From: Blastopirellula sp. J2-11
GTDB lineage: Bacteria > Planctomycetota > Planctomycetia > Pirellulales > Pirellulaceae
Assembly (NCBI RefSeq): GCF_024584705.1
Contig: NZ_CP097384.1
Coordinates: forward strand, 4,712,001-4,776,000
Direction: 5' to 3'
Length of the DNA stretch: 64,000 nt
Each line of letters begins with the position of its first letter. Within the stretch, counting starts at the first letter, position 1. Both the position numbers and the translations under genes were made by a program. The notes under the pieces were generated by a model, which ran no database searches, was not told the origin of the DNA, and saw only the letters and a program-made list of their open reading frames with translations. Shown here one piece after another: positions 1 through 64,000 of this stretch.

Positions 1-252
1 GCCGCCAAGTGGCTATTGGTCGACGTCAGCAAACAGCAACGAATCGCCGCTCGCGACAAAGCGCTGTCCACCGCATGGAGCTTGGCGCTGCAACTCGCCC
101 TCGGCGCTGAGCCGCCAGAACCGACGCCGATGAATACGCTGACAGGCGCACCCTATCAAATTCGCATCGAACCGCGCCGCGTCGTCGTCGCTGCCGTCGA
201 CGGCAGCGGCGAAGACGAGATCATCGCCCTCCCCCGCTTCACTCAACCGTAA
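1..252 (+). CDS. C-terminal fragment of an unknown protein
   Basis: The reading frame is already open at base 1 (A-A-K-W-L-L-V-D-V) and ends at a TAA at 250-252, so this is the 3' end of a gene whose start lies outside the window. The visible 83 residues hold a basic stretch (KQQRIAARDK), a helical segment (ALSTAWSLALQLALG) and a mixed beta-like C-terminus. No family motif is recognisable. It converges on the cytochrome-like gene on the other strand with only two bases between the stop codons. A TTG at 16 could be read as a start, but the codons before it are open too, so a truncated gene is more likely. Confidence 0.5.
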   Translation, partial: AAKWLLVDVSKQQRIAARDKALSTAWSLALQLALGAEPPEPTPMNTLTGAPYQIRIEPRRVVVAAVDGSGEDEIIALPRFTQP

Positions 253-254
253 TA

Positions 255-1232
255 CTACCGATAGCTGCCGTGGCAATCGGAACAGGCGCCGGCGATCGCG
301 CCGCCTGCTTCGCGCGCCAGAGCGGGGTCGTCATTGGTGACCGCTTTGACCATGTCGAGTGCGGCGTTGTGCATCTTGTCGCAAAAGCCGACATAGTCGT
401 CATCGTCGTAGTAGTCGAAGCCCTCTTGCTTCATCGCTTGCGCGATCGCGGCGATGATCTGCGCTTCGTGCAGGATCTCGGACTTGTTGCTGCGGAATTC
501 GGCCTCACTAGCGACCCACTTCTTCAACTTCTTTTCAAAGCCCATATCTAACCGCTGCATCAACGGCGGGCGATCGGCGATCGACTCCCAGGTCGCATCG
601 GGATCGCCTTCGCTGAAAGCAGGCGAACTGCCGCGCACGAGATCGTCAAGATCGGTGGATCGCTGTTTGACAGCGGCGAACGATTGATCGGTCCCCACTT
701 TGCAAACGTCCGCCGTTTTCCAAAACGCATCGCGAGCGCCCAGCGAAGACTCTTTCCAGCGGACATCCTGCGAAGTTTCGTTGATGATCTCGAACAGCAT
801 CGCCAGCTCGGTAAAGTTGCGACGGCACACGGCGTACCCGCCCCCTTTGAACTCACGAATATTCATCGCGATCGGAGCCAGCTCTAGATTCAGCTGTTTG
901 ACCTCGTCTTGAATCACTTCCGGCGTGATAAAGCTCCAATCTTTGCCGCTCCCTGCCGGGGCTGCGCCGCCGGGACCAGGTGACATCCCGCCGCCTGGAC
1001 CTCCCGACATTCCACCGCTCGACGCAACCATCGCTGGCGTCGCCTTCTGACTGAGCGCTGCAGGGCGTTGCCCGGTCAGCAATTCGCCAAAAACATCCCG
1101 CGAGAAAATGAACGAGGCGCCGGTATTGTCAAAATTGGCTGGCAACTTGGCGCGGCGCTGCGGTTGTTGCGCGGCGGCGGAACCGACGGTAGCAATCGTA
1201 AGCAAGAGAGCGATCAAGCAGGCGTTTCGCAT
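255..1232 (-). CDS. Cytochrome c'-like secreted haem protein
   Basis: The 325-residue product starts with a signal peptide (MRNACLIALLLTIATVGSAAAQ), so it should act outside the cytoplasmic membrane. A Gly/Pro/Met-rich linker (GGMSGGPGGGMSPGPGG) follows, then about 200 residues of predicted helix. It ends in CSDCHGSYR, a single CxxCH haem-binding motif about seven residues from the C-terminus, which is where cytochrome c' family proteins carry theirs. The ATG at 1232 was chosen because the signal peptide begins exactly there; the in-frame upstream extension runs through the 1262-1324 palindrome and looks non-coding. An AAAGGA lies 11 bases upstream. The electron partner is unknown. The gene diverges from apbE across a 184-bp gap. 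Confidence 0.7.
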   Translation of the reverse strand: MRNACLIALLLTIATVGSAAAQQPQRRAKLPANFDNTGASFIFSRDVFGELLTGQRPAALSQKATPAMVASSGGMSGGPGGGMSPGPGGAAPAGSGKDWSFITPEVIQDEVKQLNLELAPIAMNIREFKGGGYAVCRRNFTELAMLFEIINETSQDVRWKESSLGARDAFWKTADVCKVGTDQSFAAVKQRSTDLDDLVRGSSPAFSEGDPDATWESIADRPPLMQRLDMGFEKKLKKWVASEAEFRSNKSEILHEAQIIAAIAQAMKQEGFDYYDDDDYVGFCDKMHNAALDMVKAVTNDDPALAREAGGAIAGACSDCHGSYR

Positions 1233-1261
1233 GACGAAGGAGATCCTTTTCACTGGTGCAA

Positions 1262-1324
1262 GCGAAAAAAGGGGGTCAGGTCCCATTTTCGCGGCGAAAA
1301 TGGGACCTGCCCCCCTTTTTTCGC
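1262..1324. repeat. REP-like palindrome 1
   Basis: A 63-bp near-perfect inverted repeat centred on base 1293. It runs from GCGAAAAAAGGGGGTCAGG through a TTTTCGCGGCGAAAA centre to the complementary arm. It belongs to the same family as the palindromes at 26203, 27022 and 37197, but the inner arm is GGTCCC/GGGACC where the others have GACCCC/GGGGTC, so both strands changed together. It occupies the shared upstream region of two divergent genes. Confidence 0.85.
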
Positions 1325-1416
1325 CGACGCTCCGATTTCGTAGACCGAGAGCGCTATAATCGAAGTATCGACGACGAAACAGTTTTCGGCAAGCAATCGA
1401 ACGTAAAACGCCTCTG

Positions 1417-2565
1417 ATGAATTCTCGTAAAACGAACCGCCGCGACTTTTTACGGGGTAAATCGGCTGTGGATGCGCTCCACGACCTGACATCTGAGCCG
1501 TTACCGCCCCCCAAATCGGTAAAATCGGCGGCTCGCCCCGCTGGCGAAGGAGCCGAATCTGGCGCCGATAGCGAAGCGCCAGAAACCCCCGTCGAGCAGG
1601 ACAGCTATTTGGTCGAAGTCAGCCGCGAAGCGATGGCCTGCACATTCGCCATTTTTTTGAACGCCGGCCAACACCGACTCGGCGCCGAAGCGGCGGTCGC
1701 CGCTCTCGACAAAATTGACGACTACGAAGAACAACTATCGATCTACCGTTCCAGCAGTGAAGCTTCGCGATTGAACGCCGCCGCCGATTTCGCGCCGATC
1801 ACGATCGAACGGGGATTCTTCGATCTGCTCGTTCAAGCCCAACAAATCTACGCCGAAACCGACGGCGCCTTCGACATCACCGCCGGACCGCTCGCTAAGA
1901 TCTGGGGCTTTTATCAGCGCAAAGGTCGCGTGCCTGAAAAAGCGGAACTCGCCGCCGCGCTGGCCAAGGTCGGCAGTCAACATCTGACGCTCAACACGGA
2001 AAACCATTCGGTCTTCTTTGAGCAGTCTGAGATGGAAATCAATCTCGGCGGCATCGGCAAAGGGTATGCGCTCGACCGCGTGAGCGAATTTCTGATCCAA
2101 CAAGGAGTCGACAACTTTCTGTTCCACGGCGGAACCAGCAGCGTCTTGGCCCGCGGGGCACGACTGCTCGGCGACACCGTCGGGTGGCGCGTCGGCGTAC
2201 CGCATCCCTATCTGCCCGGCAAACGAATCGGCGAAGTCGTGCTGCAAAACGAAGCGCTCGGAACCTCCGGCGCCGCGCATCAAACCTTCATCGAAGGAGG
2301 CCGCAGCTACGGCCATGTCCTGGATCCCCGTACCGGCTGGCCCGCCGAAGGCGTGCTGTCGACCACGATCGTCGCGCCGACCGCGGCACTCTCGGATGCG
2401 CTCTCGACCGCCTGCTTTGTCATGGGCCCCGAACGAACCGCCGCCTACTGCGAAAAGCATCCGGAAGTAGGCGTGCTGTTTGCGATGCAAGGGACGCGGC
2501 GGAATACGTTTGAGCTGCGGTTTTGCGGGGCGATTGAAGAGAAGTTTGTGCGGGAAGAAGCGTAA
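1417..2565 (+). CDS. apbE: ApbE-family FAD:protein FMN transferase
   Basis: The 382-residue product matches the ApbE fold. ApbE enzymes use FAD and Mg2+ to attach FMN to threonines of NqrB/RnfG-type flavoproteins. Family features visible are MACTFAIFL near residue 70, DGAFDITAGPLAKIWGF near 150, the glycine-rich EINLGGIGKGYALD near 210, and HVLDPRTGWPAEGV followed by a D-A-L-S-T-A-CF segment near 305-335 (metal and FAD site). The N-terminus has RRDFLRG, which resembles a twin-arginine motif, but no hydrophobic stretch follows; instead there is a low-complexity linker up to residue 60. Export is therefore uncertain. No ApbE substrate gene is nearby. Confidence 0.88.
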   Translation: MNSRKTNRRDFLRGKSAVDALHDLTSEPLPPPKSVKSAARPAGEGAESGADSEAPETPVEQDSYLVEVSREAMACTFAIFLNAGQHRLGAEAAVAALDKIDDYEEQLSIYRSSSEASRLNAAADFAPITIERGFFDLLVQAQQIYAETDGAFDITAGPLAKIWGFYQRKGRVPEKAELAAALAKVGSQHLTLNTENHSVFFEQSEMEINLGGIGKGYALDRVSEFLIQQGVDNFLFHGGTSSVLARGARLLGDTVGWRVGVPHPYLPGKRIGEVVLQNEALGTSGAAHQTFIEGGRSYGHVLDPRTGWPAEGVLSTTIVAPTAALSDALSTACFVMGPERTAAYCEKHPEVGVLFAMQGTRRNTFELRFCGAIEEKFVREEA

Positions 2566-2628
2566 CGCGGCCATGAAGACTCGCCCGATAAGGTACGATC
2601 GCATTCGCCAGGCCGTCACCGGTTTACC

Positions 2629-3120
2629 GTGGTCATTCCCCGGATGAAACATTTGATTTCGATCCGAATCGCCTCCGCCGCGGAACGAGAGCAAGTTCGG
2701 TCAATAAGAGATCGAGCTTTCGTATCTGTTCGCACGGTCTACTCGCCTACAGAAACGGCCACTCCAAAATCCACGTCGCAGGAAACGGCTCGAATCGATG
2801 CGATCGCGTCCATTCAGGGTCTGGACGCCGGCGTCATCGGTCTTTATTCAGATGGTCCGCAACTGCGGATAACCGGTCTCGGCGTGCTTCCAGCGCTCCG
2901 TAAACGGGGAGTTGCCTCTGGTCTCCTGAATTTCGCGGAGCGAGTTGCAATAGAACGGGATTGCAGGACACTAGGATTGTTCACAATTCTTGAAACGGGC
3001 AACGTGGAATTTTTTTTACGGTTAAGTTTCGCCATCGTGGATGAGCAACTCGCCAATTGGTGCGAAAGCGACCGTTTCGACGCTTTGCACGAAGTTGAAA
3101 TGAGGCGGGACGTTCGGTAA
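2629..3120 (+). CDS. GNAT-family N-acetyltransferase
   Basis: The 163-residue protein has the acetyl-CoA binding motif A of GNAT enzymes: ITGLGVLPALRKRGVASGLL (residues about 84-103), with the pyrophosphate-binding R/K-x-x-G-x-G/A loop as RKRGVA. A later ETGNVEFFLRLSF segment fits motif B. The substrate cannot be read from the sequence. The frame opens with a GTG at 2629; an ATG at 2644 (MKHLISIRIASAAE) is an equally plausible start, because the first GNAT beta strand (ISIRIAS) lies after it. It stands 63 bases after apbE. Confidence 0.75.
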   Translation: MVIPRMKHLISIRIASAAEREQVRSIRDRAFVSVRTVYSPTETATPKSTSQETARIDAIASIQGLDAGVIGLYSDGPQLRITGLGVLPALRKRGVASGLLNFAERVAIERDCRTLGLFTILETGNVEFFLRLSFAIVDEQLANWCESDRFDALHEVEMRRDVR

Positions 3121-3301
3121 CAATGCGAGATATTCCGACACTGCTGTTACGGCTTTACTTCATCCTTAGAAAGATGATCAGCTCGACGAAATATTCTTTC
3201 GGGCGATCAATCGCAATTCCATCTTCGCTCGGTACAAGCGACTGCAAGCCGAGAGGTCCAGGCCTCGGTATTCCTATCACCATTCCAGCGAAACGAAAAA
3301 C

Positions 3302-3628
3302 ATGATCGTCACCACAGGCAACGAAATCGCCGGCTACCAGATCGTCGAGTACCGCGGCGTCATCCGTGGAATCGTAGTGCGATCGACAGGGATTGCCCGC
3401 GGTTTGATTGGAGGCATCCGCTCGATCGGCGGCGGCAATATTCCCGAGTATGCCGACGTCTGCGAAGAAGCGCGGCAGCATGCCTACGAACTGATGCTGC
3501 AGCACGCGCAGGAAGCGGGCGCCGATGCAGTCATTGGGATGCGCTATGACGCGACCGAATTTATGCAAGGCGCGACGGAAGTGCTTGCTTATGGGACCGC
3601 TGTAAAGATTCAACCGGTCCACTTCTAA
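3302..3628 (+). CDS. YbjQ-family (UPF0145) protein
   Basis: A complete 108-residue member of the YbjQ/UPF0145 family, of the usual length. Recognisable parts are the opening TTGNEIAGYQIVEYRGVIRGIVVRS, the RSIGGGNIPEYADVCEEAR segment and the conserved EAGADAVIGMRYDATEF stretch. The family forms small pentameric assemblies of unknown function, and some members are described as heavy-metal-binding-like on domain grounds only. There are no metal-binding cysteines here. The next gene begins 30 bases downstream and the two may be co-transcribed. Confidence 0.85.
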   Translation: MIVTTGNEIAGYQIVEYRGVIRGIVVRSTGIARGLIGGIRSIGGGNIPEYADVCEEARQHAYELMLQHAQEAGADAVIGMRYDATEFMQGATEVLAYGTAVKIQPVHF

Positions 3629-3658
3629 ATTCCGTCGCCCACTTAGAGACCAAGTCGC

Positions 3659-4297
3659 ATGAATCCGAAAGTGAATGAGTATCTGAAAAACGCCAAGTTG
3701 TGGCCGCAAGAACTGCGGGCCCTGCGAAAGATCATTCTCGCCAGCGAACTGGCCGAGGATTTTAAATGGCGCAGTCCTTGTTATACGTATCAGGGGAGCA
3801 ATGTGCTGATCATCGGCGAGTTGAAAGCTTGCTGCACGCTTGGCTTTCTGAAAGGTTCACTCCTCAAGGATCCGCATGGCGTTTTGACCAAGCCTGGCGA
3901 AAATTCACGAGCGGCCCGCATGATGTCGTTCACCCATGTGGGCGAAGTCACAAAAGCGAAATCGATCCTGCAGGCCTATATTCAGGAAGCGATTGAAATC
4001 GAAAAAGCTGGCTTGAAAGTTGATTTCGAGCAGAATCGAGAGATGGATATTCCCGTTGAACTTCAACAGAAATGGCGAGAAAATCCGTCGTTCAAAACGG
4101 CCTTTGATGCATTGACCCCGGGACGACAACGAGGCTATCTCCTCCACTTCACCGCCGCCAAACAATCCCCAACCCGGGAATCGCGGATTGAAAAAGCGAC
4201 TCCGCGAATTCTCGCCGGCAAAGGGCTCGAGGATTGTATTTGCGGGCTATCAAAAAAAATGCCGCGATGCGACGGATCGCACAAGGGGAATCGCTAA
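3659..4297 (+). CDS. DUF1801/YdeI-like protein with CDGSH-like C-terminus
   Basis: The 212-residue protein begins with a DUF1801-type domain (about residues 1-120: KLWPQELRALRKII, then DFKWRSPCYTYQGSNV), followed by the OmdA/YdeI-like helical segment with LTPGRQRGYLLHF (about 140-160). It ends with CICGLSKKMPRCDGSH, which fits the CDGSH iron-sulfur pattern C-x-C-x2-S-x3-P-x-C-D-G-S-H. In CDGSH proteins the three Cys and one His bind a [2Fe-2S] cluster. The start ATG at 3659 gives the standard family N-terminus. Function is unknown; cluster binding is an inference from the motif. Confidence 0.78.
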   Translation: MNPKVNEYLKNAKLWPQELRALRKIILASELAEDFKWRSPCYTYQGSNVLIIGELKACCTLGFLKGSLLKDPHGVLTKPGENSRAARMMSFTHVGEVTKAKSILQAYIQEAIEIEKAGLKVDFEQNREMDIPVELQQKWRENPSFKTAFDALTPGRQRGYLLHFTAAKQSPTRESRIEKATPRILAGKGLEDCICGLSKKMPRCDGSHKGNR

Positions 4298-4381
4298 AGG
4301 GAACGCTCGTCGCTTCCGCAGAGATCGTAGTATAAAGCGGCGGCGTGATTTTACTCGATAAGCTGCAAGCTGCAATTCATG

Positions 4382-6112
4382 TTAATCCCACCACCAAGCT
4401 TCCGCCTCCATCTTCGGCGGGACGACGCTTCCTTTGAGATCAGCGTCGAGCACGCCGTATTCGTCGAGCTTGAAGTTTTCGTCGGTGATAAACTTCGAAG
4501 CGTCGACGCGGACGCCGCCGCTGACGCCGGCGATGATATGTTTTTTGTTGATCACTTTGTGGTTCATGATCGTTTCGACTTCTTTGGCGACCAGCAAGCG
4601 TTCGGGACGATAGCGGCCTTCGACGCCGAAATAAGTCTGTCCCCAATCGCCGCGTGAGGCCAGCGATTCTTTCTCGATGATCGCCGCGACCAACGTCAAA
4701 TCAAAGACGTTTTGCAGTTCGGCGTAGATCGGATATTTTTGCGAGAGCGCTTCGTAATGCTTGGTGAAATTGTGGGCGAAGGTTTCGTTGAGCGTGCTGC
4801 TTTTGCCGGTATGGATCCGTTCTCCATCTTTGGCCAGCATCTCGTTCTCGCTCAGCACTTGAACGCCGGGGCCGCGGATTTCAAAAATGTCACGCGACTT
4901 GGTTGTCGCGACGGCCGAATAGTTGAGCGCGAACCACCAACGCAACACGTCCATCGGCGGCGGAGTTTCGTCAGGCCCCAGTTCGACCATCGACAGATAG
5001 CTGGGAACGTCGAGCGTTCCTTCTTCTAAGCCCATGCCGATCCGTTTCATGTGATAGTCGGCCTCGACCAGGATCCGCGCGACGTGCGTATCGGCGTCGA
5101 CCCCGTAGACTTCGATCTCTTGTTTGCCGAGCGTTTGACGCAAATCATCGAGCCATTTGTCCCGCTGTCGCGGGTTGAGACTCTTCTCGCCTGACTTTTT
5201 CAAAAAGTCTTGCGTCGCCGCGAGTCGTTCTTGATAGGGAGTAATCGAGCAGCCATAGCGTCCCATTTCGCGTTGTGCGTTACGCATGACGACGACCAGA
5301 TCGTCCAAACGCAACGTAGGACGTTGCGTCTCGATGTTGACGACGCGACCTTCGGCGTTGGGCGCCCAATTGCCGGCAGGTCCGGCGATCACGACATCGC
5401 CGGTCTCTGGGTAGACCAGGACGTATTTTACTTTGTAGATCCCGGCAAGTCGCACCATCTCGCCATCCAACGGTTCGCCGGCCGCCATCTTCAGATGAAC
5501 TTCCCGCTCCAAACGATTCAGCGAGATTTTGCGAAGCGGCGAGCTAACCGCGGCGCGACGATTGCCCGAGTCGCTCGAGGTCGCTTCACGGATCAGCTCT
5601 AAACGTCCCGACCGATCACGTAGTTCGGCGCGTTGCAGCGTTCCTTTGGAATCGACATAAACGCCGCTTTCAAACGGCGCGATCGCGCCCGGACCGCCCA
5701 ACAGATCCCATGTTTCTGGTTGGATCGTCGTCGTGATTAAATCAATGAGCTGATCGAAGTCGGGCTCGACCCCTCCTCCCATCGCCCCCGGTCGGGCGGT
5801 CAACGGCTTCTCGAGCCCAATCAACGTTTCGGTTCGGTATTGATCGCTGGCGATCGAGCGAGCGCTCGAGATCGCAGCTTGCTTGGCGCCGCCAGCCGCC
5901 TGAGCGCGAGCCAAACGAGCGTACATCTGATCACGCTGTTCGACGGTTTTCGCTTTTTTAGCGAGATCGATCGCCGGCGGAAATTCGCCGGCCACCAGCA
6001 ACGCGTCAAAGTCGGCCATCATCGGATCAGGCCCTGCCCCCCACACAGCCGGAGCATGGCCCCAGGTGACGACCATCGTGAGCAGCAATGTGAGGGGAAA
6101 AAGCCGAGACAT
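4382..6112 (-). CDS. DUF1598-type secreted planctomycete protein
   Basis: A 576-residue exported protein with a signal peptide (MSRLFPLTLLLTMVVTWGHAPAVWGAG). After a helical, TPR-like first 100 residues there is a long conserved domain (from DFDQLIDLITTTIQPETWD to about residue 540) that I recognise as DUF1598, known essentially from planctomycetes. The segment DLLGGPGAIAPFESGVYVD is typical. No enzymatic motif is visible and the role is unknown. Upstream and downstream genes are unrelated and separately oriented, so it is probably monocistronic. Confidence 0.7.
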   Translation of the reverse strand: MSRLFPLTLLLTMVVTWGHAPAVWGAGPDPMMADFDALLVAGEFPPAIDLAKKAKTVEQRDQMYARLARAQAAGGAKQAAISSARSIASDQYRTETLIGLEKPLTARPGAMGGGVEPDFDQLIDLITTTIQPETWDLLGGPGAIAPFESGVYVDSKGTLQRAELRDRSGRLELIREATSSDSGNRRAAVSSPLRKISLNRLEREVHLKMAAGEPLDGEMVRLAGIYKVKYVLVYPETGDVVIAGPAGNWAPNAEGRVVNIETQRPTLRLDDLVVVMRNAQREMGRYGCSITPYQERLAATQDFLKKSGEKSLNPRQRDKWLDDLRQTLGKQEIEVYGVDADTHVARILVEADYHMKRIGMGLEEGTLDVPSYLSMVELGPDETPPPMDVLRWWFALNYSAVATTKSRDIFEIRGPGVQVLSENEMLAKDGERIHTGKSSTLNETFAHNFTKHYEALSQKYPIYAELQNVFDLTLVAAIIEKESLASRGDWGQTYFGVEGRYRPERLLVAKEVETIMNHKVINKKHIIAGVSGGVRVDASKFITDENFKLDEYGVLDADLKGSVVPPKMEAEAWWWD

Positions 6113-6297
6113 GGCGTTTCTCTCAATTCAACGAGGAGCGCGACAAGGCGCTAAGGCGAAGCGGACAAGTTCGAGCGAATCTGGACCCAACCGAAAGGGG
6201 GACCACGACCGACTTCTCTTTATTGTCAACCGTTTGACAGTCGAGTCAATGAACCAGATGCAGAATCTGCGACAAGAATGAAGGGACGCAAGAAATA

Positions 6298-6331
6298 AAA
6301 GAACCGCTTACCAAGCGGCAAGCGGTTCTTT
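6298..6331 (-). terminator. Rho-independent terminator of the Cys-rich gene
   Basis: A 12-bp perfect stem (AAAGAACCGCTT / AAGCGGTTCTTT) with a 10-base loop lies 34 bases after the stop codon of the Cys-rich gene. Read on the minus strand it is followed by a T-rich tract (TTTTATTTCTT). The flanking A/T pairs would allow some activity in the other direction too, but no gene reads into it from that side. Confidence 0.75.
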
Positions 6332-6364
6332 CTAAGTTTCGGACGGGCCTACTGTTGTGGGCAA

Positions 6365-6847
6365 TTAGCCACAGCAGGTCGGTTCCGGAGCGCAGCAGGT
6401 CGGCTCACAGCAAGACGATCGCTTGCAGTGATTGAACAGACGCTTCAGGAAGCAAGGCTTCTTGCAGCAAGGTTCGCAGCACGACGGCTCAGGAGCGCAG
6501 CAAGTCGGTTCCGGAGCACAGCAGGTCGGCTCGGGAGCGCAACAGGTCGGTTCCGGGGCACAGCAGGTCGGCTCGGCGCCGCAGCAGCTCGATTCGCAGC
6601 ACTTCGGCTTGCAGCACGAAGCAAGTTTCGCACGCAGCTTGCCAAACAAGCCCATGCGGCAGCTACAGGGATCACAAGGATCGCAACAGCTAGGTTCGGG
6701 GGCACAACAGGTCGGTTCCGGCGCGCAGCAGGTCGGCTCGCAACCGCAACCGTGGTGGCCAAACAGGCCCGCTTCGGCGTTGGCGGCAACGACAGCAAAG
6801 ATCGAAGCGACAACCAAAAACGCCGGGAGAACAAGACGGCTCTTCAT
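6365..6847 (-). CDS. Secreted Cys-Cys repeat protein
   Basis: A 160-residue exported protein: signal peptide [26 protein letters not shown], then an almost uninterrupted array of the heptad APEPTCC and variants ([19 protein letters not shown]). Two short basic, cysteine-poor inserts ([12 protein letters not shown] and [11 protein letters not shown]) break the array. Cysteine pairs make up over a quarter of the mature chain, which suggests a disulfide-cross-linked or metal-binding extracytoplasmic structural protein; this is inference. The ATG at 6847 was chosen over the upstream in-frame start because it begins the signal peptide and has a GGAG ten bases before it. A terminator follows. Confidence 0.75.
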
Positions 6848-6874
6848 CTGTGAGAACTCCAAATGTCTCGACAA

Positions 6875-7246
6875 AAAAACTAAAACGGCTCTTGCGGCGC
6901 CAGCGTCTCAATAGCAAACAAACTATGAGACCCGCCAGCTTGCAGAGATTACCTACTCGTCCAGTGATGAACGCTATCAGATGCTATCGTCCTCCCAGGA
7001 CGCCCAGGTTAACCACACCGCTCTCTTTTCGTGAACGGATTTCTTTTCCCGGTCCGAACGTACCGGACGTCACGATTATCCGATGCAAATCCCCTGAAAG
7101 GAGCAACTTACGGAGCTGTTTCCCCTTCTCAACCCCCTGTTCGCACGCGTCCAATCCTGCCGAACCCATTTCGCGACCTACCTTTTTGCATGCTTTGCCC
7201 TTTCGAAGGGGCAATGGGGCAACCACGGCACAGCAGGAGTGCGAAC
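6875..7246. other. Intergenic region upstream of two divergent genes
   Basis: This stretch of about 370 bases separates the divergent Cys-rich and Hpt genes and should carry both promoters. I see no RNA gene and no convincing ORF. An 18-bp near-palindrome (7196-7213, TGCCCTTTCGAAGGGGCA) sits 33 bases before the Hpt start and is followed by a partial direct repeat GGGGCAATGGGGCAA. It could be an operator, but nothing identifies a regulator. Confidence 0.4.
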
Positions 7247-7585
7247 ATGACCATTCAATCCAGCAGCGAACCGCTCTATTCCGAACTGGGAGATGATCCC
7301 GACTTGGCGGAAATCGTCGAAATGTTCGTTGACGAGATGCCTGACCGAATCGAATCGATGCTGAATTGCGTCGACAAGAATGACTGGGACGGTCTCGGCC
7401 GAATCGCGCATCAACTAAAAGGGGCCGCCGGCAGCTATGGCTTCGGCCAGATCACCCCCTACGCCGCTCAACTCGAGCACGACTGCCGCAGTCAGGCAAG
7501 CGACGAAGCGATGATCGCTTCGTTTCGCGAACTCGCCGTAGTATGCCGCCGAATTCGCGGCGGCGCACCTAGCACGAAGTATTGA
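7247..7585 (+). CDS. Hpt-domain histidine phosphotransfer protein
   Basis: A stand-alone 112-residue Hpt protein. The conserved phospho-accepting histidine is in HQLKGAAGSYGFGQI (about residue 50). The rest forms the expected four-helix bundle: EIVEMFVDEMPDRIESML before it, and AAQLEHDCR and FRELAVVCRRI after it. Hpt proteins relay phosphate between hybrid kinases and response regulators. The ATG at 7247 has an AGGAG at 7235-7239 and gives the usual Hpt length; the in-frame upstream extension is not family-like. No kinase or response regulator is adjacent, so partners must be elsewhere. Confidence 0.85.
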   Translation: MTIQSSSEPLYSELGDDPDLAEIVEMFVDEMPDRIESMLNCVDKNDWDGLGRIAHQLKGAAGSYGFGQITPYAAQLEHDCRSQASDEAMIASFRELAVVCRRIRGGAPSTKY

Positions 7586-7640
7586 ATCGGACGAGAAACG
7601 GCAAAAACTTGCCGATCAAATCGACTTTGCGCCGTTACGC

Positions 7641-10019
7641 CTACTTCGCCGGCGCAAAGCGCAGTCGAACAATTCGTCCCGGCAGCGTCGTGATCAGTTC
7701 GGCGCCGTTGAGCGACGCCAGGCCGTTTGGCATTTCGCCAAATGAAAGGCGATCAGTCGCCGCGCCGTCCGCTTGCATCAGATGCAACGTCCCATCAGGT
7801 CCGAGCCCGCACCAACCGCGCTGCGGACCAATCGCGACGGCGGTCATCCGCGGCGAAACATTCGGCAACTCGGCGGCCGGCAAAGGATAGCTCCAAGTTT
7901 GCGCGTCGTCTTTAGCCAGCGCGTCAAACTCCAGCATCTCAATCTCGGCTAGCGCCAGCGCTAATTGTTCTCCAGACGTCGCGTCATAGGCGAGCGACAA
8001 CAGCGAACGCCCAGGCAACGTGATCTCGCGGCGAATTTGTCCTTGGCGATCAATCACCAGCGCTTTGCTGGATGCGTCCATCACCGCAATCTGTCCCGCG
8101 CCGACTCTCGCCAAATCGCGCAGCTGCTGCATGTCGCGGAAGCTCCAGAGTCGCTTTCCGCTTTCATCCACGCCGTGAGCGCCGACCTCTCCATGAAAAG
8201 CGACCACCAACGTCGTCTGCTCGGCGCCGCCGAGAAGTTGGGCATCGGCGATTCCGGCATGCGGCGCGTCACTGGTCGGATAGCGAAATAGCGGCTCAAG
8301 CTGTTCATCAAGCAGCCAAAGTCGCTGACCATTTGCTGAAAAAAGAGCGACGCGCAATCCCTTGTCCGACGCGGCGACGCGCAGACGATCAACAACCACG
8401 CCTGCTCCCAAATTAAACTCATGCCGCGACGCTAACTTGCCATCGACATCGAGTTCACAAATCGCGGTACCGCCGTCGAGGACGAAAATACGTTCTCCCC
8501 CTTCGTCGCGCAGCACGGCGACGGCGCCCGGTTGTTCCACATCGGTCGTTGACCAGACCGTTTCTGACGCAAAGTGACTCAACTCGCGAGCTGGCGCCAA
8601 ATCAACAGTCGGAAGCGGCAAATCACGATACGGATTTTTGCCCGCCATCGATGCGGTCAACGCCGCTTGATACAGCTTTTGCTCCGCTCTAGCGGCCGTC
8701 TGCGTCACTTCTGCAACGTTCTCTCCGCTAGCGATGCGACGAGCGATCCCCCACAAGCGTTCGGCCAGATCCGGCGTCGCGCCGGCTTCAATAAACTGCA
8801 CGCGGCCTTTCGCATCCAACAGAACGACCGTCGGAGCGCCCGGGATGCGGAACTGCTGTTGCCCAACCGCTTGCCCATCACGATAGACGGCGAAGTTGGC
8901 GCCCCATTGCTCCAGTCGCTGTTGCACTTGTTCGGCGGTCGTTTCCCGCGGGTCAACCGAAATCAGTTTCACATCCACGCCGCTCGAAGCGTCCGCCGCA
9001 AAGCGGGTCAGTTGCTCCGACATCAGTCGACTCGACGGGTGATCGTTAATCCATGCCAACAGGGTCGGTTGTCCCAGAAACTCCGTCGACCTCACCTCGC
9101 CGCCTGAGAGTCGCTCCAGCGTGAACTCCTGCGGCGTCTCCCCCAGCAGTTGGTTAGTCGACGCTTGCGATGGTCGAACAAAGTAGGTGACCTGCTTGTC
9201 CCCGCCGCGGATATTGAACAGAAATTCGTTCTCGTGAATCGGGTCGCCGATCGCAGCGTCAATAAAATCGGCTACTAGCGAAATTTTCGCGTTGGGATCG
9301 CTCGCTTTCAACGCCGAGAGCATCGGCTCTTGCGGATACTCGATCCGTCGCAGCAAAAAGTTCTCGGCGTCCACAAACATCGTCAGCGGGCCATTGGGCG
9401 TTTGATAAATCAGCCGGTGACAGCGGCGACCGTTGATATTGTCATCGACCCCCAGCACGTAGTGAGTCGCCTCTTCCGTAAAGTCAGGCTTTTCTTTCGC
9501 CAACAACATTTCAAGCGTGGGCGGAGGACCAACGATACCGCCGACCAAAATCTCGGACAAAATCGGGTCACTCTGCTGCGGATCAAGATAGAGGACTGCG
9601 GCGTCGATCTGCTCCGGCGCCGGGCGAACCAGCGCCTGATGATCCATTTCATCGGTCGCTTCGTCAAAAATTTTGGCGATCAGCCGTTTTCCGTCACACG
9701 CGATCATCACCTGATAGGCGTCGACCCGCAAATAATTGGGACGCTTCCATTTGACGGCGAACGCCACGTCATCGATGGTCGTTTCTCCGGCCAGCGTTCG
9801 GCTGAGCCGCAGCTTCCCACGATCGAAGTAAGAATCGGCCTGTGCATAAGCGGCGGCCATCCCCTCTAATAGTTCGATCGGCGTTTTTGCGTCGTCAACC
9901 ACCGCTTCCGCCGCCTGATCGGGTGTGTCGGCGGCTGATTTTCCGGCTGAACTGGTCGAATTTTCACACCCAACCGCTTGGCACAGGCCAAGGACCAAGA
10001 GAACGATCCAAACTCGCAT
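7641..10019 (-). CDS. Lipoprotein with cysteine-less thioredoxin-like and beta-propeller domains
   Basis: A 792-residue predicted lipoprotein (MRVWIVLLVLGLCQAVGC, lipobox AVGC). After a short linker, residues about 40-260 look like a LolA/DUF2092-type lipid-binding half-barrel. About 290-430 is a thioredoxin/TlpA-like fold (TLLAWINDHPSSRLMSEQL, then FRIPGAPTVVLLDAKGRV with the cis-Pro region). The WCxxC active site is replaced by NDHPSS, so it cannot be a thiol oxidoreductase. The last 300 residues have repeating strands that fit a beta-propeller. The ATG at 10019 starts the signal peptide, with AGGGA nearby. The role is unknown, probably periplasmic scaffolding or sensing. Confidence 0.6.
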   Translation of the reverse strand: MRVWIVLLVLGLCQAVGCENSTSSAGKSAADTPDQAAEAVVDDAKTPIELLEGMAAAYAQADSYFDRGKLRLSRTLAGETTIDDVAFAVKWKRPNYLRVDAYQVMIACDGKRLIAKIFDEATDEMDHQALVRPAPEQIDAAVLYLDPQQSDPILSEILVGGIVGPPPTLEMLLAKEKPDFTEEATHYVLGVDDNINGRRCHRLIYQTPNGPLTMFVDAENFLLRRIEYPQEPMLSALKASDPNAKISLVADFIDAAIGDPIHENEFLFNIRGGDKQVTYFVRPSQASTNQLLGETPQEFTLERLSGGEVRSTEFLGQPTLLAWINDHPSSRLMSEQLTRFAADASSGVDVKLISVDPRETTAEQVQQRLEQWGANFAVYRDGQAVGQQQFRIPGAPTVVLLDAKGRVQFIEAGATPDLAERLWGIARRIASGENVAEVTQTAARAEQKLYQAALTASMAGKNPYRDLPLPTVDLAPARELSHFASETVWSTTDVEQPGAVAVLRDEGGERIFVLDGGTAICELDVDGKLASRHEFNLGAGVVVDRLRVAASDKGLRVALFSANGQRLWLLDEQLEPLFRYPTSDAPHAGIADAQLLGGAEQTTLVVAFHGEVGAHGVDESGKRLWSFRDMQQLRDLARVGAGQIAVMDASSKALVIDRQGQIRREITLPGRSLLSLAYDATSGEQLALALAEIEMLEFDALAKDDAQTWSYPLPAAELPNVSPRMTAVAIGPQRGWCGLGPDGTLHLMQADGAATDRLSFGEMPNGLASLNGAELITTLPGRIVRLRFAPAK

Positions 10020-10172
10020 GACGACATCCCTTCCGACAAACTGCGGCTCGCAGAAAAGGCCCATTATCATCGATTTGGCGTCTCGGCGTAAACCTCGACT
10101 CGTTGACCCCCGGCGACAATCCCTTCTAAGATTGCAGGAATCATTTCGCTGTCACATTGTGCGTAGTTGACC

Positions 10173-11429
10173 ATGCAGATCTCATTGTCGTTCGGCGAAA
10201 GCCAAAAATTCGAGTTGGAACTGGCCGATGACAAGGTCGTCGCGCTCTGTGATGGGGCGGGATCGACGCTGCCGTCGGTCTTGGAAGCGGTCGACGCAGC
10301 GCTGACCAAGCCTCCGCAGTTCCCCGCACTTGCCGACGCCACCGTGCCGGGCGATCTGGTCGCTTTCGCGATCGGCCGTCACATTCCGGCGGTGGACGAA
10401 ATCATCGCCGCGATTTTGCAAGTCACCTCTCGGCCGGAGATGGCGGATCGCCGCATCGCGATCGTTCTGCCGCATGACGCCGCCAAAGATCTGGAAGCGT
10501 CCGTTCAGCAAATGATCGGCGAGCGCGCCGATGTCACGGTCGAACGCCATGATCCCGATGACCGCAACAAGCTGGCGTTTATCGGCGCGACCAAAGAGAA
10601 TCGCCCGATCATGATGAACCGTTCGCTCAGCGACGCAGACATGGTGGTTCCCGTCGGATTGGCTCGACTGGATTCGTCGCTCGACTATTTTGGTCCCTAC
10701 GAAGCGGTCTTCCCCACGTTCACTGACCACGAAACGATGCAGCGTCTTTCGGCGCCGGCCTTTGTCGAACAACCCGTCTTGCGCAAACGTCGCGCCGGCG
10801 AAGCGACCGAAGTGGGACATGTCCTCGGCGTTCTGTTCGGACTTCAGGTCGAAGCGAATGGCCCCGAAACGATCAGCGCGATTCGCGCCGGCGCAATCGA
10901 CGTGCTGTCGGCACAGATTCAATCCGAACTCGCCAACGCCTGGCGGTATCAACCTTCCAAACGCGCCGCTCTGGCGGTTGTCGCGATCAGCGGCGGTCAT
11001 TCACAACAGACCTGGGCGAATTTCGCCCGCGCACTCGCAGTCGCTTCGGCGGCGGCTGACGACAACGCAGCGATCATGATCTGCTGCGAATTGTCGACCC
11101 ATCCCTCGGCGACCATGTTGCAGCTGGCCGAACACGATGACCTGGATGATCAGCGCCGCCGGATTCGTCGCGAGCGCACCACCGACGCCGTCGCCGCGCT
11201 GCAATTGGCGACCACGCTCGACCGTAACAAGATCTATCTGTTGAGCAACTTGCCGGAAGCGATCGTTGACGAGCTAAACATGGCTCCGGTCGCCAATCTG
11301 GAGGAAGCCCGCAAAGTGTGCGAGTATTACGATTCGTGCACGTTCATCGCGCATGGGCAACTCGCTGAAGTCGCGGTCGAAGGGGAAGAGATTTCGAGCG
11401 ATATCGATTGGGATCAATACGCACTATGA
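10173..11429 (+). CDS. LarA-like (DUF2088, lactate racemase-type) protein
   Basis: A 418-residue protein whose layout resembles the LarA/DUF2088 family. PGDLVAFAIGRHIPAVDEIIAAIL (about residues 60-83) corresponds to the region that is D-x-TRP-like in lactate racemases, and MADMVVPVG-type segments and a C-terminal Rossmann-like half follow. The classical D-x-TRP motif is not present and the nickel-pincer histidines are not obvious, so racemase activity should not be assumed. The ATG at 10173 is preferred over a TTG six bases earlier. The stop codon overlaps the ygfZ start (ATGA), so the two are probably translationally coupled. Confidence 0.55.
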   Translation: MQISLSFGESQKFELELADDKVVALCDGAGSTLPSVLEAVDAALTKPPQFPALADATVPGDLVAFAIGRHIPAVDEIIAAILQVTSRPEMADRRIAIVLPHDAAKDLEASVQQMIGERADVTVERHDPDDRNKLAFIGATKENRPIMMNRSLSDADMVVPVGLARLDSSLDYFGPYEAVFPTFTDHETMQRLSAPAFVEQPVLRKRRAGEATEVGHVLGVLFGLQVEANGPETISAIRAGAIDVLSAQIQSELANAWRYQPSKRAALAVVAISGGHSQQTWANFARALAVASAAADDNAAIMICCELSTHPSATMLQLAEHDDLDDQRRRIRRERTTDAVAALQLATTLDRNKIYLLSNLPEAIVDELNMAPVANLEEARKVCEYYDSCTFIAHGQLAEVAVEGEEISSDIDWDQYAL

Positions 11430-12367
11430 ATTCGCCTGAAGTTCGCTCTGCCGCCGATCGATGGGAAAGGCCGCTCTGTTTTGATTTATCTCGTCGCACG
11501 CGTCTGCAAATGTCGGGCGCCGACCGGGTAAAGTTCCTGCACAATCTGTCGACCGCCGAAATCAAAAAGCTGCCGCCGGGGCAAGGATGCGAAACGTTCA
11601 TCCCAACCCTGCAGGGAAGGATTCTGGGACACTTCTTCGCACTGCCCACCGTTGATTCGATCTATCTGACGGGGGTTCCCAATCAAGCCGAGTCGCTACT
11701 TCCCCACTTTCAAAAGTATGCGGTGATTGAAGATGTCGAAGTGGTCGATCGCACGGCGGACACTCGCGAATACTTACTCGCTGGTCCGCAAGCGGCGACA
11801 TGGATCGAGCAAACTTGGGGGATCGCGCCGCCGGAAACCAACTTGCAAATCGTCGCCGTCGACAACGTGACGATCTATCGCACACCTTATGTTGGTCATT
11901 CGGCCTGGGGAGTGATCGTCGGCGGCGCGGATCATGCCACAGCGGCTGACGCGTTGCCGCAGGGGACCGCGGAAGCGCTCAGCGCGCTGCGCATCGAAGC
12001 AGGCTTTCCCTACTATGGTCACGATCTCACTGACGAAACTCTCGCGCAAGAAGCGGACCGCGACGCGGCCGCAATCAGCTTCACCAAAGGATGTTATTTG
12101 GGACAAGAGACGATTGCCCGGATTGATGCGTTGGGGCATGTGAATCGTCGCTTGCTCGGCGTTAAATTGGCGGCGGAGCCAAGTGCGGACATGAGTTTTG
12201 AAATCGACGGCAAGCCGGCGCTGCGGGTCACTTCCAGCGTTTTCTCTCCAACCTTCGAGAGTTGGATCGGCCTGGCGATGGTTCGCCGTGGTTTTGATAA
12301 GCCGGGACAAACGTGGGAGACCTCTTGCGGACCGGTCGAAATCGTAGCGCTCCCCTTCTCTTCGTAG
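11426..12367 (+). CDS. ygfZ: YgfZ/GcvT-family folate-binding protein
   Basis: The 313-residue product has the YgfZ signature KGCYLGQET (about residue 224; family K-G-C-Y-x-G-Q-E), which holds the conserved redox-active cysteine. The preceding LRIEAGFPYYGHDLTDETLAQEA segment matches the folate-binding GcvT/YgfZ core. YgfZ helps assemble or repair iron-sulfur enzymes such as MiaB, using tetrahydrofolate. The start ATG overlaps the stop of the LarA-like gene by four bases (ATGA), which decides it over the TTG at 11408. The stop codon falls inside the left arm of the long inverted repeat. Confidence 0.85.
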   Translation: MNSPEVRSAADRWERPLCFDLSRRTRLQMSGADRVKFLHNLSTAEIKKLPPGQGCETFIPTLQGRILGHFFALPTVDSIYLTGVPNQAESLLPHFQKYAVIEDVEVVDRTADTREYLLAGPQAATWIEQTWGIAPPETNLQIVAVDNVTIYRTPYVGHSAWGVIVGGADHATAADALPQGTAEALSALRIEAGFPYYGHDLTDETLAQEADRDAAAISFTKGCYLGQETIARIDALGHVNRRLLGVKLAAEPSADMSFEIDGKPALRVTSSVFSPTFESWIGLAMVRRGFDKPGQTWETSCGPVEIVALPFSS

Positions 12368-12643
12368 CCCACTCCGCGCTTTTTGAGGTTGCGTTATTTG
12401 GCCGAACGGATTCTGGTTGGCCCCGATAGCTCCGCTATCGGGGCTGACGAAGTCAGTAAGAGGCATCGAGCTGCGGTCGGATTTACTTCGGTGGTCGCTA
12501 TACCGTTGGAAATGGCGAAAAGCCCCTGAACTGCTTACCGAGAACCAATGCCTCCTACGGCTGCGCCGCCCCGATAGCGGAGCTATCGCGGCCAACCAGG
12601 GAAATAACGCAACCTCAAAACTGGCGCAGCCGGCTACGAAGAG
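12358..12643. repeat. 286-bp imperfect inverted repeat (MITE-like) between convergent genes
   Basis: The outermost arms are CTCTTCGTAGCC (12358-12369) and its complement at 12632-12643. The next arms share TTTTGAGGTTGCGTTATTT (left from 12381) with the complement at 12602-12620. Inside lie the complementary copies of GATAGCTCCGCTATCGGGG. The left arm itself contains a small hairpin (CCCCGATAGC/GCTATCGGGG) and the right arm has a diverged copy. Weaker pairing continues inward (GTAAGAGGCAT against ATGCCTCCTAC). The element spans the gap between ygfZ and the convergent 164-aa gene. It could be a non-autonomous mobile element or a transcribed hairpin that insulates the two genes. Confidence 0.7.
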
Positions 12644-12650
12644 TTGGTGG

Positions 12651-13145
12651 CTATGCCTTTGGCGCGACGACGTTCGGCGCGGCGGCGACTTCGATATTCA
12701 TCTGTTGTCGCCACCAGGTTAAGAATTCTCCGGCGACTTCCGTCCCTGCCGGGATCACGCTACTGCAGTCGACCTCTCCCTCTTCGATCGATTCGGCAAG
12801 CATGCTGAGGCGCCATTCCATCTTGATGATCAGCTCGGCCTGATCGACATCGCTCAACGGAGTGGAGACGAGAGAAGTCGATTGCTCGTTCCGCTCGCGA
12901 CGCATGCGGACCAGACGATTGCCATCGGCCTTGAAGAGTTCGCCGTCGATATATCCGCGACGGAACTGACCAGCGTCATTAAATTGGTAGACGGGGTCTT
13001 GCCCAAAATAGAGACTTAGCGCTCCACTGGTGCGAAAACCGATCGTCACCGATTCGACTTCCTGCGGCGCATGATACTCTCCGCGGCGGACCAGCGCGGT
13101 CGCTTCCTGCATGAGATCTTCGCGGTCTTCTTCGCTTTTCGCCAT
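12651..13145 (-). CDS. Conserved-looking hypothetical protein
   Basis: A 164-residue soluble protein without signal peptide or membrane segment. It starts with an acidic helix (MAKSEEDREDLMQEATALVRRGEYH), continues with a beta-rich middle (SVTIGFRTSGALSLYFGQDPVYQFNDAGQFRRGYIDGELFKADG) and ends with helical and mixed sequence containing FLTWWRQQMNIEV. I do not recognise the family. The GAGAGG directly before the ATG is too close to be a good ribosome site, so a slightly later start is possible. It lies downstream of the HD-GYP gene on the same strand with a 40-base gap and may be in its operon. Confidence 0.6.
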   Translation of the reverse strand: MAKSEEDREDLMQEATALVRRGEYHAPQEVESVTIGFRTSGALSLYFGQDPVYQFNDAGQFRRGYIDGELFKADGNRLVRMRRERNEQSTSLVSTPLSDVDQAELIIKMEWRLSMLAESIEEGEVDCSSVIPAGTEVAGEFLTWWRQQMNIEVAAAPNVVAPKA

Positions 13146-13185
13146 CCTCTCAGTATAGAGATTCTAGCGAGCAATTCGACCCGAT

Positions 13186-14844
13186 TTATTTCAGCCAGTC
13201 GCGGACGTCAAACCGGATTTCGGCGCGCTCTTCACTTAAGATCGAACGGAGTTCGTCGCGAGCGGCGAAAAAGGCGTTAATGACCGCCGGATCCCATTGT
13301 TGTCCGGCGCCGTCACGGAAGATCGCGTCAACTTTTTCTTCCGGCATTCCTTTGCGATAAGGACGATCGCTCGACATCGCGTCGTAAGCGTCGGCGACGG
13401 CGGTGATTCTCGCCAACAACGGCGTATCGTTCGCCTTCAGCTTGTGCGGATAACCTTTGCCGTCCCATTGCTCATGGTGATGCAACACGACCGGCAAAAC
13501 TTTTTCGATCTGCTTCAACCCTTTGAGGATGTTGTACCCCAACTCGGGATGAAGCTTAATATGTTCGTACTCGTCGGCCGTCAAACGGCCCGGCTTGCGG
13601 AGAACGCTATCATCGATGCCGATCTTGCCGACATCGTGCAACAGACCCGCCATATAAAGCAAATTGAGCGAGTCGGTATCTTGTCCCATCTGCCGCGCCA
13701 AACAAACCGACAACCGGGCGACGCGATCGCTATGACCGCAAGTATAGGGATCTTTCGCGTCAATCGCCGATGTCAACGCTTGCACCACGCTGGTGACAAA
13801 TTCGGACTGTTGACGATAGAGCTCGATATTTCCGCTGTGAATGCCCAGGATCGCGCCGACGCTGCTGAGCAAGCTCGCTTCGACGGTGCCAAAGCCTTTG
13901 TTCTCGCAATGATTAAACGCCATGATCCAGCCGAAGATGTTATCCCCTTCGGCGAGCGGCACCACGATCAGTTGGCGAACTTTGGGGAACGGCCATTCCT
14001 CGCGGGCCGTGATTCGTTGATTCGCGACAAACGGAGCCCCTTTCTCGCCCAGATTCAGATGCTGAACCAAACGGGAAAGTTCTTCCGCCTGAAGCGGACA
14101 AACGCCGACGTTCAGCGTCTTCGTCTTATTCCGTCCCTTCGACGAAACGTCATCGTCGCGGGTCGGCAAAAACTGGATCGCCAATCCTTCGCACGGCAAC
14201 ACTTCCAACAACCAGTTCAGGGCCAGATCCCCCAACTGCTCGTCGCTGCTGGAGATCCGCAAGTTTTGCGTCAGACCATAGAGCAAGCTGATTTCTTCAT
14301 ACGTCGAAGAAAGGCTATCCGAGATTTTGTCGATTTCATTCGACAGACGTCGCGCCTCATCATCCACGCTCAGTTTTGACAACTGCAAGCGAGCCATCCG
14401 CTCCAAGCTTTGCGTCGTCCAGCGATTTTGTTCTCTTCCCCATTGTCCGGCGCGCACGGCGGTCGTCCCCAACAATCGCGCCAGCGCTTCGATCTCATCA
14501 CCGCACTCGAAATGATCGCTGGTCAGAAAGGGACTCGTCGCGACGATCGTGGCGCTGTCCATCGCCAGCGGCATCGCCAAGATGCAAGCTCCGGCTTGTT
14601 CGGCGACAATTTCCGGTTTTTTCTTGGCGGCGATAGCGCGCACAATCGGCGAGATGTAATTCTCATCGCCGGAAGGCTGCATTTCGGCAGCGCGCATCAT
14701 TTCCCCGGTTTCGCCATCCCAATAGGTGAAGTCAACGCCAAACCAAGTTTGCAGTTCTCGGTTTACTAACTCGAGACGATGCAAGTTTGCGTGACGTTCC
14801 AGCGTTTTCGTTGGCAGCGCGGGTGCGCCTGGAAGGGTGGACAT
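13186..14844 (-). CDS. GAF-like sensor with HD-GYP cyclic-di-GMP phosphodiesterase domain
   Basis: A 552-residue cytoplasmic protein. The first 340 residues contain one or two GAF-like sensor regions joined by a helical segment (SNEIDKISDSLSSTYEEISLLYGL). The C-terminal part has the complete HD-GYP set: HSDRVARLS, the metal-binding HDVGKIG, HHHEQWDGKGYPH and DAYDAMSSDRPYR. Enzymes of this type hydrolyse cyclic di-GMP. There is no receiver domain, so the input is probably a small ligand bound by the GAF region. The ATG at 14844 is preferred over the TTG two codons upstream; no clear Shine-Dalgarno is seen. Confidence 0.85.
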   Translation of the reverse strand: MSTLPGAPALPTKTLERHANLHRLELVNRELQTWFGVDFTYWDGETGEMMRAAEMQPSGDENYISPIVRAIAAKKKPEIVAEQAGACILAMPLAMDSATIVATSPFLTSDHFECGDEIEALARLLGTTAVRAGQWGREQNRWTTQSLERMARLQLSKLSVDDEARRLSNEIDKISDSLSSTYEEISLLYGLTQNLRISSSDEQLGDLALNWLLEVLPCEGLAIQFLPTRDDDVSSKGRNKTKTLNVGVCPLQAEELSRLVQHLNLGEKGAPFVANQRITAREEWPFPKVRQLIVVPLAEGDNIFGWIMAFNHCENKGFGTVEASLLSSVGAILGIHSGNIELYRQQSEFVTSVVQALTSAIDAKDPYTCGHSDRVARLSVCLARQMGQDTDSLNLLYMAGLLHDVGKIGIDDSVLRKPGRLTADEYEHIKLHPELGYNILKGLKQIEKVLPVVLHHHEQWDGKGYPHKLKANDTPLLARITAVADAYDAMSSDRPYRKGMPEEKVDAIFRDGAGQQWDPAVINAFFAARDELRSILSEERAEIRFDVRDWLK

Positions 14845-15234
14845 AGTCAAACCCGGGACTCGGACTGTGCTTACGGATCAATTCCCATACACGAGGGCAA
14901 TTTTCCTCGTGAAACATAGGTCAGGCAGATGGCGCCGGCAATTTCTGATTTCTAATTCGCACTCAAATTAGTACGATCAGTAAATAATCATTCATAGAAC
15001 GACGTAGATGCATGGAGCATGCATCACCCTCCAGAGAGCCGGAACCAGCCGAAATACCGTTATGACCCGCTGCTGGGGTAGGTCAGTTAGACGACTGGCT
15101 GCGAATAGTCCAGTTGCAAGGGGGGATTTTGAGAATCCGCGATACGGATCCCCGAATTCCGGCATGCTGACACAACACGGAGGTCTACCTACCCCAGATG
15201 AAGATGCCTAGAATGCTTGGGCTGGAGAATATCA
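14845..15234. other. Intergenic region with structured elements
   Basis: This 390-base gap between divergent genes contains no convincing ORF. It has a hairpin at 15007-15025 (GATGCAT/ATGCATC, 5-base loop) and the larger candidate RNA structure at 15073-15197. No tRNA T-arm signature was found on either strand. Confidence 0.5.
15073..15197. ncRNA. Candidate structured RNA element upstream of dinB-like gene
   Basis: A perfect 11-bp closing stem (CTGGGGTAGGT 15073-15083, complement 15187-15197) encloses two smaller hairpins. One is ACTGG/CCAGT at 15094-15098/15110-15114. The other is ATCCG/CGGAT at 15135-15139/15145-15149, stacked on GGGG/CCCC at 15122-15125/15150-15153. The layout is a three-way junction. 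It ends 37 bases before the start of the DinB gene, so it could be a leader element, or an independent small RNA on either strand. It does not match any riboswitch consensus I know; strand and expression are not determined. Confidence 0.4.
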
Positions 15235-15738
15235 ATGATGAATTCGCTAGAAGTCGCACTTCATCAGCTGCAGGCCGTTCGCCGCTATTCCACCGATTTG
15301 ATCGATTCAATCGATCACGCCGATTGGTATCGAATGACCGATGAAGGGGTGTCGCATATCGCATGGCAAGTCGGGCATTTGGCGATGGCCCAATATCGGT
15401 TGGCGTTGCGGCGCGTGCGCGGTCCGGCGGAAGGAGATGACGCATTCATTTCCGCCGACTTCTTGCGCGTTTTCGGCAAAGGTTCGACTCCTGTCCCACA
15501 GCCGGAAGTTTATCCTTGCCCCGACGAAATATTGTCGGTTTTTCATCACGTTCATCGCCAGGTCATGGAAGAACTGCCGCAGTTCCCCGTTTCCCGGTTG
15601 TCTGAACCGCCTGAAGAACCTCACCGCCTGTTCAACACAAAACTCGACAGCCTACTTTGGTGTGGCCAGCACGAAATGCTGCACGCCGGACAAATTGGGC
15701 TTATTCGCCGCCTTCTGGGAGCGGACTACCGCTGGTGA
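15235..15738 (+). CDS. DinB-family (DinB_2-like) protein
   Basis: A 167-residue four-helix-bundle protein of the DinB/YfiT superfamily. Candidate metal-binding histidines are in HIAWQVGHLAMAQYRLALRR (about residues 41-60) and the C-terminal HEMLHAGQIGLIRRLLG, as is usual in the superfamily. Members are often metal-dependent thiol transferases, but the substrate cannot be told. A GGAG at 15224-15227 points to the ATG at 15235. Its stop overlaps the next start by one base (TGATG), so it is co-translated with the reductase gene. Confidence 0.75.
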   Translation: MMNSLEVALHQLQAVRRYSTDLIDSIDHADWYRMTDEGVSHIAWQVGHLAMAQYRLALRRVRGPAEGDDAFISADFLRVFGKGSTPVPQPEVYPCPDEILSVFHHVHRQVMEELPQFPVSRLSEPPEEPHRLFNTKLDSLLWCGQHEMLHAGQIGLIRRLLGADYRW

Positions 15739-16784
15739 TGATTCAAAATACGCTTCGCAATCGAGTACGAAATCTGTCTGCTGAGCCCATTCGGTCACAG
15801 ACGCCGTTGCCGCTGCTGATAACCGGCGTCGCAGGCGTACCCGGCTACAATGCGCTCCCCTACTTCACCGAGAAGTACCCCGGCCAAGTCGTCGGGGTCC
15901 GCCAAGTCAACAATTGGCGCATGCTTGGCGACAACATCGTCGCCTGCGATGTGGAAGACATGGACGGTTTGAAGCGTCTGTTTGACAAGTATCAATTTCG
16001 CGCGGTGCTGAACTGCGGCGGAAGTTGCGCCCTGAAATCGTGCGAGCTTGACCCGTCGATGGCCTGGCGAATCAATTTTGAAAGCGTTCGCAATCTGCTG
16101 TCGGTTTTGGAAGACAGCGACACGCGGCTCGTCCAGCTTTCGATTGACTTGGTTTATTCGGACAAGCTGGGGGGCGGCTATCTAGAGCATGAGCCGACCG
16201 ATCCGGTCACCATCTATGGCAAAACGATGGCCGCGGCGGAGAATCTGATTCAGTTGGAGCGTCCCGAGTCAGCGGTCCTACGGATCTCACTGCCGATGGG
16301 AGTTAGCTTCAACGGGCACGCCGGCGCGATCGATTGGATTCAATCCCGTTTCATGAAGGACAAACCGGCGACGCTCTATTACGACGAGATTCGCACTCCC
16401 ACCTACACCGATTGCATGAATCGCGTTATCGACGACGTTCTGGGGCGTAATTTGGCGGGCATCTACCACGCCGGCGGTCCGCGTCGTTTGAGCTTGTATC
16501 AAATCGCCCAGATCATCAATCGCGTCGGTGACTATAACCCTAACAATTTGATGGGTTGCATGCGGGTCGAAGCTGGCCCCATTCCGCCGCGCGCCGGCGA
16601 TGTCACCATGGACTCGACCAAATTGGCCGACCATTTGGGATACGAACCGTTCGATCCCTGGCCGCTGGAAGATTGTTGGATGCCGACCCACGCCGATTGG
16701 CATCACGAGCGGCCGGCTGACGAAGAACGGGGCCCCCACCGGATTCAGGAACTTCTCTACCGCAATCCGCGTTTTCTCGACTGA
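15738..16784 (+). CDS. NAD(P)-dependent sugar reductase/epimerase (RmlD-like SDR)
   Basis: The 348-residue protein has an extended SDR fold: nucleotide-binding LLITGVAGVPGYNALPYF near residue 27, a VLNCGG segment, the SIDLVYSD strand and the catalytic YGKTMAAAE (Y-x3-K, about residue 157). Overall order and C-terminal features (NFESVRNLL, AGDVTMDSTKLADHLG) resemble dTDP-4-dehydrorhamnose reductases (RmlD). The ATG at 15738 shares one base with the dinB-like stop, fixing the start; the longer upstream frame is only out-of-frame overlap. No other rhamnose genes are near, so the exact sugar substrate is uncertain. Confidence 0.75.
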   Translation: MIQNTLRNRVRNLSAEPIRSQTPLPLLITGVAGVPGYNALPYFTEKYPGQVVGVRQVNNWRMLGDNIVACDVEDMDGLKRLFDKYQFRAVLNCGGSCALKSCELDPSMAWRINFESVRNLLSVLEDSDTRLVQLSIDLVYSDKLGGGYLEHEPTDPVTIYGKTMAAAENLIQLERPESAVLRISLPMGVSFNGHAGAIDWIQSRFMKDKPATLYYDEIRTPTYTDCMNRVIDDVLGRNLAGIYHAGGPRRLSLYQIAQIINRVGDYNPNNLMGCMRVEAGPIPPRAGDVTMDSTKLADHLGYEPFDPWPLEDCWMPTHADWHHERPADEERGPHRIQELLYRNPRFLD

Positions 16785-16878
16785 GAAACGTCGGGTGCGC
16801 ACCAGTTCTCGATTGCCCAAAAGGCGGGATTCTGATAGCAACTAGCCTGAGCTTCTTCGTCCGGTTCAGGTTCCTTGC

Positions 16879-18804
16879 ATGTCTAAGTCGATCCCCGCCA
16901 AAATCTCACAGCGGCTAGCCGCTTGCGGCTGGATCGAACCGATTGCGCTTCGAGCGGCCGAAGAACACCTGAAGGAGACGCCTGCGGCGCTGCGTGAGAT
17001 GGACCTCGTCTGGATCGACGCGCTGCAGTACTTGGGACAGCTGACTCCGACGCAAGCCGCGTTCTTCTATGCCGCGCGAGAATCGCAACTCAGTTGCGGT
17101 CTCTATCTGATTTCTCGCAAGCGCCTCTCGCTGGACGGGATCGATTGGTACGAAGCGACCAGCGAAGGCCAGTCAGGCTATCTGCTAGCAGTCAGCAAGC
17201 AACCGCTGCAAGACCGTCCGCTGTCGCCGATCGCCGGCTATCGAGGCCGGATTGTCGACACGGGACAAAATGGAGACTCTCACTGGGCGGCGGCGATCCT
17301 TCCCGCTGGCAAGACGTTGGCCGAGTTGCTGACCCGCTACGGTCGCATGCCGTCGACGGTAGTGATTGCAATCCTGCGGCAACTCGTTCATCAACTGCTG
17401 TCGCTCGAAACCGCCGGACGGATGCATGGGCGCGTCTCGCCTGAGACGGTCTTGCTGAGTTCCGACGGAATCACCAGCGCCCCGTTGCCCGGCATTCGCT
17501 GGCCATCGGCCAGTCCGCTGCGGAAGTCGAGCGACATGAAACAACTCGCGCAATTGATGCGGCAACTCTTGTGTGGAATTCCGCATGGCGCGGCGCCGCG
17601 CGTTCCCTTTCATTCGCTGACCGCTGATCCGCTGCTGTGCGAACTTCACGCACGTCAGAACAAACAGGAAGTGCAATTGGCCGATTGGTTCGCCTTGTTA
17701 GGCCCGGCCGATCACGCCGACGCACGGTTGCTGCAAAACTACCTTGACGAACCGCCGCTGGTGCTGCCCTGTCTGCATGTTCATCTTCGCCAGGAAGCCA
17801 ACCGCCGACAGAAACGCCAACGGTTCGCCACCGCTGGCGCTGCGGCGATGATTGCAGCCTGGGCGTTGTTCTGGCCATCCTACGCGGCGACTTCGCCAGA
17901 ACAGCCGATCCGCTCCCCTGCTCCGCTTACGCCGCTCGCCGCCAAGCCGCTTGTCTCCAAAGTTCTCGCCAAACCGTCCCCAGATATTCACCTGGCTTCG
18001 ATCGAAATGCCGACGGCCGATCGTCGCCGCGTTGTTTTGCCCAGCAAGCTGACGGTGAGCCAATTTCCTCAAGCGATCGCGGCGGAAGCGACGCTCACGG
18101 CTGCAAACGACGCGCGGACGACCCTAGAGATCGGCACGGCGCCATTACGACTGACGACCGAGAAGTTGACGCTGGAGCGAATTGATTTTGTCGCGACCGG
18201 CTCAACCGCCGCCGCTAGTCGAGTTGTGTTATTGGAAGTCGCCTCCTCCTCGATCACTCTGCGAGATTGCACGTTTCGCTGGCAAGGGGCGGCGGCGTCA
18301 GAATCGATCGCCCTCGCGTGGCGCCCCGCAGCAAGAGCGTCTGCTGGATTGCAGTCGCTGCCGGAAGCGAAGCTAGTCAACTGTCGATTCGACCAGCTAC
18401 TGGTCGGAGTCGACGTGACGGCGAGCGGCGACGCCGCCGTCCACTTGGACCGGTGTCACTACGAAGGGATCGGCGGTTTGGTCCGCACCAAGGCGGGAAC
18501 TTCGCCGCTGCGATTTCATTTTCAAGGCTCGCAGTTGTCGACCGCCGGCGGAATGCTGTGGCATCACTTTCAAGCCGATCGCGACTCCCCCTTCTCGGCC
18601 AACGTGCAGATCGCCGACTCGCAGATTTCACCTGACGACAACGGCGCAGCGGTGGCGATCATCGGAACCCAAGGAAAGCCGTACGCTCCGGCGGTCCGCT
18701 TTAGCTTCCGTCAGATGACGATTGCAGATGGCGCGCCGCTGGCGACTTTCTTTGACGGCGAGCAGTTTCAGCCGCTGCCAGATAACGCATTCGCGCACGA
18801 GTAG
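16879..18804 (+). CDS. Membrane pseudokinase with extracytoplasmic beta-helix-like domain
   Basis: A 641-residue protein. Residues about 90-310 resemble a Ser/Thr kinase fold in which the catalytic loop reads MHGRVSPETVLLSSDG: the HxD-x4-N pattern has lost the catalytic Asp and the N, and no DFG follows, so it should be inactive. A single transmembrane segment (FATAGAAAMIAAWALFWPSYAA) follows around residue 320. The last 260 residues are repetitive strands (LTLERIDFVATG, SITLRDCTFRWQG, AKLVNCRFDQLLVGVDV, VHLDRCHYEGIGG) typical of right-handed beta-helix repeats, placed outside the membrane. Interpretation as an inactive kinase linked to a surface-binding domain is inference. Confidence 0.55.
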   Translation: MSKSIPAKISQRLAACGWIEPIALRAAEEHLKETPAALREMDLVWIDALQYLGQLTPTQAAFFYAARESQLSCGLYLISRKRLSLDGIDWYEATSEGQSGYLLAVSKQPLQDRPLSPIAGYRGRIVDTGQNGDSHWAAAILPAGKTLAELLTRYGRMPSTVVIAILRQLVHQLLSLETAGRMHGRVSPETVLLSSDGITSAPLPGIRWPSASPLRKSSDMKQLAQLMRQLLCGIPHGAAPRVPFHSLTADPLLCELHARQNKQEVQLADWFALLGPADHADARLLQNYLDEPPLVLPCLHVHLRQEANRRQKRQRFATAGAAAMIAAWALFWPSYAATSPEQPIRSPAPLTPLAAKPLVSKVLAKPSPDIHLASIEMPTADRRRVVLPSKLTVSQFPQAIAAEATLTAANDARTTLEIGTAPLRLTTEKLTLERIDFVATGSTAAASRVVLLEVASSSITLRDCTFRWQGAAASESIALAWRPAARASAGLQSLPEAKLVNCRFDQLLVGVDVTASGDAAVHLDRCHYEGIGGLVRTKAGTSPLRFHFQGSQLSTAGGMLWHHFQADRDSPFSANVQIADSQISPDDNGAAVAIIGTQGKPYAPAVRFSFRQMTIADGAPLATFFDGEQFQPLPDNAFAHE

Positions 18805-18833
18805 ACTTCTACTTCGGTGCTATTCGAGAACGC

Positions 18834-19241
18834 CTAGTTAAACGTCTCATTCTCTGGATCAAACAGCACCGCGCCGGGCAACTTTTCCAACGATTCGATC
18901 AGCAATACAAAATCGTTGAAATGCTCCATCTCTGGATCTTCCGTCGCCATCACCGTGATCCGCTGCGAGCAGTTGGCGAGCTTTTCCTGGTCGTCCCGAT
19001 ACTCGGCGAAATGCTGGGCCATTTCCGCCGATTCTTGCCGGACCAGTTCGCCGCTCTCATAGGCGACCGCGATCGCCCAGTCTTCCCACTGCAATTCAAG
19101 AAAGCGCGAGCCGTTGGGCAAAGCAGAAATCAGCATGCCGACCTCGGGTTCCGATTCGCAGTCCGCACACAAGTGGGCTTCGATCCGCTCGAGATCCCAT
19201 GGATCGGCGGCGGTCAGCAAAATCATTTGGCCGTAGGACAT
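18834..19241 (-). CDS. Hypothetical acidic protein
   Basis: A 135-residue soluble, acidic protein. It has an N-terminal strand-helix (MILLTAADPWDLERIEAHL), a C-A-D-C pair near residue 25 and an acidic C-terminus (ESLEKLPGAVLFDPENETFN). No family is recognised. A GAGGAAAA about nine bases before the ATG supports the start. It lies downstream of glgC on the same strand, beyond a strong terminator, so it needs its own promoter. Confidence 0.55.
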   Translation of the reverse strand: MSYGQMILLTAADPWDLERIEAHLCADCESEPEVGMLISALPNGSRFLELQWEDWAIAVAYESGELVRQESAEMAQHFAEYRDDQEKLANCSQRITVMATEDPEMEHFNDFVLLIESLEKLPGAVLFDPENETFN

Positions 19242-19298
19242 GGTGAATTTTCCTCGAAGTTGAGCTCTTGATCATTCACGATACTTCGCCTTCCCCAT

Positions 19299-19331
19299 AA
19301 AAAAACACCCTCGGATAGAGAGGGTGTTTTC
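19299..19331 (-). terminator. Rho-independent terminator of glgC
   Basis: Stem AAAACACCCTC / GAGGGTGTTTT with a 6-base loop, followed on the minus strand by a run of seven T. It lies 28 bases after the glgC stop codon, on the correct strand for glgC. Confidence 0.9.
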
Positions 19332-19358
19332 AGCAGTTACGCATCGCGGCGATTCGCC

Positions 19359-20651
19359 CTAAGTCAGCGTCCAACCATCCGGAATCTGGGCGCCCTTTTC
19401 GACGCATGGAATTCCTTCGACCACGGTGACGCCGACATCGTACTCTTTATCTTCGATGCCATGATCGTTGATGATCCGGACGTTTTTGCCGATGTTGCAA
19501 TTCTTGTCGATGATCGCGCCTTGGATGACCGACCCGCAACCGATGCCCAGCGGCGGGCGTTTGCAACTGCGGTGATCGGCCAGTTCCCCTTCGGTTTCGT
19601 AATAGTCCGAACCCATCAAAACCGAGTCTTTGATCGTAACATTTTCGCCGATCAAGCTGCGCAGTCCGACGACGCTATTGTCGATCACGCAACCGGCGCC
19701 GATGCGGCAACCATCGGCGATCTGACTATTCTTGATCGCCGCTTCTGACATCAGCGTCGGCGGTAAGAAACGAGCACGCGAGTAGATCGGCTCATCTTCG
19801 TCCGAGAAGCTGAACGGCGGATTGGGGTTGGCCAGCGAAAGGTTCGCTTCGTAAAAGGCGCGAATCGTGCCGATGTCTTCCCAGTAGTCGTCAAACGCAT
19901 GCAATTGAACGTGACGCGAACGAATCGCCGCCGGGAAGATCTCGCGGCCGAAATCTTCGTAGTCGGTCTTTTCCAACACGTCGACCAACGTATCGCGATT
20001 GAACAGGTAAATGCCCATGCTCGCCAAGCAGTCGCGGCCTTGGCTTTTCACGCCGAGCGCTTCCAACTTGTCCGGCGCCATACGAACCAGGTTCAAATCT
20101 TCTTCAGTTTGCGGTTTTTCGACAAAGCCGACCACGCGCCCCGAATCGTCCAAACGCATGATGCCGAGCGAACCGGCGTCTTCGCGCGTCACCGGGATGC
20201 CGGCGATCGTGACGTCAGCGCCGCTTTGAATGTGGGTTTCCAGCATCTTGCGGTAGTCCATCCGATAAAGTTGATCCCCAGCGAGAATCAAAACGTAGTC
20301 GGTGCCGTATTGCTGAATGTATTTCAGGTTTTTCCGAACCGCGTCGGCCGTACCTTGATACCAATCGGTCGATTCGTTGCCGGTTTGCTGAGCGGCCAAC
20401 AGTTCGACAAATCCGCCGCGGAAATTGTCAAAGCGGTAGGTTTGCCGAATATGACGATGCAAACTGACCGAGAGAAACTGCGTCAACACATAGATGCGAT
20501 TCAGATCGCTGTTGATGCAGTTGGAAAGGGGAATATCAATCAGGCGATATTTTCCGGCTAGCGGCACCGCCGGTTTGGATCGGTACTTGGTCAACGGATA
20601 AAGTCGAGTGCCGCGACCGCCGCCCAGTACCAGAGAGATGACATTACGCAT
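19359..20651 (-). CDS. glgC: Glucose-1-phosphate adenylyltransferase
   Basis: The 430-residue enzyme makes ADP-glucose from ATP and glucose-1-phosphate, the committed step of bacterial glycogen synthesis. It has the N-terminal nucleotidyltransferase signature (LGGGRGTRLYPLTKYRSKPA), WYQGTADAV, the LAGDQLYRMDY metal site, VGFVEKP and ASMGIYLF, then a left-handed beta-helix tail (IADGCRIGAGCVIDNSVVG, IIDKNCNIGKNVRI). Length and motif order are normal. No other glycogen genes are adjacent; it is closed by the terminator at 19299-19331. Confidence 0.95.
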   Translation of the reverse strand: MRNVISLVLGGGRGTRLYPLTKYRSKPAVPLAGKYRLIDIPLSNCINSDLNRIYVLTQFLSVSLHRHIRQTYRFDNFRGGFVELLAAQQTGNESTDWYQGTADAVRKNLKYIQQYGTDYVLILAGDQLYRMDYRKMLETHIQSGADVTIAGIPVTREDAGSLGIMRLDDSGRVVGFVEKPQTEEDLNLVRMAPDKLEALGVKSQGRDCLASMGIYLFNRDTLVDVLEKTDYEDFGREIFPAAIRSRHVQLHAFDDYWEDIGTIRAFYEANLSLANPNPPFSFSDEDEPIYSRARFLPPTLMSEAAIKNSQIADGCRIGAGCVIDNSVVGLRSLIGENVTIKDSVLMGSDYYETEGELADHRSCKRPPLGIGCGSVIQGAIIDKNCNIGKNVRIINDHGIEDKEYDVGVTVVEGIPCVEKGAQIPDGWTLT

Positions 20652-20781
20652 AATTTCGACCGAGATTCCTCAAAGAAGTTTGTCCGTGGGCGGGTCTTTT
20701 CCACCCTAGCATATCAGTCTCGTCGCCGCTCTGGCAAGCGTCGCAGGCGGCGGTCAACGAGAAGTTCTGATGAGGAACGAG

Positions 20782-21339
20782 CTAGCTCGACGGTTTTACG
20801 TCGAAGCCGCGGCGACGTTGCTCGCTATAGCGCTGCAGCGCTTCTTCAATCACCGGAATCGCCATCTCGGTGGGTTGCATTTCGTCGACTTCGACCGTTT
20901 TCCCTTCCAGTTGTTTGTAATCCTGGAAGAACCGGCGCAACATGTTGCGGCGATGGCTCGGCAGATCAACCGCTTCGCGATACGACGAATACTCCGGGTC
21001 GTTCACGGCGACCGCAATGATCTTATGATCCAGCTTGCCGCTGTCGATCATCGTCATCAGACCCACAACACGGGCTTCAATCAACGTCAACGGATAAACC
21101 GGCTCTTGGCAAAGAACCAGCACGTCCAACGGATCATCGTCATCGGCGAGGGTTTGCGGAATAAACCCATAATTGGCCGGGTAATGAACGGCCGAGTAAA
21201 GAATGCGATCCATCCGTAACAAACCGGTTTGTTTGTCGAGCTCGTACTTGAGACTACATCCGGTTGGGATCTCTATGACCGCGCAAAATTCAGTCGGCAT
21301 GCGATGGCCGGGGCTGACGTCGTGCCAAGAGTGCGTCAT
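20782..21339 (-). CDS. ppa: Inorganic pyrophosphatase (family I)
   Basis: A 185-residue soluble pyrophosphatase that hydrolyses PPi to phosphate in the cytoplasm. Recognised from YGFIPQT, the metal-binding signature DDDPLDVLV (about residue 66) and the IEIPTGCSLKYELDKQTGLLRMDR N-terminal core. AGGA eight bases before the ATG supports the start. It is followed by glgC on the same strand at a distance of 130 bases; both consume or produce PPi-linked nucleotides, but co-transcription is not shown. Confidence 0.93.
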   Translation of the reverse strand: MTHSWHDVSPGHRMPTEFCAVIEIPTGCSLKYELDKQTGLLRMDRILYSAVHYPANYGFIPQTLADDDDPLDVLVLCQEPVYPLTLIEARVVGLMTMIDSGKLDHKIIAVAVNDPEYSSYREAVDLPSHRRNMLRRFFQDYKQLEGKTVEVDEMQPTEMAIPVIEEALQRYSEQRRRGFDVKPSS

Positions 21340-21418
21340 CGTTCGTCCTAATTGTCAATTAAAAGAGAAGAAAATGGGCGGGGTGCGATCGACCGCCGAT
21401 GGCGGCGATCAAGTTCGC

Positions 21419-24256
21419 TTATTTGACGACAAAATTGACCAAGCGGCCAGGGACCACAATTGCTTTTACAACCTGTTTTCCTACGATCAGCGCTTGGATT
21501 CGTTCGTCGGCCAAAGCGGCTTGCTCTAAGTCGGTCTTAGAAATATCGGCTGCTACGACGATTTTGCTACGAATTTTGCCCAAAATCTGCACCGGGATTT
21601 CAATTTCGTCATCCTTCGTAAACTTTTCATCAAATTGGGGCCAAGGATGATAAGCGAGCGTCTCCGGCTCGCCCAATACGGCCCACAACTCTTCGGCGAT
21701 ATGCGGCGCATAAGCCGAAAGCATCAGCACCAATGATTTCATTGCAGACTTGGGACGCACCGTTTCTTTGGTGAAGAAGTTGGTGAATTCCATCATCCGC
21801 GCGATCGGCGTGTTGAACTCCAACCTCGACAGATCTCGCGTCACCGCTTCGATCGTCCGGTGGATCACTTTGTTTTGCTCGGCCGTCGGTTCGATATCCT
21901 GAACCGCAGCAAGCAACGTCGTCGTCTCGGCGAAGTCGTCCACGATCAAGCGCCAGACGCGATCCAAAAAGTTCCGCACGCCGCTCACCCCGGCCATGCT
22001 CCACGGCTTGGTCGCTTCGAGCGGCCCCATGAACATCTCGTAAAGACGCAGACTGTCGGCGCCATATTCTTTCACCACGACATCGGGATTCACCACGTTG
22101 CCGCGACTCTTCGACATCTTCATCGCGCGGGCGTCGATCTTCACCTTGACGTCGGTCTTCAGGACGAAGGAATCTCCCTGCTTCTCGACAGCTTCCGCTT
22201 CCAACTTGACGGCCGCAACCGGCTCGCTCGTCTTGGCGTCGATCCGCTCTCCAGCAGCGTCGGTTTTCGTCTTATTGTGCGAAACCCAGCGACCATCGGC
22301 GGTTTGAAAACCGGTATATTCCAGCTCGCCCAGAATCATCCCCTGATTGACCAGCTTCTGGAACGGCTCGGCCGTGCTGACCACGCCGCGATCAAACAGC
22401 ACTTTGTGCCAAAACCGCGCGTACAGCAGATGGAGCACGGCATGTTCGGCGCCGCCGATGTACAAGTCGACCGGCATCCAGGCTTTTTCTTTTTCGCGAT
22501 CGATCAAAACTTGATCATTGGCTGGATCAATAAAGCGCAGGTAATACCAGCACGAACCTGCCCATTGCGGCATCGTGTTCGTTTCGCGCTTGTACTTCAC
22601 TCCGTCGATGACGGGATACAGCCAATCATGCGGCGCCTTTTCTAACGGCGGCTCGGGTCGACCAATCGGCTTGAAGTCTTCTAGAGGGGGCAAGTTGACC
22701 GGCAATTGATCGACCGGAACCGGCAAGATCTTGCCGTTCGGCTCACCGTCGGCGTCCAACTCTTTGAGAATCGGGAACGGCTCGCCCCAAAAACGCTGTC
22801 GGCTGAAGAGCCAATCGCGCAGCTTGTAATTCACCGCTGCTCTCCCGAGCCCGGCGGCCGTCAAATCGGCGGCGATCTTTCCTTTGAATTCGGAAGTCGG
22901 CGTGCCGTCGTACTGCCCTGAGTTGATCGCGACGCCTTCGGCGGTCGAGCAGACTTTGCCTGCTAATACTTCAGCGCGATCGACCTCTTTGGACTCACCC
23001 GGATCGACCACGGCGATCACCGGAATATCGAACGTTTGAGCAAATTCAAAGTCGCGCTCATCATGCGCCGGCACGGCCATGATCGCGCCGGTGCCATAGC
23101 TGATCAATACGTAGTCGGCGATCCAGATCGGCGTTTTTTCGTCATTCACCGGATTGATCGCGTACGAGCCGCTGAAGACGCCGGTCTTTTCTTTCGCCAG
23201 TTCCGTTCGCTCCAGATCGCTCTTGCTGGCCGCTTTGTCGCAATAAGCTTTGACGGCGGCAGATTGCTCACTGGTCGTCAGCGCGTTGACCAGCGGATGT
23301 TCCGGCGCGATCACCATATAGGTAGCGCCAAACAGCGTATCGGGGCGCGTCGTGTAGACGCGCAAGACATTGTCACCTGGCTTACGCGGGAATCCGCCGG
23401 CGGCTCGTGACTTTTTCCAGTCAGTCAACTTGTCGGCCGCGCCGATGTAAAAATCGACTTCGGCGCCGGTGCTGCGGCCAATCCAATTGCGTTGGCGAGC
23501 TTTGATCCCTTCGGACCAATCGAGCCCCTCCAGATCGCTCTCTAATCGATCGGCGTAGTCGGTGATCCGCATCATCCACTGCTTCAGCGGAATTCGCTGC
23601 ACCGGGTGACCGCCGCGTTCGCTTTTGCCGTCGATCACTTCTTCGTTGGCCAACACGGTCCCCAGCGCCGGGCACCAATTGACCGGGGCCTCGTTCAGAT
23701 AAGCCAGACGATGCTCGTCTTGATACTGGCGAACCGCCTCGGCGCCTTCGGCCGCGATATCGGCCGGAATCGGCAACTCGGCGATCGGGCGCCCTTTCAG
23801 TTGCTCACGGTCGTACCAGGTATCGTAGACCTGCAAAAAGATCCACTGTGTCCAGCGAATATAGGCAACATCGGTCGTCGCCAACTGGCGATCCCAGTCG
23901 TAGCTAAAGCCGAGCATCTTCAGCTGACGGGTAAAATTAGCGATATTTTTTTCGGTCTGCACTCGCGGGGGGGTCCCCGTCTTGATGGCGTGCTCTTCGG
24001 CCGGCAATCCAAACGCATCAAACCCCATCGGGTGCAGAACGCATTTGCCCTGCATGCGCGAATATCGGCAGACGATATCAGTCGCCGTATATCCTTCGGG
24101 ATGACCGACATGCAAACCTTCCCCGCTGGGATAGGGGAACATGTCCAGCACGTACATCTTTTCGCCGGTCGGCATTTCTGGCGTCGCGAACGTTCGCTTT
24201 TCTTCCCAGAATTGCTGCCATTTAGGTTCGATTTCGGCGGGATTGTAGCGAGGCAT
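21419..24256 (-). CDS. leuS: Leucyl-tRNA synthetase
   Basis: The 945-residue class I synthetase charges tRNA-Leu. The HIGH motif is in [17 protein letters not shown] (about residue 40) and KMSKS is in [15 protein letters not shown]. Between them lie the zinc-binding-like region and the CP1 editing domain with [12 protein letters not shown] and [19 protein letters not shown]. The C-terminal anticodon-binding part ends with the family's [17 protein letters not shown]-like tail. Length is normal for bacterial LeuRS. The ppa gene lies 80 bases downstream on the same strand and could be co-transcribed. Confidence 0.96.
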
Positions 24257-24354
24257 CTGTCTATCGTGGTTTTTGGGAAGCGTCAGCGCGGCAGTTCTGT
24301 ACGTAAGCCGTTATCTTTGTTCGGCTTTCGCCAACCGCCAAGAAAGCCGTGATT

Positions 24355-24513
24355 CTAATTCTTTGCCCGATTTATCGCAATCGACGGCCGCTGATCGGCA
24401 AAATCGGCAGGGACCGAAAATTGGTCGAAATCTTCTTGCGGATCGATCTTTTCGTCGCAGAATTGTTGGCCGATGCGTAGGCTGACGGCCGGGTCGTTGT
24501 TAAACTTCTTCAT
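24355..24513 (-). CDS. Possible 52-aa protein upstream of leuS
   Basis: A short frame (MKKFNNDPAVSLRIGQQFCDEKIDP... ending AINRAKN) lies in the 335-base gap between the divergent leuS and map genes, on the leuS strand and about 100 bases ahead of it. Its composition is protein-like and acidic, but there is no Shine-Dalgarno and no recognised family. It may be a real small gene or chance. Confidence 0.3.
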   Translation of the reverse strand: MKKFNNDPAVSLRIGQQFCDEKIDPQEDFDQFSVPADFADQRPSIAINRAKN

Positions 24514-24591
24514 ATCTACTAAATCATGTCGCTGGGCCTGTGCGACGTTCGATTTCGCCCCCCACTGAAAAAATTTGGAAGGCAATCCTTC

Positions 24592-25389
24592 ATGCTCGAT
24601 GGTCGTAGGAACTTAAGGCTGGTCGACACCGATCGCGACGCCATGCGCATAGCGGGCAAATTTAACGCCCAACTGATGGATTTCATCCGTCCCCACGTTC
24701 AAGCCGGAATCACAACCGGGGAAATCGATCGCCTGATCCACGAATACACGCTGGATCATGGACACGTCCCTGCTTGTTTGGGTTATCACGGATTTCCCAA
24801 AAGCTCGTGCACCAGCGTCAACGAAGTAATCTGCCACGGCATCCCTGGCAGTTATGAACTGAAGGATGGCGATATCGTCAACGTCGATATCACGTCGATC
24901 GTCGACGGCTGGCACGGCGATCAGTCAGAAACGGTCTTGATCGGCGAAGTTTCGGACGAAGCCCGTAGCGTGACGCAATGCGCCTTCGATGCGATGCACG
25001 CCGCGATCGCCGCGATCACGCCGGAGTGCTGCGTCGCGATCATCGGCCGCGCCGTCGTCGCCGAAGCGAAAAAACATGGCTACGGCGTCGTCGAAGAATA
25101 CGTCGGCCACGCGTTGGGACGTCGGTTCCATCAAGAACCGTCGATTCCGCACGTCCCGACCCGCGCCACGCACAATGTCTTCCTGATGCCGGGCGTCTGC
25201 TTCACGATCGAACCGATGATCAACCTCGGCACGCACGAGACGGTCCTCGATCGTCGCGATGGTTGGACGGTTCGCACCAAAGACAACAAGCTGAGCGCCC
25301 AGTTCGAGCACACGATCCTGATGACCGAAACCGGGCCCGAGATCCTGACGCTGACAAAGAACGGCCCGCAAATTGGGCATCAGTTTTAA
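24592..25389 (+). CDS. map: Methionine aminopeptidase (type I)
   Basis: The 265-residue enzyme removes the initiator methionine from new proteins. All five metal ligands are in place: the Asp in [10 protein letters not shown] and DGWHGDQSE, His in [19 protein letters not shown], Glu in FTIEPM, and Glu in [11 protein letters not shown]. The substrate-contact loop reads FHQEP where most bacterial enzymes have FHEEP, a mild variation. The ATG at 24592 has GGAAGG nine bases upstream; the longer in-frame extension has no family counterpart. No secY/infA neighbours. Confidence 0.92.
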
Positions 25390-25482
25390 GCGGCCAACAT
25401 CAAGCATGAAGAAAAATAAGAAAGCCGCCGGCGAATAGCCGACGGCTTGTTTTGTAGGACGAATGCGTTTGGCAGTGGCTGG

Positions 25483-26152
25483 TTATTGTTTCTCCTTCTT
25501 TGGTCGGCCCCGCGGACGTTTCATTGTCGCGAGACCAAGTCTCGCGGCGCTTTCCGCTTTCCAATTATCGTTTCCATAGGGAGCGCCTTTGCGAATACAC
25601 TCTCCGATAGCGGCGACTTCCGCTTCGGTTTGTGGCTGATCTAGCCAATTTCTCCGCTCACGTGGTAGTGGTGGATCACTCGGATCAAAAAGCCAACATG
25701 GACGTTCGCTTCGCGGTTGTTGGCGAAACCAAGCAGAACTCCACTTCCAATGAAGCGAGGAATCTACCAGTCCAGCTCGGAGCGGATTTCGTTCGACATA
25801 ACGAATGACGGTAAGGAAGTAATCATCCGTCGAAACGGGAAACGATTTGATACAAGTGGCCGGACCCGGTTGTTTCGTAGTGAGCATGCCAACGCATACT
25901 GTGCGTACTGGAGAGGCGTTTAAAGAATTCACTGACTTGCGAATCATCCTCGGGCCGTACGACGAAATGCCAATGATTGGGCATGATCGCCATCGCGAAG
26001 ATCGGGAGCGGCACGATCTCCCAGGTATCGTCCACCACATGCAAAAATGCTTCGTAGTCGATCGGTTTGTTAAACAACGTCATGCCACCCACCGCACGAT
26101 TAAGCACGTGAAAGACTTCTCCGGCAGGACAGTATCGTTTGGCTCGTGGCAC
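25483..26152 (-). pseudogene. REP-associated tyrosine transposase (RAYT, Y1_Tnp), frameshifted
   Basis: The N-terminal frame (26152 down to about 25850) carries a Y1/HUH transposase: MPRAKRYCPAGEVFHVLNRAVGG and the HUH motif in AIMPNHWHFVV, then GSGHLYQ. The remainder, KSFPVSTDDYFLTVIRYVERNPLRAGLV with the catalytic-Tyr region, continues in another frame to 25483. The usual family sequence at the joint (HLYQGRFKSFPV) is shortened, as if about 11 bases were lost between CAA repeats near 25845. Without recoding, neither piece gives an active enzyme. The C-terminus ends in KRPRGRPKKEKQ, a basic tail. Two REP-like palindromes lie at 26203 and 27022, the expected substrates. Confidence 0.82.
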
Positions 26153-26202
26153 CCCCCCAATCTACCGGCCTCCAACCGCTCAATCAACACCATGCGGGGG
26201 CC

Positions 26203-26267
26203 AATAAAAAAAGGGGGTCAGACCCCAATTTCGCCGCGAAACTGGGGTCTGACCCCCTTTTTTTATT
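26203..26267. repeat. REP-like palindrome 2
   Basis: A 65-bp inverted repeat centred on 26235, with AAAAAAAGGGGGTCAGACCCC and its complement as arms and TTTCGCCGCGAAA in the centre; a single mismatch interrupts the inner stem. It starts 51 bases before the RAYT gene's start codon and ends 95 bases before the zinc-ribbon gene. It could act as a terminator for transcripts from either side, since both arms end in A/T runs. Confidence 0.85.
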
Positions 26268-26361
26268 CTTTACGGCGGTTCACTTCTCCCCCTCCATTTG
26301 CCGATGGAAATAGAAATCTGGCGAAGCGTTATTTCCTTTTTTGCTAGCACGGAGAACAAGG

Positions 26362-27006
26362 ATGTTCTGCTGCGAGTGTGGGTCGAAGGCCCAAGGCAAG
26401 TTTTGCTCCCACTGTGGTCATCCTTTACAAGCCGTCGAGTCCGCACCGCAGACCGACGACTGGGAAAACGATGTCCGCTACGAGGCGATCGTCAACGTCA
26501 CCCAGGTGCGTGACGTCATCGCTAGCCATGCGAAGCACGCAAAAAAGGGAATGTCGGCTGAGACATTTCTGGCGATCTGCGACAAAGTGATCGACTCACC
26601 GATCTCTTATTCGGGCCTGGCCGAAGTCGTTCAACCGATGTGGGCCAAAGTGGGCGTTCGAACCGGCAAAGAACGAGCCGAGGAAATCGCCGCGCCCATC
26701 GGTCGCGTCATTGCTCGCGCTGTTTGCAGCTTGGCCAAGCACGGCCAACCGATCCTAGAAGTACAACAAGGCGACGGAGGTTGTCTACTGACTGCCGAAT
26801 TCCCCTCGTCCATACTGGCGATGAAGGGCGTGCTGAGGATCTCCATCGTTCGATTTGAACAGGGAGCTTTCGTCGGCGCCGAAACCGACATCGCCGGTCA
26901 AATGTTTGACTGGGGAAAAAGCACGAATGCGCTCGCGCAACTCTTCGCCGATTTGCACAGCGAGATGGGACTGCCGGCGAGTGAGCAAAAGCGAATCGCA
27001 GCGTAG
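26362..27006 (+). CDS. Zinc-ribbon protein of unknown function
   Basis: A 214-residue protein that opens with a zinc ribbon: MFCCECGSKAQGKFCSHCGHPL, giving CxxC (residues 3 and 6) and CxxC (15 and 18). The rest is a mixed alpha/beta domain (TFLAICDKVIDSPISYSGLAEVVQPMWAKVG, then GGCLLTAEFPSSILAMKGVLRISIV) which I do not recognise. GGAG seven bases before the ATG at 26362 fixes the start. It is flanked on both sides by REP-like palindromes. Confidence 0.6.
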   Translation: MFCCECGSKAQGKFCSHCGHPLQAVESAPQTDDWENDVRYEAIVNVTQVRDVIASHAKHAKKGMSAETFLAICDKVIDSPISYSGLAEVVQPMWAKVGVRTGKERAEEIAAPIGRVIARAVCSLAKHGQPILEVQQGDGGCLLTAEFPSSILAMKGVLRISIVRFEQGAFVGAETDIAGQMFDWGKSTNALAQLFADLHSEMGLPASEQKRIAA

Positions 27007-27021
27007 CTTGCTACGACGCCT

Positions 27022-27088
27022 AGCATAAAAATGGGGTCAGACCCCCATTTTCGCGGCGAAAATGGGGGTCTGACCCCATTTTTATGCT
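27022..27088. repeat. REP-like palindrome 3
   Basis: A perfect or nearly perfect 67-bp inverted repeat centred on 27055: AGCATAAAAATGGGGTCAGA through TTTTCGCGGCGAAAA to the complement. It lies between convergent genes and includes the stop codon and the last few codons of the two-helix membrane protein at 27082-27393. It probably serves as a bidirectional terminator. Confidence 0.88.
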
Positions 27089-27393
27089 TTATGCTGACTC
27101 TCCCGTTTAGAACTTCGACTGAATAGCGCCGTCGCGATAATTGCGAGCAGCGCGAGAGGAACTGTCAGCAGCGCGACGAAAAAGTAGATCGATGTCGTAG
27201 CATAAAAGTTGTGGAATTGTACGTCATTTCGATCATAAGGATTTCGGCCTGAAGGGGACGAATCCCAGTGGATCGTTACCTCCGTTCCCTGCATGCTGAT
27301 AACGCCAAAACCAAAACCGAGGATCAAGCCAGCGCCGATGGCGACTTCCATTAGCGCAAAGATGATCGAGACGTAAATAGCGGCGGTCTTCAT
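27082..27393 (-). CDS. Small membrane protein with two transmembrane helices
   Basis: The 103-residue product has two hydrophobic helices: IYVSIIFALMEVAIGAGLILGFGFG (residues about 6-30) and IYFFVALLTVPLALLAIIATALF (about 70-92), joined by a polar loop and ending in a basic tail. It starts seven bases after the sulfatase stop and is probably in its transcript. No family is recognised. Its stop codon lies inside the right arm of palindrome 3, so the REP may have reset the C-terminus (last residues KRESQHKA). Confidence 0.55.
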   Translation of the reverse strand: MKTAAIYVSIIFALMEVAIGAGLILGFGFGVISMQGTEVTIHWDSSPSGRNPYDRNDVQFHNFYATTSIYFFVALLTVPLALLAIIATALFSRSSKRESQHKA

Positions 27394-27400
27394 GCTGGTT

Positions 27401-28870
27401 CTATTTCGGCTTGGCCGCTTGCCAGCCGGCATCCAACTGTTGTTGCAACTGGACGACCAACTCCGCGTTCTCCGTCCGCCCAGCGACATTATCATTCTCG
27501 GCCGGATCGACCTGGTGGTCGTACAGTTCGGTCGCAACCACTTTGCCATTCTTTTTGTTCTTCCACGCAGTGAAGCGATAGCGATCGGTCTTCATCGTGT
27601 AGCCCATGATCGGACCACGCGGGTATTGGCTGAACGCGGCCATTTTCCAATCGGTATCCGGCTGATCTAACAGCGGCGCGGCGCTCGTTCCTTCTAGATG
27701 CTGCGGCGTCGGCAGATCGGCCAATTCGCAAAGGGTTGGATAGATGTCGACAAACTCGACCAACGCCGTCGACTTGGCGCCTGGCGACTTTTGCCCCGGC
27801 GCGCGAATGATCAACGGCGCGTTCGCGTCCTCTTCAAAATTCGTATGTTTGCACCAACCATTGTGCTCGCCCAACTTCCAGCCATGATCTCCCCACAGCA
27901 CGACGACCGTGTCGTCGGTCAGCTTCAACTTATCAAGTTCGTTCAGCAGCTTGCCAACGTTGGCGTCGGTGTAGCTGATGCAGGCATAGTATCCATGCTT
28001 CAACTCGCGGGCCTTTTCTGGCGACAGATCCCCCTTGGTCGGAATCCCATCATAGACGCGCATCTCGCCCCAACTGGTCAGCGCGTACGAAGGCACGTTC
28101 TTGGGCGGATACGGATTAGCCGCCAGCTCAATCTTCGCCGGGTCGTACATATCCCAATATTTTTTGGGAGCGTTGAACGGCAGATGCGGTTTCACAAAAC
28201 CGACCGCCAAAAAGAAGGGCTCGTCTCGTTGGCTTAATTCTCGGAGCGATTCGACCGCCAGGTCGGCGACGGCGCCGTCAGTATAGGCGTTATCAACGAC
28301 GTCGGCCATTTCGGTCGCGGGTCCGCGAGAGGCGCGACTTAACTTTGTCCCCCTCATCCCCTTCGCTTTCGCGGCGTTTCGCTTGTTTGTGATCGTTTGC
28401 AGGTTCTCGGCCAGCACATAACCAGAGCCCCCTTTCGGCTTGCGCGCCGGTTCGCTCCAGGTCGGCAGGTCGTCGTAACCGCCGTGATAAATCTTCCCCA
28501 TGCTGACGCTGTAATAACCATTCTGTTGGAAGTGCTGCCCCAAAGTCACGACGTCCGGCACATTCTTCCGGAAATGGGTCTTCAGGTCGTAGACCTTGGT
28601 AGAGTCTGGCCGAAGTCCGGTCATCAAACTGGTGCGTGACGGCGAGCAAACCGCCTGCTGACAATAGGCGCGAGTAAATACAGTTCCGGCGGCGGCTAGC
28701 CGATCGATGTTCGGACTGTGGATTTGAGAATCGCCATAGCAGCCGAGTTCAGTTCGCAAGTCGTCAACCGCGATGAACAAGATATTCGGCTGGCGATCTT
28801 CGGCGGTCGCTGCAGAGAGGAAACAGACCGCGGCGAGCATCGACAGGGCCAACGTACAAAAGCGAGACAT
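27401..28870 (-). CDS. Secreted sulfatase (iduronate-2-sulfatase-like)
   Basis: The 489-residue exported enzyme has a signal peptide (MSRFCTLALSMLAAVCFLSAATAE) and the sulfatase active site CSPSRTSLMTG (about residue 74), where the Cys is oxidised to formylglycine. Metal ligands are in FIAVDDLRTELG and WGDHGWKLGEH, and VKPHLPFNAP is typical of iduronate-2-sulfatase-like members. It would release sulfate from sulfated polysaccharides outside the cytoplasm. Planctomycetes carry many such genes. It diverges from the beta-lactamase-like gene across 217 bases; the two-helix protein follows it. Confidence 0.92.
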   Translation of the reverse strand: MSRFCTLALSMLAAVCFLSAATAEDRQPNILFIAVDDLRTELGCYGDSQIHSPNIDRLAAAGTVFTRAYCQQAVCSPSRTSLMTGLRPDSTKVYDLKTHFRKNVPDVVTLGQHFQQNGYYSVSMGKIYHGGYDDLPTWSEPARKPKGGSGYVLAENLQTITNKRNAAKAKGMRGTKLSRASRGPATEMADVVDNAYTDGAVADLAVESLRELSQRDEPFFLAVGFVKPHLPFNAPKKYWDMYDPAKIELAANPYPPKNVPSYALTSWGEMRVYDGIPTKGDLSPEKARELKHGYYACISYTDANVGKLLNELDKLKLTDDTVVVLWGDHGWKLGEHNGWCKHTNFEEDANAPLIIRAPGQKSPGAKSTALVEFVDIYPTLCELADLPTPQHLEGTSAAPLLDQPDTDWKMAAFSQYPRGPIMGYTMKTDRYRFTAWKNKKNGKVVATELYDHQVDPAENDNVAGRTENAELVVQLQQQLDAGWQAAKPK

Positions 28871-29087
28871 GGGGGGAGTCTCCCGGAAGGGATCAACAAG
28901 GAAGAGATGGGAACATCGCCATTCTAATCTCTACAATCGCCGCGAAAAGCTGGAGAGCCGAGCGCAAGCGGTTATATCGGCACACTGTTCTCGTACGAAT
29001 CTTCCTTACCTGAGTGGGGATCGGAGCTTTGTAACCTATAGTTGGGCATGGAACGAACTGCTTGACCAACGAAATGGTAACTAGCTC

Positions 29088-30254
29088 ATGGACATTTTCC
29101 GAAATTGCTCACTCGGGATCGCTTCGCTTTTCGTCTGCTTTTTTAGCGCAAACGTGCATGCCCAATGGCCTGCCGACCAAGCGAAACTCGCTGGCGCCGT
29201 GGAGCAACTTTTAAAAGACAATGCGATTCCCGGGGCCATCGTGCTCTTGCGGCAAGGGGACCAGCAATGGTTGCAAGCGTTTGGGGTCGCCGACCTAAAA
29301 ACCGGACAATCGATGCAAACCGATATGTCGTTTCGGATCGGTTCCAATACCAAGACGATGACCGGCGTCGTGATTTTGCAGTTGGTTCAGGACGGTAAGC
29401 TGAAGCTGGACGACAAAGTCTCGCAATTCTTCCCGGATGTTCCTCAAGGGGACAAAATCACGATCGCCGATTTGCTCTCGATGCGAAGCGGGATTCCCAC
29501 CTACAGCGAACTGAAATCGTTCAATCGAATCCTCGACGAACATCCGGAGCAGTCCTTCACGCCGGAAGCTTTGATTCAAATGGGAATCGAGCAGAAACCG
29601 ATGTTCCCTCCAGGAACCGAATACTTCTATTCCAACACTAACTTCGTGATGCTGGGCGTGTTGGCCGAGCGTTTGACCGGAATGAAGTTGGAGAAAGCGT
29701 ATCAGCAGCGAATCTTTGCACCGCTGAAGATGACGCACACGCTACTTCCAGCCCGGGAAGATAATAAACTGCCCCCTCCGTTCGCGCATGGCTACTTGTT
29801 TGGCACGAACGTTAATCCGGATTTGACAGAAGCGCAACAGAAGCAAGCTCTCGCAGGGAAGCTGCTTCCCAGCGATGTGACCAACGCGAATCCGTCGTGG
29901 ACCTGGGCGGCTGGCGGAGCGATTTCGACGGCGGAAGACTTGGCGACGTATGTCGAAGCTTTGGTTGGCGGAAAACTGCTGTCGCCTGCGATACATAAGC
30001 AACAGATCGACAGCATTCGGACCATCAATCCTGATGATCCAATGAGCGCCAGCTATGGTCTCAGCATTGCGAAAATGGGCCCGATGCTTGGACACGACGG
30101 CTCCTTGCCGGGCTATCAATCATTTATGGGACATGATCCGAACACCGGACACACGCTGATTATTATGACCAACCTGCAAGCGACACCGTCCGGTCAACAA
30201 GCGGCCAATATCATCGCCCAAGCTTTGCTGAAAGAGATGGCGCCTGCAAAGTAA
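29088..30254 (+). CDS. Secreted serine beta-lactamase/D,D-peptidase-like hydrolase
   Basis: A 388-residue exported protein (signal peptide ending near FFSANVHAQ). It has the class C beta-lactamase/esterase fold: catalytic S-x-x-K in GSNTKTMTG (about residue 86), Y-x-N in FYSNTNFVM (about 182) and HDG near GHDGSLPG (about 325). The family includes D-alanyl-D-alanine carboxypeptidases, esterases and transacylases, and the substrate cannot be read from the sequence. No peptidoglycan genes are adjacent. Confidence 0.85.
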   Translation: MDIFRNCSLGIASLFVCFFSANVHAQWPADQAKLAGAVEQLLKDNAIPGAIVLLRQGDQQWLQAFGVADLKTGQSMQTDMSFRIGSNTKTMTGVVILQLVQDGKLKLDDKVSQFFPDVPQGDKITIADLLSMRSGIPTYSELKSFNRILDEHPEQSFTPEALIQMGIEQKPMFPPGTEYFYSNTNFVMLGVLAERLTGMKLEKAYQQRIFAPLKMTHTLLPAREDNKLPPPFAHGYLFGTNVNPDLTEAQQKQALAGKLLPSDVTNANPSWTWAAGGAISTAEDLATYVEALVGGKLLSPAIHKQQIDSIRTINPDDPMSASYGLSIAKMGPMLGHDGSLPGYQSFMGHDPNTGHTLIIMTNLQATPSGQQAANIIAQALLKEMAPAK

Positions 30255-30375
30255 TCGCTCGTCGGCGCAGGCCCGCTAGCACTCGACTCTATCGCTCTTG
30301 AACCGCGGGGTCGAATCAGGTATTCCCCACAGTGCATCTACGCAGGGGGGAAACTGCGCTAGCTGGGCTGATTCG

Positions 30376-31833
30376 ATGAAACTACCAATCGCTCGCATTA
30401 CGCTGATTCGCTTCGCCGCAACTTGTGTGGCTCAGCTGCTGCTCGCAACCGTCGTGCACGCCGCTGCGCCGACGCCGGAGCGCGCCGTGATCACCGCGAA
30501 GGTATCGGACATCTACAGCGGTCCCGGCGAAAAATACTACGTGTGTGACTTCTTAGAAGAAGGCGCCGAAATTGAGATCTATGCCGAAGAAGAGAATGGC
30601 TGGCTGGCGATTCGACCGCCGCACGGCAGTTTCAGCTGGATCTTGGCCGACGCGCTGATCGCGACCGACAAACCGAACCTGATGGAAGCTTCGCGCGACG
30701 AGGCCCCTTGCTTTATCGGCAGCCGACTCGAACAGCGCCGCGACGCCGCTCATGTTCGTCTCATGCGGGGCGAAGTCGTGCAGACGCTCGGCAGCGGACA
30801 GTCGCTGAACGCCGAGACCGGCCAAGTCGAAAAGTGGATCAAGATCGCGCCGCCAGCAGGCGAGTTTCGCTGGATCAAAGCCGATACCGCAGGGAAGATT
30901 CCAGAAGCTTCGGCGACGGCCGCCGCCGGCAGCACCACGCCGGAGCCGCAGATGAACGCATCGGCTGGTGGTTGGAGCAAACGCTCCGATGATTCTCCCT
31001 GGAGTATCGATGATCCCGAACCCCAACCAGTAAAAAACAGCACCACGCAATTCGTCGCCGCTCAGCCGAGTACGCAGATCCCGGTGACGCCAAGCCTTCC
31101 GCCTGGTCCGCTGAATCACGCCAAAGCGAGCGCCGTGGCGATGGTTCCCGGTTCGTCTAGCAGAACAATCGCAGCGCCAGCGACGATGCCCGATTTTGGC
31201 GGCGACTTTCGCGCCTCGATCCAGTGGTTAGAAGCGGAGTTGACCAAGACGGTTTCAATGCCGATCGATCAGTGGCAGTTTGATTCCTTAAAAGCGGCGG
31301 CCCAGCAGTTGCGATACACCGGCGCGACTCCGCTCGAACGAGGCGAAGCGCTCGTGATGGTGGAAAAAATTGAAGAGTTCTCCCAACTGCAAACGCGCAA
31401 GCGCGAAGCGTCAAAGATCGCGGCGACTACCTCTACCGACCAACCGACGGTTGACGTCGCTTCGGCCAATCTGACGAGCGATGCGACAGCCCAGAGCGAC
31501 AAGTCGGATCCGATTGGGACCGGCGTCTATATCGGCGCCGGCGATCACGATCCTCGTTTTGACGGCGAAGGTTGGTTAATGCCGGTCATCAAACGCGCGT
31601 CATCGGCGAAAAACTCAGCCCGCTATACTCCGCCATTCGCGCTGACCGACGCAGACGGCAACGTACTGCAGTTTGTCACGCCGTCGCCGGGGATCAACTT
31701 GCGACGTTACCAGAAACAGAAGGTCGGTCTGTATGGGCAAGTCTCGGCGACCAAAGAATTCACGCGGCCCCACCTGACGGCGCATCGCGTCGTTGTCTTG
31801 AGCCGTCACGAGAAAGCCGACGTCACGCGGTGA
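30376..31833 (+). CDS. Secreted SH3-type protein
   Basis: A 485-residue protein with a signal peptide (MKLPIARITLIRFAATCVAQLLLATVVHAAA). Residues about 35-95 read as a bacterial SH3 domain (ITAKVSDIYSGPGEKYYVCDFLEEGAEIEI ending in SWILADAL), with a second, weaker copy near 110-175. A long Pro/Ser/Thr-rich linker and a helical segment follow, then a C-terminal beta domain (GVYIGAGDHDPRFDGEGWLMPV, LRRYQKQKVGLYGQVS). Such domains often bind cell-wall or surface ligands. The ATG at 30376 is chosen because the signal peptide starts there. Confidence 0.7.
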   Translation: MKLPIARITLIRFAATCVAQLLLATVVHAAAPTPERAVITAKVSDIYSGPGEKYYVCDFLEEGAEIEIYAEEENGWLAIRPPHGSFSWILADALIATDKPNLMEASRDEAPCFIGSRLEQRRDAAHVRLMRGEVVQTLGSGQSLNAETGQVEKWIKIAPPAGEFRWIKADTAGKIPEASATAAAGSTTPEPQMNASAGGWSKRSDDSPWSIDDPEPQPVKNSTTQFVAAQPSTQIPVTPSLPPGPLNHAKASAVAMVPGSSSRTIAAPATMPDFGGDFRASIQWLEAELTKTVSMPIDQWQFDSLKAAAQQLRYTGATPLERGEALVMVEKIEEFSQLQTRKREASKIAATTSTDQPTVDVASANLTSDATAQSDKSDPIGTGVYIGAGDHDPRFDGEGWLMPVIKRASSAKNSARYTPPFALTDADGNVLQFVTPSPGINLRRYQKQKVGLYGQVSATKEFTRPHLTAHRVVVLSRHEKADVTR

Positions 31834-31859
31834 CGCCGGGGTCGAGCGAACCGACCGTT

Positions 31860-32747
31860 TTAGCCCACCATGCCGATCGTTTCAAACTCCAGACTGCGGA
31901 GTCGCTCGGCGACATCATCGGCGGTCTCGGGACGGCGGAGCGGGTCTTTCGCCAGCATCCTGGCGATCAAAGTCGCCAGCGCCGCCGGAGCATTCGGCAA
32001 GAAGCGGCGCAGCGGCGGCGGCGTCTGCGATTTGTGGGCGGCGACGATCTTCGCCAGATCAACGGTATCAAACAGCCGATGCCCTGATAACAGTTCAAAA
32101 GCCATCACGCCCAAGCTATACAAGTCGCTCGCGTCGGAGGCGGCCAGCGTCGAGGTGAACAGCTCCGGCGCCATATAACGCGGCGTTCCCTTTTGGTACT
32201 GCACCGCGTCAACTTCATCGACGCCAATTTGCGTCGCGAAACCGAGATCGATCAGCGTCACTCGGCCACTGGCGTCAATGATGACGTTTTCCGGTTTCAC
32301 ATCGCCATGACGCCAACCGGCGGCGTGCAGCGCAGCCAGGCCTTCGGCCACCTGGCGAATAATCCAAATCCTGGCAGCCAACGGACCACGGCGGGGAACC
32401 AATTGATGAAGGGTCACGCCGGTCAGATAAGGGAAGACCAGATAGGCTTCTTCACTACCGCCGATCTGATGCGCAAGCACCGTCGCCAGGCGGGGCGAAG
32501 CGACCTGTTGCGAAACACGGACTTCGCGCCGTAACATTTCCAAGGCTAACGGATCGGCCGCATATTCGGGTCGTAACGTTTTAATCGCGTAGTCCCACGC
32601 GATTCCCTTACCGCCAAGGGGCTGGGCTCGTGAGACATCGCAGAACGAACCTCGCGCGACCAGATTACCGATGCGCCAGTCTCCCACGACCGACAGGCGC
32701 GCGGGGGTGCGAAGTTTTCGATGGACGACTGTCGGCTGCATGAGCAT
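31860..32747 (-). CDS. Ser/Thr protein kinase
   Basis: A 295-residue stand-alone Hanks-type kinase domain without a membrane segment. Gly-rich loop VARGSFCDV, ATP-binding Lys in AIKTLRPEYA, catalytic loop RHGDVKPENVIID (HGD instead of HRD but with the catalytic Asp and Asn), DLG instead of DFG, and GTPRYMAPE are all present. HGD and DLG variants are common in active bacterial kinases, so it is probably active. The frame has two possible ATG starts two codons apart (32747 and 32741) with no clear ribosome site. Substrates are unknown. Confidence 0.85.
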   Translation of the reverse strand: MLMQPTVVHRKLRTPARLSVVGDWRIGNLVARGSFCDVSRAQPLGGKGIAWDYAIKTLRPEYAADPLALEMLRREVRVSQQVASPRLATVLAHQIGGSEEAYLVFPYLTGVTLHQLVPRRGPLAARIWIIRQVAEGLAALHAAGWRHGDVKPENVIIDASGRVTLIDLGFATQIGVDEVDAVQYQKGTPRYMAPELFTSTLAASDASDLYSLGVMAFELLSGHRLFDTVDLAKIVAAHKSQTPPPLRRFLPNAPAALATLIARMLAKDPLRRPETADDVAERLRSLEFETIGMVG

Positions 32748-32976
32748 CTGCGGAAGGGGAAGAAGGTGAAAGACCTTGTATCTAATTGTCGGCCTTCGCG
32801 ACCGAATTACACGATGGAGCGTCGGCGAATCTTGTTAGCCTGATGGCGCCGATTTTACCGTTCTAAATTTTATGAACCCACGCAGGGGAAAAAAACGCGT
32901 AGTTGAGTACCCGAATGCCTTTCAGTAGACTGGCACATACGTGGAAAACGCTCAATTTGAAGAAGGATTACGCAAG

Positions 32977-33096
32977 ATGAAAATCATGAAGACGTTGATG
33001 GTTGCTGTGGTGCTGGCCTCCTTGGCCGCTCCGTTTGTCGGTTGTGCGCCGTCGGAACCCCCGACGACTCCTCCGCCGGCTAACACCACCAACTAA
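32977..33096 (+). CDS. 39-aa lipoprotein
   Basis: A very short lipoprotein gene: MKIMKTLMVAVVLASLAAPF then VGC as lipobox (Cys 23) and a Pro/Thr-rich 16-residue mature part (APSEPPTTPPPANTTN). AAGGA ten bases before the ATG supports translation, and a strong terminator follows 60 bases after the stop. Such minimal lipoproteins occur in planctomycetes; the function is unknown. Confidence 0.7.
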   Translation: MKIMKTLMVAVVLASLAAPFVGCAPSEPPTTPPPANTTN

Positions 33097-33155
33097 GTTA
33101 TCTATTTCGACTTCCCAGCGGCCCTCCGGGTTCACTGCGGAAATACGAAATCCCG

Positions 33156-33185
33156 ACGCGCGTCCTTTGGGACGTGCGTTTTTTT
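33156..33185 (+). terminator. Rho-independent terminator after the small lipoprotein
   Basis: A near-perfect stem, ACGCGCGTCC paired with GGACGTGCGT across a very short loop (one G-T pair), followed by seven T. It lies 59 bases after the lipoprotein stop codon and isolates that gene from the rbs-like operon. Confidence 0.85.
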
Positions 33186-33345
33186 CTGCGCGTTTCCGAA
33201 TGACGGGATCGTAACGGGGCATTAAGACACATTACTTGTCGCTTTGCTGTGCGTCAGTTGCCTCTGCACCGATGTCACCTTAAAATAGCGACTTGCCTGC
33301 TTTTGATTGCTCCTTCGTCCCCCTCTTCCGCTTTAGGCCAGCTTT

Positions 33346-34464
33346 ATGAAACGTCGTCTCTTCCTGAAGGCGTGCGCCATCGCCGCTTCGGCCGCAGTCG
33401 GATGCAATTCTCCGTCAAACCCCTCGGGCACTTCGGGTGGAGCGGTCAAGAATGAATTCCCCCTCTCCAACGGCAAGTACACGATCCTCGACCTGCGCTC
33501 TGACAGCGGAAATCATGACCGCGCCAAGCAAAATGCCGAAGCCGCGATCTCGAAATATCCAAATTTAAACTGCATGGTCGGCCTTTACGCCTACAATCCT
33601 CCCACCATTTTGCGGGCAGTCGAGAATGCCGGCAGACTGGACGACATCAAAATCGTCGGCTTTGACGAGGATATTGAGACCCTGAAAGGGATCGAAGAAG
33701 GAAAGATTTTCGGCACCGTCGTGCAGCAGCCATTTTTGTTTGGCTTCAAATCAGTCGAATATCTATCGGCGCTGGTTCGCGGTCAAAAGGTCGATGTTCC
33801 CGAGAGCGAAATCATCTATATCCCGCATCGAGTGATTCGTCCCGCCGACGCCGCGCAGTTCAAATCCGATATCGAACAGATGATGGCCGGCGACGGGAAA
33901 GCTCCCGCCGCCGCGCGTGATGACTACGACACCAGCGAACCGGTGAGCTTGGCGTTTTTAACCAACACGGTCGATCCGTTTTGGACCCTGGCCGAACGAG
34001 GCGTGCAATGCGCCGAGCCGATTTTTAACGCTTCATGTGACGTCTATCATCCGCCGACCGCCAGCGCCGAAGAGCAAAAGCGTTTTATCGAGCGGAAGCT
34101 GAATGACGATTGCCAAGGTCTCGCGCTGTCGCCGATCGACAAAGAGAATCAGGGGAACTTGATCAATCGCGCTTGCGAGAAGATGAAAGTGATCTGTCAC
34201 GACAGCGACGCTCCCGATACAAATCGTTTGTTCTATATTGGGACCGGCAACTATTTGGCGGGGCGCGCTGTTGGCAAGTTGGTGAAAGAAGCGATCCCCG
34301 ACGGGGGCGAAGTCGCAATCTTCGTCGGCAAGCTCGAGCAACTAAACGCCCAAGAGCGCAGCCAAGGAGTGATCGACGAATTGCTCGACAAGCCGATCCC
34401 ACCGCAATACGCCGCCGGAGCCGAAGCCGCCGCAGCATCGTCGGCCGAGTCGGCGCCGAAGTAA
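33346..34464 (+). CDS. Circularly permuted RbsB-like sugar-binding lipoprotein
   Basis: A 372-residue lipoprotein (MKRRLFLKACAIAASAAVGC, lipobox AVGC). Residues 43-180 (GKYTILDLRSDSGNHDRAK to YIPHRVIRPADAAQF) match the C-terminal half of RbsB/Peripla_BP_4 proteins. Residues 198-349 (VSLAFLTNTVDPFWTLAERG to NAQERSQGVIDELLDK) match the N-terminal half. A 17-residue linker joins the natural ends. Both halves look complete, including ligand contacts FW (211-212), DSDAP (286-290) and FDED. It should bind a sugar for the adjacent RbsA/RbsC-like proteins, which start 43 bases later. The unusual order is discussed as a finding. Confidence 0.85.
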   Translation: MKRRLFLKACAIAASAAVGCNSPSNPSGTSGGAVKNEFPLSNGKYTILDLRSDSGNHDRAKQNAEAAISKYPNLNCMVGLYAYNPPTILRAVENAGRLDDIKIVGFDEDIETLKGIEEGKIFGTVVQQPFLFGFKSVEYLSALVRGQKVDVPESEIIYIPHRVIRPADAAQFKSDIEQMMAGDGKAPAAARDDYDTSEPVSLAFLTNTVDPFWTLAERGVQCAEPIFNASCDVYHPPTASAEEQKRFIERKLNDDCQGLALSPIDKENQGNLINRACEKMKVICHDSDAPDTNRLFYIGTGNYLAGRAVGKLVKEAIPDGGEVAIFVGKLEQLNAQERSQGVIDELLDKPIPPQYAAGAEAAAASSAESAPK

Positions 34465-34506
34465 GCACGGCCCGCAACTACCTGCTCTCGTACGAAAGGC
34501 GTTCGC

Positions 34507-36006
34507 GTGCCGCTGCTCGAAGTCTGCCATGTCTCGAAACGCTTCCCCGGCGTACAGGCCCTCAAAGACGTCAGCCTGTCGATCGCCGCTGGCCAATCGA
34601 TCGCGGTGATCGGCGAGAACGGGGCCGGCAAAAGCACGTTGATGAAAATCTTGGCCGGGATTCAAACCCCCGACGAAGGAGAAATCTGCATCGACGGTCG
34701 CGCGGTGGAGATTCGCACCGTCCGCGACGCCGAGAAACAGGGAATCGCGCTCATTCATCAAGAGTTGAATCTGTGCGACAACCTGGATGTTGCGGCGAAT
34801 ATGTTTCTGGGCAAAGAACCGCGGAACTGCGGATTCTTACGCCGTCGCGAAATGGATCGCCGCGCAGCGGCAGTGTTGCAACAAGTGGGGCTCGATATTC
34901 CGCCGACAACGTCATTGGCGTCGCTCTCGATCGGGCGGCGACAGTTGGTTGAAATCGCCAAGGCGCTGGCGTCAGACGCGCAGGTGCTAATCATGGACGA
35001 ACCGACGTCCAGCCTCTCAACCGGTGAAGTCGAAAATCTCTTTGGCGTGATCCACACCCTGCGCCAGCGCGGGGTCAGTATCGTCTATATCTCGCACCGC
35101 TTAAGCGAAATTCATCATGTCGCCGACCGCGTCGTTGCGCTGCGCGACGGGCGAAACTCCGGCGAACTAGCACGGGACGAGATCACGCACGAACAAATGG
35201 TTCGCCTGATGGTGGGACGCGATCTCGATCAATTTTTCCCGCATGTGCCGCACGCAGCTGGCGAAGTAGTGCTATCGGCAAAGGAAGTACGCGTGCAGGG
35301 GAAGGCCGCTTTCCCGATTGATCTAGAACTAAAAGCAGGCGAAATCGTCGGTCTGGCCGGTCTGGTTGGCGCCGGCAGGACGGAACTGCTGGAAACGCTA
35401 TTTGGGGTTCGACGCAACGTGGGGGGGTCGGTCGAAGTCGCCGGAAAGCGGGTTCGACTGCGAAGTCCTCGCGACGCCATCGCCGCTGGGCTGTTCCTGA
35501 TTCCTGAAGACCGTAAACAAGACGGCTTGGTGATCGAGATGACGGTGGGCGAGAACATCACGTTGCCAGGTTTGATGCGGGCCTCCACTGCTGGCCTGTT
35601 ACCTGCCCGCTGGGAAAAATCGATCGCCGGCGAGATGATCGAAAAGCTGCGGATCAAGACGCCGGGGCCCGATCAAATCATTCAGTTCCTCTCGGGGGGG
35701 AACCAGCAAAAGGCGGTCATCGCCAAATGGCTCGCGATGGGGCCCAAGGTATTGCTGCTCGATGAACCGACGCGCGGCATTGATATTGGCGCGAAGCACG
35801 AAATTTATGAGATGATGGAAACGCTCGCGCATCAAGGCGTGGCGATTCTCTTCGCTTCCAGCGAAATGGAAGAAGTGATCGGCATGTCGGACCGGACTTT
35901 GGTCATGCACGAAGGACGGATCGCCGGCCAGCTCGAGCGTGGGCAACTGAGTGAACAGGCGATCATGCGACTAGCGACCGGCGTATCGAGCGCAGCGACA
36001 ACCTAG
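34507..36006 (+). CDS. Sugar ABC transporter ATP-binding protein (RbsA-like)
   Basis: A 499-residue double-ATPase of the RbsA/XylG type. First cassette: Walker A GENGAGKSTLMKIL (about residue 38), signature LSIGRRQLVEIAKAL, Walker B VLIMDEPTSSL. Second cassette: GLAGLVGAGRTELLETLFG (degenerate Walker A, as usual), LSGGNQQKAVIAKWL and VLLLDEPTRGIDIG. It starts with GTG at 34507 preceded by GAAAGG. It powers sugar import with the permease 30 bases downstream. Confidence 0.93.
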   Translation: MPLLEVCHVSKRFPGVQALKDVSLSIAAGQSIAVIGENGAGKSTLMKILAGIQTPDEGEICIDGRAVEIRTVRDAEKQGIALIHQELNLCDNLDVAANMFLGKEPRNCGFLRRREMDRRAAAVLQQVGLDIPPTTSLASLSIGRRQLVEIAKALASDAQVLIMDEPTSSLSTGEVENLFGVIHTLRQRGVSIVYISHRLSEIHHVADRVVALRDGRNSGELARDEITHEQMVRLMVGRDLDQFFPHVPHAAGEVVLSAKEVRVQGKAAFPIDLELKAGEIVGLAGLVGAGRTELLETLFGVRRNVGGSVEVAGKRVRLRSPRDAIAAGLFLIPEDRKQDGLVIEMTVGENITLPGLMRASTAGLLPARWEKSIAGEMIEKLRIKTPGPDQIIQFLSGGNQQKAVIAKWLAMGPKVLLLDEPTRGIDIGAKHEIYEMMETLAHQGVAILFASSEMEEVIGMSDRTLVMHEGRIAGQLERGQLSEQAIMRLATGVSSAATT

Positions 36007-36036
36007 CGAATCATCCGACGACACAAGGGCTGCTGA

Positions 36037-37158
36037 ATGAATAAAAGTTGGGGAATGCTGTTCTTGCTGGTGCTGATCTGCGTCGTCACCGCGATCTTTC
36101 GTCCACGATTCGTCGAACCGGGAAATCTGGCGAACATCATCCGTTGGACTTCGCTGTACGGCGTGATGGGCATCGGCGTCGCGTTTGTCATCATTACCGG
36201 GGGAATCGATCTTTCGATCGGTTCCATGTTGGCGCTGGTCGGTTGTTTGTTCGGCGTGCTGATGGCGCAGTACAATCTTCCGCCTGCAGCGGCGATCGCC
36301 ACGGTGTTGGTGATGTCGACGTTGCTCGGATTGGTTTACGGTTTGCTGATCACCAAGCTAAAACTGCAGCCGTTTGTCGTCACGCTTTGTGGTCTGCTGA
36401 TCTTGCGCGGACTTGCCCGCGCATCGGCCGGCGGCAGTTCGGTCGGCGGCTTCCAGCGTCTCAGCTACCTGATCAACTACGAGTGGGGAAGTATTCCCGT
36501 TCCGTTTCTCCCTTGGATTAACGAAGGCTATTGGAGCTTCCACAAGTGGCTCCCCAGCCGCGGCGATCAAGCGGGACACTTCGCGTTGAATGACGCCGGG
36601 GAACGAATCGCGCTCGATTGGTACGACTGGGTCCCGCTTCACCCGCCGATTCTCTATCTGGCGGCGATCGCGATCATCGCCGCGATCTTTTTGAACTGGA
36701 CCGTTTTCGGTCGCCATCTGAAAGCGCTCGGCAAGAACGAACAGGCGGCGCGCTATAGCGGCGTGCGGACCGATACGATGGTGATCATCAGCTATATGAT
36801 CTGCACCGCGATGGCTGGCGTCGCCGGAGTTTTGTTTTCGATCGACATCGGCAGCGTCATGCCGAGCACCTTTGGCAATTTTTACGAACTCTACGCGATC
36901 GCCGCGGCGGTGCTGGGAGGCTGCAGTTTGCGCGGCGGCGAGGGTTCGATCATCGGCGTCGTTATCGGCACGGCGATTTTGCGGGTACTGCAAAACTCGA
37001 TCGAAATGTGGTCGATCCAAGAGCTGGAGTTCGCCGTAGTCGGCGGCGTAATCTTGATCGGCGTTATCGCCGACGAAATCGCGCGGCGAATCATCGCGCG
37101 GCGTCGCGCCAGCCAAGAAGCGGCGCTGCTAGAAAAACAAAACGCGTCCCCATCGTAA
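36037..37158 (+). CDS. Sugar ABC transporter permease (RbsC-like)
   Basis: A 373-residue integral membrane protein with about eight or nine hydrophobic helices. Recognisable RbsC-family stretches are GIGVAFVIITGGIDLSIGSM (about residues 46-65) and the LGGCSLRGGEGSIIGVVIGT region near the end. A long hydrophilic insert (about 150-200, NEGYWSFHKWLPSRGDQ...) lies between helices, as in related planctomycete proteins. It forms the channel for the RbsA-like ATPase. The gene ends 38 bases before a REP-like palindrome that has been hit by an IS4 element. Confidence 0.9.
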   Translation: MNKSWGMLFLLVLICVVTAIFRPRFVEPGNLANIIRWTSLYGVMGIGVAFVIITGGIDLSIGSMLALVGCLFGVLMAQYNLPPAAAIATVLVMSTLLGLVYGLLITKLKLQPFVVTLCGLLILRGLARASAGGSSVGGFQRLSYLINYEWGSIPVPFLPWINEGYWSFHKWLPSRGDQAGHFALNDAGERIALDWYDWVPLHPPILYLAAIAIIAAIFLNWTVFGRHLKALGKNEQAARYSGVRTDTMVIISYMICTAMAGVAGVLFSIDIGSVMPSTFGNFYELYAIAAAVLGGCSLRGGEGSIIGVVIGTAILRVLQNSIEMWSIQELEFAVVGGVILIGVIADEIARRIIARRRASQEAALLEKQNASPS

Positions 37159-37196
37159 ATAGGTACGCGTTAGATTGTGGGTCACAGAAAAAGGTC

Positions 37197-37247
37197 GCAG
37201 AAAAATGGGGTCAGACCCAATTACGCCGCGTAATTGGGGTCTGACCC
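37197..37247. repeat. REP-like palindrome 4, left part (split by IS4)
   Basis: The fourth family member: GCAGAAAAATGGGGTCAG..., centre ACGCCGCGT with AATT/AATT arms, and GGGGTCTGACCC. Its right end (GACCCCATTTTTCTGC) is found beyond the insertion element, up to 38836. The AATTACG/CGTAATT arms differ from other copies but still pair. Confidence 0.85.
37237..37247. repeat. 11-bp target-site duplication, left copy
   Basis: GGGTCTGACCC immediately outside the left inverted repeat, repeated exactly at 38815-38825 outside the right one. The length fits the 10-13 bp duplications of the IS4 family. Confidence 0.9.
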
Positions 37248-37266
37248 GAATGGCACGAGCTTAACT

Positions 37267-38640
37267 CTAAGCCGCTGTTGCGTAACGATTTCGAGGCGTT
37301 TGCATTAGTTTATACGCTTTCGGCCGCCGTTTAAGTTCTCGTGGTTCATTCCGGTCAGGGCGAGCGCCGACTTCCAGTTGGCGGATCGTTTGCAAGAGGT
37401 TTTCCCACTGGGACTCTTGTTGCTTCGTGTTCCAGCGGAGTGCGGCGGCGAACTCTTCGATCGCTTGCATCGCTCCGGTAAAGCTGAGCCGCCACGGAGG
37501 CAGGCGAAATTTCAACGCCGTCGCCAGCATCGCGGCCCGCACCAGATTGTAGCCGATCATGTGGCAGTGAAGTTCCTTCACAACCATCGCCGGACTTTTG
37601 CAGCGGAGGTGGTCCATTTGCATTTGCGTTTTCAAGCTCCGGATATGCAACTCCGCTTGCCAGCGGCGACGATACAAATCGGCCAAGTCTTCCGCTCGAT
37701 AAACGTCAGCCTGTAGCAGCGTCGTCGCCAACGTGATTTGACGCGTCCGAAATCCGCGCTGCGTGACTTGATATCGCAAGTGACGTACGAGAATCGACGA
37801 CGGGTAGCTTTCATATTCCCGCTGCGTCATCCACGTCGGCCGCTGCGGCTTCGAATAGCTCACGACCTGATCGCAGTCCCCTTGGCGCAAGCCTCGGCGA
37901 AAGTCGATTTTGCGAAGATGGTGCGCGCGAGCCACGATATCGATCCCGCGCAGTTCCGATAAAGCGAGCAGCCAGAAGCTGGCGTAGTAACGATCGGCGA
38001 GCACGATTTCTCCCGAGTGAAACTGCGACAAGAGCGTTCGCAACAGTGACGTCTCGCCTGTCTCCTTGCCGGCGTAACGTCCCATCGCAAACATCGTCGC
38101 CGCGCCGGTCGCTAACGAAAAGAGATGCACGATCCGCGTCAAGGGGAAGCCGCAGCCAGGCTTCTGGCTTTTCATTTGCGGATAGGCGGTTTGATTCGCG
38201 CGGGTGTCAGCCATCGTGACGGTCGTGCCGTCGACGATGACCACTTCGCGTCCCTGGAACCGCCAATCGCCGACGCCAGCTTCATCGCACTTTCGCGCCG
38301 TCCAAGCGAGCAGTCGTTGAAACAATGCAATCGGCAAGCGGCGCCGCGCTTGGCAATAGGAAGTGGTGTCGCCGCTGCAGCGCGGCAGCCCCTGCGCCAT
38401 TCGCCAGGCGTTGAGACGAGTGACGACTTGCTGACAACTATGATCGGCTGACAGCGTCTGCATGACGAACATCCACACGACGACCATCGGCGAATAGATG
38501 CGCTGCCGAAACGAGAAGCCGATCTCTTGACAGATCGCGGTGACAACGCCGTTGGGCAGCAGCAACTCGCTGACGAAGATCGAAACGTTACGGAACTTGC
38601 TTTGAACTTCCTGCGGCGAAGCGTTAAACTGATCAGACAC
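37267..38640 (-). CDS. IS4-family transposase (DDE)
   Basis: A full-length 457-residue DDE transposase. The catalytic residues are visible: D in VVIVDGTTVTMAD (about residue 137), D in GEIVLADRYYASF and the E of the YREK box YRRRWQAELHIRSLK (about residue 350), which fits Y-x2-R-x3-E-x6-K exactly. The N-terminal region (residues 1-90, FRQRIYSPMVVVWMFVMQTL) is the DNA-binding part. The stop lies two bases inside the left inverted repeat. Confidence 0.93.
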   Translation of the reverse strand: MSDQFNASPQEVQSKFRNVSIFVSELLLPNGVVTAICQEIGFSFRQRIYSPMVVVWMFVMQTLSADHSCQQVVTRLNAWRMAQGLPRCSGDTTSYCQARRRLPIALFQRLLAWTARKCDEAGVGDWRFQGREVVIVDGTTVTMADTRANQTAYPQMKSQKPGCGFPLTRIVHLFSLATGAATMFAMGRYAGKETGETSLLRTLLSQFHSGEIVLADRYYASFWLLALSELRGIDIVARAHHLRKIDFRRGLRQGDCDQVVSYSKPQRPTWMTQREYESYPSSILVRHLRYQVTQRGFRTRQITLATTLLQADVYRAEDLADLYRRRWQAELHIRSLKTQMQMDHLRCKSPAMVVKELHCHMIGYNLVRAAMLATALKFRLPPWRLSFTGAMQAIEEFAAALRWNTKQQESQWENLLQTIRQLEVGARPDRNEPRELKRRPKAYKLMQTPRNRYATAA

Positions 38641-38736
38641 GGCGGGGCCTCCTGAAACGGCGATTGTTACACCACCAATTCAGCGAAGCTCCGCCGTCTT
38701 TTCAAATCATCTCGCTAAGTTGCAGTGACGAGCACC

Positions 38737-38762
38737 TGCTGTCGCAAGATCTTGCGACAGCA
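38737..38762. promoter_or_regulatory. 26-bp perfect palindrome upstream of the IS4 transposase gene
   Basis: TGCTGTCGCAAGA followed by its exact complement, with no loop. It lies about 100 bases before the transposase start and inside the element. It could be a regulatory site, or a hairpin that blocks transcription entering the element from outside. Confidence 0.55.
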
Positions 38763-38797
38763 CCTTTCGACGGTTACCGCATCCTGGGGCGGAGGCT

Positions 38798-38814
38798 TTA
38801 AGCTCGTGCCATTC
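38798..38814. repeat. Right terminal inverted repeat of the IS4 element
   Basis: Exact 17-bp complement of 37248-37264; the other end of the element. Confidence 0.92.
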
Positions 38815-38836
38815 GGGTCTGACCCCATTTTTCTGC
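38815..38836. repeat. REP-like palindrome 4, right part, with target-site duplication
   Basis: The first 11 bases (GGGTCTGACCC) duplicate 37237-37247. The following CCATTTTTCTGC-type end completes the interrupted palindrome. Confidence 0.85.
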
Positions 38837-38874
38837 TGGCCTCCCTTTTTCTACTGCGTTACATCCGCGGCCGC

Positions 38875-41019
38875 TTATTCTTTTGCCGGCGGAAACAGTT
38901 GTTGCTTGAGGAAGGTGAACGCCATCGCGGTCATGAACGCAGACTGGCGATTGTTGGCGGCGCCGCCGTGTCCTCCTTCGATGTTTTCGTAGTAGAGAAC
39001 ATCTTTGCCCCACGCTTCCATCTTGGCGAACATCTTCCGCGCGTGGCCAGGATGGACGCGATCGTCACGCGTTGATGTGGTAAAGAAAACAGTCGGATAG
39101 TCGACGTCTGCTTTCACGTTGTGGTACGGCGAATAGGTTCGGATAAACTCCCATTCTTCCGGCACATCAGGATTGCCATATTCGGCCATCCAAGAAGCGC
39201 CCGCCAACAGATGGCTGTACCGTTTCATGTCGAGCAGCGGAACCTGACAGACGGCCGCTTTAAACAGGTCCGGATACAAAGCGACCATGTTGCCAACCAA
39301 CAGACCGCCGTTCGATCCCCCTTGAATCCCCAAATGCTCGGTCGAAGTCACTTTACGATCGATCAGATCTTGCGCGACCGCGGCGAAATCTTCATACGCT
39401 TTTAAACGCTTCTCCTTCAGCGCCGCTTGGTGCCAACGGGGACCATATTCGCCGCCGCCGCGGATGTTGGCGACGACATAAACGCCTCCTTGCGTCGACC
39501 AGGCGCGGCCCACGGTAGCGCGATAGCCTGGTTGCAGCGAGACTTCAAATCCACCGTAACCATACAGCAGCGTCGGATTGCCGCCGTCGTACTTCATCTC
39601 GTCGCGGTAAAGCATGAAGTACGGAATCTGCGTGCCGTCTTTGCTCGTCGCGAAGTGCTGCGTCACTTTCAAACCGGTCGCATCGAAAAACTCCGGCATC
39701 GACTTCAACACTTCCGGCTCTTTGCCGACTTCGCCCATGTAAAGCGTGGTCGGCGTCAGATAGTCAGTCGAGGTCATGAAATAGTCGTTCGACTCATCGG
39801 GGTCGACCGGCGAAACGCTGACCTTGCCTAAAGTCGGAGCGCCGACCAGCGGGGTTTTCGTCCAACTGCCGTCGGCTTCCGCTTTCATCACCAATAGCTT
39901 GCTCGCGACATCCTCCAGCACGTTCAGCAGCAAATAGTCTTTCGTAAAGCTGTAGCCTGACAAAGCGCTGCGATCATTCGGCTCGAACAAAACTGTAAAC
40001 TCACGTTTGCCCGCCATGAAGTCGTCAAAGTTGGCGACGATCAACGAACCAGCCGCGTAGGTTTTGTCGCCGACGGTCCATGCGTCTCGTAGTTCCAGCG
40101 TTAGATAGTCGCGATGAACTCCCTTTCCGGCCGAGTTCGGCGCTTCGATCTGGGCGAGCGAGCCGTCTTCTTTCAGCAGATAAATCTCGTTGTTATAGAA
40201 CGCGATCGCACGACGGACAAAGTTCCGCTCATATCCAGGCGTATTGTCATGCGAAGCGCTGATCGATAAATCGGTTAACGCTCCCTCGTACACGACCTTG
40301 GCCTCTTCCAGCTTCACGCCGCGCGTCCAAAGCTTGGCGATCCGCGGATAGCCGGAACTCGTCAGCGAGCCGGGACCAAAATCGGTCGAGATGAAGACAT
40401 GGTCGATGTCGATCCAGCTCATCCCTCCCTTCGCTTCCGGACGATTGAATCCATCTTCGACAAATTTACGCGTCGTCAGATCAAACTCACGTGTGACATC
40501 GGCGTCGGCGCCGCCGCGCGACATGCTGAGCAAACAGCGCGTGTAATCGGGACGCAGCAGTTGAGCGCCGCTCCAAACCCAGTTTTCGTTCTCGGCTTTG
40601 GCAAGTTCGTCCAGGTCGAGCAGAACTTCCCACTGGGGCTCCTCTTTTTTGTATTCGTCAAGCGTGGTTCGTCGCCAGACTCCCCGTTCGTTCTTTTCGT
40701 CGCGCCAGAAGTTGTAGTAGAAATCGCCCCGCTTGCGGACGAAGGGAATTCGCTCGTTGGAATCAAAAATCGCCAGCAAATCGTCGCGCAGCTGCTCGAA
40801 GCTGGGATCGCTTTCCAGCTTGGCCTGCGACAGTGCGTTTCGTGCTCGCACCCAATCAAGCGCCTGTTCGCCTTCGACATCTTCTAGCCACGCATAGGGG
40901 TCCGTTTCGCTGCTCACGCTTTCCGCCTTCGTACTTTCTTCGCCGCTCACCACAGCCAGGGGAGCCGTTATCAAAATCAACCAGGTACACGCGGCGCCAA
41001 CCGCAATTCGCAACATCAT
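38875..41019 (-). CDS. Secreted prolyl oligopeptidase (S9A family)
   Basis: A 714-residue serine peptidase with a signal peptide (MMLRIAVGAACTWLILITAPLAVVSG). Residues about 30-420 are the beta-propeller lid and the C-terminal part is an alpha/beta-hydrolase. The catalytic triad is visible as GGSNGG (Ser), STRDDRVHPGHA (Asp) and IEGGHGGAANN (His). It cleaves peptides after proline. The start is the first of two consecutive ATGs with AGGAA nine bases before. The tandem array lies upstream. Confidence 0.93.
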   Translation of the reverse strand: MMLRIAVGAACTWLILITAPLAVVSGEESTKAESVSSETDPYAWLEDVEGEQALDWVRARNALSQAKLESDPSFEQLRDDLLAIFDSNERIPFVRKRGDFYYNFWRDEKNERGVWRRTTLDEYKKEEPQWEVLLDLDELAKAENENWVWSGAQLLRPDYTRCLLSMSRGGADADVTREFDLTTRKFVEDGFNRPEAKGGMSWIDIDHVFISTDFGPGSLTSSGYPRIAKLWTRGVKLEEAKVVYEGALTDLSISASHDNTPGYERNFVRRAIAFYNNEIYLLKEDGSLAQIEAPNSAGKGVHRDYLTLELRDAWTVGDKTYAAGSLIVANFDDFMAGKREFTVLFEPNDRSALSGYSFTKDYLLLNVLEDVASKLLVMKAEADGSWTKTPLVGAPTLGKVSVSPVDPDESNDYFMTSTDYLTPTTLYMGEVGKEPEVLKSMPEFFDATGLKVTQHFATSKDGTQIPYFMLYRDEMKYDGGNPTLLYGYGGFEVSLQPGYRATVGRAWSTQGGVYVVANIRGGGEYGPRWHQAALKEKRLKAYEDFAAVAQDLIDRKVTSTEHLGIQGGSNGGLLVGNMVALYPDLFKAAVCQVPLLDMKRYSHLLAGASWMAEYGNPDVPEEWEFIRTYSPYHNVKADVDYPTVFFTTSTRDDRVHPGHARKMFAKMEAWGKDVLYYENIEGGHGGAANNRQSAFMTAMAFTFLKQQLFPPAKE

Positions 41020-41480
41020 ATCGAGAATTTCCTGTTTCGACTGCGACGGTCTAAGTGACCCGAGGATCGTCCAGAGCGAACGACATCCCCCAATCTTAGC
41101 CCACGCGGCAAGGTTGGGTCTTCCGCAAATCGGCGGAAACATCGCCGAGAATTTTTGATTTTTCGGGGATCGCGCCCCAGCGCTGCAGAAAAACTGGCCT
41201 GCCGGTGAGAAAACGTCCTACCTCCAAGAAGCTAACGGCGCCAAACTGGTCGAGTCGGCTTCGAACGAGACGCTTGGGGCCTGGAAAAATTGTCTCTTGA
41301 CGAAGCGTACGACATGGGCGTCGAATAGGCAACAACCGAGGAATCAATACGCGCGCTGGTCAGCCAAAAGAGCCAACGGACGAAACCGTAGGCCAAGCCT
41401 TGGCCTGTCGTAGCAAAACAGTCCCCAAACTAACACTCAGAAAAACGGGGGAATTTGGTGGCAAAAAACTCAGCAGTCCG
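41020..41480. other. Intergenic region upstream of prolyl oligopeptidase gene
   Basis: About 460 bases with no convincing gene. The short minus-strand frame 41096-41347 has no ribosome site or domain. The region should contain the promoter for the peptidase; no RNA or repeat was recognised before the tandem array. Confidence 0.4.
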
Positions 41481-42060
41481 GTCCGGTCCAACCCTGTCCG
41501 ATCCGATCCAACCTTGTCCGATCCGATCCAAGCTTGTCCGATCCGATCCAAGCTTGTCCGATCCGATCCAACCTTGTCCGATCCGATCCAACCTTGTCCG
41601 ATCCGATCCAACCCTGTCCGATCCGATCCAACCCTGTCCGATCCGATCCAACCTTGTCCGATCCGATCCAACCTTGTCCGATCCGATCCAACCTTGTCCG
41701 ATCCGATCCAACCCTGTCCGATCCGATCCAACCTTGTCCGATCCGATCCAACCTTGTCCGATCCGATCCAACCTTGTCCGATCCGATCCAACCCTGTCCG
41801 ATCCGATCCAACCCTGTCCGATCCGATCCAACCTTGTCCGATCCGATCCAACCTTGTCCGATCCGATCCAACCTTGTCCGATCCGATCCAACCCTGTCCG
41901 ATCCGATCCAACCTTGTCCGATCCGATCCAACCTTGTCCGATCCGATCCAACCTTGTCCGATCCGATCCAACCTTGTCCGATCCGATCCAACCTTGTCCG
42001 ATCCGATCCAACCCTGTCCGATCCGATCCAACCTTGTCCGATCCGGTCCAACCCTGTCCT
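41481..42060. repeat. Tandem array of 29 copies of a 20-bp unit
   Basis: The unit is ATCCGATCCAACCTTGTCCG, repeated 29 times without spacers over 580 bp. Variation is limited to one or two positions (ACCTTG, ACCCTG, AGCTTG), apart from the slightly degenerate first and last units (GTCCGGTCCA and ATCCGGTCCA). The blocks 41581-41760 and 41761-41940 are identical, so a nine-unit, 180-bp segment has itself been duplicated. All six frames stay open because the unit has no stop codons, but with a 20-bp unit this does not indicate coding. It contains two GATC sites per unit. Confidence 0.97.
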
Positions 42061-42242
42061 ATCGGGCCTTCATCATTTGAAAGGGAGGCTATATTCCCTC
42101 GGCTTGCGCACTCGGGCTTGTATTGGATTGGTTCAGTTCAACCCGCTGGACGAAAAAAAAATGACGAGGTCCGGTCTAAGGATGTCTCGTCGAACAAGCA
42201 GCTCAGCCCAGCACTCTTTTCAGCCCGGACGGATGTTCTGCT

Positions 42243-43148
42243 CTAGCGGCGCGGCATGCGCATCCGTTTGTTCAAATAATCGGCGAACATGCCGGCCATA
42301 TCCTCACGCGTATCGACCAGCACATGATCGCAGCCGTTCCGCAGCGCGATCTCCTCCAACTGGGCGTTGAAAGCGCCGACCGCTTCGAGATAGGCGGTGC
42401 GCAGATCTTCTGGCTGGGCCAGATATTGCTCGGCGACTTCCAGGCCGACAAACCGGACCATGCCATCCATATCGAAATAGAGTTCGTCATGGTGCATCAC
42501 TTGAAAGAGAACTACTTCGTGCTTGCTAAACCGGAGACGCTGTATCGCCGCTTCCACCGATTCCAAATCACCGAAAAAGTCGCTGAAGATCATCACGATC
42601 TCGCGGCGCTGCATCCGTTCGGCCAACTCGCTTAGACACTGGGCCAGGTTGGTCTTTTCGATCGCCTCGACTTCATCCAAGTGTTGCGTCATACGCACCA
42701 CTTGATGCATCGAGTTGCTCGCGCGAATGTGCCCGCGGATGTGGGTATCGAACGTCGCGAGCGAAACTTTGTCACTTTGGCGCACGATGCTATGTCCTAA
42801 GACGGTCGCCATACGCGACGCATACAGCAGCTTTTGTTCGTCTCCTTCGCCGTAACGCATCGACGAACTGATATCGAGCAGCAGATGGCACGTAAAGTTC
42901 GTCTCCATCTCGTACTGCTTGATGAAGTACTTGTCGCGTGTGAAATAGATGCGCCAGTCGATATGCTTCGGATCGTCGCCGGGGACATACTCGCGATGCC
43001 CAGCAAATTCGACGGCGAAACCAGATGCAGGCGAACGATGCGCGCCGGCAAGGTTTCCCATCACCAGGCCGCGCGGTTCAATGCTGCGACCGGCGACGCG
43101 GCTCAGGACTTCAGGATCGAGATAACGTGCTAAAACGCTACTGGACAT
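42243..43148 (-). CDS. DUF58 (vWA-type) protein
   Basis: A 301-residue DUF58 protein. The domain signature GHREYVPGDDPKHIDWRIY lies at about residues 50-68, followed by a von Willebrand A-like fold with MIDAS residues in LLLDISSSMRYG. It has no membrane helix. DUF58 proteins accompany MoxR ATPases and are thought to act as chaperone-like or docking partners. The gene starts 18 bases after the moxR stop and is the last of the cluster. Confidence 0.9.
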   Translation of the reverse strand: MSSSVLARYLDPEVLSRVAGRSIEPRGLVMGNLAGAHRSPASGFAVEFAGHREYVPGDDPKHIDWRIYFTRDKYFIKQYEMETNFTCHLLLDISSSMRYGEGDEQKLLYASRMATVLGHSIVRQSDKVSLATFDTHIRGHIRASNSMHQVVRMTQHLDEVEAIEKTNLAQCLSELAERMQRREIVMIFSDFFGDLESVEAAIQRLRFSKHEVVLFQVMHHDELYFDMDGMVRFVGLEVAEQYLAQPEDLRTAYLEAVGAFNAQLEEIALRNGCDHVLVDTREDMAGMFADYLNKRMRMPRR

Positions 43149-43166
43149 CGCTAGGCTTTCGGCAAA

Positions 43167-44198
<1,032 letters not shown>

Positions 44199-44263
44199 CG
44201 AAGGCTCCTCAAAATGGAGGCGAGAAAATCGCCGTTGGATATGTATTTTCGTTCCGGTTTTTG

Positions 44264-47200
44264 TTAGTCGATGTTCTCAAAATAACGGCGGAGCCGCTGC
44301 TCGTACCCGCGCGGCGGTTCACGCCGAGCGCCAGCTTGAATCGCTTTTTGCAGTCCCGGAGGAAGCTTGGCGAACCATGGTTCGTTGTCGAAGCGCCGCG
44401 ACTTGGCGTCGCTATCCCCAGCAGTTTCGCTTCCCCGCGAATCGCCCCCCTCTGGTTCCGGAGAAAGTGACAGCGGCATATCGGCGCCATCCTGGTTTTG
44501 CGTTTGTTCCCCTCCCTGCGAAGTTCCGCCTGCCGCGGCGACGCTTGACGTAGCGCCAGGCTGCGGTTGCTGCCCTGGTGTCGCCGCGCTGGCGGCAGCT
44601 GGCGCGGGAGCTTGCGCCGTGGGGCCATCCCCAACGCCAGGTCGCGGCGCTCCTGTCACTTGACCTGGCATCCCGCCTTGCGGCGCTGCAGGCATCGCCT
44701 GCAGCGCTTGTTGGACCGCTTGGCCGCCTGCGATCGCGTCGGCCGTCGCTTGCGGCGAGTTCGGCACCAGGCCGGTTCCTAGTTCGTTGCTAGTCGGGCC
44801 CAAGTCTTGCCCGGCGCCTGGCATCGCTTGCGATGCATCGCCGGCGGCCATTTGTTCACCGGGGCCTTGTCCCAGAGCAGGCTGCCCCAGTTGTTGATTG
44901 TGGGAAGCAGGCTGGTTTCCTTCGCCGCCGGGCGACTGACCAGACGAGTTCAACTCGGCGCCGGTTTCGCCCATCGCGAGATCGCTGGCCGGAGGCGCCT
45001 GCGCGAGTGACTGCTCGGGCAACGGCAACTGGGAAGCAGCTTCCAGGCCTTCACGAAGCGGCTGGTTAGCGACTTCCTGCTGACCTGAAATCTGCTGGGC
45101 GCCTTGTCCGGTGGCGGTTTGGGCTTCGGCAAATTGGCGCGAAGCGTTCGCAAGTTGCTGAGCTGCGGCGGCCGCAGCGGGAGAAATCGGCGGCGGAGTT
45201 TGGCCTTCCGCCGTTTCGCCCTGCGGGGGGCTCGGCATGTTTTCGGCGAGCGCATCGGCCTGGCGATCCATCTCATCACGCGCATTTTGCTGCTGCTGAG
45301 CGAGGGCCGCCAGCGCTTCGGCGATCGATTTGTCACGCGCTAACTGTTGCTCTCGCGCGGTCAGAGCGGCCGCCGCCTGTTGCAAGCTGCGCTGTGCGCT
45401 GTCGGCCGCTTGTTGCATTTCGCCGGGTGCAGGGGACGCGGGAGAATCACCCTGCGGGCTGTTCATTTCGGCGCCTTCCTGGCTGGCTTGCTCGGCCTGA
45501 CGAAGCGCCGACGCGGCATTGGGATCAACGGCGCCCGCTTGCTGGGCGAGTTGATCCAACTGCGGCGTTTGTTTGACCAGATCTTTGGCCAACTGCTGGG
45601 CGGCTTGATCGATGGCGCTGGCCAACTTTTGGGCGGCGTCCCCCAGCGACTTGTCCGCTTCGGTCTGACTTTGGGCGGCGCCCTCTGATTCGCCTTGGGC
45701 GAGGCTCTTCGCGGCCGCTTCGCCTGCGTCGGCCGCTTGTTGTGCTGCGGCCGCCGCTTCGGGTGCTGCGTCAGCGGCGAGCTGCGCCGCTTCGGCGGCG
45801 AGATCGGCCGCTTTCCCTTGAGCGGCGGCATTGGGTTGCCCAGCCGGTTCGGCGGCTTTCTCCGCCGCCATTTGTTGTGCTTTGCGCTGCGCCGAAGCAA
45901 GTTGGGCGGCTGCTTCCTCGCGAGCCGCGGCCGCTTTGTTGGGATCACCGCTCAGGGTTTCCTTGGCGGCTGCAGCGGCGGCTTTCTCCGCATTTTGCAG
46001 CGCCTCGGCTATGGCGCCGTCCGTCTGTTGGGCAAGCCCTTCCGCTTCGTCGGAGACTTGCTGTTGTTGGGCGGCGGCGTCGACCGGCGAGTTCGCTTTG
46101 CCTTGACTCAGTTCAGCGGCCGCGTTGTTGGCTTCCTGCTGCATCTGGGCGAGCTTCCCGATCTCTTGGGCGAGCTGCTGCGCTTCGGCGGCGGCTGATT
46201 TCCCCTCGGCTTTCATCTGCTCCATTTGCGCGGCGGCAATCTTCTCTTGCGCCGCTTGAAGTTGCTCAAGATTTTCACCGGAAGCGGCGTTGTCGAGCGA
46301 CTCTTTGACGGCTTCTTTAGTGGAGGTCGTATGCGCCAGTTGTTGGCCGGTCATCTCGGCCAACTCTTGCGCCGCTTTGCCTGCTTCTTTGCGCAGCTCG
46401 GCGGCGGCTTGCTTCAGCGATTCACCAGCGGATTGGGCGGCCTCGGCGGCTTTCTTGAGCTGCGGCGCTGACTTGTCGGGGTTCTTCGCATCGGCGGCGG
46501 AAGCCAAATCTTTCGCCGCGGAGGCAATTGCTGGTTCCGATTTTTTGAGCATCTCGGCAACTTGGGGCGCCGTCTTCTCCAGGCCGGCGGAAACGTCGTT
46601 GGCGACCTTTTTCACTTGTTCTTGCGTCACGGCCAGATCGGCCGCCGCCGCTTGCGATTCTTCGCCTGGCAGCGCGGCCGCTTCTTTCGCGTCGGCCGCG
46701 ACGTCACGTTCAGCGGCGGCGGCACGTTCGAGCGCTTCGGCCGCTCGCGCCAGTTCGCCTACTTCGACCGCAAGCTGCTTCCGTTTCAAGTCGGCAAGTT
46801 GTGCGGCGGTTTCGGCCTGGGCTTTCTCAATCGCTTCCGACGCTTGTTGCATCGCTTCTTGAGCCGATTGCTGCGCCTCGGGCGACGCATCTTCTTTCGC
46901 CATCTTTAGCGCGTCCGCCGCATCAGTCGCCGCTTCCTGGGCGTCCAACAGCCGAGATTCAACCGGCGCCGGCGACGCGTCATCGGCCAAGTGCGCCAGT
47001 TCTTCCGCGACGCTCGCTTCTTTTTTTTGTGCGGCGGCAGGATCATTCATCGCGGCTTCTTCCGCAGCGGCTTGTTCTTGGGCCGTTGCTGTCAGTTTCT
47101 CTTGAAGCGCTTCCAGCTTCTGCACCTCGGCCGCTAATTCGTCAGCGCTCTTGTCGGCGTCATCTTTCGGCGCCGCCGAGTCTAACTGGTGGGCTAATTC

Positions 47201-48295
47201 GGCCAGCGCGCCCAAGACCTCGCTTTGATCGGCCAGCGCTTCGGCTTGATCTCCTTCAAACAGTTCGGCCACCGCGTCATGAGCGGCCGCTTTGCTCTGT
47301 TCCAATAAGGGTTGGAGCGGCTCGAAATCTTCCAACTGTTGCGCCAACTTACCCAAATCGTTTCGAACGTCTTCCTGTGCCTCAGTCAACGCGTCTGGCG
47401 TCAATTGCGTCAAGTCGGTCTCTTTGGTCGTTTCTCGCAACTCTTCCTGCTTCTTGGTGATCTGCTCGATCAGCTTACGAGCCGCGTCCCGATCGCTGCT
47501 GATCAGGCCGCGAGTCTCTTCCAGCTTTTCGAGCAGGCGTTTCAGCCCTTTGATTACTTCGGTCTGCTCTTCGCCTGCTTCGGAGTATTGCCCGGTCGAG
47601 AGATTTTTATCCGCCGTGTCGAGATGGACGCCGGTTTCCGCCGCTTTCAGAATGCGCACCCCATCGGCGGCGCCGGCTCCAACTTTGCCGCCCCACTCGG
47701 TGACATCCGTCAAATCGTGGACAAGTCGCAAAAACAGCCCCGCCACATCGCGTTGATCTTGAATCACGCCCAGCGCGATCGATTCGCGCTGCTGCATCGG
47801 CTGATCGAGCAGACCGACCGTGCGGTCGCGGGTCTTCTCTTCGATCGCGATCAGTTCGCGGACCTGCGCCGCAAGTTTGGCGATTTGCAAACGGCGATAC
47901 AGACGTTGCCGTTCTGCCATGAGCGCAAGCACCACTTCGCGGATTTGATCTCGCGCTGCGTTAAAATGCTTTAACCGAGTCGGCTGATCCCCTTCTTGCG
48001 CTTGAACCAGCAATTCGACGACCATCTGCATCTCGGATCCGACCAATCCGTCGACATTGTCGCGCATCGTTTTGATTTCGACATAGACCGGCATCTTGGC
48101 CAAGCCGTTTTCTTCAAACTGACGCAGTTGGATATCAAGAATGCTGGTGACCAGATCGCGGGCCATTGCCTGGGCGCGTTCTTGGGCGATTTCGCGTCGT
48201 CGCAAGGTCGTCGAATTTAACTCTTGTGCGCCGGCCAACGATGTCGCGGTCAGCATGATCGCCGTAGCGATTGCAGTTCTTACGTATTGCCTCAT
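44264..48295 (-). CDS. Giant Ala/Gln/Glu-rich secreted coiled-coil protein
   Basis: A 1343-residue exported protein (MRQYVRTAIATAIMLTATSLAGAQ). Residues about 25-300 are mixed helical sequence. From about 300 to 950 there is an Ala/Gln/Glu/Lys-rich region expected to form long coiled coils. From about 950 to 1290 it is Gln/Pro/Gly/Ala-rich low-complexity sequence. The last 35 residues (AKLPPGLQKAIQAGARREPP, then RRYFENID) resemble the conserved tail of proteins linked to MoxR/DUF4175 clusters. The start codon overlaps the preceding stop (ATGA). It probably spans or lines the periplasm; the role is unknown. Confidence 0.75.
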   Translation of the reverse strand: MRQYVRTAIATAIMLTATSLAGAQELNSTTLRRREIAQERAQAMARDLVTSILDIQLRQFEENGLAKMPVYVEIKTMRDNVDGLVGSEMQMVVELLVQAQEGDQPTRLKHFNAARDQIREVVLALMAERQRLYRRLQIAKLAAQVRELIAIEEKTRDRTVGLLDQPMQQRESIALGVIQDQRDVAGLFLRLVHDLTDVTEWGGKVGAGAADGVRILKAAETGVHLDTADKNLSTGQYSEAGEEQTEVIKGLKRLLEKLEETRGLISSDRDAARKLIEQITKKQEELRETTKETDLTQLTPDALTEAQEDVRNDLGKLAQQLEDFEPLQPLLEQSKAAAHDAVAELFEGDQAEALADQSEVLGALAELAHQLDSAAPKDDADKSADELAAEVQKLEALQEKLTATAQEQAAAEEAAMNDPAAAQKKEASVAEELAHLADDASPAPVESRLLDAQEAATDAADALKMAKEDASPEAQQSAQEAMQQASEAIEKAQAETAAQLADLKRKQLAVEVGELARAAEALERAAAAERDVAADAKEAAALPGEESQAAAADLAVTQEQVKKVANDVSAGLEKTAPQVAEMLKKSEPAIASAAKDLASAADAKNPDKSAPQLKKAAEAAQSAGESLKQAAAELRKEAGKAAQELAEMTGQQLAHTTSTKEAVKESLDNAASGENLEQLQAAQEKIAAAQMEQMKAEGKSAAAEAQQLAQEIGKLAQMQQEANNAAAELSQGKANSPVDAAAQQQQVSDEAEGLAQQTDGAIAEALQNAEKAAAAAAKETLSGDPNKAAAAREEAAAQLASAQRKAQQMAAEKAAEPAGQPNAAAQGKAADLAAEAAQLAADAAPEAAAAAQQAADAGEAAAKSLAQGESEGAAQSQTEADKSLGDAAQKLASAIDQAAQQLAKDLVKQTPQLDQLAQQAGAVDPNAASALRQAEQASQEGAEMNSPQGDSPASPAPGEMQQAADSAQRSLQQAAAALTAREQQLARDKSIAEALAALAQQQQNARDEMDRQADALAENMPSPPQGETAEGQTPPPISPAAAAAAQQLANASRQFAEAQTATGQGAQQISGQQEVANQPLREGLEAASQLPLPEQSLAQAPPASDLAMGETGAELNSSGQSPGGEGNQPASHNQQLGQPALGQGPGEQMAAGDASQAMPGAGQDLGPTSNELGTGLVPNSPQATADAIAGGQAVQQALQAMPAAPQGGMPGQVTGAPRPGVGDGPTAQAPAPAAASAATPGQQPQPGATSSVAAAGGTSQGGEQTQNQDGADMPLSLSPEPEGGDSRGSETAGDSDAKSRRFDNEPWFAKLPPGLQKAIQAGARREPPRGYEQRLRRYFENID

Positions 48296-49983
48296 CGCGC
48301 CTCTCCAATTCCGAGTTGACGTTTGATGATTTCGGTGAGTTGTTCTTCGGAACGCTGGTCCGCTTCCGAAATGGCAGCCAGCACGCCGCTTTCGTCCGAT
48401 ACTTCGAGCACCAGCGGTTCGCTGTTGGCGATAGCGCCTTCGCCGCGACCGCGCCAGTCGCGCGCTTCGAGGGTGACGCTCAGACGATCTCCCTTTTCCA
48501 GCATCAGCCCCGACAACGGCAAAGCGAAATCGTCGGAGTAGGGAAGCTGACTCGCTTTTAGCGGCGAGTCGAGCAATTCATACGATTCTTCGGCCAGTTC
48601 ATCATCGCCCCGTTCGATTTTCAAACGCAACTGGACCGACGCAACGCCATAGTCGTCGCTCGTGCGGAACGCGATCACCGGCGTCGCCGTTGGTAGCACG
48701 ACGCGATGTATGGCGCTGGCTGCGATCTGTGGAGCACGATCGTTTTTCAAACGTAAATAGCCGCGGGGAACAAACTGCGGCGACAGGCCATCTTCGTCTT
48801 GCATTTCCAACTCAAATCGAATCGGCGCCGCAACGCTTGAAAACGGCGTTTCGCCGATCGGCAACTTCCTGGCCAGTTGTTGTTTGTCGGCGGCGACCAA
48901 TTCGACCGTTTCGGTCTCTTCGCCGATTGTTAAATGCAGCAGCGCCGAGGCCAGCGGCTTGCTGCTGGTCAGTTGCAAGTCGACGCGACTCCCTTCCAAA
49001 ACGGCACGCTGAAGACCGCGCGCCGAGTTGTCGCTCTCTAATCCGGCGGCATATTCCGGCGGGGTGACGGACATCTCGGTCTCGATCGTCGGCAGCGGCA
49101 TCACTTCAATCCGCGCCGGATCGGTCCAGGCGTCCCCGAGCGCAATTTGATAGATGGCCGGCTCCATCAGACGGGGCAACGTCGCGATAAAATCGCCTTT
49201 CGGCGAACTATCTGCGTTCGTCTCTTCCGGCAACAGGTCCAACGTCGTAGCGCCGCTCTTTCCAGAGAGCGCAAACTTTCCGCTCGCCGGCAACACGCCG
49301 CTGGCATGCACTTGCACGTCAAACGGCTGCCCAAAGCCAATCTTTACGACGGTTGTGGCGGCTTGCGCAGGATCTACATCGACGCCGCCGATGCGGAGCG
49401 ACTCGATCGTCGTCTTGGTCGGGTAATGAACGTCGCTTAGCGCCAGCCGCTGCAGAAAGGTCATCACATGACGCGGCGCAAACGTGACCGTGCCGATCGC
49501 AATGACCAGAATGATGGTCGCCCAGATTGCCCGGCGACGCAGTGGGCTGCTGTCGAATCCGTCAAACACGTCGATGTCGCCGCCGAGATCGGCCACATAA
49601 TCAATCACTGCCGATTCCAATTCGGGCGAACCCCACTTGGCGGCGTCCGGCGTTTCAAATTGCAGCGCGCCGACCAGATCGCTTTCGATCCCGTGACGGC
49701 GTTCGACCATCATCGCCATATCGAGCATCGTTTCGCGAGTACCCAGCCATGGCGCGGCGAAGCGGCGCCAGGCCCAGATCAACGTCACCGTCGCGATCGC
49801 CATCACGATCACGCGTTGGACGAGGTTCATCTCCAGCGCGACATCGAGTCCCAACAGGATCAACAACGCCAACAGCAGACTACCCACGATGACCGCCAGC
49901 GCACTTCCCAACCGGACGCTCCGGCGCGCCTGTCGCAGCTTTTGCAGTTGCCAACGAAGTTGATTAAGTTTGCTGCGGGTCAT
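48292..49983 (-). CDS. DUF4175-like membrane protein
   Basis: A 563-residue protein with three hydrophobic helices near the N-terminus: LGSALAVIVGSLLLALLILLGL, VIVMAIATVTLIWAW and IWATIILVIAIGTVTFA. About 370 beta-rich residues outside the membrane follow, ending in a polar tail (EQLTEIIKRQLGIG). The layout fits DUF4175-like proteins of MoxR clusters. The ATG at 49983 overlaps the previous stop (ATGA) and the stop overlaps the next start in the same way. Confidence 0.7.
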   Translation of the reverse strand: MTRSKLNQLRWQLQKLRQARRSVRLGSALAVIVGSLLLALLILLGLDVALEMNLVQRVIVMAIATVTLIWAWRRFAAPWLGTRETMLDMAMMVERRHGIESDLVGALQFETPDAAKWGSPELESAVIDYVADLGGDIDVFDGFDSSPLRRRAIWATIILVIAIGTVTFAPRHVMTFLQRLALSDVHYPTKTTIESLRIGGVDVDPAQAATTVVKIGFGQPFDVQVHASGVLPASGKFALSGKSGATTLDLLPEETNADSSPKGDFIATLPRLMEPAIYQIALGDAWTDPARIEVMPLPTIETEMSVTPPEYAAGLESDNSARGLQRAVLEGSRVDLQLTSSKPLASALLHLTIGEETETVELVAADKQQLARKLPIGETPFSSVAAPIRFELEMQDEDGLSPQFVPRGYLRLKNDRAPQIAASAIHRVVLPTATPVIAFRTSDDYGVASVQLRLKIERGDDELAEESYELLDSPLKASQLPYSDDFALPLSGLMLEKGDRLSVTLEARDWRGRGEGAIANSEPLVLEVSDESGVLAAISEADQRSEEQLTEIIKRQLGIGEAR

Positions 49984-52472
49984 GCCAGATTCGCCCTCTT
50001 TCGCGAGTACCATTCACCCAACATCAAGCCGACCAGCAAGACGAACCAGAGCGGCGTCCCCCAGAGCGGTTCGTTGCGGGTCACTTCTTCGCGAACATCT
50101 TTCAATTCGATTTTGTCGAACAACGCGTCAATCTCCTGCAGTTCCACCGCAATTCCGCCGGACTGCTGGGCGATGTCGTTTTGCAAACTAACATTTCGGA
50201 CGGCGCTGCGCAGTTCAGCCGATGCCCCGGTCGCCTGAAAGCGGACCTCACTGACCTTGTCGGTCACGGGGTCTTTGACGCGCACCACATATTGTCCTTG
50301 ACGATTGACGGGAACGCGGATCTCAAAGCGGCCTGTTCGCAGTTCTGGAATCGTGATCTCGCGCGGCGACAAGGCGCGGCCTGAATCGTCAGGCGTTTCT
50401 AGTTCTCCTTGCAACGCTCCGCCCGCCAAAGTAGCCGCCGAAAGGGGCTCAAAATTTTCGTCGTACGCTTCGACCGAGATCAACGCTTTTTCATCCACCA
50501 AGTATTGATCCCGCTCCGCTCGCACCACAAATCGCTTTTGAGCGCCCAGCGCGTGGCTCAGTCCCAGTCGATTGATCAACTGCGACCAGAACTGGCGATA
50601 ATATTTTTCGCCGTGCATGCGACGCAGACGCCACAATTCGTTGAAGCTGATATAGACCACTTCGCCGGCGCCATAGCGACGAATCGCGATCAACGGCTGC
50701 GGCGTTTTGCCATCGGCGCATAGGTCAAACGGATGCTCGGCCAGGACGGTCGCTTGCGAGTGAACCCCCTGCACCGGTTGATACCAGGGAAGCTTGCCAA
50801 GCGATTTCCAGGCGGCGATGTTCTCACGGCGATCGTTCGTATCGCCCAGTTGCATGAAGTCGGTTTGCAGTCCAAGCGGAGTCAGCCGCGGCTCAAATTC
50901 TTTGTCATCGCGCAGCGCCATCGATCCGTCGACCTTGACCGGCAACATGTCGGCCAGCGCCGTTCCGTTAAGCTGCGACGGTCCAAAGCGGGGACCAGCA
51001 ATCACGACCAGTCCACCGCCAAACTGCCCGACAAACTCTTTGGTCATTTCGCAAAAGCGATCGCTGAGCGCCGACGAAGGCATGTCGCCGAGAAAGATCA
51101 CGTCGTTGGCGAAAAACTCGCTCCGCTGCGGAGTAAGCGTCGGCAGAAACAGTTCGTTATTCTGTCGCACTTTGGGATCGGCGGAGCGGAGAAATGTGCG
51201 AAACCCTCGCATGCCGACCAAGCGATCCCGATGGAACACTTCTTTGACAAAGCGCCATTCCCAGGTCGGTTCGTTCTCGACAAACATCAAACGAAGATAA
51301 TCGTCAATGATGTTCACCGCGCGAACGGAAGTATTGTTTTCTAGGGTCGCTTCACCGATTTGCGGCGCGACTTCGGCGATAAAGGCGAAGCGGCCAGCCT
51401 GTTCTGGCGTGAACGGCATATCGATATACATCACGCTGGAATCGAGCGTCAACGTTTCGGTTCCGACGGTGATACGCGACATCCCGGTCAGCGACTCCCC
51501 TTCCAGCGGTTCGGCATAGACGTTCACATCGACCGTTTCGCCGGTCAGCCCCGATTGATTGACCCGAACGGCGATCGTGGCCCGCTCCGCTTTTTTCATT
51601 TTCGGAGGAGGCTGCACGTCGACGGCGATATCAACCGCCGAATGGGAGCCCAAGCCGATCGTATAAATCGGAGCGCCGACTCGTTGGACCGGGCTCAGAC
51701 CGCTGCGTGACTCGTTGAGCGGCGGTGCGCCTGCGTTTTGCGCGAAGTCGCTGAAGAGAAGGACGCTCGCCAAGCGACTGGTGCGATGTTGCGCCGATAA
51801 ATCGTGCAGCATGTCGCCCAGCGCGGTGACGCGGCCCTCAGTCGTCAACTCGAGCGCTGCGTCCGCAAGATCGGTCGCGTCCGACTTCTCTTCTTCTCGC
51901 AACAGGCGACGCAAACGGCTCGTATTTTGACCGTCGAAAATAAAGGGCTCGATTTGAACTCCTCGCTCTGCGGCCAGCCGGGTCAACAGATTGCCAGCGG
52001 GGTTTTGCAGATAGGCTTGTAACCATTGGGCGCGCGAGGCGACCGCAGACTCAGAGGTCCCCAGCGCTGCAGAACTCCCTTGCGTCGGTAGTCCTACAAC
52101 GGCGGCCAGCGCCTCACGCGTTTCGGGCAGCAAGTCGTCCGCAATCGTCATGCTTTCCGTTCCGTCGAATACGGCGTACACGACAGGCTCCGGATCATTG
52201 GTCGCAGTGACTTGCAAAATGGGATCTGCCAACGTAAAGATCAATAGCGCCAGCAGCAAGCCGCGCGCTGCGCCCAGCGCATAGCGAGCCCCGCCGCTAA
52301 GACGAGGATGAAACTTCGCATAAAACCAAAGAGACGCTGCAAATGCCGCGGCGCAGCCCAGGATCACCCAAAAGGCGTTCCCGCTGGCCCATGGCGCCGC
52401 CAGCGAAACTTGCACGTGGTCAATCGACGACGCGTTACGAATGTTCAACAGCCAGCCGAGAGTTTCGGTCAT
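49980..52472 (-). CDS. Large membrane protein with vWA-like and GATase-like regions
   Basis: An 830-residue protein with two N-terminal helices (FWVILGCAAAFAASLWFY and YALGAARGLLLALLIFTLA) and one at the C-terminus (LWFVLLVGLMLGEWYS). After the helices a vWA-like domain starts with VVYAVFDGTESM and a possible metal site. Residues about 430-600 (VIFLGDMPSSALSDR, GGGLVVIAGPRFGPS) look like the class I glutamine-amidotransferase-like fold seen in such proteins, without catalytic residues I can identify. The start is directly adjacent to the upstream stop (TAGATG). Confidence 0.68.
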   Translation of the reverse strand: MTETLGWLLNIRNASSIDHVQVSLAAPWASGNAFWVILGCAAAFAASLWFYAKFHPRLSGGARYALGAARGLLLALLIFTLADPILQVTATNDPEPVVYAVFDGTESMTIADDLLPETREALAAVVGLPTQGSSAALGTSESAVASRAQWLQAYLQNPAGNLLTRLAAERGVQIEPFIFDGQNTSRLRRLLREEEKSDATDLADAALELTTEGRVTALGDMLHDLSAQHRTSRLASVLLFSDFAQNAGAPPLNESRSGLSPVQRVGAPIYTIGLGSHSAVDIAVDVQPPPKMKKAERATIAVRVNQSGLTGETVDVNVYAEPLEGESLTGMSRITVGTETLTLDSSVMYIDMPFTPEQAGRFAFIAEVAPQIGEATLENNTSVRAVNIIDDYLRLMFVENEPTWEWRFVKEVFHRDRLVGMRGFRTFLRSADPKVRQNNELFLPTLTPQRSEFFANDVIFLGDMPSSALSDRFCEMTKEFVGQFGGGLVVIAGPRFGPSQLNGTALADMLPVKVDGSMALRDDKEFEPRLTPLGLQTDFMQLGDTNDRRENIAAWKSLGKLPWYQPVQGVHSQATVLAEHPFDLCADGKTPQPLIAIRRYGAGEVVYISFNELWRLRRMHGEKYYRQFWSQLINRLGLSHALGAQKRFVVRAERDQYLVDEKALISVEAYDENFEPLSAATLAGGALQGELETPDDSGRALSPREITIPELRTGRFEIRVPVNRQGQYVVRVKDPVTDKVSEVRFQATGASAELRSAVRNVSLQNDIAQQSGGIAVELQEIDALFDKIELKDVREEVTRNEPLWGTPLWFVLLVGLMLGEWYSRKRANLA

Positions 52473-55004
52473 CTAGGAACGAGCCTCCTCGGATAGCGGG
52501 GTCGCATCGGTCGCAGTCGAGCGTGAGAAGAGCCGATCGACCCAACCGGGCCGCGCGATCAACAGCATCTCGATCAGCAAACAGCCGAGCGCCAGGGCAA
52601 TCAAGTACTTCCACCAGTCTTGCCCGCGGATTTGAGCGCCAGCCAAACTGATCACTTCGCCAGGAGCGATCCATTTTAATTTTTCACCGAGTTCCCGCGC
52701 CTCAAAATCTTCGCGTGTTAATCGATCGATTTGCGATTCGTCCGCTTGCGGCTGGACGGCCAAGATCAAAGTTTGCGGCGGCTCGGGCGAAAGGGTCGGA
52801 TCGCTGCTGAGTTGTCGCTCGCTGACTTTCAATTGATACTCGCCGCCGCGCAGCAATTGCGGCACGGTCACGCCGCGGGTTTGATCATCCAAAAAGCCGA
52901 TCGGCAGTTCTTCGGAACCGTCAACGCCGGGGCGCGTTAATTCGACCATCGTCGTTGTCGACGCCGATTCCAACGGCAACGAAACTTGTGCGAGCGTCGG
53001 AAAGTTCCGCTGCGGCAAAGTCATTTCCAGCATCCCCCGCAACAAGCGATCAAAGATCAACACGGCGTTAGTGCGTGGTAAGGTATTCCACAGGTTATCA
53101 ATCCCGGTCGAAACCAGCAGAACTCGGCCATCTCCGATATGGCGTTCGACCAGAAACGGCTGGTCATTGTCAAACCGGGCCAATACGCGTGGCAAGTTGC
53201 GTCGATCAAACGGCGTTTCTTGGTTCTCTATCGATTCGCCGTCTGCTGTTTTCGAAGCAACGCTTGCCGTAGTTTCTTTCTCCGTGACTTGTGAAAGTCC
53301 GGTGGTCCGCGTGACGTCATTCCGCCAGAGGAGCCAGCGATCGATCGTCATATCGTCATCGTTGACCGGTTCGTTCGCTTTGGCTCGCGCCGCTTTTTCG
53401 ACCGCGGCCATCGTCGCCGCATCCACTCGCGGAATGATTGATTTGAAAAAGAGGGGCTCGGCGTAAAGATCGAGCAACTGCGAATCGGAAAGGCCCGAGA
53501 GTTGAAAGTAGGCGTTATCTTTCATGCTGTCATACGACAAGCGGAACGGTTCTAAGCGATCGACATTGGCGTCAAGCGAAACGCCAAACGGAATCGGTTC
53601 GAGCGGCGCCGGCAGAACTCCCGCCCCCTCGCGCCACGCAACTTGCGTCCAACGAGCCGGGTCAAACTCTCCACCGGCGGTGATCACCAATTGCCCCCCT
53701 TGATTCACAAATTCGGTTAGCACATCGACGGCAAACTCCGGCGGCTCGGCGATTCCGCCCACCACCGCCAGGCGTGCGTCTTCTAACAAGGCCCGCAAAC
53801 TGGGAGCGTCCAAGTCTTCTAGCCGACGATGTCGGACCTGAATCAACTGGCGCTGTTCTTCGCGGCGACTGGTGACCGGCGCCAGCAAACGACGCAACGC
53901 CCAAGTCTCGCCATAACGATTGCGACGGGGATCTTCGTCCGCTTCTGACAGCGAATCCAGGAAGACAACCGGCAGAGCCGCGACGACCGACGCGACAATC
54001 GTACGTGAGTCGTCGGCCGGCAAGCGATCCGGCGGAAGCGAAACTTCGACCGCGACCGACGTGGACTTACCGGGTTCAATCGCCATGCCGTCAAACAGAT
54101 ATTCAAACGTGAGCTCGCGCTCGCCGTTGGGCTCGAGCGAAATCATCTGTGAGTCGACTTCTTCTCCGTTGACGCGAAAGACGACCGGCGCGTCTTCTCG
54201 CGCGGATGTGCCTGCATGCGCAACGCGAACCACAAACGTTGACGGAGTATCGACGTCGGCCAGCGCGTCTTGCAGTTCAAAATCCGAGATCCAAGTATTG
54301 GTCGCATCGTCCGTACCGACCTCGACCACCTGGAGCGAGGGAAACTGTTCCCACTGGGCAGAAGAACGAAAGTCTTCCCAGGCGCCCGCTTGTTGATCGG
54401 TAAAGAAAATCGCGCGCGGTGAAAGTTGCGGCGTTCGCGCGGCGGCGACCGCGATTTGATTGCCAACGGCGATGACATCCGCAGGGCGATCAGTCGGGTC
54501 CATCGCCGAAATAGCGGCGGCGGCGTCTTCTCGCGTTCGATAAGGATCAACGGCTGGCGTGCGGGTCGATCCGCAAGCGGCGATCACGCTGATGCGACTG
54601 CCGGGCGGAAGCTGATCAAGAAAGTCGATCGCTTGACGTTTCGCTTCGTCAAGCAAGGTTCCGTCGAGCGATTCGATCCCCATGCTCATGCTGTTGTCGA
54701 TCGCCAACACGGCGTGGAGCGGCTGCGACGCGTCGAAATCGGTTGCGCCAACCGAGAGAAAAGGACGCGCAAGCGCCAGTCCAAAAAACAAGACCGCGGC
54801 GGTGCGCAAAATCATCAGCAGGATGTCGCGCAGCTGCAAGATGCGACGATTGCGTTTCATCGCTTGCTGCAAAAAGTCCATCGCTCCCCAGTGCACCGTG
54901 CGAAAGCGGCGGCGATTCATCAAGTGAATGATGATCGGCCCCGCTGCGCACAACAGCCCCGCGATCGCGAAACCGCTTGCCGTGAGTGAAGGGAGAAAAT
55001 TCAT
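52473..55004 (-). CDS. BatA-like vWA membrane protein
   Basis: An 843-residue protein. Residues 1-80 match the N-terminal BatA domain (aerotolerance regulator): AGPIIIHLMNRRRFRTVHWGAMDFLQQAMKRNRRILQL with two helices. A vWA domain follows with the MIDAS motif DNSMSMG (about residue 106). The rest is beta-rich sequence, a GATase-like stretch (LAVVGGIAEPPEFAVD) and a C-terminal helix (YLIALALGCLLIEMLLIA). Bat proteins are linked to oxygen tolerance and work with MoxR. It is preceded by the squalene-cyclase-like gene by 35 bases. Confidence 0.85.
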   Translation of the reverse strand: MNFLPSLTASGFAIAGLLCAAGPIIIHLMNRRRFRTVHWGAMDFLQQAMKRNRRILQLRDILLMILRTAAVLFFGLALARPFLSVGATDFDASQPLHAVLAIDNSMSMGIESLDGTLLDEAKRQAIDFLDQLPPGSRISVIAACGSTRTPAVDPYRTREDAAAAISAMDPTDRPADVIAVGNQIAVAAARTPQLSPRAIFFTDQQAGAWEDFRSSAQWEQFPSLQVVEVGTDDATNTWISDFELQDALADVDTPSTFVVRVAHAGTSAREDAPVVFRVNGEEVDSQMISLEPNGERELTFEYLFDGMAIEPGKSTSVAVEVSLPPDRLPADDSRTIVASVVAALPVVFLDSLSEADEDPRRNRYGETWALRRLLAPVTSRREEQRQLIQVRHRRLEDLDAPSLRALLEDARLAVVGGIAEPPEFAVDVLTEFVNQGGQLVITAGGEFDPARWTQVAWREGAGVLPAPLEPIPFGVSLDANVDRLEPFRLSYDSMKDNAYFQLSGLSDSQLLDLYAEPLFFKSIIPRVDAATMAAVEKAARAKANEPVNDDDMTIDRWLLWRNDVTRTTGLSQVTEKETTASVASKTADGESIENQETPFDRRNLPRVLARFDNDQPFLVERHIGDGRVLLVSTGIDNLWNTLPRTNAVLIFDRLLRGMLEMTLPQRNFPTLAQVSLPLESASTTTMVELTRPGVDGSEELPIGFLDDQTRGVTVPQLLRGGEYQLKVSERQLSSDPTLSPEPPQTLILAVQPQADESQIDRLTREDFEARELGEKLKWIAPGEVISLAGAQIRGQDWWKYLIALALGCLLIEMLLIARPGWVDRLFSRSTATDATPLSEEARS

Positions 55005-55039
55005 CAGCGCTGCCTGTGAGACGCAAAAGGAGAGAAGTG

Positions 55040-56239
55040 CTAGTTCGAGTTAAACTGCTGCGACAAGCCTTCAATGCGGCCTTCCTGCAGAATCGGCAAA
55101 TAGCGATTCGGCATCGCCAAGATAAAGCAACCGACCGCAGTTCCGTACAGGTCGCTGGGCATTCCGCCTAGATGGGCGCCAGCGCCCCATTTGCCATGTT
55201 CGCGAGGAGTATCGGGTCGAATGATCTGACTGCCGATGACACGATCACGAAGAATCGGATACGACTTTTTCCAATCATCGCCCCCGACCTGATACAACGC
55301 CTGACCGACGTAGTACATCGTGTAAGCGTCAAACGGCAGCTTCCCGTTGTGACGCTCCTCTTTGCCTTTCAGCTCTTCGATCTTAACGTTGATAATGTCT
55401 AGATTTTTCCGAATCCGCCAATCATCGTATTGGCCAAATTCCTGCAGACACACGACTCCGGCGGCGGCCATTGCGGTCGATGACTTTCCGCCGTTGCGCG
55501 AGTAGGTGAACTGACCCGCTCGTTTCATTTGTTCGGTTTCAGGCGCGTTGCGCGAAATTCCTTCCGGCTCGTAGTGATCACGCACGCTCGCGATCGCCAT
55601 CTGAATCACCTCGGGTGGAACCTCCAAGCCGCTATCGACGGCGCTGCGCAGCGCTTTGGCTTGCATGACGGCCAGGCTCAAATCATGACCATGGTCTTGT
55701 CGACGCGCACGATAATCCCAACCCCCATCTTCGCATTGCGTATTCGCGATCAGCTTGAGTGAGCGATCAAGCACCGAGTTGATCCGTGGATCGCCGGTCA
55801 TGCCGTGAGCCTGGCCCAAGACGAATGTCGCAAGCCCATGGTTGTACATATCGCGCTGCGCATCAGCGACGTTGAGCAGCCCTGACGGCTTTGCGTTGGT
55901 CAACAGATATTCGACCGCACGCTCGACGGTGCGACCATACTTGCCGCGACCGGGCGCATGGCCATCAGCAAGAAACGCCAACGCCCCCATCCCTACCAGT
56001 CCGAGATCATCTGATTCCCAATTTCCTTTCGGACCTTGGTTTTTGGCCAACCAGTCCAGCCCGCGATCGAGCGCGGCTTCGCTTTCTGGCGTCATCTCCC
56101 ACTCCCCTTGCGCGGCGGCAAATTGGGGAGAGGTCGCCAAGCTGATCACGATAAGGAGCCAGCCAGCGAAAAGTTTCGGTGAGAAGGGAGAAGCTCGCAC
56201 GACAAGTCCAACGATCAGGAAAAAAGTAGCTCTTTCCAT
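55040..56239 (-). CDS. Secreted prenyltransferase/squalene-oxidase-like repeat protein
   Basis: A 399-residue exported protein with an N-terminal hydrophobic segment (FAGWLLIVISLATSPQFAAAQ). The rest is an alpha-alpha-barrel with repeats of the squalene-cyclase/prenyltransferase type: LDRGLDWLAKNQGPKGNW, VEYLLTNAKPSGLLN, LKLIANTQCEDGGWDYRA and DLYGTAVGCFILAM. The DxDD catalytic motif of cyclases is not seen, so it is more likely a binding or scaffold protein. It stands first in the MoxR/BatA-like cluster. Confidence 0.7.
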   Translation of the reverse strand: MERATFFLIVGLVVRASPFSPKLFAGWLLIVISLATSPQFAAAQGEWEMTPESEAALDRGLDWLAKNQGPKGNWESDDLGLVGMGALAFLADGHAPGRGKYGRTVERAVEYLLTNAKPSGLLNVADAQRDMYNHGLATFVLGQAHGMTGDPRINSVLDRSLKLIANTQCEDGGWDYRARRQDHGHDLSLAVMQAKALRSAVDSGLEVPPEVIQMAIASVRDHYEPEGISRNAPETEQMKRAGQFTYSRNGGKSSTAMAAAGVVCLQEFGQYDDWRIRKNLDIINVKIEELKGKEERHNGKLPFDAYTMYYVGQALYQVGGDDWKKSYPILRDRVIGSQIIRPDTPREHGKWGAGAHLGGMPSDLYGTAVGCFILAMPNRYLPILQEGRIEGLSQQFNSN

Positions 56240-56317
56240 GGTATGTAAGGACGTCGCAGAATCGTTACGCAGAATATTGGCCTTCTGGACCGAATCGCCG
56301 AAAATCGCCTGTTCGAC

Positions 56318-59300
56318 CTACTGAATCGTTAAATCCCTTACCAATATTTTGCCGCCTCCCTGCAATGAGATCTGCACGAGATCGCCTGCCTGACGATTGG
56401 GGGGCAAGTTGACCGAGATTTTGGCGAGTTCTCCTTCTTCCGTCATCGCGCCGTCAAACAACGACTCTTGTCCGCAGCGAACCGAAACATGGACCGCACC
56501 GCTCCCCTTGCTGCGTTCGGCCGCTAGAAATACGAGCTTCCCGTCTCCCGCCGGATGGATCAACGTTGTTTCATTCGATGGATGCAGGCTGAGCTGAAAT
56601 TCCAGCTTGCCATCTTGCTCGACGATCGTCGCACCGCTGCTGGTTTCAAGCGTCACGATCCGCCAGTCAGGAAAACGCCCAGCCCAAGCGGCGGCGAAAG
56701 TGGGGTAGAGCGGTTTGGCCGCTGCGAGCGGTTGATACGCGCCGAGCGCGAGCGGCGCATCTCCTGGCTCCAAACGATGTAGCCGAATATCGAGATCACG
56801 TACCTCTGGTCGAAAGCTAACGTACGCGCCTTGCGGATGGATCAGCAACTTGCCGAGTTGTGGATCTTTGGCCGACAATTTCGCCAATGGAACGCCAGAA
56901 AGCAACTCGCCGGTCTCCAGCGAGAGCCAACGAATCCAAGGAATAATTTCCTTATCGCCGCTGCGTCGTCCGCTACTCGCGATTTCGACGAGATACGATC
57001 CGGCAGTGGCCGCCGAGTAAACTTGCCAATCGTCATTGTGGCGCCAGACGACGCTGCCATCGTCGCTAGAAAGCGCCACGGCGCCGTGACGCTCTAAATA
57101 GATCAGCTTTCCCTCGGCAAGACCAACGCACCGTTCCAACTCGGGGGCGAACTCAGACCAGAGAAGACGACCGGTATCGATATCGATACAATCCATCGAC
57201 AAGGCGCCTGGCTGTCGTACGATCACGCGATTGTCAATCACGATCGGCGCCATCTCTTGCTGACGGACAAGATCGACGCGTGCGGAAGCCGGCACGGACG
57301 TTTGCTTGCGAACCCAACGAACTCCGCCCGATAAGTCGCAAGCGAGGACAGCCCCTCCTAAATCGGCGACGATCAAGTCGCCTGCCACGACTGCGGCGCA
57401 CAGTCGACGTTCGCCCCACGACTGCCGCAAGCGAACCAGCGGATGCTTGCGCAGCGTCTCGCCTGTTTCGGCATCGATGCGGGCCAGTTGCACTTGCCAC
57501 AAATTTTGCGAGTCTTCTTCGCCGACAATTGCAAACAGTTCTCCCTGGATCCAGAGCGGATCGGAGAGTACCGGCGATTCTCCTTCGGCGCGCCAGATCA
57601 GCTTTCCATCATCGCGGCGATAGCAATAAAGCTCGGGCCGGTTGGAATGCAGCAAGCGAACAAAGACGCGATCGCCGACGACCACGGGGCGCATCTCGGT
57701 CAACTCCCAATGGTCGTGAGCGCGAGCGCGATGACTGTCGATGCGCGGCGTCTTCCAGACAATTTCGCCCGAGTCAGGATTCAACTGCAGCAATTGAAAA
57801 CGATTGTTCAGATAGATGCGATCGTCGGTCAAGGTCGCGGCCAACGTTTCGGCCGCCCAGTCGACATCATTGGTTCCATAGAGATTATCGCGATCATTCG
57901 ATCCTTCGCCGTAGTCCAACTGCAAACGGACGGCGTCCTGAATTTTTGGGTTGGTCGGCGCAAAATCGAGCCTCTTTTGATCGATCGTCGATTCGCGAGC
58001 GGCGCTCCAGTTGGCGGTTCCCGAAGAGCGGCGTTGTTCGCCGAACTGCTTGATCGCTGACGGAGAAAAAGACTCGCCGCCAATCGCGACCGCGGTCGTC
58101 AGTTCGGCGGCGTCGGGCGCACCAATCATCGCGGTCGCCAGGGCCAAGCGAGCGTTCAACATCTCTTTGTCAATCGTCGATCGATCGCCGCCGGCCTGTC
58201 GATAATGCGCGATCGCTCTAGCGACTTGGCCCACGGCAAGCGCTTGATCTCCCAGCCACAAATGGGCTTCGGCCGCCGCTTGCGTACCATAAAACTGCAG
58301 CGTCACTAGTTCAACCGCGTCCACGTCGCCCGAGTGGATTTCGGAACTGGCGCGAAGGCGTGCGACATCCGAGAAATTGCGATTCATCTCGTCCCGCAAT
58401 TCTGGATTGCGACGCATCGCCATGGTGATCGCAGCCGGAAGCGAGAAATAGAGATCGGGATCTTCACGATCAGGCGCCAATCCGCTGGCGCCATGCAGAT
58501 TGACGCTGTTGATAATTCGACAAGCGTCGGCAAATGCATTGCTATCGACCGCTGCCGACAAATCGGCGCTGACGTTATACGCGTCTTTGCTTAGCTCTTC
58601 TAGCAAAGGAGATCGATAGCGAGCGTCGATCGAAGGCCAATTCCCTTCGACGCGGATATTCGCTTCGCGCGTCGCCGCCGTATATACCCAAGTTGGCAAT
58701 TGAAAATCGCGCCGCACTCGGTAGTCGTCTTGGCCAGCATACACGCGTTGTTGCAAGCAAAGATGGATCGCGCCGCTCCAATCGCGCTGGGCCAGCTTTC
58801 GCAGCATCGCCTGTTGGATCACCTGTTCATCGACGAGATTCACGCGATCGCGCATCTCAATTGGCAGCGCCAACATCGTACTTCGCAGGTCGTCGACTTC
58901 AAAAACCTGACCGTTCGAATATTGCCGGCCCACCAAATTCGCCGCGTACGCTTTGAAAAGTTCAAAGAACTCTTTTTCGTTTTGGCCAGCTGGCCAAGTT
59001 CTAACCAAATAGGCGAATTTACGCAGGCGGTCGAGCGACACTTCGAGCGAGGCTGGATCGTCCAGCGAATCGGCGAGTTGTTTGAAAACATTCGGATTGT
59101 CGGTACCGGCGACGATCGCCTGTTCCGCAGCCGCCGCCATCCACGCATCAAGCGGCGCATCGGCCGGTCGCGCTGCGATCGTCTGCGTGATCCAATCGAT
59201 GGAATGTTTCACTTCGGTCGGAGCCAACGCCAGCTTGTCAGTGGGGATATCACCGGGAAGCAAGTTGATCTGGCGGACAATCACTTTTCGTAGACGAATT

Positions 59301-60973
59301 TTACGCGGCTTTGATCCCGCTTTGATCGAGATCCCCAACTGCGTCTGCTGACGTTTGACGCCGCCTGAGGTTGAGGGATTGAGCGCCCAGTTGCGGCCAT
59401 CGACGCTGGTCCAAAAGCGCGACTGGCCGTCGATCGCCGCAATGCGAATCCAGCAGGGACTCGCGACATCGCTGATCGGCAGCTCTTGCGGTTTGCGTTG
59501 ATCTTTTCGGCCATCGTCTCCCCACCAAGAGAGAAACGGAAAGACCTCGTTGGTCGCATTATTGTGGCCGAACGCGACGGCGACGCCTGGATCGTAGCGA
59601 GGCGAATCTTCATCCGGGTTGGCGCGAAACGCCAACAGCGCCGAACCGCCGACTTCAAAATCTTCCAGCAGAAAGTCGACGACGCGAATACCGTCTCCGG
59701 GGATCGGCGCTGTGATATATCCATCCCCCTTCTCGGCGATCAATTCGATCGCCCCGTCGCCTAGCTTGCGAATCGTAATCCCTTCTTCCGGCAGACGCTT
59801 GGTCCAGGGAAGATCAGCAGGACGATCGATCTCGGCGATGATCGGCAGTTCGAGTCGGCTCGTTCGAGGCAGTTCGCTAAGACGCTGAAAATCGAGCCCA
59901 CGCATCCCGGCCTTGCCTTCGAACAAGACTTCGGTCGGCGGACCGGGTAAAGGGGCTCGCAGCAATTCGATTTCGCCGCGATAGAGGACCATTTCGTGCT
60001 GCTGGTCGTCGTAGTAATACCACGTGATCGGCGCTTCGTGCAGATCGGAGCGGCGATCAGCAAAACCATCATTAACGGCCAACGTGCGACGGCTGGCGTT
60101 TTCTTCACCCGGTTTGCGGGAAACGAGGTAAGCGCACCACGGGTCATAGTCACGATTGTGGTGAACCAGCGAAATCCCTTGGTCTCCGTGCAAAAAGTGA
60201 AGCGCGAACTGCTCCCCATCCCAGACCGATAATCGCAGCGCCGCGTCATTGGTCCAGGGCGCATTCAGCCGAAACGCGCCGCTCATGCTGGTTCGCATCG
60301 TGTTGTGATGCTTGTAGGTCTCGAAACGTCCTCCCGGCTTTTTTAGCGGCGTAAACCATTGCTTGAGAGAATCTTCGGTCGGCGCATCGCGCGCCGGGTC
60401 AAAATCGTGATACCAAGCGTCGGCGAAGCGAACTGCCGGACGAGCCAGCGACGCGTCCCACGGCCCTGCTTTCTTGGTCTTCTGTTTGTCGTCTGCAACG
60501 GCGTCGCCGCCTGCATCACTATGATCAGAAGACATCGCCGGCGCCAAATCGGTTGCGTCCTCCCTGACAACCTTCGCTGGGTCGGTCCTCAACTCTGTTT
60601 TGAGCGGTCGCTTGTCGGCGGGATCCACCAACACCGGGTCAGCGATCGCGTCGGCGATCTCGGTCTTAGATTGCGTGTAGTAAAGGGCGCCGGCTACGGC
60701 GGCAAGTACGATCAGCGCCAATCCGCCCCAAATTGCCGTAATGGTGCGCCGTCGGCGTTGGGCTCGATCAAATTTGGCCAAGAGCGTTTCGGCGGAGAAC
60801 CCGAGTCGCCCCAGAGCATCGGTCAGATAATGCTCCATCTGCAGCTGATCAATCAATACCCGGCGCAGTTCGGCCGATTCGGCGATGCGCTGGCGCAGTA
60901 ATTCGATCTCTTCGAGCTTCAATTCAGCCGGAGTATGGGACTGAACCAGCTCGATTAATTCTTCGTTAGTCAT
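56318..60973 (-). CDS. Giant membrane protein with PQQ-type beta-propeller, linked to ECF sigma factor
   Basis: A 1551-residue protein. The N-terminal 77 residues are cytoplasmic helices (MTNEELIELVQSHTPAELKL and HYLTDALGRLGFSAETLLAK), then one helix (TITAIWGGLALIVLAAVAGALYY). About 120-560 looks like two concanavalin-like beta domains (FAFAHFLHG-like and SPCWIRIAAIDGQSRFW). A helical middle follows. The C-terminal part (about 1060-1440) has PQQ-propeller blades: FQLLQLNPDSGEIVWKTP, YCYRRDDGKLIWRAEG, DTGRLLWSEF and DDGSVVWRHNDD. Its start overlaps the sigma factor by eight bases, so it is co-translated; an anti-sigma-like role for the N-terminus is inferred. Confidence 0.75.
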   Translation of the reverse strand: MTNEELIELVQSHTPAELKLEEIELLRQRIAESAELRRVLIDQLQMEHYLTDALGRLGFSAETLLAKFDRAQRRRRTITAIWGGLALIVLAAVAGALYYTQSKTEIADAIADPVLVDPADKRPLKTELRTDPAKVVREDATDLAPAMSSDHSDAGGDAVADDKQKTKKAGPWDASLARPAVRFADAWYHDFDPARDAPTEDSLKQWFTPLKKPGGRFETYKHHNTMRTSMSGAFRLNAPWTNDAALRLSVWDGEQFALHFLHGDQGISLVHHNRDYDPWCAYLVSRKPGEENASRRTLAVNDGFADRRSDLHEAPITWYYYDDQQHEMVLYRGEIELLRAPLPGPPTEVLFEGKAGMRGLDFQRLSELPRTSRLELPIIAEIDRPADLPWTKRLPEEGITIRKLGDGAIELIAEKGDGYITAPIPGDGIRVVDFLLEDFEVGGSALLAFRANPDEDSPRYDPGVAVAFGHNNATNEVFPFLSWWGDDGRKDQRKPQELPISDVASPCWIRIAAIDGQSRFWTSVDGRNWALNPSTSGGVKRQQTQLGISIKAGSKPRKIRLRKVIVRQINLLPGDIPTDKLALAPTEVKHSIDWITQTIAARPADAPLDAWMAAAAEQAIVAGTDNPNVFKQLADSLDDPASLEVSLDRLRKFAYLVRTWPAGQNEKEFFELFKAYAANLVGRQYSNGQVFEVDDLRSTMLALPIEMRDRVNLVDEQVIQQAMLRKLAQRDWSGAIHLCLQQRVYAGQDDYRVRRDFQLPTWVYTAATREANIRVEGNWPSIDARYRSPLLEELSKDAYNVSADLSAAVDSNAFADACRIINSVNLHGASGLAPDREDPDLYFSLPAAITMAMRRNPELRDEMNRNFSDVARLRASSEIHSGDVDAVELVTLQFYGTQAAAEAHLWLGDQALAVGQVARAIAHYRQAGGDRSTIDKEMLNARLALATAMIGAPDAAELTTAVAIGGESFSPSAIKQFGEQRRSSGTANWSAARESTIDQKRLDFAPTNPKIQDAVRLQLDYGEGSNDRDNLYGTNDVDWAAETLAATLTDDRIYLNNRFQLLQLNPDSGEIVWKTPRIDSHRARAHDHWELTEMRPVVVGDRVFVRLLHSNRPELYCYRRDDGKLIWRAEGESPVLSDPLWIQGELFAIVGEEDSQNLWQVQLARIDAETGETLRKHPLVRLRQSWGERRLCAAVVAGDLIVADLGGAVLACDLSGGVRWVRKQTSVPASARVDLVRQQEMAPIVIDNRVIVRQPGALSMDCIDIDTGRLLWSEFAPELERCVGLAEGKLIYLERHGAVALSSDDGSVVWRHNDDWQVYSAATAGSYLVEIASSGRRSGDKEIIPWIRWLSLETGELLSGVPLAKLSAKDPQLGKLLIHPQGAYVSFRPEVRDLDIRLHRLEPGDAPLALGAYQPLAAAKPLYPTFAAAWAGRFPDWRIVTLETSSGATIVEQDGKLEFQLSLHPSNETTLIHPAGDGKLVFLAAERSKGSGAVHVSVRCGQESLFDGAMTEEGELAKISVNLPPNRQAGDLVQISLQGGGKILVRDLTIQ

Positions 60974-61631
60974 CGGCGCTTGCGTGGATCTTTCGCGTAA
61001 TGCAATTCTTCAGCGCCTGTCGAGCGCGAAAGACGAGGAGCTTAACGGCGCCTTCGCTACGTCGCAGCTTGGCGCCGATCGCCGACATTTTCATCTGGGC
61101 GTAATAATGCATGTCGAGCGCATCGCGAGCGCTTTTGCCCAGCGAATCCAAGCATTGTTTCAGGAAGCTTTGCACCGCCGCATAGTCGTCATGGTTGTTG
61201 TCGGCCAGCGCGTCGATCTCAAGACAAAGCTCGGTCCAGGCAACTTCTTTGCGGCGATTCACTTTGCGAACATGTTCGCGCAGCACGTTGCGAGCGACCC
61301 CCAAAAGCCATGGCCGAACCGGCACGTTTTCTGGAAAGCGAACCTTGCCGACAAAGCACCGCAAAAAGACCTCTTGGCACAGGTCTTCTGCGTCCGACGG
61401 TTCAAGCATGCGCGATCGCAAATAGCCAAACACAAACCCTTGCTGCCGAGAGACGAATGCCGTGAACGCTTCACGATCTTTCCCTTGGATCGCGTCCACC
61501 AACAACGCATCGTCATCGGCGGCGACCAAGCTTTGCCGATCGTCGCATGTCGCATGACCTACCGAGGCGCGCAAGTCAAACGGCAATGTCGCCGCGTCAG
61601 GCAAGTAGGTTGTCGGCTGGCCGGAAGGCAT
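60966..61631 (-). CDS. ECF-type RNA polymerase sigma factor
   Basis: A 221-residue sigma-70-family factor. Region 2 is FVFGYLRSRMLEPSDAEDLCQEVFLRCF (about residues 67-94), followed by RPWLLGVARNVLREHVR. Region 4 is LGKSARDALDMHYYAQMKMSAIGAKLRRSEGAVKLLVFRARQAL. A 40-residue N-terminal extension precedes region 2. ECF factors direct polymerase to stress or surface-response promoters. It is immediately followed, with overlap, by the giant membrane propeller protein. Confidence 0.92.
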   Translation of the reverse strand: MPSGQPTTYLPDAATLPFDLRASVGHATCDDRQSLVAADDDALLVDAIQGKDREAFTAFVSRQQGFVFGYLRSRMLEPSDAEDLCQEVFLRCFVGKVRFPENVPVRPWLLGVARNVLREHVRKVNRRKEVAWTELCLEIDALADNNHDDYAAVQSFLKQCLDSLGKSARDALDMHYYAQMKMSAIGAKLRRSEGAVKLLVFRARQALKNCITRKIHASADD

Positions 61632-61742
61632 GGCGATGCTGGCGGGCGGAAGGAACAGGAAGGATGGCGTTGGCTGGTTCCATGTTATCGCAGAACCGGA
61701 AGATTATGCAAACAATCCGTCAGTTGAAGTACACCCGCGCAT

Positions 61743-61776
61743 AAAAAAAGGGGAGAGTCGCTAAACGACTCTCCCC
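61743..61776 (-). terminator. Rho-independent terminator of the Gfo/Idh gene
   Basis: Stem GGGGAGAGTCG/CGACTCTCCCC with a 5-base loop, followed on the minus strand by seven T. It lies 30 bases after the stop of the oxidoreductase gene and separates it from the sigma-factor gene. Confidence 0.92.
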
Positions 61777-61805
61777 AAATCTTCTCTTCGATCGGACGTT
61801 AAACC

Positions 61806-63134
61806 TTACAGGCTGTAACCTTCGCGATAGGTCGGCTTGATGATCTCGGCAACTTCCGGAGCATTTTTGGCGACCATGTTTTTGGCGTCCCAATCAATTT
61901 TCTTGCCCGCCCAAACCGACAGGTTACCGAGCAGGATCGTCTCGGTCAGCGGACCGGCGTAGTTGGGGAAGTTCGACATCGGTTCCGGACCACCCTTGAT
62001 GGCGTCGGCGAATTCTTTGAAGTGACCCGGCGAACGCGGAATCGTTTTTTCCGGCCCCTCGTAATCCTTGTACTGAGCTTCCGGCAGCAATTGGAAGATG
62101 GCGCCATAATCGTTGGACGAATAGATACGCCCTTTGTCGCCGATCAGCAAGCAACCGCTGTTGGCGACTTTGCCCTCGCCATCGCGCGGCACGCCGTCCA
62201 ACAGTTCATTGTCAGGCATCTTACCGCCGTCGTACCAGAACAACTGGCAAGCCGGACGACCGTTCAGTTCCGGGAACTCGAAGGTGATCGTCGACCATTT
62301 TGGGTAGGTGATGCCGTTGTGGCCCGAGGTGACCGCTTCGACCGAAGTGGGATCACGCAGCTTCAAAGCCATGTACGGCATGTTGACCGTATGGCAAGCC
62401 ATGTCGCCCAAGGCGCCGGTGCCGAATTCCCAGAAACCGCGCCATTTGAATGGGTGGATGTCGGGACGATAGTCGATCGCTTTGGCCGGACCAATGAAGT
62501 TGTCCCAGTGGATATTCTCTGGTGTCGGCTCTACTTCAGCGTAACCTTGACCTTGCGGCCAAATCGGGCGATTGGTCCAAACGTGGACCGCCTGCACGTT
62601 GCCGATCGCGCCCGACTGAATGACCTCGGCGGCGCGACGCAGGCCGGAGTGCGAAGTTCCCTGATTACCCATTTGGGTCATCACTTTGTTTTCGCGAGCG
62701 ATTTCGCCCAAACGACGCGCTTCGTAGATGCTGTGGGTCAGCGGCTTTTGCGTAAAGCAGTGCTTGCCCGCTTTCATTGCGGTAGCCGAGACGACTGCAT
62801 GGCAATGATCAGGCGTGCTGACCGTCACCGCGTCAATCTCTTTGTCCATCTCGTCGAGCATCTTGCGATAGTCGTTGTACTTCTTGGCGCCTTCGAAATC
62901 AGCGGCGGCTTTGTTCAGGTTGTTGTCGTCAATATCGCAGATCGCGACGATGTTGCCGGCACGGCTCGCATCGCGTGAATCGCTCGAACCTTTGCCCTGC
63001 ACGCCGATGCAAGCGAAGTTGATTTGTTCATTCGGCGATTTCGATTCCGCCGCTTGCATATTGGACGCCCAAAAGCCGACGCCCGCAGCCGCCGAAACTT
63101 TCAGAAAATCACGACGGTTATTATTCATTGTCAT
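61806..63134 (-). CDS. Tat-exported Gfo/Idh/MocA-family oxidoreductase
   Basis: A 442-residue protein. It opens with a twin-arginine signal (NNNRRDFLKVSAAAGVGFWA), so it is exported folded. The nucleotide-binding domain follows (NFACIGVQGKGSSD near residue 40, VAICDID) and then the family motif TPDHCHAVVSATAMKAGKHC (about 108) and EKP-like TQKPLTHS. The C-terminal half is the Gfo/Idh sheet domain (KWRGFWEFGTGALGDMACHT). It should oxidise or reduce a sugar or inositol-like compound using NAD(P), but the substrate is unknown. GGAG nine bases ahead supports the ATG at 63134. A terminator follows. Confidence 0.92.
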   Translation of the reverse strand: MTMNNNRRDFLKVSAAAGVGFWASNMQAAESKSPNEQINFACIGVQGKGSSDSRDASRAGNIVAICDIDDNNLNKAAADFEGAKKYNDYRKMLDEMDKEIDAVTVSTPDHCHAVVSATAMKAGKHCFTQKPLTHSIYEARRLGEIARENKVMTQMGNQGTSHSGLRRAAEVIQSGAIGNVQAVHVWTNRPIWPQGQGYAEVEPTPENIHWDNFIGPAKAIDYRPDIHPFKWRGFWEFGTGALGDMACHTVNMPYMALKLRDPTSVEAVTSGHNGITYPKWSTITFEFPELNGRPACQLFWYDGGKMPDNELLDGVPRDGEGKVANSGCLLIGDKGRIYSSNDYGAIFQLLPEAQYKDYEGPEKTIPRSPGHFKEFADAIKGGPEPMSNFPNYAGPLTETILLGNLSVWAGKKIDWDAKNMVAKNAPEVAEIIKPTYREGYSL

Positions 63135-63446
63135 CGAGGGTAACTCCTAATCCGGTGATCAACATCAACCACAAACGACAAGGTAGGTCGCTCACGCTTG
63201 GCGAAATCGATGTGGCGTTGAGAGAGGGCGGGCGGTTTGTGCTTGAACGGAAATACATTCAATCGTACTGACCGTTGGTGGGCACAATTTACCACCGTAT
63301 TGCTCTACGATACCGGGTCACTGCACATTCTGCAATTAAGAGAGACCGTGAAACGGGCAAAATCCCTTAACTAATTGTCAGAATTAGGCAGTTTTGTGCA
63401 GACCCTCCGATCGATATAGGGGGCGCAACCATTCTCAATTTGTCAA
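63135..63446. other. Intergenic region between mnmE and Gfo/Idh genes
   Basis: About 310 bases without a gene; it must carry the promoter of the oxidoreductase gene. The only structure is a short hairpin (CTAATT/AATTAG, 63371-63387). Nothing more is recognised. Confidence 0.4.
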
Positions 63447-64000
63447 TTATTTCCCGATACAGAATCGGCTAAAAATCACGTCCAAGATATCATCGGTCGC
63501 GATCGCTCCGACGACTCGCCCCAGCTCGGACAGCGCCATTCGGATCTCGACGGCGATCAATTCTTCCCCTAAACCGTACTGAGCAGCACTTAGCGCCGCC
63601 GCAAGTGAATCTGCCGCTTGTTCCAAACTTGCTCGACACCGACTAGCGGTCGCATCATCCGCCGCTGGCAGTGCGGCCAGCATTTCCGCGATCGCCTCCC
63701 GCAGTTGGGTGATTCCTACGCCGTTCGCAACGCTGGTCGTGATTCCCGCGGTTACGGTCGGAGTCGTCAAGTCGCATTTGGTCAGCACAAGCAACCGGCG
63801 ATCTTCCGGCGATTCGTTCCACAGTCGCCATTCGACGTCGGTCGCTGCACGACTTGCATCGAAGCAGACGATCCGCAGATCAGCGCGGCTCACTTGGTCG
63901 CCGCCAAGTCGTTGCGCCGACTGCTGCGGCCCTGCTTGAACTTCCTCTAGTCCTGCCGTATCGATCAGCGCGACTTGTTCGCCGCCGATGACGATCGTCT
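63447..64000 (-). CDS. mnmE: tRNA modification GTPase MnmE, C-terminal part
   Basis: The 3' part of a gene whose start lies beyond the window. The GTPase motifs G3 (LIDTAGLEE, codons near 63930-63960) and G4 (LTKCDL) are seen, and the protein ends in the invariant MnmE tail DDILDVIFSRFCIGK, whose Cys is needed for tRNA modification. MnmE with MnmG adds the carboxymethylaminomethyl group to U34 of certain tRNAs. GLEE replaces the more usual GLRE after DTA. Confidence 0.93.
   Translation of the reverse strand, partial: TIVIGGEQVALIDTAGLEEVQAGPQQSAQRLGGDQVSRADLRIVCFDASRAATDVEWRLWNESPEDRRLLVLTKCDLTTPTVTAGITTSVANGVGITQLREAIAEMLAALPAADDATASRCRASLEQAADSLAAALSAAQYGLGEELIAVEIRMALSELGRVVGAIATDDILDVIFSRFCIGK

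Follow-up and report, generated by a model that had tools for sequence, protein, structure and literature searches.

Natural circular permutations are usually regarded as single ancient events, the two forms of which have long diverged. Among the binding proteins of CUT2 importers, the E. coli RbsB/AlsB/MglB class has the canonical order of the two halves, unlike the protein described here; the operon logic is alike in both. The glucose/xylose-binding protein of T. maritima (2h3h, 2qvc, 3c6q), which belongs to the same family as our protein and matches it half by half, also has the canonical order, together with a short loop at the cut site. A natural circularly permuted Type I/Cluster B sugar-binding lipoprotein, TpMglB-2 (Tp0684, PDB 5jx2) from Treponema pallidum, has been published; the protein is reported to bind D-glucose with a conformational change, has the first three strands of the N lobe at the end of the chain, both termini in the N lobe and a gained fourth crossover, and founds a proposed class, Type Ic/Cluster Bc, that is found in spirochaetes and mainly Gram-positive bacteria, with tethering suggested as the benefit of the permutation (PMC4990184). 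Among the open-access papers listed for this topic, there was no other recognizable natural permutation in this protein class, an absence that carries little weight, and no report of repeated permutation or of several orders within one binding-protein family. The structure 5er3, released in 2015 for a protein of Rhodopirellula baltica SH 1 annotated as an ABC transporter solute-binding protein, and for which no paper was found under the entry code in the open-access literature, has the same order and the same cut as the protein analyzed here. The sequence-only reading of this locus knew of no natural case in the transporter family, which was wrong in view of TpMglB-2 (PMC4990184) and of the collinear 5er3. 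Natural permutation of this protein class is already known; its recurrence and the number of resulting orders are new.

The window, a stretch of 64,000 nucleotides from Blastopirellula sp. J2-11, encodes the rearranged protein in an intact open reading frame (Table 1). Peripla_BP_4 (PF13407) matched the whole protein in two stretches (E = 1.7e-47; 162.5 bits against a cut-off of 35.1). Run alone, residues 41-181 matched positions 153-258 of the 258-position profile (E = 1.6e-17), and residues 196-349 matched positions 6-147 (E = 1.1e-28). In agreement with these matches, phmmer aligned query residues 202-351 with residues 5-155 of the T. maritima glucose-binding protein chain 2qvc and query residues 44-141 with residues 154-251. 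Instead of the canonical N half before C half, the window protein thus carries the halves in reverse. We denote its order, C1-C2-N, form A; block C1 is presumably the second part of the C lobe in the Type I topology, and the border between C1 and C2 was fixed by relatives that hold these two blocks apart. The position of the reading frame, the reversed halves, the linker and the break behind the NAQER helix all agree with the sequence-only reading, which had also recognized the intact transporter genes downstream.

Table 1. Features of the rearranged binding protein and its operon; positions are those of the window.
Feature	Residues	Positions	Strand	Status or basis
Binding-protein ORF	1-372	33346-34464	+	Intact, 372 aa
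Lipoprotein leader, lipobox-like ...AAVGC (Cys20)	1-20	33346-33405	+	Sequence; Cys20 invariant in 12/12 aligned form A proteins
Block C1, ancestrally the start of the C-terminal half	40-97	33463-33636	+	Pfam, phmmer, relatives
Block C2, ancestrally the C-terminal chain end (VGFDE strand to tail helix)	98-182	33637-33891	+	Pfam, phmmer, relatives
Linker, ancestral C terminus to ancestral N terminus	183-197	33892-33936	+	Identity to L002/L003/L004
Block N, ancestrally the N-terminal half, ending after the NAQER...IDELL helix	198-352	33937-34401	+	Pfam, phmmer, dN/dS
New C-terminal tail, Ala/Ser/Glu-rich, weakly constrained	353-372	34402-34461	+	dN/dS, pLDDT
CUT2-type ABC transporter ATPase, two ABC_tran stretches		34507-36006	+	Pfam, E = 3.6e-55
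Permease, BPD_transp_2		36037-37158	+	Pfam, E = 1.2e-46

The two genes directly downstream, for a double-domain RbsA-type ATPase and a BPD_transp_2 permease, complete a CUT2 importer operon. The best NCBIfam model for the ATPase was AraG, with 587 bits, under the cut-off of 689. The binding protein gave weak matches to the NCBIfam models for RbsB and AlsB, and none of the named sugar-specific equivalogs (D-allose, rhizopine, ribose) scored above its cut-off (best, 55.1 bits against 335); by their database names, those relatives whose ligand is known are binding proteins for glucose, xylose, ribose or allose. N84, D107, Q127, F212, W213 and R338, which we take to be ligand-contacting pocket positions, are invariant in all 12 aligned form A proteins. 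The window gene very probably encodes a working, membrane-tethered CUT2 binding protein that is circularly permuted, one case of a recurrent process in the family. Because the two-lobed fold and the conserved pocket are kept, the protein is predicted to bind its sugar by the usual closure of the two lobes, handing it over to the permease encoded downstream; the substrate taken up in this way would be a monosaccharide. The permease gene is adjoined by a DDE transposase gene (PF01609) on the opposite strand, at 37267-38640 (-), and a Ser/Thr protein kinase-like ORF lies upstream of the binding-protein gene in the opposite orientation, at 31860-32747 (-).

AlphaFold2 modelled the window protein with a pLDDT of 85.7 and a pTM of 0.82; along the new C-terminal tail, the pLDDT falls from 82 to 34. 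The predicted two-lobed fold matches the solved structure 5er3 (Z-score = 40.3; 2.2 A over 317 residues; 47% identity), whose chain is collinear with the window protein over residues 33-353 (phmmer E = 1.7e-99). Next in rank, aligned in sequence order, came the TpMglB-2 entries (Z-score = 13.9; 12-13% identity), and the best canonical chain in such an alignment reached a Z-score of 13.0. This rank, and the fact that both proteins are circularly permuted Type I/Cluster B sugar-binding lipoproteins, might suggest that the window protein belongs to the class founded by TpMglB-2, but the low identity and the different cut make this very unlikely: the TpMglB-2 cut lies in the N lobe, whereas block N of the window protein is contiguous and in normal order, with the cut behind the NAQER helix (PMC4990184). 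The cut position rules out membership and places the window protein outside Type Ic/Cluster Bc as defined; it should nonetheless work alike.

The window genome consists of one contig with a single copy of the gene, and no second copy was detected in it at E <= 0.001. Three congeneric genomes encode proteins collinear with that of the window (86-97% identity), 25 further genomes of the family have the same order, and among the first 30 loci that the family search gave, 29, spread over 12 genus codes, are of form A. An assembly artefact swapping the two halves, which the sequence-only reading had named as a danger to its own proposal, gains some credence from the single metagenome-assembled genome behind the form D gene described below and from the many other loci that come from such genomes; it is vanishingly improbable given the congeners, the other genera and the crystal structure 5er3, which together rule out misassembly of form A. 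Compared with the congeners L002, L003 and L004, respectively, dN/dS was 0.04, 0.04 and 0.05 for the C half, 0.00, 0.03 and 0.05 for the N half, and 0.12, 0.38 and 0.35 for the new tail; the linker was 93, 53 and 60% identical, while both halves were at least 90% identical. Purifying selection is thus strong on both halves and far weaker on the linker and tail, so that selection acts along the same borders as those drawn from the sequence. Persistence of the protein in R. baltica-type genomes without an adjoining transporter might point to a decaying, non-functional product. With dN/dS of 0.00-0.05 in both halves, conserved pocket positions and an R. baltica protein that was crystallized, such decay is extremely unlikely; the matches of the halves to Pfam, the fold match and dN/dS instead bear out a permutation that left an intact, selected binding protein.

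To place this order among its relatives, we drew on a family search (149 genomes, 92 with a match at E <= 1e-20), an order search (matches at E <= 1e-40 in 51 of 296 genomes) and a phylum search (matches in 31 of 392 genomes), the sets overlapping, and on a scan of named genomes from which the best 80 of at least 560 confirmed stretches were used. The sequence-only reading had called for a search of other planctomycete genomes, and the same order was indeed found there: among the 92 family genomes, 32 have a rearranged gene (29 form A and 3 form B) and 60 a canonical one, 58 of the latter having been checked as ORFs and the order in G072 and G103 being read from the match table. Altogether, 205 ORFs from 205 loci comprised 136 canonical genes (N-C1-C2), 49 of form A, 15 of form B, 2 of form C, 1 of form D and 2 fragments; with identical copies removed (n = 180), the counts were 118, 45, 12, 2, 1 and 2, shares that do not represent frequencies because the samples were found by similarity to form A. 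Form B has the order C2-N-C1, and form C, found in two genomes (L138 and L140), the order N2-C1-C2-N1. Form D, C1-C2a-N-C2b, is not circular and comes from one metagenome-assembled genome (L139, 4965-5984): its last ~35 residues stay at the chain end, and the rest is swapped. Thus, there are at least four rearranged orders in one binding-protein family, the three besides form A being out of reach of the sequence-only reading.

Taking one protein from each of forms B, C and D, we searched its blocks individually against Pfam; 7 of 9 fell in the expected profile range, namely the three blocks of form B (one of them weakly, E = 3.4e-4) and two blocks each of forms C and D. The short first block of form C (Pfam E = 0.14) and the 34-residue last block of form D (no Pfam match) were assigned through BLAST matches to relatives. 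For form B, a modelled protein (pLDDT 79.5, pTM 0.79) matched 5er3 with a Z-score of 23.3 over 247 residues. No second form D genome was found among 132 genomes of its order, of which 21 had a match, full-length and collinear only in the form D genome itself. Rearrangement in this family is seen mainly in Planctomycetota and also in genomes labelled Verrucomicrobiota and Fimbriimonadaceae; form A, in particular, is present under the labels Fimbriimonadaceae (L131, L133), Verrucomicrobia (L137, L144) and Phycisphaerae (L134, L147). Three different genomes under a single genus code (g23) carry form A (L028, G023), form B (L030, G082) and the canonical order (L039, G146).

A tree was built with IQ-TREE from 119 representatives (71 canonical, 33 form A, 12 form B, 2 form C and 1 form D) whose blocks had been restored to the canonical order; L073 and L078 were left out of the first tree and L073, L148, L181 and L202 of the second set, after which 201 rows were merged to 119. 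On the tree as drawn, the form labels need 11 changes, with 7 for form A and 2 for form B, of which well-supported branches force 4 and 2, respectively. Depending on where the root of the tree lies, some of these changes may be returns to the canonical order, which would themselves be rearrangements. In AU tests, for which the groups were chosen after inspection of the tree, form A as a single clade was rejected by 242 log-likelihood units (p-AU = 4.3e-10), as was a single clade of all rearranged genes (p-AU = 3.5e-7) and a group joining L136 to L028, L029 and L132 (p = 1.8e-4). A clade of L028, L029 and L132 was not rejected (p = 0.40). With L141 and L144, both long rows, left out, 27 deep form A rows that include the window could be placed in a single clade (p = 0.60). 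A single form B clade was not rejected (p-AU = 0.066), although supported branches call for two. As these three groupings stand, 11 changes overstate certainty, and a conservative count from the trees would be about six rearrangements: three that led to form A and a single one for every other form. These tests show that the window's order has more than one origin on the tree.

A quick tree of the adjoining ATPase (82 representatives with a usable gene, two of them long rows) lends partly independent support to recurrence. It needs 16 form changes, splits form B further, and pairs L132 (form A) with L195 (canonical), L137 (form A) with L152 (canonical) and L139 (form D) with L196 (canonical). 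Between L132 and L195, the clearest pair, the binding protein is 76%, the ATPase 75% and the permease 77% identical: the operons otherwise correspond, the change of order is confined to the binding protein, and this gene shows no greater divergence than those next to it. With 75-77% identity across the three genes, a permuted and a canonical operon as close as these allow the route, cost and benefit of a permutation to be studied on real sister genes. The family thus presents a binding protein that appears to have been cut and rejoined several separate times, yet is intact and under selection, as measured on the window gene.

Alternatively, each order could have arisen once, the scatter over the tree reflecting errors in the tree, horizontal transfer or recombination among copies of the gene. 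Only 51 of the 116 inner branches are well supported, the clade test for form B leaves room for one origin, and the three orders under genus code g23 make transfer likely. The trees also conflict over L139. Its binding protein lies beside form B and shares 68% identity with L180 but only 50% with L196, whereas the ATPases of L139 and L196 share 74%. We nevertheless consider single origins improbable, given the strong rejection of a form A clade and the ATPase tree, which joins L132 and L137 to canonical operons; moreover, transfer of a whole gene leaves its chain order unaltered. Half-by-half top matches bear on recombination as well: in L136, L137 and L139, both halves are closest to canonical genes, and in L132 both group with L029 and L195, so that a chimera of halves from different gene copies is not supported for these four. 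In L105, the top match of the N half is a form A gene and that of the C half a canonical one (L108).

Given several separate rearrangements, the cut site and the layout of the blocks suggest how they might have come about. The form A cut falls in the loop that links the NAQER helix to the strand after it; this loop has a median length of 26 residues in 128 canonical rows, compared with 10 in the T. maritima glucose-binding protein, and is thus about 16 residues longer; the lengths were measured by pattern against this one reference and range from 25 to 59, with L061 a visible slip. The form A tails of L029, L132 and L136 resemble this canonical loop. All four rearranged orders can be written as an exchange of neighboring blocks that starts directly behind the leader, the second block reaching the end of the gene in forms A, B and C and stopping about 35 residues short of it in form D. 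Form D, which is not circular, suggests that what moves is an internal stretch following the leader rather than a circularized gene, from which form D would not result. The block behind the leader would thus have traded places with the next one repeatedly, with differing block ends, perhaps by internal tandem duplication followed by two deletions, or by a direct block move. The sequence-only reading had proposed duplication and loss of the outer halves, and this remains plausible in outline, against which stand the single copy in the window genome and the 205 ORFs, none of which is a duplicated or half-reduced intermediate; as the loci comprise short flanks, a distant remnant of a duplicate would escape such a survey. 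With no intermediate at hand, the route is one that we infer.

The cuts of the rearranged forms lie, we assume from the Type I topology, in the C lobe, which would put the lipid anchor on the C lobe instead of the N lobe. A simple lipobox test marks 59 of the 71 canonical representatives and 43 of the 48 representatives of forms A to D as lipoproteins; since most canonical relatives are likewise tethered, the tether by itself does not account for the swap. A possible but rather doubtful account is that selection repeatedly favored anchoring the binding protein to the membrane by its C lobe rather than its N lobe. In this account, at least six separate exchanges of blocks in place, with four different end points, would have brought this about; on the assumed topology every cut lies in the C lobe, one rearrangement is non-circular, and the long loop would have eased the commonest cut.

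Not all form A genes stand beside a transporter. ATPase and permease genes are absent beside six R. baltica-type loci (L206-L210 and L221), where the form A protein may serve a distant transporter or sensor, and, separately, beside L219. The form A loci L128-L130 also lack adjoining ATPase and permease genes, except for a weak ATPase-like match in L129. The gene for 5er3, unlike that of the window, is without an adjoining ATPase or permease; it was read in L206, the protein of which matches the chain of 5er3 in the parts compared by eye. In that locus, the gene occupies positions 6310-7410, and its neighbors, judged from their translations by eye, read as an ammonium transporter with a sensor kinase part, a threonine synthase and phosphoesterases.
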